Positions 1 to 34,750 of a stretch of 34,750 nucleotides of DNA are shown here, one piece after another. A program made the translations under genes and the position numbers. Source of the DNA: Oerskovia merdavium (GTDB taxonomy: Bacteria; Actinomycetota; Actinomycetes; Actinomycetales; Cellulomonadaceae); the NCBI RefSeq assembly GCF_014836755.1, contig NZ_JACSQF010000008.1:1-34750 (forward strand), in the 5' to 3' direction. The notes beneath the pieces are model-generated. The model saw only the letters and a list, made by a program, of their open reading frames with translations, made no database searches and was not told where the DNA came from. The stretch's first letter is position 1. The number at the start of each line of letters is the position of its first letter.

Positions 1-152
1 CCCCCCCCCCCCCCCCCCCCCCCCCACTTCTCGACCGGCTTCTCGTGGGCCGCTCCCCGCTACGACGCCCCGGGTGCGCCCCGGCACGGCCCTGACGACT
101 CCCCCGACATTTCCCCTGGCACGCTCCCCCGCCGCACCGTGATGATGAGGGC
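1..152. other. Poly-C run (1-25) and upstream region without a gene
   Basis: Bases 1-25 are an uninterrupted run of C. The rest up to 152 is ordinary GC-rich intergenic sequence. I see no convincing gene here on the plus strand. An open frame on the minus strand is antisense to the acetyltransferase. GATGAT at 141-146 lies six bases before the ATG at 153 and may be the -10 of a leaderless promoter. The C run is most likely a contig-edge artefact rather than biology. Confidence 0.6.
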
Positions 153-1493
153 ATGACCGCCCCCTCCCCACGCCCCCTGCCCGCCGGCTACCGCTTCGCC
201 CCGCTCACCGAGGCCGACAAGCGCGCCCTCCTCGACGTGGACACGTGGGCTTTCCCGTCCGAGGTCGACCTCGACGAGCAGGTCGGGCTCCCGCTGCCCC
301 TGACCTGGTCGCGGACGTTCGGCGTGGTGAGCGAGCACCAGGACGCCGACGCCGTCCCGCTCGACGGCGCCGTCCCGACCGTGAGCGAGCTCGCGGCCAT
401 GCATTCCTCGTACCCGTTCTCCCAGTTCCCCGTGCCGGGCGGGACGCTGCCCGTGAGCGGCCTGACCTGGGTGGGCGTGCACCCGCAGCACCGGCGCCGG
501 GGCATCCTCAGCGCCATGATCGACCTCCACTTCGAGGAGGCCCGGGCCGCGGGCGAGCCCGTCTCGGCGCTCTTCGCTGCCGAGGCCCCGATCTACGGGC
601 GGTTCGGCTACGGACAGGCCGCGCAGGACCTGCGCCTGACCATCCCCCGGGGCGCAGCCCTGCGCGACGTCCCGGGCGCCGACGAGCACACGGTCCGCAT
701 CGAGAAGGCCGACCGCGCCCGGCACGGAGAGCTCGTCGACACCCTGCACCGCGCGGCCGGAGCCGACCCGGGCGGTCACGGCACGGGGATCAACCGGCCC
801 GGCTGGGTCACGCGCGAGACGCCCGAGCTGCAGGAGTCCTGGTGGTCGGACCCGGCCGTGTTCCGCCGTGGCCGCGAGTCCGAGCGCATCGTCGTGGTCG
901 AGCGCGACGGGGAGCCACGCGGCTACGCGACCTTCCGCCGCAAGCTCGCGTGGGAGACCACGGGTCCGCGCGGCACCGTCAGCACGGGTGAGGTCGTCGC
1001 GCTCGACGCGGCTGCCGCCCGAGCACTGTGGGGCGTCCTGACGGACCTCGATCTCACGAGCGAGATCGAGCCGTTCATGATCCCGGTCGACGACGCCATC
1101 ACCCACCTCCTGGTCAACCCGCGGGCAGCCGCGGGGCGGGTGGCCGACAACCTGTGGGTCCGTGTGCTCGACGTCCCCGTGGCCCTCGCCGGACGGCAGT
1201 ACGCGGGGGACGTCGACGTCGTCCTGCACGTGAGCGACGAGCGGGTCCCGGACAACGCGGGCCACTGGCGACTGCGCGCCACGGCGTTCGGCGAGGCGAC
1301 GTGCGAGCGCACCGACGACCCCGCCGACGTGTCGCTCGACGTGCGCGAGCTGGGCTCGGCGTTCCTGGGCGGTGTCTCGCTCGTCTCGCTCGCGACAGCC
1401 GGGCTCGTCACCGAGCACCGGCCCGGTGCCCTGGCAGCAGCGAGCGCAGCGTTCGGGTGGCCCGTGGCGCCCGTGTCGAGCTGGGTGTTCTGA
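153..1493 (+). CDS. Eis-like GNAT N-acetyltransferase
   Basis: This 446-residue protein matches the Eis class of multi-domain GNAT acetyltransferases, which transfer acetyl from acetyl-CoA to amines such as aminoglycosides or lysines. The acetyl-CoA pyrophosphate loop is visible as GVHPQHRRRGILSAM (residues 108-122). APIYGRFGYG (residues 145-154) places Tyr148 where mycobacterial Eis has its general acid Tyr126. The protein ends in SSWVF, so the terminal Phe carboxylate that acts as general base in Eis is kept. A C-terminal sterol-carrier-like domain is expected from the family. The ATG at 153 follows GATGAT plus six bases, a probable leaderless start. The gene stands alone and converges on nei2. 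The natural substrate cannot be read from the sequence, and aminoglycoside resistance should not be assumed. Confidence 0.88.
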   Translation: MTAPSPRPLPAGYRFAPLTEADKRALLDVDTWAFPSEVDLDEQVGLPLPLTWSRTFGVVSEHQDADAVPLDGAVPTVSELAAMHSSYPFSQFPVPGGTLPVSGLTWVGVHPQHRRRGILSAMIDLHFEEARAAGEPVSALFAAEAPIYGRFGYGQAAQDLRLTIPRGAALRDVPGADEHTVRIEKADRARHGELVDTLHRAAGADPGGHGTGINRPGWVTRETPELQESWWSDPAVFRRGRESERIVVVERDGEPRGYATFRRKLAWETTGPRGTVSTGEVVALDAAAARALWGVLTDLDLTSEIEPFMIPVDDAITHLLVNPRAAAGRVADNLWVRVLDVPVALAGRQYAGDVDVVLHVSDERVPDNAGHWRLRATAFGEATCERTDDPADVSLDVRELGSAFLGGVSLVSLATAGLVTEHRPGALAAASAAFGWPVAPVSSWVF

Positions 1494-1503
1494 CCGCGAC
1501 CCG

Positions 1504-1566
1504 CGTCGAGTGCGTGATTCGGCTGCGACTCACCGGGCGTGTCGCAGCACGATCATGCACTCGACG
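1504..1566. terminator. Long hairpin between convergent genes
   Basis: Bases 1504-1529 pair with 1541-1566 in a 26-position stem with two mismatches and two G-U pairs. The inner eight base pairs (GCTGCGAC with GTCGCAGC) and the outer ten are perfect, and the loop has 11 bases. It lies 10 bases after the acetyltransferase stop and 22 bases beyond the nei2 stop, so it probably serves both strands. There is no strong T-tract. Confidence 0.75.
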
Positions 1567-1587
1567 GCCGGTCGGCCTCGTCCTCCG

Positions 1588-2625
1588 TCACCGCTGGCAC
1601 GTCGGGCACCAGTAGAGCTTGCGCGCCGCGAGCTCCTTCATGAGCACGGGCGTCCCGCACACGCGGCACGGCAGGCCGTCGCGGTGGTAGACGTAGAACG
1701 CCTGGTCAGCGGGCACCGAGCCCGCCGAGCCGTCGGTGTTCTGCCGCACCGTCCCGGTGCGTACGGGCGCTCCCGGGTGCGCGCCGTCGTCGGGCAGGCG
1801 GTCCTGCGGGCGCGTGGTGACGATCGCGCCCGTCGCCGCGCCGTCGCGCATGAGGACGACCAGGTCGTCCCAGACACCCCGCAGCGTCTCCGCGGGCACG
1901 TCCCTGCCCGCCGTGAGCGGGTCCAGGCCCGCACGGAAGAGCACCTCGGCGCGGTAGATGTTGCCCACCCCGGCGATGACGTCCTGGTTCATGAGGAGCT
2001 GCCCGACGCTCGTGCGCGAGCGGCGCACGGCCGCCACGAAGCGGTCGGGGCCGCCGGCCGGAGCGGGGTCGTCGCGGATCGGGTCCGGCCCCAGGCGCGC
2101 CTCGACCGCGCGCACCTCGTCCGCGGACACCACCTCGCACGCCGTGGGTCCGGTCAGGTCCGCGACCGCGTGGGCCCCGACCAGCCGCACGCGCACGGCC
2201 CCGCGCGGCGCAGGAGGCGTCCACGCTTCCTCGCCCTGCGGGGCGAGGGGCTCGAGGGGCCCGGCGGGGATCGAGTCGCGCTCGCCGATGCGCTTGCGGG
2301 GCGCACCGATCGCGTGCACGACGGCGGAGCTCCCGTCGCCCGCGAACGTCCAGGCCCCGTAGAGCCCCAGGTGGACGCGGAGCCAGCGCAGGTCGTCGTC
2401 GGGCGGGACGCTGGGCGCACCGCCCGGCTCCGGGCGCGCCGAAGCGTCGGCGAAGCCCAGGAAGAGCTGCTTGCCCCAGGCCCGCGAGGCGACCAGGCGG
2501 GACCCGTCGAGCAGCGCGGCCCCGGCCGTGAAACGCCCCTGCGGGCTCGAGACGGCCAGGACCTGCCCCGCGAAGAGCTCGGCGAACGTCCGCGCGAGGC
2601 GGTGGACGGTGTGCCCCTCAGGCAC
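1588..2625 (-). CDS. nei2: Fpg/Nei-family DNA glycosylase (Nei2, endonuclease VIII-like)
   Basis: Base-excision repair glycosylase/AP lyase of 345 residues. It begins MPEGHTVHRLA, so after removal of Met the catalytic N-terminal Pro and the following Glu are exposed, as the family requires. The helix-two-turn-helix region is seen in NQDVIAGVGNIYRAEVLF. The C-terminal zinc finger has Cys320, Cys323, Cys340 and Cys343. The MPEGHTVH start is typical of Nei rather than Fpg, which begins MPELPEVE, and fits the actinobacterial Nei2 group that removes oxidised pyrimidines. The start is GTG. It lies 45 bp downstream of rpiB on the same strand, so the two are probably co-transcribed. The exact lesion preference is inferred from the family. 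Confidence 0.92.
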   Translation of the reverse strand: MPEGHTVHRLARTFAELFAGQVLAVSSPQGRFTAGAALLDGSRLVASRAWGKQLFLGFADASARPEPGGAPSVPPDDDLRWLRVHLGLYGAWTFAGDGSSAVVHAIGAPRKRIGERDSIPAGPLEPLAPQGEEAWTPPAPRGAVRVRLVGAHAVADLTGPTACEVVSADEVRAVEARLGPDPIRDDPAPAGGPDRFVAAVRRSRTSVGQLLMNQDVIAGVGNIYRAEVLFRAGLDPLTAGRDVPAETLRGVWDDLVVLMRDGAATGAIVTTRPQDRLPDDGAHPGAPVRTGTVRQNTDGSAGSVPADQAFYVYHRDGLPCRVCGTPVLMKELAARKLYWCPTCQR

Positions 2626-2670
2626 GGGGCACCCCGCCGACCCGCACGCGGAGCGTGGTCAGGCCCGACC

Positions 2671-3129
2671 TCACGCCTGGTGGCGCGAGGCCTCGTACGC
2701 GGCCAGCTGGTCGATGCGACGCTGGTGGCGTGCGTCGCCGCTGAACGGCTCGGCGAGGAACGCGTCGATGAACGACGTGGCCTCCTCGACCGTGTGCTGA
2801 CGCCCGCCGACCGAGATGACGTTGGCGTCGTTGTGCTGGCGGGCCAGCTTCGCGGTGTCGAGGTTCCAGGCCAGGGCGGCGCGCACGCCGTCGACCTTGT
2901 TGGCGGCGATCTGCTCGCCGTTGCCCGAGCCGCCGATCACGACGCCGAGGCTCCCGGGCTCCGCGACGACGGCCTCGCCGGCCGCGATGCAGAACGACGG
3001 GTAGTCGTCGAGGGCGTCGTACTCGTGGGCGCCGTGGTCCACGACGTCGTGGCCCGAGCTCTTGAGGTGCGTGACGAGGTGAGCCTTGAGCTCGTACCCC
3101 GCGTGGTCCGCTGCAATGTGAACGCGCAT
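2671..3129 (-). CDS. rpiB: Ribose-5-phosphate isomerase B
   Basis: This 152-residue enzyme interconverts ribose 5-phosphate and ribulose 5-phosphate in the pentose phosphate pathway. MRVHIAADHAG opens the fold and GGSGNGEQIAANK (residues 66-78) is the active-site loop. Glu72 stands where the E. coli enzyme has a catalytic Cys, as in the mycobacterial subgroup that uses Glu as base. GGRQHT (108-113) and RHQRRID (134-140) are also conserved. The frame stays open upstream to 3177, but the family start MRVHIAADH and the GATGAT hexamer seven bases before it (plus-strand 3137-3142) favour the ATG at 3129. It is divergent from the M13 peptidase and probably forms an operon with nei2. Confidence 0.93.
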   Translation of the reverse strand: MRVHIAADHAGYELKAHLVTHLKSSGHDVVDHGAHEYDALDDYPSFCIAAGEAVVAEPGSLGVVIGGSGNGEQIAANKVDGVRAALAWNLDTAKLARQHNDANVISVGGRQHTVEEATSFIDAFLAEPFSGDARHQRRIDQLAAYEASRHQA

Positions 3130-3189
3130 GGCCCCCATCATCCCCGATCCTGCCCCCGGATGCGTTCGCGCTCGCATAACCTGAGACGC
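3130..3189. promoter_or_regulatory. Compact divergent promoter region, rpiB / M13 peptidase
   Basis: Only 60 bp separate the two divergent ATG codons. On the plus strand TAACCT (3177-3182) ends seven bases before the peptidase ATG. On the minus strand GATGAT (3137-3142) ends seven bases before the rpiB ATG. If both are -10 boxes, the -35 regions overlap in the middle. I see no good TTGACA match. The promoter assignment is inference from spacing. Confidence 0.4.
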
Positions 3190-5235
3190 ATGACACAGAC
3201 CTCACCACACGTCGAGGGCCAGACGGCGGGCACCACCGGCACCCCGACCTCCGGTATCGACCTGTCCGCGATCGACCCGGCCGTCCGTCCGCAGGACGAC
3301 CTGTACCGGCACGTCAACGGCAGGTGGATCGAGTCCCACGAGATCCCCGCCGACCGCTCGATGGACGGCTCGTTCCGCGCGCTGCACGACCAGGCCGAGG
3401 AGCACGTCCGCGAGATCATCAAGGACGCCGCGGCCGCGGTCGAGGCCGGTGACGCCACGGGCGTCCAGGCCCAGATCGGCGCGCTCTTCGCGAGCTTCAT
3501 GGACACCGGCACGATCGAGGCGCGCGGCGTCACCCCGCTCGCCCCGGACCTCGCCCTGCTCGCGGCTGCGACGACCCAGGCCGAGCTGACGGGCGCGCTC
3601 GGCGCGCTCCAGCGCACGGGCGGTGCCGGCGCGTTCGGGTTCTGGGTCGACAACGACGCCAAGGACCCCGAGAAGTACGTCGCATATCTCTACCAGGGCG
3701 GCCTGGGTCTGCCCGACGAGGCGTACTACCGCGAGGACCAGTACGCGGACGTGCGTGCCAAGTACGTCCCCCACGTCGCACGCATGCTGACCCTCGCGGG
3801 CGTCACGGTGGACACGTGGGGCGCGTCCCCCGAGGAGGCCGCCGAGCGCGTGCTCGCGCTCGAGACCCAGCTCGCGGCCCACCACTGGGACGTGGTGCGC
3901 GACCGCGACGCCGACCTCACCTACAACCCCATGACGCTGGGCGCGCTCGCCGAGTCCGCGCCGGGCTTCGACTGGCACGCGTGGGTCCTGGCCCTGGGTG
4001 CGCCCGAGGGGTCGCTCGACCACCTCGTGGTCCGCGAGCCGGGCTTCGCGACCGGGTTCGCCGAGCTGTGGCAGTCGGTGCCGCTCGAGGACTGGAAGCT
4101 GTGGGCCGTCTACCACCTGGTCTCGGCGCGCGCGCCCTACCTCACGGACGAGCTGGTCGAGGCGAACTTCGACTTCTACGGCCGCACGCTCTCGGGGGCG
4201 CAGGAGGTCCGCGAGCGCTGGAAGCGCGGCGTCTCGCTCGTCGAGGGCGCGCTGGGCGAGGCCGTGGGCGCGGTGTACGTCGAGAGGCACTTCCCGCCGG
4301 CCCACAAGGCCCGCATGGAGGAGCTCGTCGCCTACCTCGTCGCGGCGTACCGCGAGTCGATCCTGGGGCTCGACTGGATGACCGAGGAGACCAAGGTCAA
4401 GGCGCTCGCGAAGCTCGAGGCCTTCACGCCCAAGATCGGGTACCCCGTCAAGTGGCGCGACTACTCGGCCCTCGTGGTCGAGGCCGACGACCTGGTGGGC
4501 AACGTCCGCCGGTCCAACGCGTTCGACCAGGACCGCGAGCTGGGCAAGATCGGCAAGCCGCTCGACCGCGACGAGTGGTTCATGACGCCCCAGACGGTCA
4601 ACGCGTACTACAACCCTGGCATGAACGAGATCGTGTTCCCGGCCGCGATCCTCCAGCCGCCGTTCTTCGACCCCGAGGCCGAGGACGCGGTCAACTACGG
4701 CGGGATCGGGGCCGTGATCGGCCACGAGATCGGCCACGGGTTCGACGACCAGGGGTCCAAGTACGACGGCGACGGCCGCCTCGAGGACTGGTGGACGCCC
4801 GAGGACCGGGCCGAGTTCGAGATCCGCACCAAGGCGCTCATCGCGCAGTACGACGAGTTCCGCCCGGTCCAGCTGCCCGCTGACGGCCCGCACGTCAACG
4901 GCGCGCTGACGATCGGCGAGAACATCGGCGACCTGGGCGGGCTGTCGATCGCGCTCAAGGCCTACCGCATCGCGCTGGGGCGCCCGTTGTCCGAGGCCCC
5001 GGTGATCGACGGCCTCACGGGCATCGAGCGCGTGTTCCTCGGCTGGGCCCAGGTGTGGCAGTCGAAGGGCCGGGACGAGGAGGTCGTGCGTCGTCTCGCG
5101 ACGGACCCGCACTCCCCCAACGAGTTCCGCTGCAACGGCGTGGTGCGCAACCTGGACGAGTTCTACGAGGCGTACGGCGTGACGGAGTCCGACGCGCTGT
5201 ACCTCGCCCCGGAGGAGCGCGTCCGCATCTGGTGA
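3190..5235 (+). CDS. M13 (neprilysin/PepO-family) zinc metallopeptidase
   Basis: Zinc endopeptidase of 681 residues with the full M13 layout. The N-terminal peptidase domain starts near PQDDLYRHVNGRWI. Zinc is bound by HEIGH at residues 512-516 (His512, Glu513, His516) and by Glu577 of ENIGDLGG, with Asp581 completing the ExxxD motif. The C-terminal CNGVVRNLDEFYEAY and the final IW match the family ending. No signal peptide or N-terminal membrane anchor is visible, so it is probably a cytosolic oligopeptidase like many bacterial PepO enzymes. The frame is open far upstream, but homology begins just after the ATG at 3190 and TAACCT ends seven bases before it. It is a single gene ending at a strong hairpin. 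Confidence 0.93.
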   Translation: MTQTSPHVEGQTAGTTGTPTSGIDLSAIDPAVRPQDDLYRHVNGRWIESHEIPADRSMDGSFRALHDQAEEHVREIIKDAAAAVEAGDATGVQAQIGALFASFMDTGTIEARGVTPLAPDLALLAAATTQAELTGALGALQRTGGAGAFGFWVDNDAKDPEKYVAYLYQGGLGLPDEAYYREDQYADVRAKYVPHVARMLTLAGVTVDTWGASPEEAAERVLALETQLAAHHWDVVRDRDADLTYNPMTLGALAESAPGFDWHAWVLALGAPEGSLDHLVVREPGFATGFAELWQSVPLEDWKLWAVYHLVSARAPYLTDELVEANFDFYGRTLSGAQEVRERWKRGVSLVEGALGEAVGAVYVERHFPPAHKARMEELVAYLVAAYRESILGLDWMTEETKVKALAKLEAFTPKIGYPVKWRDYSALVVEADDLVGNVRRSNAFDQDRELGKIGKPLDRDEWFMTPQTVNAYYNPGMNEIVFPAAILQPPFFDPEAEDAVNYGGIGAVIGHEIGHGFDDQGSKYDGDGRLEDWWTPEDRAEFEIRTKALIAQYDEFRPVQLPADGPHVNGALTIGENIGDLGGLSIALKAYRIALGRPLSEAPVIDGLTGIERVFLGWAQVWQSKGRDEEVVRRLATDPHSPNEFRCNGVVRNLDEFYEAYGVTESDALYLAPEERVRIW

Positions 5236-5241
5236 CGGGCC

Positions 5242-5290
5242 CGGACGCCCGCTGCTCCGGTCCCCGTGGGGGCGGAGCAGCGGGCGTCCG
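5242..5290. terminator. 18-bp perfect hairpin after the M13 peptidase
   Basis: Bases 5242-5259 pair without mismatch with 5273-5290, leaving a 13-base loop. It begins seven bases after the peptidase stop. No T-tract follows, as is common for high-GC actinobacterial terminators. It may also work from the opposite strand. Confidence 0.8.
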
Positions 5291-5344
5291 CGGTCGCGCG
5301 CCAGGTGATCGGTCGGGCAGACGGACGCGCCCGACGGCGCCGCT

Positions 5345-5371
5345 CGCCCGGGTGCGTCACGCACCCGGGCG
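5345..5371 (-). terminator. 12-bp hairpin after the repeat-rich membrane protein gene
   Basis: CGCCCGGGTGCG (5345-5356) pairs perfectly with CGCACCCGGGCG (5360-5371) around a three-base loop. It lies eight bases beyond the stop codon of the minus-strand gene at 5380. Together with 5242-5290 it forms a double barrier between convergent genes. Confidence 0.7.
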
Positions 5372-5379
5372 GTGCGACG

Positions 5380-6654
5380 TCAGAAGGACGAGAGCCCGGC
5401 CTTGGCCACGTTGAACCCCTTGCCGGTCTCGCTGTCCGTGCAGCGCATCCCGGTCTTGGAGCTCGTGCACGTGTAGGTCCCGACCGTCTTGGTCTGGTCG
5501 TACTCGAGCACGGCCACGTCACCGCCTGCCTTCTGCGGCTGGTCCGCGGCCGGGACGCACGGGATGTCGACACCGTCCGCGGTGAGGGTCACGAGGTAGC
5601 CCGTGGTGCCCTTGCACCCCTCGACGGGCGCGGGCTGCGAGGCGAGCTCCGCGATGCCGCACGAGATGCCCAGGTCACCGATCGTGCAGGTGATGTTCTT
5701 GCTGGGCGTCGTGACGGTCTCGCCCGCGATCGCGACCGGGGCGTCCTCCGCCTCGGCGGGCGCGTCGGGAGTCGCCGCCGGGGCCTCCGCGACCGTGCCC
5801 TGACCGTCGGGCGACTCCGCGTCCTTGCCGCCGCCCGCGAGGCTGATCGCGAAGGCGATGACGATCGCGACGAGGATGACGTCGACGACGATGAACGCGA
5901 TCCAGCCCGGGCTGAGCCGGCGGCCGCCGCCGGACCCGCTGCCCGTCGCCGGGCCGCTCGGCCGCACCGGGGGCTGCGCGCCCCCACCCGTCTGCGCCTG
6001 CTCGGCGTACGCGGGCTGGTAGGGCTGCGCGGCCGGCTGTGGTGCGTAGACCGGCTGCTGGGGAGCGGCCTGCGGCGGATAGGTGGCCTGGCCCTGGTAG
6101 ACGGGCTGCTGGGCAGCCGCCTGCTGGGCGGCCTGGCCCGAGCCCGGCGCGAACGCGGGCGGCGGCGGCTGGTACGCAGGCTGCTGCTCGTGGACGGGCT
6201 GAGCCACGGGAGCGGCGGGCTGGGCCGGCTGGTAGGCCGTGGCCTGCTGGTCCTGACCGTAGCCCGGCTGGGCCGGCGGCTGCTGGTAGGCCGGCGGCTG
6301 GTACGCGGGCTGGGCCGGCTGGTAGGCCGTCGCCTGCTGGTCCTGACCGTAGCCCGGCTGAGCCGGCTGGTAGGCCGTGGCCTGCTGGTCCTGACCGTAG
6401 CCCGGCTGGGCCGGCGGCTGCTGATAGGCCGGTCGCTGCTGCGCCGGAGGCACGGGCGCCTGGTACGCGGTCGCCTGGCCGTCGCCGTACGACGGTTGCG
6501 CGGGCTGGACCGGCTGGTAGGCCGTCGCCTGCTGGTCGGGCGAAGGAGGGGTCGGGTACGTCGCGGGCTGCTGCGCCCCCGGCTGGAAGGCCGGCGGCCG
6601 CTGGGCAGGCTCGGAGTGCGGGGGCGGCGGAGGCACGGGGGCGTTGCCGGACAT
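5380..6654 (-). CDS. Single-pass membrane protein: Pro/Gln/Tyr/Ala-rich repeat tail plus Cys-rich outer domain (DUF6636-like)
   Basis: This 424-residue protein has three parts. Residues 1-245 are low complexity, rich in Pro, Gln, Ala and Tyr, with three copies of PGYGQDQQATAYQPAQ (84-99, 100-115, 130-145) and further QATAYQ blocks. GWIAFIVVDVILVAIVIAF begins near residue 250 and forms one membrane helix, preceded by GGGRRLSP. After a Pro/Ala/Glu-rich linker, residues 310-424 carry six cysteines (about 323, 332, 347, 366, 396, 405). The ending TCTSSKTGMRCTDSETGKGF resembles the DUF6636-type domain, a link made from memory. Arginines before the helix suggest the repeat tail is cytoplasmic and the Cys domain outside. 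The ATG at 6654 has GAGGAG upstream; a GTG one codon earlier is possible. Function unknown. Confidence 0.75.
   Translation of the reverse strand: MSGNAPVPPPPPHSEPAQRPPAFQPGAQQPATYPTPPSPDQQATAYQPVQPAQPSYGDGQATAYQAPVPPAQQRPAYQQPPAQPGYGQDQQATAYQPAQPGYGQDQQATAYQPAQPAYQPPAYQQPPAQPGYGQDQQATAYQPAQPAAPVAQPVHEQQPAYQPPPPAFAPGSGQAAQQAAAQQPVYQGQATYPPQAAPQQPVYAPQPAAQPYQPAYAEQAQTGGGAQPPVRPSGPATGSGSGGGRRLSPGWIAFIVVDVILVAIVIAFAISLAGGGKDAESPDGQGTVAEAPAATPDAPAEAEDAPVAIAGETVTTPSKNITCTIGDLGISCGIAELASQPAPVEGCKGTTGYLVTLTADGVDIPCVPAADQPQKAGGDVAVLEYDQTKTVGTYTCTSSKTGMRCTDSETGKGFNVAKAGLSSF
6220..6405 (-). repeat. In-frame 48-bp tandem repeats in the P/Q/Y-rich tail
   Basis: Three near-identical 48-bp units encode PGYGQDQQATAYQPAQ. 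Two are directly adjacent and the third follows a 42-bp spacer. The repeats keep frame and read without stop codons. A partial fourth relative (QATAYQ context) lies further toward the N-terminus. Copy number may vary between strains and is easily mis-assembled from short reads. Confidence 0.85.
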
Positions 6655-6778
6655 CACAGCTCCTCAGAGGACGGGACCCCGCAGTTTCGGGGCAGAAGTA
6701 CGCAGCATGGCACGACGATCCTGCGTCGGTCGAACCGCGACCCTGTCCGATGAGTCCGCTATGCACCCCGTGCGAGGT

Positions 6779-6796
6779 CGGTGCCCCGAGGCACCG
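6779..6796 (-). terminator. Small hairpin after the PNPOx-like gene
   Basis: CGGTGCC (6779-6785) pairs with GGCACCG (6790-6796) around CCGA. It lies 17 bases beyond the minus-strand stop at 6814. The stem is short, so this is a moderate call. The interval 6655-6813 otherwise holds the leader of the repeat-protein gene and no ORF I would support. Confidence 0.4.
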
Positions 6797-6813
6797 GCTC
6801 CCTCGAGACCAGG

Positions 6814-7284
6814 TCAGCGCGCCCGCTCGTCGACCTGCACTCCCGCTCCCGGGCGCCAGGTCTCGGTCCGGACCTCCTCACCGTCCACGGTCGTCAGCAC
6901 GACGCGCGACAGGTCGATCCAGAAGAGCCGGAACGGCTCGCCCGGCTCCGCCGTCCCCGCGGGTCCGAACCGGCGCGCGTCGTCGGCCGAGGAACCACGG
7001 GCGGTCCCGTCGATCTTCACGTCCCCGCTGGTCATCGTGCCGTCGCCCGGGTTCGAGTGCAGCACGAACCGCGGGTCGAGGCGCAGGTCCATCGACTTGC
7101 CCGAGCGCGACGACGAACCGATCCACGCCTCGTCGCGGGCGAAACCGACCTCGGTGCCGCTGACGCGCGGCGACCCGGTGAGCGTCCGGGTCGCGAGGAC
7201 GTGCTGCGCGGTCGCCTCGAAACGGGCGCGCACCCGCCGGGCAAGATCGGGGGCGTCGTCGACGAACTGCTTCCAGGAGGCCAT
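6814..7284 (-). CDS. Pyridoxamine 5'-phosphate oxidase-like split-barrel flavoprotein
   Basis: This 156-residue protein fits the FMN-binding split-barrel group related to pyridoxamine phosphate oxidases. The signature is in the first half: ATAQHVLATRTLTGSPRVSGTEV (split around residues 24-46), then DEAWIGSSSRSGKSMDL and DPRFVLHSNP, the usual pattern of small actinobacterial PNPOx-like proteins. These often bind FMN or F420, and which one cannot be read here. It lacks the extra elements of a true PdxH, so vitamin B6 synthesis should not be assumed. The ATG at 7284 follows AAGGAT plus six bases, which can be read either as a leaderless -10 or as a weak Shine-Dalgarno (GGAAGGA). It is 103 bp downstream of the Rv2466c-like gene on the same strand. 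Confidence 0.82.
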   Translation of the reverse strand: MASWKQFVDDAPDLARRVRARFEATAQHVLATRTLTGSPRVSGTEVGFARDEAWIGSSSRSGKSMDLRLDPRFVLHSNPGDGTMTSGDVKIDGTARGSSADDARRFGPAGTAEPGEPFRLFWIDLSRVVLTTVDGEEVRTETWRPGAGVQVDERAR

Positions 7285-7338
7285 GCCGCGATCCTTCCAC
7301 GTCGGCAGTCGACCGCCGGGCCGGTCCAGGACGACGCC

Positions 7339-7387
7339 GGCGCGCCTCCGGCCGGGCCGGGGACGCGCCGTCGGGCGTGCGTGCCCG
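7339..7387 (-). terminator. Possible hairpins between the Rv2466c-like gene and the PNPOx-like gene
   Basis: CGGGC (7372-7376) pairs with GCCCG (7383-7387) directly after the stop of the upstream gene. Next, GGCGCG (7339-7344) pairs with CGCGCC (7364-7369). Both stems are short and there is no T-tract. They may end transcription, so the two genes need not be one operon. Confidence 0.3.
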
Positions 7388-8044
7388 TCAGTCGAAGACC
7401 GGGCCCTGCGTGCGCGTGCGCTTGAGCTCGAAGAAGCCGGGCGTCGAGGCGACCAGGACGCACCCGTCCCACAGCCGCCCCGCGTCCTCGCCCTTGGGCG
7501 CGGGCGTGACGACCGGACCGAAGAACGCGACGTCGCCGAAAGCGACCACGGGCGTCCCCACGTCCTCGCCCACGCGCGAGATGCCCTCGGCGTGCGAGGC
7601 GCGCAGCTCGGCGTCGTAGCGGTCGCTCGTCGCGTGCTCGGCGAGCGAGGCGGGCAGGCCGACCTCGGCGAGCGACTCGGCGATCACGGCGTCGAAGTCG
7701 CTGCGCCCGCCCGGGTGCAGGCGCGTGCCGATCGCGTCGTAGAGCGGCTTGACGACGTCGTCGCCGTGCTCCTGCTGCGCCGCGATCACGACCCGGACCG
7801 GGCCCCAGCCGCGCTCCATGAGGTCCTGGTACTTCTCCGGCAGCTCGCGGCCCTCGTTGAGGACCGACAGGCTCATGACGTGCCAGCGCACGCTCACGTC
7901 GCGGACCGTGGAGACCTCGTCCATCCACCGGCTCGTCATCCAGGCCCAGGGGCAGAGCGGGTCGAACCAGAAGTCGGCGGTACGCACGGGGGCGTCGGTC
8001 TCGCGCAGGTCGTCAGCGATGTCCGACGTCGTCACAGCAGTCAC
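7388..8044 (-). CDS. DsbA-family, mycothiol-dependent nitroreductase-like protein (Rv2466c family)
   Basis: This 218-residue thioredoxin-fold protein closely follows Mycobacterium tuberculosis Rv2466c along its length: DFWFDPLCPW near the N-terminus, WHVMSLSVLNE, WGPVRV, GEDVGTP, VAFFGPV, and the ending FFELKRTRTQGPVFD. Rv2466c uses mycothiol to reduce substrates through a CPWC active site. Here the motif is CPWA, so Cys31 is kept and the resolving Cys is Ala34, which points to monothiol chemistry with a small thiol. The start is GTG at 8044 with GAGGAG ten bases upstream; a second GTG three codons later is less well placed. It is divergent from pepN. A role in redox or electrophile stress is inferred from the family. 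Confidence 0.88.
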   Translation of the reverse strand: MTAVTTSDIADDLRETDAPVRTADFWFDPLCPWAWMTSRWMDEVSTVRDVSVRWHVMSLSVLNEGRELPEKYQDLMERGWGPVRVVIAAQQEHGDDVVKPLYDAIGTRLHPGGRSDFDAVIAESLAEVGLPASLAEHATSDRYDAELRASHAEGISRVGEDVGTPVVAFGDVAFFGPVVTPAPKGEDAGRLWDGCVLVASTPGFFELKRTRTQGPVFD

Positions 8045-8238
8045 GTGGTCAGGTCTCCTCGGTGGTTCGAAGGTCGGGTGGAGGCAGGACGGACCCGCTC
8101 CCCGAGTGCTCAACGTCACGGACCCCGCACACATTCCTGCAGGCCAGGAGGTCCTCGCAAAGTCCGCGACCGGCAGGTCGCCGCGTGGGAGAATCGTCGT
8201 GGCCTACCGGCCAGCCCGATCCGTACTGAGGAGATGTT

Positions 8239-10800
8239 GTGCCCGGAGAGAACCTCACCCGCGCCGAAGCCGCCGAGCGCGCTGGTGTCGTCACCGTCCG
8301 TTCCTACGAGGTCGCGCTCGACCTCACGACCGGACCCACGACGTTCGGCTCGACCACGGTGGTGCGGTTCGCCGCGACCCCCGGGGCGAGCACCTTCATC
8401 GACCTGATCGCACCGACGGTCCACGAGATCACCCTCAACGGTGAGGCTCTCGACGTCGCCCAGGTCTTCGCGGACTCCCGCATCCAGCTGACGGGCCTCG
8501 CCGCCGAGAACGAGCTCCGCGTCGTCGCGGACGCCGCGTACACCAACTCGGGCGAGGGCCTGCACCGCTTCGTCGACCCGGTCGACGGCGAGGTCTACCT
8601 GTACAGCCAGTTCGAGGTCCCCGACTCGCGCCGCGTGTTCGCCGCGTTCGAGCAGCCCGACCTCAAGGCCACGTTCCAGTTCACGGTCACCGCGCCGTCC
8701 GCCTGGCAGGTCGTGTCGAACTCCCCCACGCCCGAGCCCGTCCCCGCGACGCACGCGACCGACTCCACGGTCGACGCCTCGACGTGGACGTTCGAGCCCA
8801 CGCAGGTCATCTCGACCTACATCACCGCGATCGTGGCTGGCCCCTACGTGGTCGAGCGCTCCGAGCTGACCTCGTCGGACGGCCGCGTGATCCCGCTCGG
8901 CGTGTTCGCGCGCAAGTCCCTCGCGCCGCACCTGGACGCCGACTACATCTTCGAGAAGACCCGCCAGGGCTTCGCCTTCTTCGAGGAGAAGTTCGACTAC
9001 CCGTACCCGTTCGCCAAGTACGACCAGCTCTTCGTGCCCGAGTTCAACGCCGGGGCCATGGAGAACGCGGGCGCCGTGACGTTCACCGAGACCTACGTCT
9101 TCCGCTCCAAGGTGACCGACGCGATCAAGGAGCGTCGCGTCGTGACGATCCTGCACGAGCTCGCGCACATGTGGTTCGGCGACCTGGTCACCATGAAGTG
9201 GTGGAACGACCTGTGGCTCAACGAGTCCTTCGCGGAGTGGGCCTCGACGCTCGCGACCGCCGAGGCGACCGAGTGGCACGAGGCCTGGACGACGTTCGCG
9301 GCCATGGAGAAGTCCTGGGCGTACCGCCAGGACCAGCTCCCCTCGACGCACCCGATCGTCGCGACGATCAACGACCTCGAGGACGTGCAGGTCAACTTCG
9401 ACGGCATCACGTACGCCAAGGGCGGCTCGGTCCTCAAGCAGCTCGTCGCCTGGGTCGGCATCGACGCGTTCATGGCCGGCGTGGCCCAGTACTTCAAGAA
9501 GCACGAGTACCAGAACACCGAGCTGAGCGACCTGCTCACCGAGCTCGAGGCCACGAGCGGACGCGAGCTCGGCTCGTGGTCCAAGCTGTGGCTCGAGACC
9601 GCGGGCGTCAACACCCTGCGCCCCGAGATCGAGCTCGACGCGCACCGACGCATCGTGTCGTTCGCGGTGCTCCAGGAGGCCCCGGCCGACTACCCGACGA
9701 TCCGCCCGCACCGCCTCGCGATCGGTTTCTACAACGTGGTCGGCGGCAACCTCGTGCGCGAGCACCGCATCGAGATCGACGTCGACGGCGTCCGCACCGA
9801 GGTCCCCGAGCTCGCGGGCCTCGACCGTCCGCAGCTCGTGCTGCTCAACGACGACGACCTGGCGTACGCCAAGATCCGTCTCGACGAGTCCTCGCTCGAG
9901 GTCGCGATCGAGCACCTCGCGGACATCACGGACCCGCTCGCGCGCTCGCTCGTGTGGGGCTCGGTCTGGGACGCGACGCGCGACGGCGAGACCCCGGCGG
10001 GCGAGTACGTGCGCCTGGTCCTCGGCAACATCGCCCGCGAGACCGAGTCCACGACGATCCGCACGACGCTCAACCAGCTCGCGCTGGCCGCGAAGTCGTA
10101 CGTGACGCCCGGCAAGCAGGCCGCGACGCTCGCGGTCGTGGGCGACGAGCTGTGGCGCCTCGCCCAGTCGGCACAGGCCGGCACCGACGCGCAGTTCCAG
10201 TTCGTGAAGTTCTTCGCGCACCTCGCCTCGACCCCGGCTCACGCCGACGCGCTGCGCGGGCTGCTCGACGGGACCGTGACGCTCGAGGGCCTCGAGATCG
10301 ACACCGACCTGCGCTGGGAGATCCTCGAGGGCCTCGTCCTCCTGGGCCGTGCGGACCAGGCCGAGGTCGACGCCGCACTCGCCCAGGACCACACCGCCAC
10401 GGGCCAGCAGTCGGCGGCCCGTGCGACCGCGACGGCCCCGACGACGGCGGCCAAGCTCGCCGCGTTCGCGTCGCTCGTGGACTCGGACGAGGCACCCAAC
10501 GCGATCGTGCGCGCCACGACGCAGGGCTTCCAGCACGTCAACGACCCGGCCGTCCTGGCCCCGCTCGTCGAGAAGTACTTCGCCTCGCTGACCACGCTGT
10601 GGGCCGAGCGGAGCTACCACATCGCCGAGACGCTCGTCGTGGGGCTCTACCCCGCGCCGCTCGCGAACGCCGAGCTGCGCGACGCGACGCAGGCCTGGCT
10701 CGACTCCCACGCCGACGCCGCCCCCGCGCTGCGTCGTCTGGTCGTCGAGAACCTCGCAGGCGTCGAGCGGGCGCTCGCGGCGCAGGCCGCGGACGTCTGA
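8239..10800 (+). CDS. pepN: Aminopeptidase N (M1 family)
   Basis: Zinc aminopeptidase of 853 residues that removes N-terminal amino acids from peptides. The exopeptidase motif GAMEN is at residues 272-276. The zinc site HELAH is at 306-310 with Glu329 in NESFAEW (HExxH-x18-E), followed by WGxx-like context MKWWNDLWLNE. The C-terminal half (from about residue 520) is the helical ERAP1_C-like domain. Length and order match the actinobacterial PepN type. No signal peptide is seen, so it should be cytosolic. The GTG start has GAGGAG five bases upstream; the ATG at 8234 is out of frame. The 194-bp region to the divergent Rv2466c-like gene presumably holds both promoters, but I see no clear boxes. 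It ends at a 23-bp hairpin. Confidence 0.95.
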   Translation: MPGENLTRAEAAERAGVVTVRSYEVALDLTTGPTTFGSTTVVRFAATPGASTFIDLIAPTVHEITLNGEALDVAQVFADSRIQLTGLAAENELRVVADAAYTNSGEGLHRFVDPVDGEVYLYSQFEVPDSRRVFAAFEQPDLKATFQFTVTAPSAWQVVSNSPTPEPVPATHATDSTVDASTWTFEPTQVISTYITAIVAGPYVVERSELTSSDGRVIPLGVFARKSLAPHLDADYIFEKTRQGFAFFEEKFDYPYPFAKYDQLFVPEFNAGAMENAGAVTFTETYVFRSKVTDAIKERRVVTILHELAHMWFGDLVTMKWWNDLWLNESFAEWASTLATAEATEWHEAWTTFAAMEKSWAYRQDQLPSTHPIVATINDLEDVQVNFDGITYAKGGSVLKQLVAWVGIDAFMAGVAQYFKKHEYQNTELSDLLTELEATSGRELGSWSKLWLETAGVNTLRPEIELDAHRRIVSFAVLQEAPADYPTIRPHRLAIGFYNVVGGNLVREHRIEIDVDGVRTEVPELAGLDRPQLVLLNDDDLAYAKIRLDESSLEVAIEHLADITDPLARSLVWGSVWDATRDGETPAGEYVRLVLGNIARETESTTIRTTLNQLALAAKSYVTPGKQAATLAVVGDELWRLAQSAQAGTDAQFQFVKFFAHLASTPAHADALRGLLDGTVTLEGLEIDTDLRWEILEGLVLLGRADQAEVDAALAQDHTATGQQSAARATATAPTTAAKLAAFASLVDSDEAPNAIVRATTQGFQHVNDPAVLAPLVEKYFASLTTLWAERSYHIAETLVVGLYPAPLANAELRDATQAWLDSHADAAPALRRLVVENLAGVERALAAQAADV

Positions 10801-10816
10801 GGCTGACCCACCGCTG

Positions 10817-10869
10817 ACGACCGACGCCGGGGTGGAGGGGAAGGTTCCCTCCACCCCGGCGTCGGTCGT
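10817..10869. terminator. 23-bp perfect hairpin after pepN
   Basis: Bases 10817-10839 pair without mismatch with 10847-10869 around a seven-base loop. It starts 16 bases after the pepN stop. It is the longest perfect inverted repeat noticed in the window, and two Ts follow it. It stands between convergent pepN and malQ. Confidence 0.85.
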
Positions 10870-10882
10870 TCCCGTGCGTGCG

Positions 10883-10953
10883 CGAGGTAGTAGCAGGGCA
10901 GCGTCGAGGGAGAGGGCCGGAACCCTCTCCCTCGGCGTCGGACCACTACCTCG
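10883..10953 (-). terminator. Two-tier hairpin after malQ
   Basis: An inner stem of 14 pairs (10903-10916 with 10923-10936, one T-G wobble) is capped by CCGGAA. An outer stem of nine pairs joins CGAGGTAGT (10883-10891) with ACTACCTCG (10945-10953), separated by unpaired flanks. It lies nine bases beyond the malQ stop on the minus strand. Confidence 0.65.
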
Positions 10954-10962
10954 GCAGCAGGA

Positions 10963-13143
10963 TCAGGACAGCGCCTCGCGCATGACCTTCGCGAGCGAGA
11001 GCAGCCGAGCGTTGTCGAACAGGTCCTCGAGCAGCACCACGTTGCCGGACGGGTCGCCCAGGGGCACCTTCCAGTTGGGGTACTCCTGGTCCGTGCCGGG
11101 CTGGTTCTGCGTGCGTCGCTCCCCCACGGCGTCGGCGAGGGAGACCCCGAGGAGCACCGCGGGCGACTGGGCGACCAGCACGTGCAGGGCCTCGACGAGC
11201 TCCCGCTCCGACGGGTCCTCGCCGACGAGCCCGCGCTCGACGAGCAGCGCGACCATCGTGTCCCGCTCCTCGCGCGCCTCACGGCGGACCACGTACGCGG
11301 GCTCGGTCAGCAGGCCCAGCCGCTCGCGCAGGTCCACGTGCTCGCCCGCGAGGTATCCGGCGGTCGGCGGCAGGTCGTGGGTCGTGATCGTGGCGAGCGC
11401 GAGCCGACGGTACGCCTCAGGAGGCAGCGGGTGCCCGCCCTCCCCCTTCTCGAACCACAAGACCGAGGTGCCGAGGATGCCGCGCTCGGTCAGGTAGTCA
11501 CGGACCCAGGGCTCGAACACCCCGAGGTCCTCGCCGATCACGACCGCTCCGGCGCGCTGCGCCTCGAGGCACAGGATCCCGATGAGCGCCTCGTGGTCGT
11601 AGCGGACGTAGGCTCCCGCGTCGGCGCGCGCCGCTCCCGGGATCCACCAGAGCCGGAACAGCCCGATGATGTGGTCGACCCGGATCGCGCCCGCGTGCCG
11701 CAGCACGGTGCGCAGCAGGTCGCGGTACGGCGCGTAGCCGGCCTTGGCGAGCGCCTGCGGGTGCCACGGCGGCTGGGACCAGTTCTGGCCCTGCTGGTTG
11801 TACATGTCGGGCGGCGCGCCGACCGTCACGCCCCCGGCGAGAACGCCGCGGTGCGCCCACGCGTCCGCGCCGTGCGGGTGCACGCCCACCGCGAGGTCGT
11901 GCATCACACCGATCGACATGCCGGCCTCGCGGGCCGTGCGCTGCGCGACCTCGAGCTGCTCGTCCGCGACCCACTGGAGCCAGCAGTAGAAGTCGACCTG
12001 GTCGTCGAGCTGCTCGCGCAGCGCCGCCACCCCGGGGGACGACGGGTCGAGCGCGTACGGCGGCCAGTCCTGGTCACCGAAGTGGTCGGCGAGCGCGCAC
12101 CACGTCGCGAAGTCCTCGAGCCCCTTGCCCTGCTCGGCGCGGAACGCGTCGAGCGCCGCCTGCCGGGCCGTCGAGCGCGGCGCGGCGAACACGACCTCGA
12201 GCGCAGCCTTCTTGGCCTCCCACGCGGCGTCGCGGTCGATCGGCCCGGGGTCGGAGCTGAGGTCGCGGACGGGGTCGAAGGCCCACTCGACGAGCGACCT
12301 GTCGGCCGCCGTGAGGTAGCCCGTCTCGCGCACGTCCTCGACGCGGATGTACAGCGGGTTGACGAAGCGCCTGCTCGTGGGCAGGTAGGGCGAGGGCGTC
12401 ATGGGGGTCCGTGGCTCGGCCGCGGCCAGGGGGTTCACGAGCACGAAGTCCGCGCCGGCCCGGTGCGCGCCGAGCCAGGCGAGGTCGGCGAGGTCCGCCA
12501 GGTCCCCGACTCCCCACGAGGCGCGCGAGCGCACCGAGTAGAGCTGCGTCATGAGGCCCCAGGCACGACCTCCCGAGCGCAGGGGGTCAGGAAGCTCCAG
12601 GCGCTGCGGCGTCACGACGAGCGTCGCGCGGGCCTGCGTCCCGTCGCTCGTCGCGTGGATCTCGTGCCACCCCAGGGGCAGGTCCTCGGGGACGGCGAAG
12701 GTCGCTCGACCCACGGCCCGCCCGTCGACCGTGCGGGGCTCGACGTAGTCGTCGACCTGCGGCAGGTCGCGCCGTTCGCGCACCGCAGGTGCCGTCGACC
12801 GGTAGCCAGGCGCCTCGGGAGACTCGAGCTCGACCCACACCTCGACCTGCGCACCGTCCGTGACGTGCACGGGGAAGCGCGCGCCGACGCCCTGCCGGAC
12901 GACGACCGTGGGCGGCAGCATCTGGCGCCAGGTGTCGTCCTCGGAGTGCTCGAGGCTCACGGCGACCTTCTCGGGGGACGAGGCGGGCACCCCGAGCGCC
13001 TCGAGCACCGCGACGAGGGTCTGTGCGCTCACGGGGCGACGTTCCCCGTCGAACCCCCAGAAGTCGGGCGCCACTCCGTGGACCGCGGCCAGCTGGACCA
13101 GCGGTTCGGGCACGTCGGCCGTGACATGTTGGAGAGCGCTCAC
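10963..13143 (-). CDS. malQ: 4-alpha-glucanotransferase (amylomaltase)
   Basis: This 726-residue GH77 enzyme moves alpha-1,4-glucan segments between maltodextrins. Key residues are all present: nucleophile Asp490 in AIRVDHIIGLFRLWW, acid/base Glu538 in VVIGEDLGVF, and Asp590 in TTHDLPPTAGY. RASWGVGDLADLA and QEYPNWKVPLGD near the C-terminus are further GH77 marks. The N-terminal 150 residues or so form the extra domain seen in actinobacterial and E. coli MalQ. The frame runs open past the start, over the neighbouring channel gene, but the GTG at 13143 fits the domain start and has CAGGAT exactly six bases before it. No other maltose or glycogen gene is in the window. It is divergent from the mscS gene. 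Confidence 0.93.
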   Translation of the reverse strand: MSALQHVTADVPEPLVQLAAVHGVAPDFWGFDGERRPVSAQTLVAVLEALGVPASSPEKVAVSLEHSEDDTWRQMLPPTVVVRQGVGARFPVHVTDGAQVEVWVELESPEAPGYRSTAPAVRERRDLPQVDDYVEPRTVDGRAVGRATFAVPEDLPLGWHEIHATSDGTQARATLVVTPQRLELPDPLRSGGRAWGLMTQLYSVRSRASWGVGDLADLADLAWLGAHRAGADFVLVNPLAAAEPRTPMTPSPYLPTSRRFVNPLYIRVEDVRETGYLTAADRSLVEWAFDPVRDLSSDPGPIDRDAAWEAKKAALEVVFAAPRSTARQAALDAFRAEQGKGLEDFATWCALADHFGDQDWPPYALDPSSPGVAALREQLDDQVDFYCWLQWVADEQLEVAQRTAREAGMSIGVMHDLAVGVHPHGADAWAHRGVLAGGVTVGAPPDMYNQQGQNWSQPPWHPQALAKAGYAPYRDLLRTVLRHAGAIRVDHIIGLFRLWWIPGAARADAGAYVRYDHEALIGILCLEAQRAGAVVIGEDLGVFEPWVRDYLTERGILGTSVLWFEKGEGGHPLPPEAYRRLALATITTHDLPPTAGYLAGEHVDLRERLGLLTEPAYVVRREAREERDTMVALLVERGLVGEDPSERELVEALHVLVAQSPAVLLGVSLADAVGERRTQNQPGTDQEYPNWKVPLGDPSGNVVLLEDLFDNARLLSLAKVMREALS

Positions 13144-13348
13144 GAGGCGATCCTGCCAGAGCACGACCCGCTCGGCAGACCTTCGGCCCGGCGCGGCGTC
13201 GCCCCGGCCACCGGGCCGCGCCTGCACCCACCCCCGTGGCGCCCCGTCACAGGTCCCGCACGCCGCCTGCGCAGACCCTGCCCGTGCTCTCCTGGTGAGG
13301 CTCGTCACGCGGGGTGCGCGACGCCGTCGGGCGCCCTGCGGGGACCGG

Positions 13349-13354
13349 TAGCCT
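13349..13354 (+). promoter_or_regulatory. Probable -10 box of a leaderless mscS transcript
   Basis: TAGCCT is followed by six bases and then the ATG at 13361. No Shine-Dalgarno sequence precedes the ATG. TANNNT at this distance is the usual actinobacterial pattern for a transcript that begins at the start codon. On the other strand CAGGAT (13150-13155) sits the same way before malQ. The rest of the 217-bp divergent region shows nothing else I can support. Confidence 0.5.
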
Positions 13355-13360
13355 GCCGGG

Positions 13361-14470
13361 ATGGCATCACCGACCCCGACCCCCCTCGACGACGTCACTG
13401 ACAAGATCGCCGACCAGGCCAACGTCTGGCTCGAGTGGTTCCTCGGTGCTCCCCTCCGGATCATCCTCATCATCGCGATCGGCTCGGTCGCGCTGGCCGT
13501 GGTCCGGCGCATCATCGGCAACGTCACCGAGCACATCGCGGACGGCACCCCGATCACCGACCGCCGCGGCATGAAGGGCCTCAAGGGCCTCTCCGAGTCT
13601 CCCGTGGGCACCATCCTGGTGCGTGCCAACCCGCTCACGAGCGCCCGCCGCGCACAGCGCGCCCGGACGATCGGGTCGGTCCTGCGCTCGACGGCCAACA
13701 TCCTGTTCGGGACGACCATCGTCCTCATGGTCCTCACCGAGCTCGGGATGAACATCGCACCGTTCCTCGCCTCGGCGGGCATCGTCGGTGTCGCGCTCGG
13801 GTTCGGCGCCCAGAGCCTCGTCAAGGACTTCCTCTCGGGGACCTTCATGCTGCTCGAGGACCAGTACGGCGTGGGCGACTCGGTCGACTTCGGGGTCGTG
13901 TCCGGGACCGTCGAGGAGGTCGCGCTGCGCGTGACCAAGGTCCGCGACGGGGACGGCACCCTCTGGTACATCCGCAACGGCGAGATCCTGCGCACGGGCA
14001 ACAAGTCGCAGGAGTGGGGCCGAGCCTCGGCCGAGGTGCACGTCGCCTACTTCGCGGACCTCGACGAGGTCCAGCGCTGCCTGCGCGAGGCGGGCGAGGA
14101 GGTCGCCGCGGACCCCGTCCTGGGGACCTACCTGCTGGAGCAGCCTGCCGTGTCCGGCATCGAGTCCATGAGCCCCGAGGAGCTCGTGCTCAAGGTCAGC
14201 GTCAAGACCCAGGCCTCGATGCAGGGCGAGATCTCCCGGGCGCTGCGCAAGGCGGCCCGCGAGCGCCTCGCCGCGGCCCACGTCCCGATGGCCGGGGCCG
14301 AGGACCCCTCGACGGTCGAGGCGGACCCCGTCGACCACCTGCTCGTCCCCGCCCACGGGACGCCGCCCGCGCAGGTGTCGGCTCCCGCGAGCGCCACCGC
14401 GCCCCGCGACGCGGTGCGTCAGGAACTGCCCCAGGACACCGTCCAGGCGTCACCGCAGGCAGAGCGCTAG
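13361..14470 (+). CDS. mscS: MscS-family mechanosensitive ion channel
   Basis: This 369-residue channel opens under membrane tension to release solutes on osmotic downshock. Three membrane segments fit the family: about 31-53, about 109-131, and the pore-lining helix 132-165, which contains the Gly/Ala-rich IVGVALGFGAQSLVKDFLSG pattern. The beta domain follows with DQYGVGDSVDF and the conserved WYIRNGEI. Charged linker residues 55-105 are longer than in the E. coli protein. The tail after about 300 is Pro/Ala/Gln-rich and probably disordered. A TANNNT box ends six bases before the ATG, so the mRNA is probably leaderless. It converges on the PTS EIIA gene with 31 bp between stops and no clear hairpin. 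Confidence 0.92.
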   Translation: MASPTPTPLDDVTDKIADQANVWLEWFLGAPLRIILIIAIGSVALAVVRRIIGNVTEHIADGTPITDRRGMKGLKGLSESPVGTILVRANPLTSARRAQRARTIGSVLRSTANILFGTTIVLMVLTELGMNIAPFLASAGIVGVALGFGAQSLVKDFLSGTFMLLEDQYGVGDSVDFGVVSGTVEEVALRVTKVRDGDGTLWYIRNGEILRTGNKSQEWGRASAEVHVAYFADLDEVQRCLREAGEEVAADPVLGTYLLEQPAVSGIESMSPEELVLKVSVKTQASMQGEISRALRKAARERLAAAHVPMAGAEDPSTVEADPVDHLLVPAHGTPPAQVSAPASATAPRDAVRQELPQDTVQASPQAER

Positions 14471-14501
14471 CAGAGCGCTCGCCGGGCGCCGGTCGGCCGC
14501 C

Positions 14502-15023
14502 TCAGGACCAGGTCAGGACGGGCTCGCCCGCAGAGACCTGGGTCCCGGGGGGAACCAGGGACGCGAGCAGCCCGGGGTCGCCCTGGAGCGCGATCACGGG
14601 GCACACCGTGGACAGCCCGAGCGCGGCCACCCGGGCGGGCTCCCAGGTGATGAGCGTCGCGCCCACCTCGACGCGGTCTCCTGCCTCGACGTGGAGCTGG
14701 AACCCCTCACCACCGAGCCTGACCGTGTCGATCCCGAGGTGCACGAGGACCGTGCGCCCCTCGGCGGTCTCGAGCGCGAACGCGTGCGGGAACAGCGACC
14801 CGATGGTCCCTGACACCGGCGCCACGACCGTCGAGACCCCGGCCGCGTCCGCCCCGGGCTCGATCGCCAGCCCGGGGCCCACGAACTCCTGGGAGAACAC
14901 CGGGTCGGGGACCTCCTCGAGCGCTACGACCGTCCCCGCCAGCGGCGCGGTGACCACGAGGCCCGGCCCGTCGTGCGCCGAGCCGGGCCTCGTGGGCCGT
15001 GCGTCCTGTCCGCTGCGGGGCAT
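14502..15023 (-). CDS. crr: PTS glucose-type EIIA component
   Basis: This 173-residue phosphocarrier passes phosphate from HPr to the EIIB domain of a sugar permease. His95 in VLVHLGIDTV is the phosphorylated residue, and His80 in GSLFPHAFAL is the second conserved histidine of the site. An N-terminal extension of about 20 residues precedes GLVVTAPLAG. The start ATG is nine bases after the EIIB stop, with only a weak GAG upstream, so translation probably depends on EIIB. In actinobacteria such a stand-alone IIA often serves glucose or N-acetylglucosamine uptake. The sugar is not decided by this sequence. Confidence 0.92.
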   Translation of the reverse strand: MPRSGQDARPTRPGSAHDGPGLVVTAPLAGTVVALEEVPDPVFSQEFVGPGLAIEPGADAAGVSTVVAPVSGTIGSLFPHAFALETAEGRTVLVHLGIDTVRLGGEGFQLHVEAGDRVEVGATLITWEPARVAALGLSTVCPVIALQGDPGLLASLVPPGTQVSAGEPVLTWS

Positions 15024-15032
15024 CTGCTCGCG

Positions 15033-15263
15033 TCAGCGCAGGGTGTCGAGCTCGGCGGCGAGGTTGTCGGCCTCCGGGCCGACGATCACCTGGATGATCC
15101 GTCCCGATCGCACCACGCCGAAGGCCCCCGTGGCCTTGAGCCGGGCCTCGTCCACGAGCGTCGGGTTGGTCACCTCGACGCGCAGCCGGGTGATGCAGGG
15201 TTCGAGGTCGACGACGTTCTGCTGTCCGCCGAGCGCCTCGAGGATCTGCTGTGCCTTGCTCAT
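15033..15263 (-). CDS. PTS glucose/N-acetylglucosamine-type EIIB component (stand-alone)
   Basis: This 76-residue EIIB domain carries the phosphorylated Cys23 in EPCITRLRVEV, followed by the usual GVVRSGRIIQVIVGPEA. EIIB receives phosphate from EIIA and hands it to the sugar in the EIIC permease. AGGAG lies seven bases before the ATG, a good ribosome site. It forms a two-gene unit with crr. There is no EIIC here, so it must work with a permease encoded elsewhere, as with the split GlcNAc systems of Streptomyces. The 231 bp up to divergent ptsI should hold both promoters; GTCCGC and GCGGAC around 15406-15420 form a short inverted repeat that could be an operator, but this is weak. Confidence 0.92.
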   Translation of the reverse strand: MSKAQQILEALGGQQNVVDLEPCITRLRVEVTNPTLVDEARLKATGAFGVVRSGRIIQVIVGPEADNLAAELDTLR

Positions 15264-15494
15264 GTACGAACTCCTGACTCCTGTGCTGCGGGCGCCGTTG
15301 CCTGTGCGAAGGACTGCGGACAGGCCTCTTTCCTCCACCCTAGTCTCAGTCGGCGCTCGGAGGGCGCGGGCGTGCGGGCGATTTCGGCAGGGGACCACGT
15401 GCCCGTCCGCTTGGCGGACCGCACGCGGCTGGGGAACACTGCGGGTGAGGACACCGGCCGATCGCCGGACCCGACCAAGACCTTGGAGGACGAC

Positions 15495-17186
15495 GTGGCC
15501 AGCGAGGAACAGCGGACCATCACCGGCATCGGGGTGTGCCCCGGCAAGGTCGTGGGACCGGTCGTCTTCCTGCCCGAACCGCTCGCGGAGCCCTCGCCCG
15601 GACTCCGTCTGCGGCCCACCGCGGACCTGCAGGCCGAGGCGGACCGCATCCCGGTCGCGGCGGCACAGGTCCAGGGGGACCTCGAGCGCGCCGCGGCGAA
15701 CGCGACGGGAGACACGCGCGACGTCCTCGAGGCCACGGCCGCCATGGCCGCCGACCCGACGCTCGCGGCCGACGCCGCGCGGCGCGTCATCGACGAGCAC
15801 CTGATCGCCGAGCGCGCGGTGTGGGAGGCCGCCGAGTCCGTCGCCCAGCAGTTCGAGGCCCTGGGCGGGTACTTCGCCGAGCGAGCGCGCGACATCGCCG
15901 ACGTCCGCGACCGCATCGTCGCGGCGCTCTCGGGCAGGCCGGCCCCTGGCGTTCCCGACCACCCCGAGCCGTTCGTCCTGGTCGCGCTCGACCTGGCCCC
16001 GTCGGTGACCGCGGGCCTGGACCCGGCCCGCGTCCTCGCGATCGTGACCGACGGCGCCGGTCCCACGTCGCACACCGCGATCGTCGCCAACGCCATGGGC
16101 ATCCCCGCGGTCGTCGCCGCGACGGGCGCGAGCGAGGCCCTGACCGCGGGCGACACGGTCCTCGTCGACGGGTCGGCGGGCACGGTGCTCGTGCACCCCA
16201 CCGACCAGCAGGTCGCCACGGCCCGGGCGCTGGCGGCGACCGTCCGCACGTTCTCCGGCGAGGGCCGCACGGCCGACGGCCACCGCGTCCAGCTCCTGGC
16301 CAACATCGGCGACCCCGCGGGGGCCGAGCCCGCCGCGGCGGCGGGCGCCGAGGGCGTGGGCCTGTTCCGCTCCGAGTTCTGCTTCCTCGACCGCGAGCAG
16401 CCGCCCTCGACCGAGGAGCAGGTCACGGCGTACCGGACGGTCTTCCACGCGTTCGCCGGTCGCAAGGTCGTGATCCGCACGCTCGACTCGGGGGCCGACA
16501 AGCCCCTGCACTTCCTGTCGGTCGACGACGAGGAGAACCCCGCGCTCGGCGTGCGCGGCCTGCGCACGGCCGAGAAGTGGCCCGAGCTCCTCGAGCAGCA
16601 GCTCGAGGCCATCGCGATCGCTGCCGCGGCCGAGGAGGCCGAGGTCTGGGTCATGGCCCCCATGGTCTCGACCGTCGCGGAGACCGAGTGGTTCGTCGCG
16701 CGCTGCGCGGCGCACGGACTGGGCACCGCGGGCGTCATGATCGAGGTCCCGAGCGCGGCCCTGCTGTCCGGCCCCATCCTCGCGCGGGCGCACTTCGCGT
16801 CGATCGGCACCAACGACCTCACGCAGTACACCATGGCGGCCGACCGTCTCCTCGGGTCGCTCGCCGAGCTCTCCGACCCGTGGCAGCCCGCGGTGCTCCA
16901 GCTCGTCGCCGCGACCTGTCGCGGCGGGGACCTGCAGGGTCGCCCCGTGGGCGTGTGCGGCGAGGCCGCCTCGAACCCCGTGCTCGCGGCCGTGCTCGTC
17001 GGGCTCGGGGTGTCCTCGCTGTCCATGACCGCGCGGGCGATCCCCGACGTCGCCGCACTGCTCGGCGCGGTCACGATCGGGCAGTGCCGTGAGGTCGCCC
17101 AGCTCGCGCTCGCGGCCGAGAGCGCGACCGACGCGCGCGCCGTCGTGCGGGCAGCCCTGCCACAGCTCGACGAGCTGGGGCTGTGA
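15495..17186 (+). CDS. ptsI: PTS enzyme I (phosphoenolpyruvate-protein phosphotransferase)
   Basis: This 563-residue enzyme takes phosphate from PEP onto a histidine and passes it to HPr, the first step of all PTS sugar uptake. The active site is His193 in DGAGPTSHTAIVANAMGIP. The C-terminal PEP domain has GLFRSEFCFLDR, the IGTNDLTQYTMAADR block and the catalytic Cys in GVCGEAASNP. Length fits the family (about 550-575). The GTG at 15495 has GGAGG six bases upstream; the frame is open much further upstream but without homology. Divergent transcription from EIIB-crr suggests shared control of the general PTS proteins. HPr is not in the window. Confidence 0.94.
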   Translation: MASEEQRTITGIGVCPGKVVGPVVFLPEPLAEPSPGLRLRPTADLQAEADRIPVAAAQVQGDLERAAANATGDTRDVLEATAAMAADPTLAADAARRVIDEHLIAERAVWEAAESVAQQFEALGGYFAERARDIADVRDRIVAALSGRPAPGVPDHPEPFVLVALDLAPSVTAGLDPARVLAIVTDGAGPTSHTAIVANAMGIPAVVAATGASEALTAGDTVLVDGSAGTVLVHPTDQQVATARALAATVRTFSGEGRTADGHRVQLLANIGDPAGAEPAAAAGAEGVGLFRSEFCFLDREQPPSTEEQVTAYRTVFHAFAGRKVVIRTLDSGADKPLHFLSVDDEENPALGVRGLRTAEKWPELLEQQLEAIAIAAAAEEAEVWVMAPMVSTVAETEWFVARCAAHGLGTAGVMIEVPSAALLSGPILARAHFASIGTNDLTQYTMAADRLLGSLAELSDPWQPAVLQLVAATCRGGDLQGRPVGVCGEAASNPVLAAVLVGLGVSSLSMTARAIPDVAALLGAVTIGQCREVAQLALAAESATDARAVVRAALPQLDELGL

Positions 17187-17235
17187 CGTGCCCGGGAGCG
17201 GTGAGCGTCACGTCGTGACGGCACCCCCGGGCACG
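17187..17235. terminator. Nested hairpin after ptsI
   Basis: CGTGCCCGGG (17187-17196) pairs with CCCGGGCACG (17226-17235). Inside it CGTCAC (17206-17211) pairs with GTGACG (17215-17220). The outer arm begins directly at the ptsI stop, and the structure ends 12 bases before the likely -10 of the globin gene. No T-tract. Confidence 0.5.
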
Positions 17236-17246
17236 ACGCCGGGTGG

Positions 17247-17252
17247 GATGAT
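17247..17252 (+). promoter_or_regulatory. Probable -10 box of leaderless glbO-tesB transcript
   Basis: GATGAT is followed by six bases and then GTG (17259). ATG codons at 17248 and 17251 share a frame that hits a stop after two or three codons, so they are not starts. The same hexamer and spacing occur before the acetyltransferase gene at 153. Promoter activity is inferred. Confidence 0.4.
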
Positions 17253-17258
17253 GGCGGC

Positions 17259-17729
17259 GTGACCAGCGACCCTGCTCCCCACCCCGGCGCCTCGCCCGCG
17301 CCGCTCCCCGTGAGCGCCGCCGCCCCGCGGCTGCGCGAGTCCGTCACCTCGGCGGGCTCGTTCTACGACGAGATCGGCGGGCACGAGACCTTCGTGCAGC
17401 TCGTCGACGTCTTCTACGCGGGTGTCGCGGCCGACCCGGTGCTCAAGCCCATGTACCCCGAGGAGGACCTCGGCCCGGCCAAGGTCCGGCTGACGACGTT
17501 CCTCGAGCAGTACTGGGGCGGGCCCACCACCTACTCCGAGCAGCGTGGGCACCCGCGCCTGCGCATGCGCCACGCGCCGTACAAGGTGAACCCCGACGCG
17601 AGGGACCGCTGGCTCGCCCACATGCGCGCAGGCGTCGACTCTCTCGACCTCGCGCCGCTGCACGAGGCCACGCTCTGGGACTACCTGGAACGTGCCGCCC
17701 ACTCGCTGATCAACACCTTCGAGGAGTGA
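17259..17729 (+). CDS. glbO: Group II truncated haemoglobin
   Basis: This 156-residue globin matches mycobacterial GlbO closely, including [20 protein letters not shown] (81-100) and the following RMRHAPYKV. Haem-pocket residues are present: proximal His105 (F8), Tyr53 (B10), Tyr66 (CD1) and Trp118 (G8). Such proteins bind oxygen tightly and act in oxygen or peroxide and nitric-oxide chemistry. Residues 1-32 are a Pro/Ala-rich extension missing from M. tuberculosis GlbO. The start is GTG with no Shine-Dalgarno. The stop is one base before the tesB start, so the two are co-translated. Confidence 0.93.
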
Positions 17730-17730
17730 C

Positions 17731-18699
17731 GTGACCGACGTGACGGCCCCCCGCACCGACCAGTCCGAGCAACGCGACCACACCCAGCCCCTGCGGACCA
17801 AGGTCACGGCCGACGAGCTCGCCCGCGACCCGCTGGGCAACCTGCTGCGCGCGCTCCAGCTCGAGGAGAAGCCGGCCGACGACTCCCGCTCCGACGGCGC
17901 CGACGTGCGCTTCGGCGGCCTGAGCGTCGACCAGCCCAACGCCCGGATCTACGGCGGCCAGGTGCTCGCCCAGGCGCTCATGGCCGCAGGCCTGACCGTC
18001 GAGGGCGACCGGCGGCCACACTCGATGCACGGCTACTTCCTGCGCGCGGGCGACCTCGACGCCCCCATCGAGTTCGCCGTCGAGAAGCTGCGCGACGGCC
18101 GCTCGTTCAGCGCACGCCGCACGCACGCCGTGCAGCACGGCAAGCCGATCCTGTCGATGATCGCCTCGTTCCAGGAGGAGCAGGACGGCGTCGAGCACAC
18201 CTCGCCCATGCCCGAGGCACCCGCCCCCGAGACCCTCCCGTCGGCCTTCGACGAGCTCGGCAAGATCCCGCACCCCGCGGCACGCTCGCGCTCGCACGAG
18301 GCCGCGTTCGACCTGCGGCACGTGGGCGGCTCGCTCTACCTGGGTCCCGGCGCCGAGCGCACCGACCACCAGATGGTGTGGATGAAGGCCCGCGGGCCCG
18401 TCGAGGGCGACCAGCTCCTGCACCGTGCCCTCATGGCGTACGCGTGCGACCAGATCATGCTCGAGCCCGTGCTGCGCAAGACCGGCTCGAGCTGGGTCAC
18501 CCCCGGCGCGTCGATCGCGAGCCTCGACCACGCCATGTGGTGGCACCGTGACGCGAGGGTCGACGACTGGCTGCTCTACGTCCAGTCCTCCCCCAGCGCC
18601 CAGGGTGGGCGCGGCCTCGGGGCCGCCCGCGTCTACACGCGGGAGGGGACGCTCGTGGCGAGCATCGCGCAGGAGGGCATGCTGCGGCTCCCGGTCTGA
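17731..18699 (+). CDS. tesB: Acyl-CoA thioesterase II (TesB type, double hotdog)
   Basis: This 322-residue enzyme hydrolyses acyl-CoA to fatty acid and CoA. Two hotdog repeats are visible: the first around IYGGQVLAQALMAA and HSMHGYFLRAGD (72-109), the second around LLHRALMAYACD and SLDHAMWWHR (229-273). By comparison with E. coli TesB (Asp204, Thr228, Gln278) the triad is Asp240, Ser264 and Gln314; Ser in place of Thr keeps the hydroxyl. A 40-residue N-terminal extension precedes the first domain. The GTG start is one base after the glbO stop, and its ribosome site GAGGAG is inside the end of glbO, so expression is coupled to the globin. Confidence 0.92.
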   Translation: MTDVTAPRTDQSEQRDHTQPLRTKVTADELARDPLGNLLRALQLEEKPADDSRSDGADVRFGGLSVDQPNARIYGGQVLAQALMAAGLTVEGDRRPHSMHGYFLRAGDLDAPIEFAVEKLRDGRSFSARRTHAVQHGKPILSMIASFQEEQDGVEHTSPMPEAPAPETLPSAFDELGKIPHPAARSRSHEAAFDLRHVGGSLYLGPGAERTDHQMVWMKARGPVEGDQLLHRALMAYACDQIMLEPVLRKTGSSWVTPGASIASLDHAMWWHRDARVDDWLLYVQSSPSAQGGRGLGAARVYTREGTLVASIAQEGMLRLPV

Positions 18700-18761
18700 A
18701 TGAGGTGGCTGGCGCCTGGTGGACCGTGCGACACTCCGAGGCCATCGATGATCGGAGCCTC

Positions 18762-19139
18762 ATGTCCACGCCCCTGGCGCCAGCCCTCACGACCCTGTGG
18801 CGACCCACGGGACCGGCCGAGCTCGCGCTCGTCGAGGCGTCGGGCTGGACGGCCTGGCCTCCACGGCTGCCTGAGCAACCGATCTTCTACCCGGTGCTGA
18901 ACGAGGAGTATGCGATCCGGATCGCGCGCGACTGGAACGTCCCGCACTCGGGGGTCGGCTATGTGACGCGCTTCCAGGTCGAGTCCTCGTTCCTCGAGCG
19001 CTACCCCGTCCAGCAGGCGGGCGGGCGGACGATCCTCGAGCTGTGGGTCCCGGCAGAGGACCTGCCGGACCTCAACGCGCACATCGTGGGGCGCATCGAG
19101 GTCGTGCACGAGTTCCGCCCTCAGGACGCGACAGCCTGA
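18762..19139 (+). CDS. Small conserved protein of the type annotated 'ADP-ribosylation/crystallin J1'
   Basis: A 125-residue protein that I recognise as a widespread small actinobacterial family, usually named ADP-ribosylation/crystallin J1 in databases. The name is misleading because no ADP-ribosylglycohydrolase Asp motifs are visible. Conserved-looking blocks are LALVEASGWTAWPPRLPEQP (21-40), FYPVLNEEYA (42-51), VTRFQVESSFLERY and ELWVPAEDLPDLNAHIVG. It looks like a compact soluble alpha/beta protein. I chose the ATG at 18762, where homology begins and GGAG lies four bases upstream; an in-frame ATG at 18705 would add 19 unlikely residues. It follows tesB by 62 bp on the same strand. Biochemical role unknown. 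Confidence 0.72.
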   Translation: MSTPLAPALTTLWRPTGPAELALVEASGWTAWPPRLPEQPIFYPVLNEEYAIRIARDWNVPHSGVGYVTRFQVESSFLERYPVQQAGGRTILELWVPAEDLPDLNAHIVGRIEVVHEFRPQDATA

Positions 19140-19175
19140 CGGGCGAGCCGCCCGGGCGCGGGGCAGGATGACCGG

Positions 19176-20174
19176 ATGGTCCGCCTGCGCCGCGTCTCGG
19201 TCTCCTCGCCCGGGTACGGCCGACGCCGCCACGGGAAGGGCTTCTCGTACCTCGACGTCGACGGCTCCCGGCTGACCGACAGGAACGAGGTCGCACGCTG
19301 CACGCGCCTCGTCGTCCCGCCCGCCTGGTCGGACGTCTGGATCTGCCGGTACCCGGACGGCCACATCCAGGCGTTCGGGTACGACGACGCGGGGCGCGGC
19401 CAGTACCTGTACCACGACCAGTGGCGGGAGCGCCGCAGCCGCCGCAAGTTCGACCACGTCCTCGCGGTGGGCGCCCGCCTGCCTGCGGCTCGCCGCCGCG
19501 TCGCCAAGGACCTCGCCCTCGACGGGATGCCGCGCGAGAAGGTCCTCGCGCTCGCGTTCCGGCTCCTGGACCTCGCGTACTTCCGGGCCGGCAGCGAGAC
19601 GTACGCGAAGGCGAACGGCAGCTACGGGCTCGCGACGCTGCTGACCGAGCACGTGCGCGTGCGCCGCGACGGCTCGGTCCACTTCCGCTACCCCGCGAAG
19701 TCGGGCCAGGTGCGTGACGTCGTCGTCGACGACGATCGGGTGCGCGAGATCGTCACGACGCTCGTGCGGCGTCGGGACGCGGGCGATCTGCTCGCGTGGC
19801 GCGAGGAGGCGCCGGGCGGTGTCGTCTGGCACGACGTGACGAGCGCGGACGTGACGGCCTACCTCAAGGAGCGCCTCGGCGAGGACGCGACCGCGAAGGA
19901 CTTCCGCACCTGGCACGCGACGGTCCTCGCGGCCCTCGCGCTCGCGGACTCGGGCGCGCCACCCGCCTCGGCCCGTGCTCGGCGCGCGGTGGTCGCAGGC
20001 GTCGTCCGGGACGTCGCCGACGAGCTCGGCAACACCCCGGCCGTCGCGCGGTCGTCGTACGTCGACCCGCGCCTGATCGACCTCTGGGAGCGCGGGCAGA
20101 CCGTCGCTCCGCTCCTGGGCAGGCGCCGGAGCCAGGCCGCGGTGGAGCGTGCGGTGCTCGACCTGCTGGCCTAG
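19176..20174 (+). CDS. DNA topoisomerase IB (poxvirus-like)
   Basis: This 332-residue type IB topoisomerase relaxes supercoils by a 3'-phosphotyrosine intermediate. The N-terminal part has PPAWSDVWICRYPDGHIQAF. The catalytic domain shows Arg137 (YFRAGSETYAKANGSYGLAT), Lys175 (RYPAKSG), Arg244 (KDFRTWHATV) and Tyr295 (ARSSYVDPRL). Asn286 in ELGNTPAV takes the place where the poxvirus enzyme has His, as I recall for the Deinococcus enzyme. The protein is close in size to the viral and Deinococcus enzymes. CAGGAT ends six bases before the ATG, so it is probably leaderless. Such genes are scattered among bacteria, but codon use here matches the neighbours, so I see no sign of recent transfer. Confidence 0.92.
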   Translation: MVRLRRVSVSSPGYGRRRHGKGFSYLDVDGSRLTDRNEVARCTRLVVPPAWSDVWICRYPDGHIQAFGYDDAGRGQYLYHDQWRERRSRRKFDHVLAVGARLPAARRRVAKDLALDGMPREKVLALAFRLLDLAYFRAGSETYAKANGSYGLATLLTEHVRVRRDGSVHFRYPAKSGQVRDVVVDDDRVREIVTTLVRRRDAGDLLAWREEAPGGVVWHDVTSADVTAYLKERLGEDATAKDFRTWHATVLAALALADSGAPPASARARRAVVAGVVRDVADELGNTPAVARSSYVDPRLIDLWERGQTVAPLLGRRRSQAAVERAVLDLLA

Positions 20175-20302
20175 TCGCGGGCCCGGTCCAGGCTGCTCCG
20201 GAGACGGACGAGCCCCGCGGGACGAACGGCCCTTCCTGGGAGTCTCCTGGACGTGCTACGTTCTGCCGCCATCTCATCACGTTCAAGCACGGAGCATCGA
20301 CG

Positions 20303-20599
20303 ATGATCTTCTTCGGCTGGGGCCGCAAGGCCAAGTCACAGCACATCTCTCCAGAGCAGGCGCTGGTCCTCGCCTACGCGTACGTCCACATCTTCTGGCT
20401 CTTCCGTATCACGGTGCCGCGGGAGTACAGCCTCGCGACGCTGACGCCGTCGGGCTGGGCCCAGCGACCGCTGACCGCGGACGAGACGACGAGCGCACGC
20501 AGCGAGCTGTCGATCCACTGGTGGTGGAAGTGGGGGCTGGCGATCATCGGCGTGCCGTTCTTCGCGTTCTTCGTCCTGGTCCTCGCTCTTCCCGCCTGA
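20303..20599 (+). CDS. Small Trp/Phe-rich membrane protein, unknown function
   Basis: A 98-residue protein not assigned to a named family. It starts MIFFGWGRKAK, has a hydrophobic aromatic stretch at 20-38 (ALVLAYAYVHIFWLFRITV), a polar middle (39-71), and a second hydrophobic segment 77-98 (WGLAIIGVPFFAFFVLVLAL) reaching the end. WWWKW sits at the membrane edge. Two short membrane helices with both ends on the same side are likely. GGAG lies eight bases before the ATG, so translation looks real, and a strong hairpin follows the stop. The 128 bp before it hold no feature I can support. Confidence 0.65.
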   Translation: MIFFGWGRKAKSQHISPEQALVLAYAYVHIFWLFRITVPREYSLATLTPSGWAQRPLTADETTSARSELSIHWWWKWGLAIIGVPFFAFFVLVLALPA

Positions 20600-20617
20600 C
20601 GCGGATCACGCCCAGGT

Positions 20618-20655
20618 CCCGGGGGCCGGCAGGTCGCGAGCGGCCGGCCCCCGGG
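20618..20655 (+). terminator. 13-bp GC hairpin between the small membrane protein and the SDR gene
   Basis: CCCGGGGGCCGGC (20618-20630) pairs perfectly with GCCGGCCCCCGGG (20643-20655) around a 12-base loop. It starts 18 bases after the stop at 20599 and ends 17 bases before the chosen SDR start. It would block ribosome access to an ATG at 20661, which supports the start at 20673. Confidence 0.65.
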
Positions 20656-20672
20656 CCACCATGGGGAGCACC

Positions 20673-22331
20673 ATGACTCCCGTCGACGACACCGCTCCCC
20701 CACCCACCGCGACCGCCCCTGCCGACAGACCGACCGAGAGCTCCGAGCCGACCCCCCTGACGGTCGCCGTCACGGGCGTCACGGGGTACGTCGGTGGCCG
20801 CCTGGTCCCCGAGCTCCTGGACGCCGGGCACCATGTCCGGGCGCTCGCCCGCCGCCCCGAACGCCTGGCCGGACGCGACTGGGCGCGCCGCGTGGACCTC
20901 GTGCAGGCCGACGCGTCCGACCTCGACCAGATCCGCGACGCGCTCCGCGGGGCCGAGGTCGCGTACTACCTCGTCCACTCCCTCGGCACGGGCAGCTCGT
21001 TCGCGGCCCGCGACCGGCGGACCGCGCTGACCTTCGCGCAGGCCGCCCGCGAGGCGGGCGTGGGCCGGATCGTCTACCTGGGCGGCCTGTTCCCCGACGT
21101 CGACGACGCCGAGCTGTCACCGCACCTGGCCTCGCGCAAGGAGGTCGGGGAGATCCTGCTCGCCTCGGGAGTCCCGACGACGGTGCTCCAGGCCGCGGTG
21201 ATCCTCGGCTCGGGCTCGGCCTCGTTCGAGATGATGCGCTACCTGACCGAACGCCTGCCCGCGATGACGACGCCGCGCTGGGTCGACAACCGCATCCAGC
21301 CGATCGCGATCCGTGACGTGCTGCGCTACCTGGTCGGCAGCGCCACGATGCCCGCAGACGTCTCGCGGGCGTTCGACGTCGGCGGCCCCGACGTCCTCAC
21401 GTACCGCCAGATGATGCAGGGCTACGCCCAGGTCGCGGGGCTCCCCCGGCGGCTGATCGTGAGCGTCCCGGTCCTGACCCCGCGCCTGTCGAGCCACTGG
21501 GTGGGTCTCGTGACCCCTGTCCCCGCGAGCATCGCGCGCCCCCTCGTGGAGTCGCTCGTCCACGAGGTCGTGTGCGACGAGCACGACATCGCGCAGTACG
21601 TCCCCGACCCTCCCGGCGGGCTGATCGGCTTCCGCCGCGCGGTCGAGCTCGCGCTCGAGCGCATCCACGACGGCGAGGTGACCACCCGCTGGTCGTCGGC
21701 CGCGGTCGAGGGGGCACCGAGCGACCCGCTGCCCTCGGACCCCGACTGGGCGGGCGGCTCGCTCTACGTCGACGAGCGGCGACGCGTGGTCGACGCCCCG
21801 CCCGACGTCCTGTGGAAGGTCGTCGAGTCGATCGGTGGGCAGGGCGGCTGGTACTCGTGGTCGCTCGCGTGGCGGGTCCGCGGGCTCATGGACCGCTTGT
21901 CGGGGGGACCGGGTCTGCGCCGGGGGCGCCGTGACGAGAACACGCTCGTGGTCGACGACGTCCTGGACTTCTGGCGGGTCGAGGCGATCGAGCCGGGCCG
22001 CCGGCTGCTGCTGCGCGCCGAGATGCGGCTCCCCGGCCTCGCGTGGCTCGAGCTGCGGGTGGACGAGGCGGCCGAGGAGGTCGCGGAGCCCGACGACGTC
22101 GGCCCCGCCCCCGAGGACGCGTCCGGCCCGTGCCGGACGTACTTCGCGCAGCGCGCGCTCTTCTACCCGCACGGGCTCGCGGGCCAGGCCTACTGGTGGT
22201 CGGTCAAGCCGTTCCACGGCGTGGTGTTCGGTGGCATGCAGAAGAACATCGCCGAGGCTGCCGAACGGGCGGCCGCGGCGGCGCGCACGGGTCCGGGCAC
22301 GGCCGACCGGACCGTCACTCCTCCGCGGTGA
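20673..22331 (+). CDS. SDR-family NAD(P)-binding protein with C-terminal DUF2867 domain
   Basis: A 552-residue two-domain protein. After a disordered Pro/Thr-rich start, VAVTGVTGYVGGRL (31-44) is the Rossmann glycine motif of an extended or atypical SDR (NmrA/YesF type). AYYLVHSLGTGSSF and IVYLGGLFP follow the usual pattern, while the classic YxxxK pair is not evident (LASRKEVGE instead). From about residue 355 a second domain of the DUF2867 kind (START-like) runs to the end, including YFAQRALFYPHGLAGQAYWW. Fusions of this kind are common in actinobacteria. The substrate is unknown. I prefer ATG 20673, with GGGGAG upstream, to the ATG four codons earlier. Its 3' end overlaps the convergent helical-repeat gene by 17 bp. 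Confidence 0.82.
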   Translation: MTPVDDTAPPPTATAPADRPTESSEPTPLTVAVTGVTGYVGGRLVPELLDAGHHVRALARRPERLAGRDWARRVDLVQADASDLDQIRDALRGAEVAYYLVHSLGTGSSFAARDRRTALTFAQAAREAGVGRIVYLGGLFPDVDDAELSPHLASRKEVGEILLASGVPTTVLQAAVILGSGSASFEMMRYLTERLPAMTTPRWVDNRIQPIAIRDVLRYLVGSATMPADVSRAFDVGGPDVLTYRQMMQGYAQVAGLPRRLIVSVPVLTPRLSSHWVGLVTPVPASIARPLVESLVHEVVCDEHDIAQYVPDPPGGLIGFRRAVELALERIHDGEVTTRWSSAAVEGAPSDPLPSDPDWAGGSLYVDERRRVVDAPPDVLWKVVESIGGQGGWYSWSLAWRVRGLMDRLSGGPGLRRGRRDENTLVVDDVLDFWRVEAIEPGRRLLLRAEMRLPGLAWLELRVDEAAEEVAEPDDVGPAPEDASGPCRTYFAQRALFYPHGLAGQAYWWSVKPFHGVVFGGMQKNIAEAAERAAAAARTGPGTADRTVTPPR

Positions 22332-23127
22332 GCATCCGGTCCACGAGCGCGAACGCGGTCTCGCTCACGACCATGCCCGCGAGGGTCACGTCGGTGAGGT
22401 CGGCGTAGTCCTCGATGAGCTCACGGATGTCCTCGTCGAGGACGCCGGGGCGGTGGACCGCCCCGCGCGCGGGCACGGCCCCCGAGACGAGGTCGAACGC
22501 GAGCGACGCGATCGCCGCGAGCAAGGGATCCTCCGAGGCGACGAGCCGGGCGATCGCGGCGCGTCCGGCGAACGAGGTCGCCTCGCCCGTGACGGCCTGG
22601 AAGGCGAGCAGCGCGACCTGCAGCGTGCGCGGCCCACCGAGGAACGCGGCGTCGAGGCCGGGCAGCAGCTCCTGCGCGGCGAGCAGGACCTCGAGCTGGA
22701 GGTCGACCTGCTCGGCGGGCTCGCCGGGCAGGTGCGCGGCCCCCATGGTCAGCAGCAGGAGCGCGACGCCGCTCCGGACCTCCTCGGCCAGGCCCTCGTC
22801 CCGCACGACCGCGGCCAGCACGCGCAGCGCGGGCAGCGACGCCTCGTAGAGCGCGCCGTCGTGGTTGACGACCTGCCACAGCAGGTCGAGCGCCTCGTCG
22901 CGCTCGGGTCCCTCGGGCCCGACGACGGCGCGCACCAGGGGCGGGAACGCGTCGGCGGGGCCGAACGCGCCCTGGAGGGCCTGCCAGTCCACGGCGCCGA
23001 GCTCCGCCTCGACCTCCGAGACGGGAGGGATCGTCCGCCGGACGACAGGCGCGGCGATCTCGGATTCGACGGTCTCGCGTTCGGCGGTGACGGCCTCGGC
23101 CTCGCCGACGACCTCTACGGTGTCCAC
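22315..23127 (-). CDS. Helical-repeat (HEAT-like) protein, unknown function
   Basis: A 270-residue acidic protein with no family I can name. From about residue 45 it is predicted to be all helix, with repeated Leu/Ala-rich segments such as ALDLLWQVV, ASLPALRVLAAVVRDEG and AIASLAFDLVSG, which resembles HEAT or armadillo scaffolds. No catalytic motif, signal or membrane helix is seen. The frame is open to an ATG at 23193, but that start has no clear ribosome site and adds a poor N-terminus. The GTG at 23127 has CATGAT exactly six bases before it (plus-strand 23134-23139), the leaderless pattern seen elsewhere here. It lies downstream of the thioesterase and overlaps the SDR gene end. Confidence 0.6.
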   Translation of the reverse strand: MDTVEVVGEAEAVTAERETVESEIAAPVVRRTIPPVSEVEAELGAVDWQALQGAFGPADAFPPLVRAVVGPEGPERDEALDLLWQVVNHDGALYEASLPALRVLAAVVRDEGLAEEVRSGVALLLLTMGAAHLPGEPAEQVDLQLEVLLAAQELLPGLDAAFLGGPRTLQVALLAFQAVTGEATSFAGRAAIARLVASEDPLLAAIASLAFDLVSGAVPARGAVHRPGVLDEDIRELIEDYADLTDVTLAGMVVSETAFALVDRMLTAEE

Positions 23128-23197
23128 GCGCGCATCATGACATCTACCGGGGACATCCGTCACCGTCGAGTTCGTCACCACCCCTCTCAGCATCTCG

Positions 23198-23704
23198 TCA
23201 ACGCCCCCTGCGCCGGAACTCCAGAGGGTCCTCGACGAAGGGCTGCCAGGCAGCGCGCTCGTCGTCCGTGATGCGTCGCGGAGCCCCCGTCGACGCGTCG
23301 ACGACCACGATCGTCGTCGCGGCCTTGGCGTAGGGGCGGCTACCGATCGAGGGTCCGGTGCGTCCCGAGGGCTCGGGCCACTCGGTGTGGACCTCGTAGC
23401 AGACCTCGAGGCTCGCCCCGCCCAGGTGCCCGAGCCACATCTCGACGCGCACCGGGCTGCGCGTGAAGCCGAGCGGCCGCAGGTACTCGATCTCCTGCCG
23501 GGCGACGAGCGTGTGCGAGGTCGCGTGGGGGCCCGTGTCGAGCACGGCCGTGGGCCAGCTCTCCTCGACCGTGGCCTCGGGATGACGCCAGAAGGCCGTG
23601 ATGCGGGCGTCCTCGAGGAGCCGGAGCATCTCGACGTTGTTGACGTGCTGGTAGGCGTCGAGGTCGGACCAACGCAGGGCGACGGGGACGTGCAGGCGGG
23701 TCAT
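23198..23704 (-). CDS. 4HBT-type hotdog acyl-CoA thioesterase
   Basis: This 168-residue single hotdog-fold protein carries the active-site pattern RWSDLDAYQHVNNVEMLRLL (11-30), in which Asp16 is the usual catalytic acid of 4-hydroxybenzoyl-CoA thioesterase-like enzymes. The long helix is followed by QEIEYLRPL and the strand ending in ATTIVVVD. It should hydrolyse an acyl-CoA, with the chain unknown. The ATG has AAAGGA in good position. It is 91 bp downstream of the B1 GTPase gene, on the same strand. A short hairpin (CCACGTC 23739-23745 with GACGTGG 23762-23768) lies in that gap and may separate the transcripts. Confidence 0.88.
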   Translation of the reverse strand: MTRLHVPVALRWSDLDAYQHVNNVEMLRLLEDARITAFWRHPEATVEESWPTAVLDTGPHATSHTLVARQEIEYLRPLGFTRSPVRVEMWLGHLGGASLEVCYEVHTEWPEPSGRTGPSIGSRPYAKAATTIVVVDASTGAPRRITDDERAAWQPFVEDPLEFRRRGR

Positions 23705-23795
23705 GGAAGTCCTTTCTTCGATTCCGCAGGGCCTCGCACCACGTCGCGGCCGATGGCTCGGGACGTGGGGGCACCCGGGCCACCCTACGCCCGCC

Positions 23796-25382
23796 TCACC
23801 CCGCCGCGATATGGGCGGCCACGCGGCACGTCGTCAGGGCCGACAGCTCCTCGGCCACCGGCAGGCGCACCTGGCCGTCCGCGACCCGACCGACGCTCTC
23901 CCGCAGCCTGCGCCGGGCACGCGCGGCCCGCCGTCGGGCACCCAGCGCGCCCGCGAGGCGCGAGACGAGCGCCACGACCAGCCCGACCACCACCCCGCCC
24001 ACGACCATGAGCGTGGGCCACGGGAACCCGCGCCACGTCGGGGTCTCGGGCGCGGGCAGCTGGAGGTACGCGAGGACCGCGAGCACACCGAGCCACACGA
24101 GGCCCGCCGCCAGCACTCCCAGGACGACCCACTGGACGAAGCTCACGACCCCCCACCAGACGGGGCGTCGCGTGGCCTCGAGCTCGGTGCCGGCCACGGC
24201 GAGGTCGAGCGCGTCGTCCAGACCGTCGGTGCTCGACGCGACCCGGGACCGCGCGGCGAGCACCCAGTCCTCGGGCGCCCCTGCCGTCATGGTGCCGACG
24301 TACTCGCGGACCGCGACGTGGGCCCGGGCCGCGAGCGTGGGCGAGGCGGGCGGGAGCGACGTGCGCGAGAGGTCCGGCCGGTCCGTGCCGCGCGTCAGCC
24401 CGAGGCGGCGCAGCGGGTCCACGCGCAGGCGCCCGATCCAGCGCGTGGGGGGCCAGCCGGTCGCGGCCCGGGCACGCCGGTTCGCCGACCCTCGGACGGC
24501 GTCCACGACCGTGGGCACCCCCGCCGCGGCCTCGAGCGCGTCGACGAGCCGCTCGCGCGCGGCCTTCTGCGAACGGTCGGGGACCTTGTCCCCGCACGCG
24601 TCCGCGATCCTCGTCGCGACCCCGCGCACGTCGGCGACCAGGCGGGCCACCGCCGCCTCGCGCCGCGCGGCGGCCTGGTCGAGGAGCGCGTCGAGCTCGT
24701 CGACCCCCTGCCCCGTGGTCGCCGAGACGCCCAGCACGCGGGCCGCAGCGAGCCCGTCCTCGGCCACGAGGCGACGCAGGTCCGCGAGGCACGCGGTCGC
24801 CTCCTCGGGGGTCAGCCGGTCGATCTGGTTGAGCACGACCACGACGACGTCCCCGTGCCCCGCGAGCGGACGCAGGTACCGCTCGTGCAGCGCGGCGTCG
24901 GCGTACTTCTGCGGGTCCACGACCCACACCAGGAGGTCGACCCGCTCGACGAGCCGTTCGGCGATCGCCCGGTGCTCGGTCTCGACCGAGTCGTGGTCCG
25001 GCAGGTCCAGCAGCACGAGGCCCTGGGTCGCCACCGCCGCACGGTCGGCCGCGTGGTGCCGGTCACCGACCTCGAGCCAGCTCAGGAGAGGGTCCGCACC
25101 CGGACCCCAGACGACCGCCATGGGGCGCGACGTCGTTGGACGCGTGATGCCCGGGCGCGCGAGCGGCTCCCGGGCGATCGCGTTGAACAACGACGACTTG
25201 CCCGAACCGGTCGAGCCCGCGAGCGCCACGACCGTGTGCTCTGCCGACAGCGCGCTGCGCGTGGCCGTGCGGTCCAGGACCGCGCGCGCGTCGTCGAGGA
25301 GCGCTGCGGGCAGCCGCCCCTCCCCCGCGGAGACCGCGGTCTCGAGCGCGGAGACCCGGTCGGCGAGGTCGAGGCGGGCCAT
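23796..25382 (-). CDS. Dynamin-like GTPase, B-type partner of pair 1 (B1)
   Basis: A 528-residue large GTPase with a membrane anchor. G1 is GSTGSGKSS (56-64), switch I is RPTT (81-84), the G3 position reads DLPDHDS (126-132) instead of DxPG, G4 is NQID (185-188), and SATTGQG (220-226) resembles G5. WVVDPQKYAD (153-162) is shared almost exactly with B2. After a charged helical region, two hydrophobic segments (412-440, 457-478) form a hairpin anchor, followed by an Arg-rich stretch. The ATG overlaps the stop of A1 in TGATG, so translation is coupled. The layout fits bacterial dynamin-like proteins that remodel membranes in pairs. GTPase and membrane roles are family-based inference. Confidence 0.85.
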   Translation of the reverse strand: MARLDLADRVSALETAVSAGEGRLPAALLDDARAVLDRTATRSALSAEHTVVALAGSTGSGKSSLFNAIAREPLARPGITRPTTSRPMAVVWGPGADPLLSWLEVGDRHHAADRAAVATQGLVLLDLPDHDSVETEHRAIAERLVERVDLLVWVVDPQKYADAALHERYLRPLAGHGDVVVVVLNQIDRLTPEEATACLADLRRLVAEDGLAAARVLGVSATTGQGVDELDALLDQAAARREAAVARLVADVRGVATRIADACGDKVPDRSQKAARERLVDALEAAAGVPTVVDAVRGSANRRARAATGWPPTRWIGRLRVDPLRRLGLTRGTDRPDLSRTSLPPASPTLAARAHVAVREYVGTMTAGAPEDWVLAARSRVASSTDGLDDALDLAVAGTELEATRRPVWWGVVSFVQWVVLGVLAAGLVWLGVLAVLAYLQLPAPETPTWRGFPWPTLMVVGGVVVGLVVALVSRLAGALGARRRAARARRRLRESVGRVADGQVRLPVAEELSALTTCRVAAHIAAG

Positions 25383-27595
25383 CAGCGCTCGTCCCCGGGC
25401 TCGTCGGTCGCGGTCGTGCTGGTCACGTCGGCGGCGGTCTCGTCGGCGGGGCGTGCCCCGAACAGGCGCCGCCAGAAGCCGGGACGCTCGGCGCCCGGCC
25501 GTTCCTCCGCGGGAGGCGTGCCGGGGGTGCGGGGGTCGTGCGCGTGCGCGCCGCGCAGGGCTCCCGCCTGCCCGACGACGGAGCCCGGGTCCGGCGCACC
25601 GGTCACCTCTGCGGCGCGGGCCTTCTGCTCGCGCCGCGCGGCCCGGCGCACCTCCTCGGCCGCGGCGCGCAGCGGGGCACCGGTCGCCTCCCCCGTGCCG
25701 AGCGCGTCGAGCTGGGACGTGAAACGTCGGGCCTCGCCGTCGAGCACGGCCCCGACGCGGGCCGAGAGGCGGTCCTGGGCCGTGCGCGTGAGCCGGCGCA
25801 CGGCGTCGTCGCCGAACACGGCCTCGAGCAGCTTCTGGGCGAGCACCGCGGTGCCGCCCGCGATACCGATCTCCGCCCCCGTGATGCCGCCCGTGGACGC
25901 GAAGACCAGGACCATGAGCGAGACGCCGAGCCCGTTGAGCCCGAACGACAGAGCACGCGCCGTGCCCCTCTTGGCCGCGGCCTGCTCGCTCACGAGCGCG
26001 AGGACGTCCGCCTGCCAGCCCCGGATCTCCTCGGCCACCCGGGTGCGCAGGGTGCCCGAGGCGCGGGACAGGTCGAGCCCGTCGAGCAGCGCGGCCCCCG
26101 ACGGATCGGCGCGCCACGCGCGGTAGCTGCGCTCGGCGGCCTCCTCGGCCGCGTCGAGCACGACCGACTCCAGCCCGTGCGTGATGGCCTCCTCGACCTC
26201 GGGGACCTTGCGCCCCTTGCCCCGGAAGAACCCGCTGATCGCGTCGCGGACCGAGCCCACCTTCTGCTCGACCGCCCGGAAGAACTCGCCCGTCCCGACG
26301 AAGTCCTGCCAGCGCGAGAGCACCTCGCCGCGCAGCATGGTGCCGTCGCTCGTCGCGGCCAGGACCGTCCGGCGCGCGTCCTCGTACGCGGCGTCGACCG
26401 CGGCACGCAGGTACCCGTCGGCCTCGTGCTGCACGTCGACCGCGCCCGCGAGCTCGGTCGCGCGCCGGACCAGGTCGTCGACCACACCGTCGCGCGTCGC
26501 GTCGATCACGGCCGAGCGCGCGCCCGCGTCCCCTCCGAGGGCCGTGAGCCAGCGGGAGATCTCCCCCACCGCGGTCTCGGGAAGGAGCCCGTCGACGAGG
26601 TGCGCCTCGGGCACCAGGAAGATCGGCGCGTGCCCCAGACCGTTCTCGGAGGCCAGGCGGTGCAGGTCGGCGCCCACGGCCTCGGCGCCGGGGTCGACGC
26701 GGTCGAGCACCAGGGCCACCTGAGCCCGGCGCCGGGCGGCCTCGTGCAGCAGGTCCCACGGCACCGCGTCGGCGTAGCGCGCGGCCGTCGTGACGAAGAG
26801 CCAGAGGTCCGCGGCCCCGAGGAGCTGTGCCGCGAGCTCCCTGTTCTCGACGACGACCGAGTCGACGTCGGGGGCGTCGAGGAGCGCAAGGCCCTGCGGG
26901 AGGGCCTCGGACGCCACCAGGCGTACCGACCGGTGGGCCGACGGGCTGTCCGTGTGGTCGACGGTCCCGGTCACGCGCGCTAGCCCGGGCAGGATGCGGT
27001 CGGTGCTGAACCAGCGCACGTCCAGGGGGTGGTGCACGAGCACGGGAGAGCGCGTCGTGGGCCGCAGCACGCCGGGCACCGTGACCTTCTCGCCCAGGAC
27101 CGAGTTCACGAGCGTGGACTTGCCCGCCCCCGTCGACCCGCCCACGACCACGAGCAACGGGGCGCTGCGGGCTCGCAGGCGCGGCAGCAGGTAGTCGTCG
27201 AGCTGGTCGACCGCGAGCGCGAGCGTCCGGCGGTCCTCCTCGACCCCGGGCGTCGTCAGGGGCAGGCGCTGGGCGGTGAGCTCGCCGCGCAGGACGTCGA
27301 GGGCCGCGACGAGCTCGTCCGTGCCCGACTGCGCGGCACGTTCGAGCGACCGCCCGACCACGGGGTCCTCCGCTGCGGCGTGCCGCCCGAGCAGGCTCTC
27401 CTCGACCGACGAGGGCCCGTTCGCCGAGGGCCCGTCTGCCGAGCTGCTGGGCGCCGGCGCGTCGAGGTCCTGCCCGGTGCCGGCGGGACCGCTGCCGGCG
27501 CCGGGCTCGCCCGGCCCGTCGTCGCTCGTGCGCGCGGCACCGCCGTCGGGGTCGCCGCCGACGGTCCGGCCGGCGTCGTCGCTCGGGATGGTCAT
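25382..27595 (-). CDS. Dynamin-like GTPase, A-type partner of pair 1 (A1)
   Basis: A 737-residue large GTPase. Residues 1-65 are disordered (Pro, Gly, Ser, Asp). G1 is GSTGAGKST (153-161), switch I RPTT (178-181), and the G3 position DAPDVDS (240-246). The G4 position reads LDRVD (297-301) in place of NKxD, so base recognition may be weak. ADLWLFVTTAARYADAVPW (262-280) is nearly identical in A2. The helical region 380-545 leads to a hydrophobic hairpin (about 549-590, with GGITGAEIGIAGG), then a basic coil and an acidic tail. The ATG at 27595 has GAGG upstream; the frame is open further but without homology. B1 starts on its last base. No promoter is visible in the 257 bp upstream, which mainly hold the ettA terminator. 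Confidence 0.85.
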   Translation of the reverse strand: MTIPSDDAGRTVGGDPDGGAARTSDDGPGEPGAGSGPAGTGQDLDAPAPSSSADGPSANGPSSVEESLLGRHAAAEDPVVGRSLERAAQSGTDELVAALDVLRGELTAQRLPLTTPGVEEDRRTLALAVDQLDDYLLPRLRARSAPLLVVVGGSTGAGKSTLVNSVLGEKVTVPGVLRPTTRSPVLVHHPLDVRWFSTDRILPGLARVTGTVDHTDSPSAHRSVRLVASEALPQGLALLDAPDVDSVVVENRELAAQLLGAADLWLFVTTAARYADAVPWDLLHEAARRRAQVALVLDRVDPGAEAVGADLHRLASENGLGHAPIFLVPEAHLVDGLLPETAVGEISRWLTALGGDAGARSAVIDATRDGVVDDLVRRATELAGAVDVQHEADGYLRAAVDAAYEDARRTVLAATSDGTMLRGEVLSRWQDFVGTGEFFRAVEQKVGSVRDAISGFFRGKGRKVPEVEEAITHGLESVVLDAAEEAAERSYRAWRADPSGAALLDGLDLSRASGTLRTRVAEEIRGWQADVLALVSEQAAAKRGTARALSFGLNGLGVSLMVLVFASTGGITGAEIGIAGGTAVLAQKLLEAVFGDDAVRRLTRTAQDRLSARVGAVLDGEARRFTSQLDALGTGEATGAPLRAAAEEVRRAARREQKARAAEVTGAPDPGSVVGQAGALRGAHAHDPRTPGTPPAEERPGAERPGFWRRLFGARPADETAADVTSTTATDEPGDER

Positions 27596-27752
27596 GGGCC
27601 TCAGTCTGCCGGACCCGGCAGCCGAGCGACCGGTGAGCGCGCCGCGCACGCCGGGTGACGTCGGGCCGGAGGCCGCGAGCGCGGGAGAGCTGGACCGGGC
27701 GAGTCGGGAGGGGAGACGGGGGCGACCGGCCCAGCCCGCGGGCGGCGCGCCA

Positions 27753-27798
27753 CGCACCAGAGGGCCCCGACGAGGATTCGTCGGGGCCCTCTGGTGCG
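27753..27798 (-). terminator. 21-bp perfect hairpin after ettA
   Basis: Bases 27753-27773 pair without mismatch with 27778-27798 around a GGAT tetraloop. It lies 54 bases beyond the ettA stop on the minus strand and should separate ettA from dynamin pair 1. The stretch 27596-27752 before A1 shows no further feature. Confidence 0.85.
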
Positions 27799-27852
27799 GA
27801 GCGTGTCGTTCGTCGCGGCTGCCCCGGTGGGGCGGCACGCGTCAGCGACGGA

Positions 27853-29535
27853 TCAGTCGCGCGTCAGCTTGCGGTACGTGACGCGGTGCGGGCGCGCTGC
27901 GTCCGCGCCGAGGCGGCCGATCTTGTTCTCCTCGTACGAGGCGAAGTTGCCCTCGAACCAGTACCAGTTCGCCGGGTCCTCCTCGGTGCCCTCGTACGCG
28001 AGGATGTGCGTCGCGACGCGGTCGAGGAACCACCGGTCGTGCGAGACCACGACGGCGCAGCCCGGGAACTCGAGCAGGGCGTTCTCGAGCGAGCCGAGGG
28101 TCTCGACGTCCAGGTCGTTGGTGGGCTCGTCGAGCAGCAGGAGGTTTCCACCCTGCTTGAGGGTCAGCGCGAGGTTCAGACGGTTGCGCTCACCGCCCGA
28201 GAGCACGCCGGCCGGCTTCTGCTGGTCCGGACCCTTGAAGCCGAACGCCGCGACGTAGGCGCGCGAGGGCATCTCGACGTTGCCGACCTTGATGAAGTCG
28301 AGCCCGTCGGAGACGACCTCGAACAGCGTCTTCTTGGGGTCGATCCCGCCGCGCGACTGGTCGACGTAGGAGATCGACACGGTCTCGCCGACCTTGAGGT
28401 CGCCGCCGTCGAGGGGCTCCAGGCCGACGATGGTCTTGAACAGCGTCGTCTTGCCGACACCGTTCGGACCGATCACGCCGACGATGCCGTTGCGGGGCAG
28501 CGTGAAGCTGAGCCCGTCGATGAGCTTGCGCCCGTCGAAGCCCTTCTGCAGGTTCGAGGCCTCGAGGACGACGGACCCCAGGCGCGGGCCCGGCGGGATC
28601 TGGATCTCCTCGAAGTCCAGCTTCCTGGTGCGGTCCGCCTCGGCAGCCATCTCCTCGTAGCGCGCCAGACGCGCCTTCGACTTGGTCTGGCGGCCCTTCG
28701 CGTTGGAGCGGACCCACTCGAGCTCGTCCTTCAGACGCTTCGCGAGCTTCTGGTCCTTCTTGCCCTGGATCGCCAGGCGCTCCTGCTTCTTCTCCAGGTA
28801 CGTGGAGTAGTTGCCCTCGTAGGGGTACAGGCGTCCGCGGTCGACCTCGCAGATCCACTCCGCGACGTGGTCGAGGAAGTAGCGGTCGTGGGTCACGGCG
28901 AGGATCGCGCCGGGGTAGGACGCGAGGTGCTGCTCGAGCCACAGGACCGACTCGGCGTCCAGGTGGTTGGTGGGCTCGTCGAGGAGCAGGAGGTCCGGCT
29001 TCTCGAGGAGGAGCTTGCACAGGGCGACGCGGCGACGCTCACCACCCGAGAGCACCGACACGTCGGCGTCCGGCGGCGGGCAGCGCAGCGCGTCCATGGC
29101 CTGCTCGAGCTGCGAGTCGAGGTCCCACGCGTCGGCGGCGTCGATGGCCTCCTGGAGGGTGCCCATCTCGGCGAGCAGCGCGTCGAAGTCTGCGTCCGGC
29201 TCGGCCATGAGCGCCGAGATCTCGTTGAAGCGGTCGAGCTTGCCCTTGATCTCGGCCACGCCCTCCTCGACGTTGCCGAGGACCGTCTTCTCCTCGTTCA
29301 GCGGCGGCTCCTGCAGCAGGATGCCGACCGAGTAGCCGGGCGAGAGCCGGGCGTCGCCGTTCGAGGGTTGCTCCAGCCCGGCCATGATCTTCAGGATCGT
29401 GGACTTACCGGCACCGTTGGGGCCGACCACACCGATCTTGGCACCGGGAAGGAAGTTCAGGGTGACGTCGTCGAGGATGACCTTGTCACCGTGCGCCTTG
29501 CGCGCCTTGTACATGGAGTAGATGAACTCAGCCAC
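27853..29535 (-). CDS. ettA: Energy-dependent translational throttle protein EttA (ABC-F ATPase)
   Basis: This 560-residue ABC-F protein binds the ribosomal E site and couples ATP level to the start of elongation. It has two ATPase domains: Walker A GPNGAGKST (38-46) and GPNGVGKTT (356-364), LSGGER twice (162-167 and near 444), and LDEPTNHLDA / LDEPTNDLDV. The EttA-specific arm lies at about 92-140 and the P-site linker at about 241-325, with the basic run KGRQTKSKARLARYEEM. The C-terminal YEGTEEDPANWYWFEGNFASY is typical of EttA. The start is GTG with no clear ribosome site or leaderless box. It lies 111 bp downstream of ssb, after a hairpin. Confidence 0.95.
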   Translation of the reverse strand: MAEFIYSMYKARKAHGDKVILDDVTLNFLPGAKIGVVGPNGAGKSTILKIMAGLEQPSNGDARLSPGYSVGILLQEPPLNEEKTVLGNVEEGVAEIKGKLDRFNEISALMAEPDADFDALLAEMGTLQEAIDAADAWDLDSQLEQAMDALRCPPPDADVSVLSGGERRRVALCKLLLEKPDLLLLDEPTNHLDAESVLWLEQHLASYPGAILAVTHDRYFLDHVAEWICEVDRGRLYPYEGNYSTYLEKKQERLAIQGKKDQKLAKRLKDELEWVRSNAKGRQTKSKARLARYEEMAAEADRTRKLDFEEIQIPPGPRLGSVVLEASNLQKGFDGRKLIDGLSFTLPRNGIVGVIGPNGVGKTTLFKTIVGLEPLDGGDLKVGETVSISYVDQSRGGIDPKKTLFEVVSDGLDFIKVGNVEMPSRAYVAAFGFKGPDQQKPAGVLSGGERNRLNLALTLKQGGNLLLLDEPTNDLDVETLGSLENALLEFPGCAVVVSHDRWFLDRVATHILAYEGTEEDPANWYWFEGNFASYEENKIGRLGADAARPHRVTYRKLTRD

Positions 29536-29574
29536 TGGCTCTGTTCCACCGTTCGATCGCTCGCGGGATGCTGT

Positions 29575-29614
29575 GCGCCCGCCCCGGACCCGGGGTGCCC
29601 CAGGTGGGGCGGGC
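29575..29614 (-). terminator. Hairpin after ssb
   Basis: CGCCCGCCCC (29575-29584) pairs with GGGGCGGGCG (29605-29614). The 20-base loop can fold further (GGGG with CCCC). It lies 32 bases beyond the ssb stop on the minus strand and just before the ettA start, so read-through could also make it part of the ettA leader. Confidence 0.6.
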
Positions 29615-29646
29615 GTCTTCGACCCCTCAGCCTACGCGGTCGAGGT

Positions 29647-30291
29647 TCAGCGCGTCGCCAGGAGCTCGCGGGCCACGGCCTCCTCGCCCGGGTCCTCGTC
29701 GGCACCGAGGCGCGCGGCACCCTCGTCCTCGTCGAGGTCGAGCGCGTCGTCGACCAGGCCGTGCTCGGCGTCGTCGTCCTCGGCGACCGGCTCCCCCAGC
29801 GGGCCCAGGTCCCACTCGGTGTCGCGGCCGGTGTCGGCGAGCAGTCCCGAGGCCTCCTCGTTCCCTGCCCTCTGCCCGGGGTCGACGGCCACCTGGCCGC
29901 TCGTGGCGTCGTCAAGCGTGGTGGGGCGGTGGACCGTGGGCGAGAAGCGGGCCTGCCCCCGCGTGAGGTCCGGTCCCAACGCGCTCGCCTCGATCACGAG
30001 GTTGGTGCGCGGCCCCTCGGGGCTGGTCCACTCGTCGACCGCGAGGCGTCCCGTGACCACGACCGCGTCGCCCTTGCGCAGCGAGGCCACGACGTTCTGG
30101 GCCATGCTCCGCCACGCCTTGACCGTGAACCAGATGGTCCGGCCGTCGACCCACTCGCCGCGCGTACGGTCGAGGTAGCGCGTGGTGCTCGCGATGCGGA
30201 AGCTCGTGAAGTCGTTGCCGGTCGGGGACGCGAACAGCCTGGGGCTCGTGCCCATGAAGCCTGCCAGCGTGACCGTGACGTCGTTGCCCAT
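29647..30291 (-). CDS. ssb: Single-stranded DNA-binding protein paralogue without the usual C-terminal tip
   Basis: A 214-residue protein with an OB fold in residues 1-110 (MGNDVTVTLAGFMG, FRIASTTRYLDR, WFTVKAWRSMAQNV, KGDAVVVTGRLAVDEW). It should bind single-stranded DNA as a tetramer. The tail is acidic (AEDDDAEHGL, DLDEDEGA) but ends ARELLATR and lacks the DDDIPF-type tip that recruits repair and replication proteins. It is therefore probably a secondary SSB, with the main one elsewhere next to rpsF/rpsR. GGAGG lies four bases before the ATG. It follows the B2 gene by 43 bp on the same strand and may be in its operon. Confidence 0.9.
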   Translation of the reverse strand: MGNDVTVTLAGFMGTSPRLFASPTGNDFTSFRIASTTRYLDRTRGEWVDGRTIWFTVKAWRSMAQNVVASLRKGDAVVVTGRLAVDEWTSPEGPRTNLVIEASALGPDLTRGQARFSPTVHRPTTLDDATSGQVAVDPGQRAGNEEASGLLADTGRDTEWDLGPLGEPVAEDDDAEHGLVDDALDLDEDEGAARLGADEDPGEEAVARELLATR

Positions 30292-30334
30292 CGTTCCTCC
30301 TGGGTGCGGGGCCGGCCTGGTGCCGACCGCGACC

Positions 30335-31921
30335 TCAGGCTGACGGTTCGCGGGCCGCCGTGTCCTGCGTCGAGGGGTCGTCTGTGGACGGGGCGACCAT
30401 GTCCTGGGGTGTGGGCAACCTCAACGCCCCGGTGAGCGGTGCCGCCCTGCCCGTGTCCCGCGCGGACTGCGCGAGCTCCCGCACCCTGCGGTGCTCGTCG
30501 AGCAGCTTCTGCGTGGGCTTGCCCATGGTCTCCTGGACCACGCGCTCGACCGCCCCGCGCCCCGACGCCAGGACCGTCGCCTCACGCCGACGGGCCAGGG
30601 TCCGGCGGATCTGGATCCCCGCGAGGAAGAAGCCGAGCGCCACCAGGACGGCCGCGCCCGCCACGATCGCGAAGGTCGCGACGATCGTCCGGTCGAGGTC
30701 CAGCACGCCCAGCGAGCTGAGGATCGCGAGCGCCCCCGTGACGACGGCCACGCCGATCGCCACGAGCGCCGTGGTGCGCGTCGCACGAGCCGACGAAGGG
30801 CCACGCGTGTCGAGCGAGACCTTGGACAGCGCCCGCTGGGTGTCCTCGACCAGGCGGTCTGCCGGGGCGACGGCCTCGTCGAGCGCCCGCTTCCAGCCCG
30901 GGCGCAAGGACTTCCCGGCCCGCGCGAGCCACCGGCTGCGCGAGAGCGCGACCGCGTCGGTCTGCGGCGGCGCGAACTCGGGTCGGCCGTAGCCGTTGCG
31001 CACGGCCGCGGCGACCTGGCCGGCCACCGCGGAGAGCCCGGTCGCCTCGCCGATCGCGACGACCTCCTCGTCGACCGCGGTGCTCATGGTCCACGGCACC
31101 TCGCCCGGGGTCTGCTCGAGCAGCAGGGCCCCCGCGCGGTCGAGCTCGCCCGCGACCCGGCTCGCGGCGACGCTGCGACGGGCCACGGCCTGCTGCAGCA
31201 GCTCGCGCACCTGGCCGAGCCCCTCTCCCGTGCGGGCCGAGACCATGGTCACGTACACCCCGGACAGGCCGTCCTCCTCGAGGAGGCGACCCATGTCCGC
31301 GACGAGGTTGCCGCGCTGCGTGGTCGGGACCGTGTCGATCTGGTTGAGCGCCACGACCATCGACGCCTCGAGCCCGACCGACTTCTGCAGGTAGCCCGAG
31401 TGCAGCGCGTCGTCCGCGTACTTCTGGGGGTCCACGACCCACACGAGCAGGTCGACGAGCGGCAGGACGCGGTCGACGACCGCCTGGTGCGCGGGCTCGA
31501 TCGAGTCGTGGTCCGGCAGGTCGAGCAGGACCAGCCCGTCGAGGCCCTCCTCGGCGTCCCCGTCGAGCTCGCTGCCCCGCGTGATGCGCCGCTCCGGGTC
31601 GACCTCGAGCCAGTCCAGGAGCGCCGTGGCCTGGTCGCTCCACGAGCACGCCGTGATGCGGGCCGTCGTGGGTCGCTTGGCGCCCACGTCGGCGAAGTTC
31701 AGGCGCGAGATGCGGTTGAACAGGCTCGACTTGCCCGAGCCCGTGCCGCCCGCGAGCGCCACGACCGTGTGGTCGACGCCCAGGGCAAGCCGCTCGCGCA
31801 CCCCGCCGATCGCGGTCCGGATCCGGTCCGCGACCTCCGGGTCGAGCCGGTCCCCCGCGAGATCGAGGGCCCTGCCGAGGTCGTCCGCACGGGACCTGAG
31901 CTGAGAGTCGTGGGACGTCAT
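30335..31921 (-). CDS. Dynamin-like GTPase, B-type partner of pair 2 (B2)
   Basis: A 528-residue GTPase, the same length as B1. G1 is GGTGSGKSS (58-66), switch I RPTT (83-86), G3 position DLPDHDS (134-140), G4 NQID (193-196), and G5-like SARTGEG (228-234). WVVDPQKYADDALH (161-174) matches B1. Two hydrophobic segments (383-404 and 412-437) form a membrane hairpin, then an Arg-rich run and a helical tail. Its ATG overlaps the A2 stop in ATGA (four bases), so translation is coupled. It probably acts with A2 at the membrane. The function is inferred from gene layout and family. Confidence 0.85.
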   Translation of the reverse strand: MTSHDSQLRSRADDLGRALDLAGDRLDPEVADRIRTAIGGVRERLALGVDHTVVALAGGTGSGKSSLFNRISRLNFADVGAKRPTTARITACSWSDQATALLDWLEVDPERRITRGSELDGDAEEGLDGLVLLDLPDHDSIEPAHQAVVDRVLPLVDLLVWVVDPQKYADDALHSGYLQKSVGLEASMVVALNQIDTVPTTQRGNLVADMGRLLEEDGLSGVYVTMVSARTGEGLGQVRELLQQAVARRSVAASRVAGELDRAGALLLEQTPGEVPWTMSTAVDEEVVAIGEATGLSAVAGQVAAAVRNGYGRPEFAPPQTDAVALSRSRWLARAGKSLRPGWKRALDEAVAPADRLVEDTQRALSKVSLDTRGPSSARATRTTALVAIGVAVVTGALAILSSLGVLDLDRTIVATFAIVAGAAVLVALGFFLAGIQIRRTLARRREATVLASGRGAVERVVQETMGKPTQKLLDEHRRVRELAQSARDTGRAAPLTGALRLPTPQDMVAPSTDDPSTQDTAAREPSA

Positions 31922-33624
31922 GAGAGCCTCCTGAGCTCAGCGAGGCGCAGGCGCAGCCCGACGGCGGCATCCGGCGCGAGGGCGGGGATGTCGAGGCGTT
32001 CCAGCAGGTCGACGGGTTCGCGGGCCACCATCACGGCGGCACGGTCGGCGAGGTCCGAGGCCAGGGTCTGCGCGGAGGCGAGGCCCGGGTCGCCGAGCAG
32101 GGACTGCACGAGCCGCGTGGCGTCGTCGACCCCCGCGGCGGACGTGAGGAGCAGCGCGACGAGCCCCGTGGGCCCGAGCGCCTTGACCGCGGCCTCGGCC
32201 CGGCGGTTCTCGGCGCTGTCCTGCGGGGTGACGCCCGGCTCGTCGATGCCGCGCAGGGCCTCGACCGCGCGCTCGGCGACCGAGACCCACTCGTGGACCT
32301 GGTCCTTGGCGGCCTTCGCGCGTGCCGCCTCACGGGCCGGGTCGCCGTGCTCGGGCGCGAACGCGGGGCCCCCGGGGGGAGCGTCCGGGCCGGTGAGAGC
32401 TGCGCGCAACGCGTCGTCGGCGCTCGAGCCCGCCGCGACGAGCGTGCGCGTCGCGGCGGCACGGACCTCGTCGAGGAGCGGTTCGAGCGCGGCCTCGCGT
32501 GCGCGCCCTCTGCGCTTGGTCGAGCGCGCCAGCCCGTGGCGCACCTTGAGGCGGTCGATCTTCTCGGCGCTCGCGAGCTGGGCCCAGCGCGAGGCGACCG
32601 AGCCCTCTGCGACGACGCCCGAGGCGACGGACGCGCGGGCCGTGGCCTCGGCGTCGGGCAGGGCCTTCTCGATCGTGGCGCGCAGCACCTCGGCGGCCTC
32701 GACCTGCTGCTGGACCGCGTCCGCGATGCCCGTGACCCACGCCGGGAGCGCGGCGAGCGAGCCCTTGAGCGTGCGCACGATCACGGCGCGAGACCGGTCC
32801 GGACCCGCGAGCATGGTCAGCCACCGGGCGATGGGGGTCACGGTCGCGCGGTCGAGCATGCCCTCGTGCGGCCCGACGTCGGGGATCACGAAGAGCGGCA
32901 CACCCTCCATGCCGTGCTCGCGCAGGCGGGCCAGGAGGTCGCCGCGGATGGTCGTGAGGTTGTGCTGCGGGACACGGTTGAGGACCATCGCGACGCTCGC
33001 GCCACGTTCCATGGCCTGACCGAGCGCGACCCAGGGCAGGGCGTCGCCGTAGCGCGCCGCCGTGGTCACGAAGAGCCACAGGTCCGCGGCCTCGAGGAGC
33101 TGGGCGGCGGTCGAGCGGTTCTCGGCGAGGAGCGAGTCGAGGTCCGGCGCGTCCAGGAGCGCGGTGCCGCGCGGGACGCCGTCGTGCTCGACGACGCGTG
33201 ACATCGCGGTCGTGGGGCTGTGGACCAGGACGTCCACGTCGAGCGGGTTGTAGGCGAAGACCGGCTCGCGGGTCGTGGGGCGCAGCACGCCCGCCTGCGA
33301 CACCTCCTCGCCCAGCAGCGAGTTGTAGAGCGTCGACTTGCCCGCGCCCGTCGACCCCGCGATCACCACGACCGCCGGGGAGGACAGCTCCTTGAGCCGC
33401 GGCAGCAGGTGCTCGTCGAGCTGGTTGAGCAGACGCCGGCGGGCGGCCTCTGCCTCCTCGACCCCGTCGAGGACCAGCGGGAGCTCGACCTCGGCCACGT
33501 CGCGGCGCAGGTCACGGCCCACGTCGAAGACCGTCGTCCCGATCTCCTCAGGGGTGTTGCCGGGCGTCCTGCCCGAGGCGGGGGTGGCCCGCGGGGCACG
33601 GTCGGCAGCATGTCGGGTCGTCAC
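31918..33624 (-). CDS. Dynamin-like GTPase, A-type partner of pair 2 (A2)
   Basis: A 568-residue GTPase related to A1 but 169 residues shorter. G1 is GSTGAGKST (90-98), switch I RPTT (115-118), and the G3 position DAPDLDS (158-164). The G4 position reads NRVP (216-219), which lacks the base-binding Asp. ADLWLFVTTAARYGDALPW (180-198) is nearly the same as in A1. After a helical region, only one weak hydrophobic stretch (484-499, GPTGLVALLLTSAAGV) is seen, so membrane contact may depend on B2. I chose GTG 33624, which has GAAGAT six bases before it. An upstream in-frame ATG at 33774 would add 50 Arg/Pro/Ala-rich residues and lacks a ribosome site. The stop overlaps the B2 start by four bases. 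Confidence 0.82.
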   Translation of the reverse strand: MTTRHAADRAPRATPASGRTPGNTPEEIGTTVFDVGRDLRRDVAEVELPLVLDGVEEAEAARRRLLNQLDEHLLPRLKELSSPAVVVIAGSTGAGKSTLYNSLLGEEVSQAGVLRPTTREPVFAYNPLDVDVLVHSPTTAMSRVVEHDGVPRGTALLDAPDLDSLLAENRSTAAQLLEAADLWLFVTTAARYGDALPWVALGQAMERGASVAMVLNRVPQHNLTTIRGDLLARLREHGMEGVPLFVIPDVGPHEGMLDRATVTPIARWLTMLAGPDRSRAVIVRTLKGSLAALPAWVTGIADAVQQQVEAAEVLRATIEKALPDAEATARASVASGVVAEGSVASRWAQLASAEKIDRLKVRHGLARSTKRRGRAREAALEPLLDEVRAAATRTLVAAGSSADDALRAALTGPDAPPGGPAFAPEHGDPAREAARAKAAKDQVHEWVSVAERAVEALRGIDEPGVTPQDSAENRRAEAAVKALGPTGLVALLLTSAAGVDDATRLVQSLLGDPGLASAQTLASDLADRAAVMVAREPVDLLERLDIPALAPDAAVGLRLRLAELRRLS

Positions 33625-33787
33625 CCGTTCATCTTCTGTGGTTCCCGAGGCGATGCCAAACGCGCGCGCCGGTCGCGGGGCCGCGGACTGCCGAGGAGCC
33701 GGGCGAGGCCGGCGGGCGGGGCTGTGCGGGACCGTCTGCGACACGGCCGTCTCGCGCGCGTGCGCGCAGGTCACGGCCGGATCCCAC

Positions 33788-33793
33788 TACGAT
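33788..33793 (+). promoter_or_regulatory. -10 box of the tRNA-Arg gene
   Basis: TACGAT ends nine bases before the mature tRNA 5' end, which fits a transcription start close to the tRNA. I see no good -35 match. The remainder of the 178-bp region back to A2 has no other clear feature. Confidence 0.5.
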
Positions 33794-33802
33794 GGTCCCC
33801 GC

Positions 33803-33875
<73 letters not shown>

Positions 33876-33916
33876 CCACCGCGCGTCGTCGCGACGGCGC
33901 CTCGCCGTGTCTCTGA

Positions 33917-33922
33917 CACGAT
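33917..33922 (+). promoter_or_regulatory. Possible -10 box of a leaderless fetB transcript
   Basis: CACGAT is followed by CTCCCC and then the ATG at 33929. There is no Shine-Dalgarno. The spacing matches the other leaderless candidates in the window. Read-through from the tRNA promoter is also possible. Confidence 0.35.
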
Positions 33923-33928
33923 CTCCCC

Positions 33929-34684
33929 ATGCCTCTCGCCGACCTCCTGCGGCTCGCCGTCGCGGTCCTCGTCCTGGTCGCCCTCGCGTACGGGGTCCTG
34001 GCCTGGACGGGGCGTCGCACCGTCCCTGACGCCCTGGTCGCGGTCCTGCGCGCGGCCGCGCAGCTCGCGCTGGTCGCGCTGGTCATCGGGTGGATCTTCG
34101 CGCACCCGGCCGCGGTCGTCCCGTACCTGGCCGTCATGCTCGTGGCCGCCGGCGCCACGTCCGCACGGCGGATCGGTGGCGGCTGGGCGGCCCTGCCGTG
34201 GTTGCTGGTCTCGATCGGTACCGGACCGGCGGTGGTGCTGGGAGTCGTGCTCGCGGCGGGGGCACTCGCCCCGACCGGGCAGGAGATCCTGCCGTTCACG
34301 GCCCAGGTCATCGGCGGCGCCATGACGGCGGCCTCGCTCGCGGGCCTGCGGATGCGCGACGACGTCGCTCACCGGTGGGGTGAGGTCGAGGCCATGCTGG
34401 CGCTGGGCTTCACGCGGCGCGAGTCGGTCGCCGACCTCGGACGCCAGGCCGCGGCCCGCGCGCTCGTCCCCGCGATCGACCAGACCCGGGCGGCCGGGCT
34501 GGTCACCCTGCCCGGGGCGTTCGTCGGGCTCCTGCTCGCGGGGGCCGAACCGTGGCGGGCCGCCCAGGTCCAGCTCCTGGTGCTCGTGGGGCTGCTGGCC
34601 GCCCAGTCGATCTCCGCGGTCGGGACGGCGGTGCTGACGGCTCCGCTGTGGGCGGCTGCCCGGCCCGTCGTCGCGGTCCGCTAG
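33929..34684 (+). CDS. fetB: FetB/UPF0014-type ABC transporter permease
   Basis: A 251-residue integral membrane protein with about seven hydrophobic segments. It matches the FetB (YbbM) family, the permease half of the E. coli FetAB iron exporter. Family marks are RAAAQLALVALVIGWIFAHP (41-60), GEVEAMLALGFTRRESV and AAGLVTLPGAFVGLLLAGAE, the last being the conserved VSLPG-like loop. E. coli FetB needs the ATPase FetA; no such gene precedes it here and only 66 bp follow, so the partner may lie beyond the window or elsewhere. Iron or metal export is inferred from the family. It starts 50 bp after the tRNA. Confidence 0.86.
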   Translation: MPLADLLRLAVAVLVLVALAYGVLAWTGRRTVPDALVAVLRAAAQLALVALVIGWIFAHPAAVVPYLAVMLVAAGATSARRIGGGWAALPWLLVSIGTGPAVVLGVVLAAGALAPTGQEILPFTAQVIGGAMTAASLAGLRMRDDVAHRWGEVEAMLALGFTRRESVADLGRQAAARALVPAIDQTRAAGLVTLPGAFVGLLLAGAEPWRAAQVQLLVLVGLLAAQSISAVGTAVLTAPLWAAARPVVAVR

Positions 34685-34715
34685 GACGGGCGACGAAGCT
34701 GCGGCGGCAGGCTGG

Positions 34716-34738
34716 CCGGGGATCTCCGGGTGGTGTTT
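34716..34738 (+). terminator. Possible terminator after fetB
   Basis: CCGGG (34716-34720) can pair with TCCGG (34725-34729, one G-T) around GATC, followed by GTGGTG and TTTT (34735-34738). The stem is short. The T-run is unusual for this window. Confidence 0.3.
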
Positions 34739-34750
34739 TCGTGTAGCCAC

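Follow-up and report, generated by a model that had tools for sequence, protein, structure and literature searches.

Two paralogous pairs of dynamin-type GTPase genes around ssb and ettA in Oerskovia merdavium

What use does a bacterium have for four large GTPase genes set close together, and are they copies of one module or two different ones? The question is raised by a locus in the window, a 34,750-nucleotide stretch of Oerskovia merdavium DNA (contig NZ_JACSQF010000008.1). An earlier note, made from the letters of this stretch, had described two A-B pairs on one strand flanking ettA and ssb, each pair joined by overlapping stop and start codons, and had read them as two heteromeric modules that arose by duplication.

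The layout was as described. ORF and coordinate checks placed all six genes, including the four for GTPases, on the minus strand within positions 23796-33624, in the order A2-B2-ssb-ettA-A1-B1 (Table 1), and the overlaps could be read at both junctions. B1 and B2 are indeed equal in length, but relatives of B1 range from 522 to 616 aa, so this equality is no rule. A scan for promoters and terminators was uninformative, with no promoter-like match and one terminator-like match, on the plus strand, against 1.3 expected.

Table 1. Genes of the locus, with positions in the window
Gene	Positions	Strand	Length (aa)	Remarks
A2	31918-33624	minus	568	GTG start uncertain; frame open to 33774
B2	30335-31921	minus	528	Partner GTPase; ATGA overlap with A2
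ssb	29647-30291	minus	214	Second SSB paralogue; acidic PF tail absent
ettA	27853-29535	minus	560	ABC-F-type protein; name EttA taken from the earlier note
A1	25382-27595	minus	737	Length from ATG; GTPase of the second pair
B1	23796-25382	minus	528	Partner GTPase; TGATG overlap with A1

Homology, G domains and hydrophobic segments

Between A1 and A2, identity was 44% across 340 columns (E 7e-71), and between B1 and B2 it was 47% across 253 columns (E 7e-51). Matches between A and B (E 3e-18 and 4e-11) fell within the G domain. Profile alignments extended over 523 columns for A1/A2 and 486 for B1/B2, as opposed to only 203-236 for A/B; homology within each type is nearly full-length. The motifs that the note had listed as shared, ADLWLFVTTAARY in A1 and A2 and WVVDPQKYAD in B1 and B2, proved real and strongly conserved among relatives. 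All four GTPase genes are under purifying selection, with dN/dS of 0.08-0.30 against six congeners (A2 over 537 of its 568 residues). Of their neighbors, ettA is highly conserved and ssb is fast-evolving.

Pfam Dynamin_N matched A1, B1, and B2 above the cut-off. A2 scored 26.1 bits against a cut-off of 27, and together with its in-frame neighbors it reached 30 bits and was counted as over the cut-off. Judged from these matches, all four proteins carry a dynamin-type G domain. The usual motifs of the dynamin superfamily are DxPG at G3 and [NT]xxD at G4. In A2, the P-loop reads AGSTGAGKST, G3 is DAPD, and G4 is degenerate (NRVP); in A1, G3 is likewise DAPD, and G4 (DRVD) has kept the Asp and lost the Asn/Thr. 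Both B1 and B2 have NQID at G4. Two features of the aligned relatives were unexpected. The usual glycine of G3 is missing from A and B proteins, DxPD being found in 72 of 73 B rows and 69 of 72 A rows and DxPG in none, and a canonical G4 is retained in all 73 B rows, as opposed to 4 of 72 A rows.

The B proteins are also marked by hydropathy. Two hydrophobic segments start near residues 386 and 413 in B2 and near residues 419 and 458 in B1. Across the 73 B rows, the C-terminal half holds two such segments in 60 rows and three in another 6, so that by hydropathy 66 rows have at least two. Two rows have one segment and 5 have none; of the latter, all but L181 are truncated. A single segment starts near residue 548 in A1, whereas no segment of A2 exceeded the hydropathy cut. 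The same difference was seen in 43 of 47 A1-type rows with a segment versus 4 of 25 A2-type rows, and A2-type proteins appear, unexpectedly, to have largely lost it.

These proteins might instead be membrane-anchored TRAFAC GTPases acting as switches in envelope stress or signaling, with a possible tie to the SSB paralogue and to septal DNA. Homology with known dynamins was detected in the G domain alone, and the DxPD motif, the degenerate G4 of A, and the frequent linkage to ssb all fit such a non-dynamin function. Among the matches listed, searches of the PDB by sequence and by profile gave no bacterial dynamin-like protein; the best 60 of 222 and 60 of 91 profile matches were other GTPases and ABC ATPases, and for A also immunity-related GTPases at the P-loop (E 0.007). 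NCBIfam dynamin models matched weakly (E 0.016-0.018). However, large GTPases encoded in adjacent pairs, with hydrophobic segments in the C-terminal part, agree with the plan of bacterial dynamin-like proteins, and the counterpart in Streptomyces-like genomes is probably DynAB (see below). We regard the switch hypothesis as rather unlikely.

Gene order and ancestry

The order A2-B2-ssb-ettA-A1-B1 was found again in 56 of the 64 named loci that reach far enough, many of them from close relatives. Given this retention and the dN/dS values above, the pattern exceeds chance. A and B frames overlapped in 50 of 53 type-1 pairs and 51 of 73 type-2 pairs, where starts were chosen by script and type labels denote the nearest of four HMMs built in this analysis, which put the single pairs from other families in type 1. 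Some distant rows were shortened by the HMM envelope.

Single-pair A-B-ssb loci were present in two Streptomyces-like genomes (family f21) and in seven further families of the order. A2B2 sits in this A-B-ssb(-ettA) locus, common to several families of the order and to Streptomyces-like genomes, and A1B1 is found downstream of ettA in Oerskovia, Cellulomonas, and their relatives. No ssb match was present in 24 of the 40 regions examined, 19 of these 24 being outside the displaced kind of the A1B1 clade.

The conserved clustering, together with the same conserved motif faces across A types and across B types, would also suit a single four-component machine in which two A and two B proteins co-assemble as mixed heteromers. 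The distribution of the pairs makes this improbable. Four genomes (G469, G470, G472, and G473) have one B-type match each, of the A2B2 type, which argues that A2B2 can work alone; two of the four are metagenome-assembled, with completeness not given. In G038, G054, G048, and G471, the second pair is located in another part of the genome, and regions of families f6 and f11 contain an A1B1-type pair with no ssb nearby.

Seventeen of the 80 named loci, picked for spread, entered the trees; 45 of 71 pairs were used in the careful tree, and the concatenation contained L183 and L078_P1 without a partner row. In the careful tree, A1B1 grouped with pairs from families f3, f6, f11, and f13 (100/100), the A2B2-type pairs formed another clade (100/100), and the A1B1 clade plus phylum-wide pairs stood apart from the type 2 and ssb-linked group (94/100). 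The pairs with which A1B1 groups are located elsewhere in the chromosomes of other families. The quick tree of all 71 pairs joined type 2 to the ssb-linked single pairs (99, SH-aLRT alone), a grouping that the careful tree did not hold (49/93, at the root fork), and in the tree of A proteins alone, 40 type-1 rows formed a group that excluded type 2, which sat on a long stem. Since the trees place A2B2 differently, we name no single pairs as its closest.

A single pair might have been duplicated recently in a local, tandem event spanning ssb-ettA, which would explain why the pairs are adjacent with identical order and strand. Such an event is nevertheless very improbable given the two separate clades and the mere 44-47% identity of the copies. 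Constraining the cellulomonad A1B1 and type 2 pairs to fall together cost 36.5 log units (p-AU 0.045), a rejection that is only moderate, as this group was defined once a tree had already been inspected; joining A2B2 and the whole A1B1-type clade as one was not rejected (p 0.32). By these trees, the kind of evidence that the note itself had named as refuting its reading, the two pairs are old paralogues and not sister duplicates. Of the duplication proposed in the note, paralogy therefore stood and sister origin did not.

A proposed mechanism

Our preferred reading, to which we assign a probability of roughly 0.6, is that the locus encodes two ancient paralogous DynA/DynB-type GTPase modules that form membrane-anchored heteromers with a role at the septum or in membrane repair. 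The two-module proposal of the note is supported as to the A-B coupling, the G domains, and two heteromer-like units, and is not supported as to sister origin and kinship with IniA/IniC beyond the G domain.

In each module, B would be anchored in the plasma membrane by its two C-terminal segments and would supply the G domain that is specific for guanine. A, which lacks a normal G4 and whose translation would be coupled to that of B, would be a regulatory or activating partner that joins B through a shared G-domain face. Assembly driven by GTP could then scaffold or seal the membrane at damage sites or at division septa, where Streptomyces DynAB reportedly localizes and stabilizes Z-rings. Since the hydrophobic segment of A2-type proteins is mostly lost, B2 probably provides the anchoring of module 2, whereas module 1 would insert via both partners. 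The two would be specialized versions rather than copies.

The ssb gene of the locus encodes a second SSB paralogue that lacks the usual tail, a feature that is not universal. The recurring association with a second SSB gene suggests that membrane work at the septum may be connected with DNA. A far-reaching version, which we hold to be quite doubtful, is a conserved twin dynamin module with a dedicated SSB paralogue, in which non-interchangeable A/B heteromers, each made of a guanine-specific, membrane-anchored protein and a nucleotide-degenerate partner, would link septal closure to the clearing or protection of trapped DNA without SsgB.

Comparison with known systems

Kinship with mycobacterial IniA/IniC, which the note had cited as a parallel, was not supported beyond the G domain. 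Family f22, which we take to be mycobacterial, has in two genomes a similar pairing, presumably IniA/IniC, in which two Dynamin_N frames stand side by side, one of 625-647 aa and the other of 498-499 aa. These scored at most 19 bits against the four family HMMs, gave no hhalign alignment beyond the G domain (probability up to 93), and have DxPG at G3 and TKxD in the longer protein, unlike the DxPD seen here; none of the five listed f22 genomes matched the B profile. With the G domain alone in common and full-length homology lacking, we rejected IniA/IniC as the identity of the A/B proteins.

Other bacterial dynamins come in multi-gene or fused sets, among them LeoABC of Escherichia coli and DynA of Bacillus subtilis, whose arrangements differ from the A-B pairs. 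For A-B assembly, a model is provided by Campylobacter Cj-DLP1/DLP2, which was absent among the PDB matches listed. These paired genes are reported to encode a 2:2 heteromer that tethers membranes and needs both P-loops (PMC6104087).

The kinship with Streptomyces DynA/DynB proposed in the note is supported as probable. DynB carries two transmembrane segments and binds proteins of the divisome (PMC8748795); by hydropathy, most B proteins likewise have two segments, and the A gene is adjacent. Streptomyces dynA and dynB are adjacent (vnz_12110 and vnz_12105), like the A-B pairs here, and the f21 pair matches the A/B family, adjoins ssb, and lies near ettA in two genomes. The f21 pair is probably dynA-dynB, judging by elimination and by its distance from the best SsgA-family match, and not by a named record. 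Elimination works cleanly in only two of the four f21 genomes, G080 and G237, since in G217 the A-like frame lies ~3.5 kb away from B and G178 contains a further cluster, of three Dynamin_N genes with DxPG at G3. We found no paper on the Streptomyces ssb neighbor (SCO2683-2685, vnz_12100).

SsgA-family matches numbered 3-7 in each of the four f21 genomes, as fits a Streptomyces-like family, the best lying 1.39, 1.39, 1.46, and 1.61 Mb from the pair; in S. venezuelae, dynB (vnz_12105) and ssgB (vnz_05545) are separated by ~1312 genes, assuming that tag numbers rise in steps of five. The Oerskovia genome gave no SsgA-family match, so the DynB-SsgB link cannot operate there. Finally, each f21 genome has one B-type gene, whereas the Oerskovia locus has two. 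If our reading is correct, division GTPases of the DynAB type, studied in sporulating hyphae, are doubled and conserved in a bacterium with no detectable SsgA-family protein, where two heteromer types that differ in their membrane parts would lend themselves to natural comparison within a single cell.

Gene order and conservation of the twin-pair locus

The host genome comprises 4.49 Mb, with the window on its contig C45. As the earlier note had observed, two coupled GTPase pairs lie on one strand, the minus strand: the A and B genes overlap at ATGA in pair 2 and at TGATG in pair 1. The copies are 44% (A1 and A2, 340 columns) and 47% (B1 and B2, 253 columns) identical. A search of the whole genome with B1 returned A1, A2, B1, and B2 as the sole matches (E values up to 1e-4); the Pfam Dynamin_N model also matches three further frames, on contigs C2, C22, and C16.

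Features of the twin-pair locus (window positions)
Feature	Position	Strand	Transcription order	Gap before (bases)	Remark
tRNA-Arg (anticodon TCT)	33803-33878	opposite to A2			directly upstream of A2
A2	31918-33624	minus	first		
B2	30335-31921	minus	second		
ssb	29647-30291	minus	third	43	
ettA	27853-29535	minus	fourth	111	
A1	25382-27595	minus	fifth	257	
B1	23796-25382	minus	last		

The twin-pair system is conserved. Gene order was counted in the 64 of 80 named loci (compared loci with record titles) that include ettA and at least 4.5 kb past it. A1 and B1 are found in the same order and strand in 56 of these 64 loci, which are not independent cases because many come from close relatives. Both genes are missing in five loci; L048 has a displaced pair truncated by the locus end, L111 has an inverted pair upstream, and L059 contains B1, with A1 not scored. 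In the genomes of seven exceptional loci, one B-type match was found in G469, G470, G472, and G473, and two were found in G471, G474, and G475.

The B2 relative in G003, a genome of the same genus, is 93% identical. Compared with six congeners, dN/dS was 0.17-0.30 for A1, 0.13-0.19 for B1, 0.15-0.19 for A2, 0.08-0.09 for B2, and 0.01-0.04 for ettA. The window ssb evolves much faster than its neighbors (0.42-0.72). It is one of two SSB genes in the host genome; the other, outside the window, sits among ribosomal-protein genes and its product ends in DEPPF, whereas the window product has no PF tip. A PF ending was found in none of the 79 ssb neighbors of the named loci and in 3 of 16 from the far regions (L156, L160, and L163). 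Thus, absence of the tail is common but not universal. In Streptomyces, SsbB, which we take to be SCO2683, has a role in chromosome segregation during sporulation.

Two records stood apart. L044, titled Sphaerisporangium cinnabarinum, has a Cellulosimicrobium-like gene order and a B2 77% identical to that of the window, and is likely mislabeled or contaminated. B2 of L098, titled Cellulosimicrobium cellulans DE0111, is 53% identical, like that of Cellulomonas, unlike the 77-78% of three other C. cellulans records; L098 is possibly misnamed.

Origin of the two pairs

Of 197 genomes sampled evenly across the phylum, 40 matched the B profile. Outside the window's own genome, the remaining 39 carry one B-type gene each (that of G149 is split across two contigs). 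Within the order, 188 of 248 genomes matched, many with matches amounting to two pairs. In the neighborhood survey, 40 regions were fetched from 37 genomes, 16 of which regions contained an ssb match; the other 24, five of them belonging to the A1B1 clade, had no match at the cut used. A single pair followed by ssb occurs in families f2, f5, f7, f8, f15, f17, and f18, plus two genomes (L165 and L166) of the Streptomyces-like family f21. On synteny, A2B2 would have kept the ancestral place.

A careful tree of 45 concatenated pairs recovered two clades, each with 100/100 support: one joins the window A1B1 with pairs of f3, f6, f11, and f13, and the other holds the A2B2-type pairs. Forcing cellulomonad A1B1 and type 2 into one clade was rejected (p 0.045), and forcing all A1B1-type pairs together with type 2 was not (p 0.32). 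Because of the separate clades and the former rejection, A1B1 and A2B2 are, as judged from these trees, old paralogues; the A2B2 branch is long and its attachment point provisional. The same two results make a local duplication of one pair unlikely, and with it the sister duplication that the earlier note had proposed.

Neither ssb nor ettA was found in the fetched stretches around the f3, f6, f11, and f13 pairs of the first clade, except in the f13 genome G425. There (L163, G425:C1:2932000-2950000), A1B1 lies downstream of ettA and nests within the cellulomonad A1B1 clade, unlike A2B2 of the same genome, which groups with f13/f3 relatives. A possible explanation is horizontal transfer of A1B1 into the same place, perhaps through recombination at ettA.

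GTPase motifs and a putative division of labor

The Pfam Dynamin_N cutoff was passed by A1, B1, and B2; A2 scored 26.1 bits against a cutoff of 27, and the NCBIfam dynamin models matched weakly. The dynamin-like assignment is likely. Profile alignments span 523 columns for A1/A2 and 486 for B1/B2, but only 203-236 columns, the G domain, for A versus B. Both families keep the P-loop. Nearly every row has DxPD at G3 (69 of 72 for A, 72 of 73 for B), and none has DxPG. G4 [NT]xxD is present in all 73 B rows versus 4 of 72 A rows; in the window, A1 (DRVD) retains the Asp and A2 (NRVP) does not. By hydropathy only, 60 of 73 B rows carry two hydrophobic segments in the C half and 6 carry three; among A rows, one segment is present in 43 of 47 of type 1 and in 4 of 25 of type 2.

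Bacterial dynamin-like genes are described as mostly paired, and in the Campylobacter pair GTP turnover requires both P-loops and liposomes are tethered (PMC6104087). By analogy with that pair, B would be a guanine-specific subunit anchored in the membrane and A its cotranslated partner, and the weaker hydrophobic segment in A2 could give a division of labor between the two modules. We infer heteromerization, membrane action, and a septal role; a four-part machine made of both pairs stays hypothetical. Among the matches listed for open papers, no title on such a double dynamin set was found in the literature on bacterial dynamin (15 of 203 listed), DynA/DynB, the SSB neighborhood, or Cellulomonas/Oerskovia/Cellulosimicrobium (15 of 269 listed), and none of the 15 listed for the three genera contained "dynamin-like".

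Comparison with known dynamin-like pairs

The likeness to IniA/IniC suggested earlier was not borne out beyond the G domain. The pair of family f22 (taken as mycobacterial), probably IniA/IniC, reads DxPG at G3 where nearly all window-type rows read DxPD, and scores at most 19 bits against the window-type family; the B profile had no match in any of five listed f22 genomes. By sequence, the f22 pair is a distinct family. In two Mycobacterium-like pairs (L201 and L202), [NT]KxD is present in the longer GTPase and missing from the shorter; paired bacterial dynamins may have lost G4 from one partner more than once.

The f21 genomes (7-10 Mb, with 3-7 SsgA-family matches in each of four tested) were taken as Streptomyces. 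In four of these genomes, the pair and the best SsgA-family match are separated by 1.39, 1.39, 1.46, and 1.61 Mb. S. venezuelae dynB, dynA, and ssgB are vnz_12105, vnz_12110, and vnz_05545 (PMC6428758), a dynB-ssgB spacing of ~1312 genes if the tags are numbered in steps of five. The f21 pair is the sole neighboring pair of Dynamin_N frames above the cutoff in G080 and G237; in G217, the A-like frame lies ~3.5 kb from B. G178 has, besides the pair, three strong Dynamin_N proteins clustered at a separate place (L203, G178:C1:6509500-6519500), which resemble the window's A/B family in the G domain only. From the SsgA-family distance and the sole neighboring pair in G080 and G237, we infer that the f21 pair is dynA-dynB. 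DynB is described as having two transmembrane segments, binding SepX, and partnering with DynA, and its co-occurrence with SepX as extending to unicellular actinobacteria (PMC8748795); by hydropathy, 60 of 73 window-type B rows have two hydrophobic segments as well.
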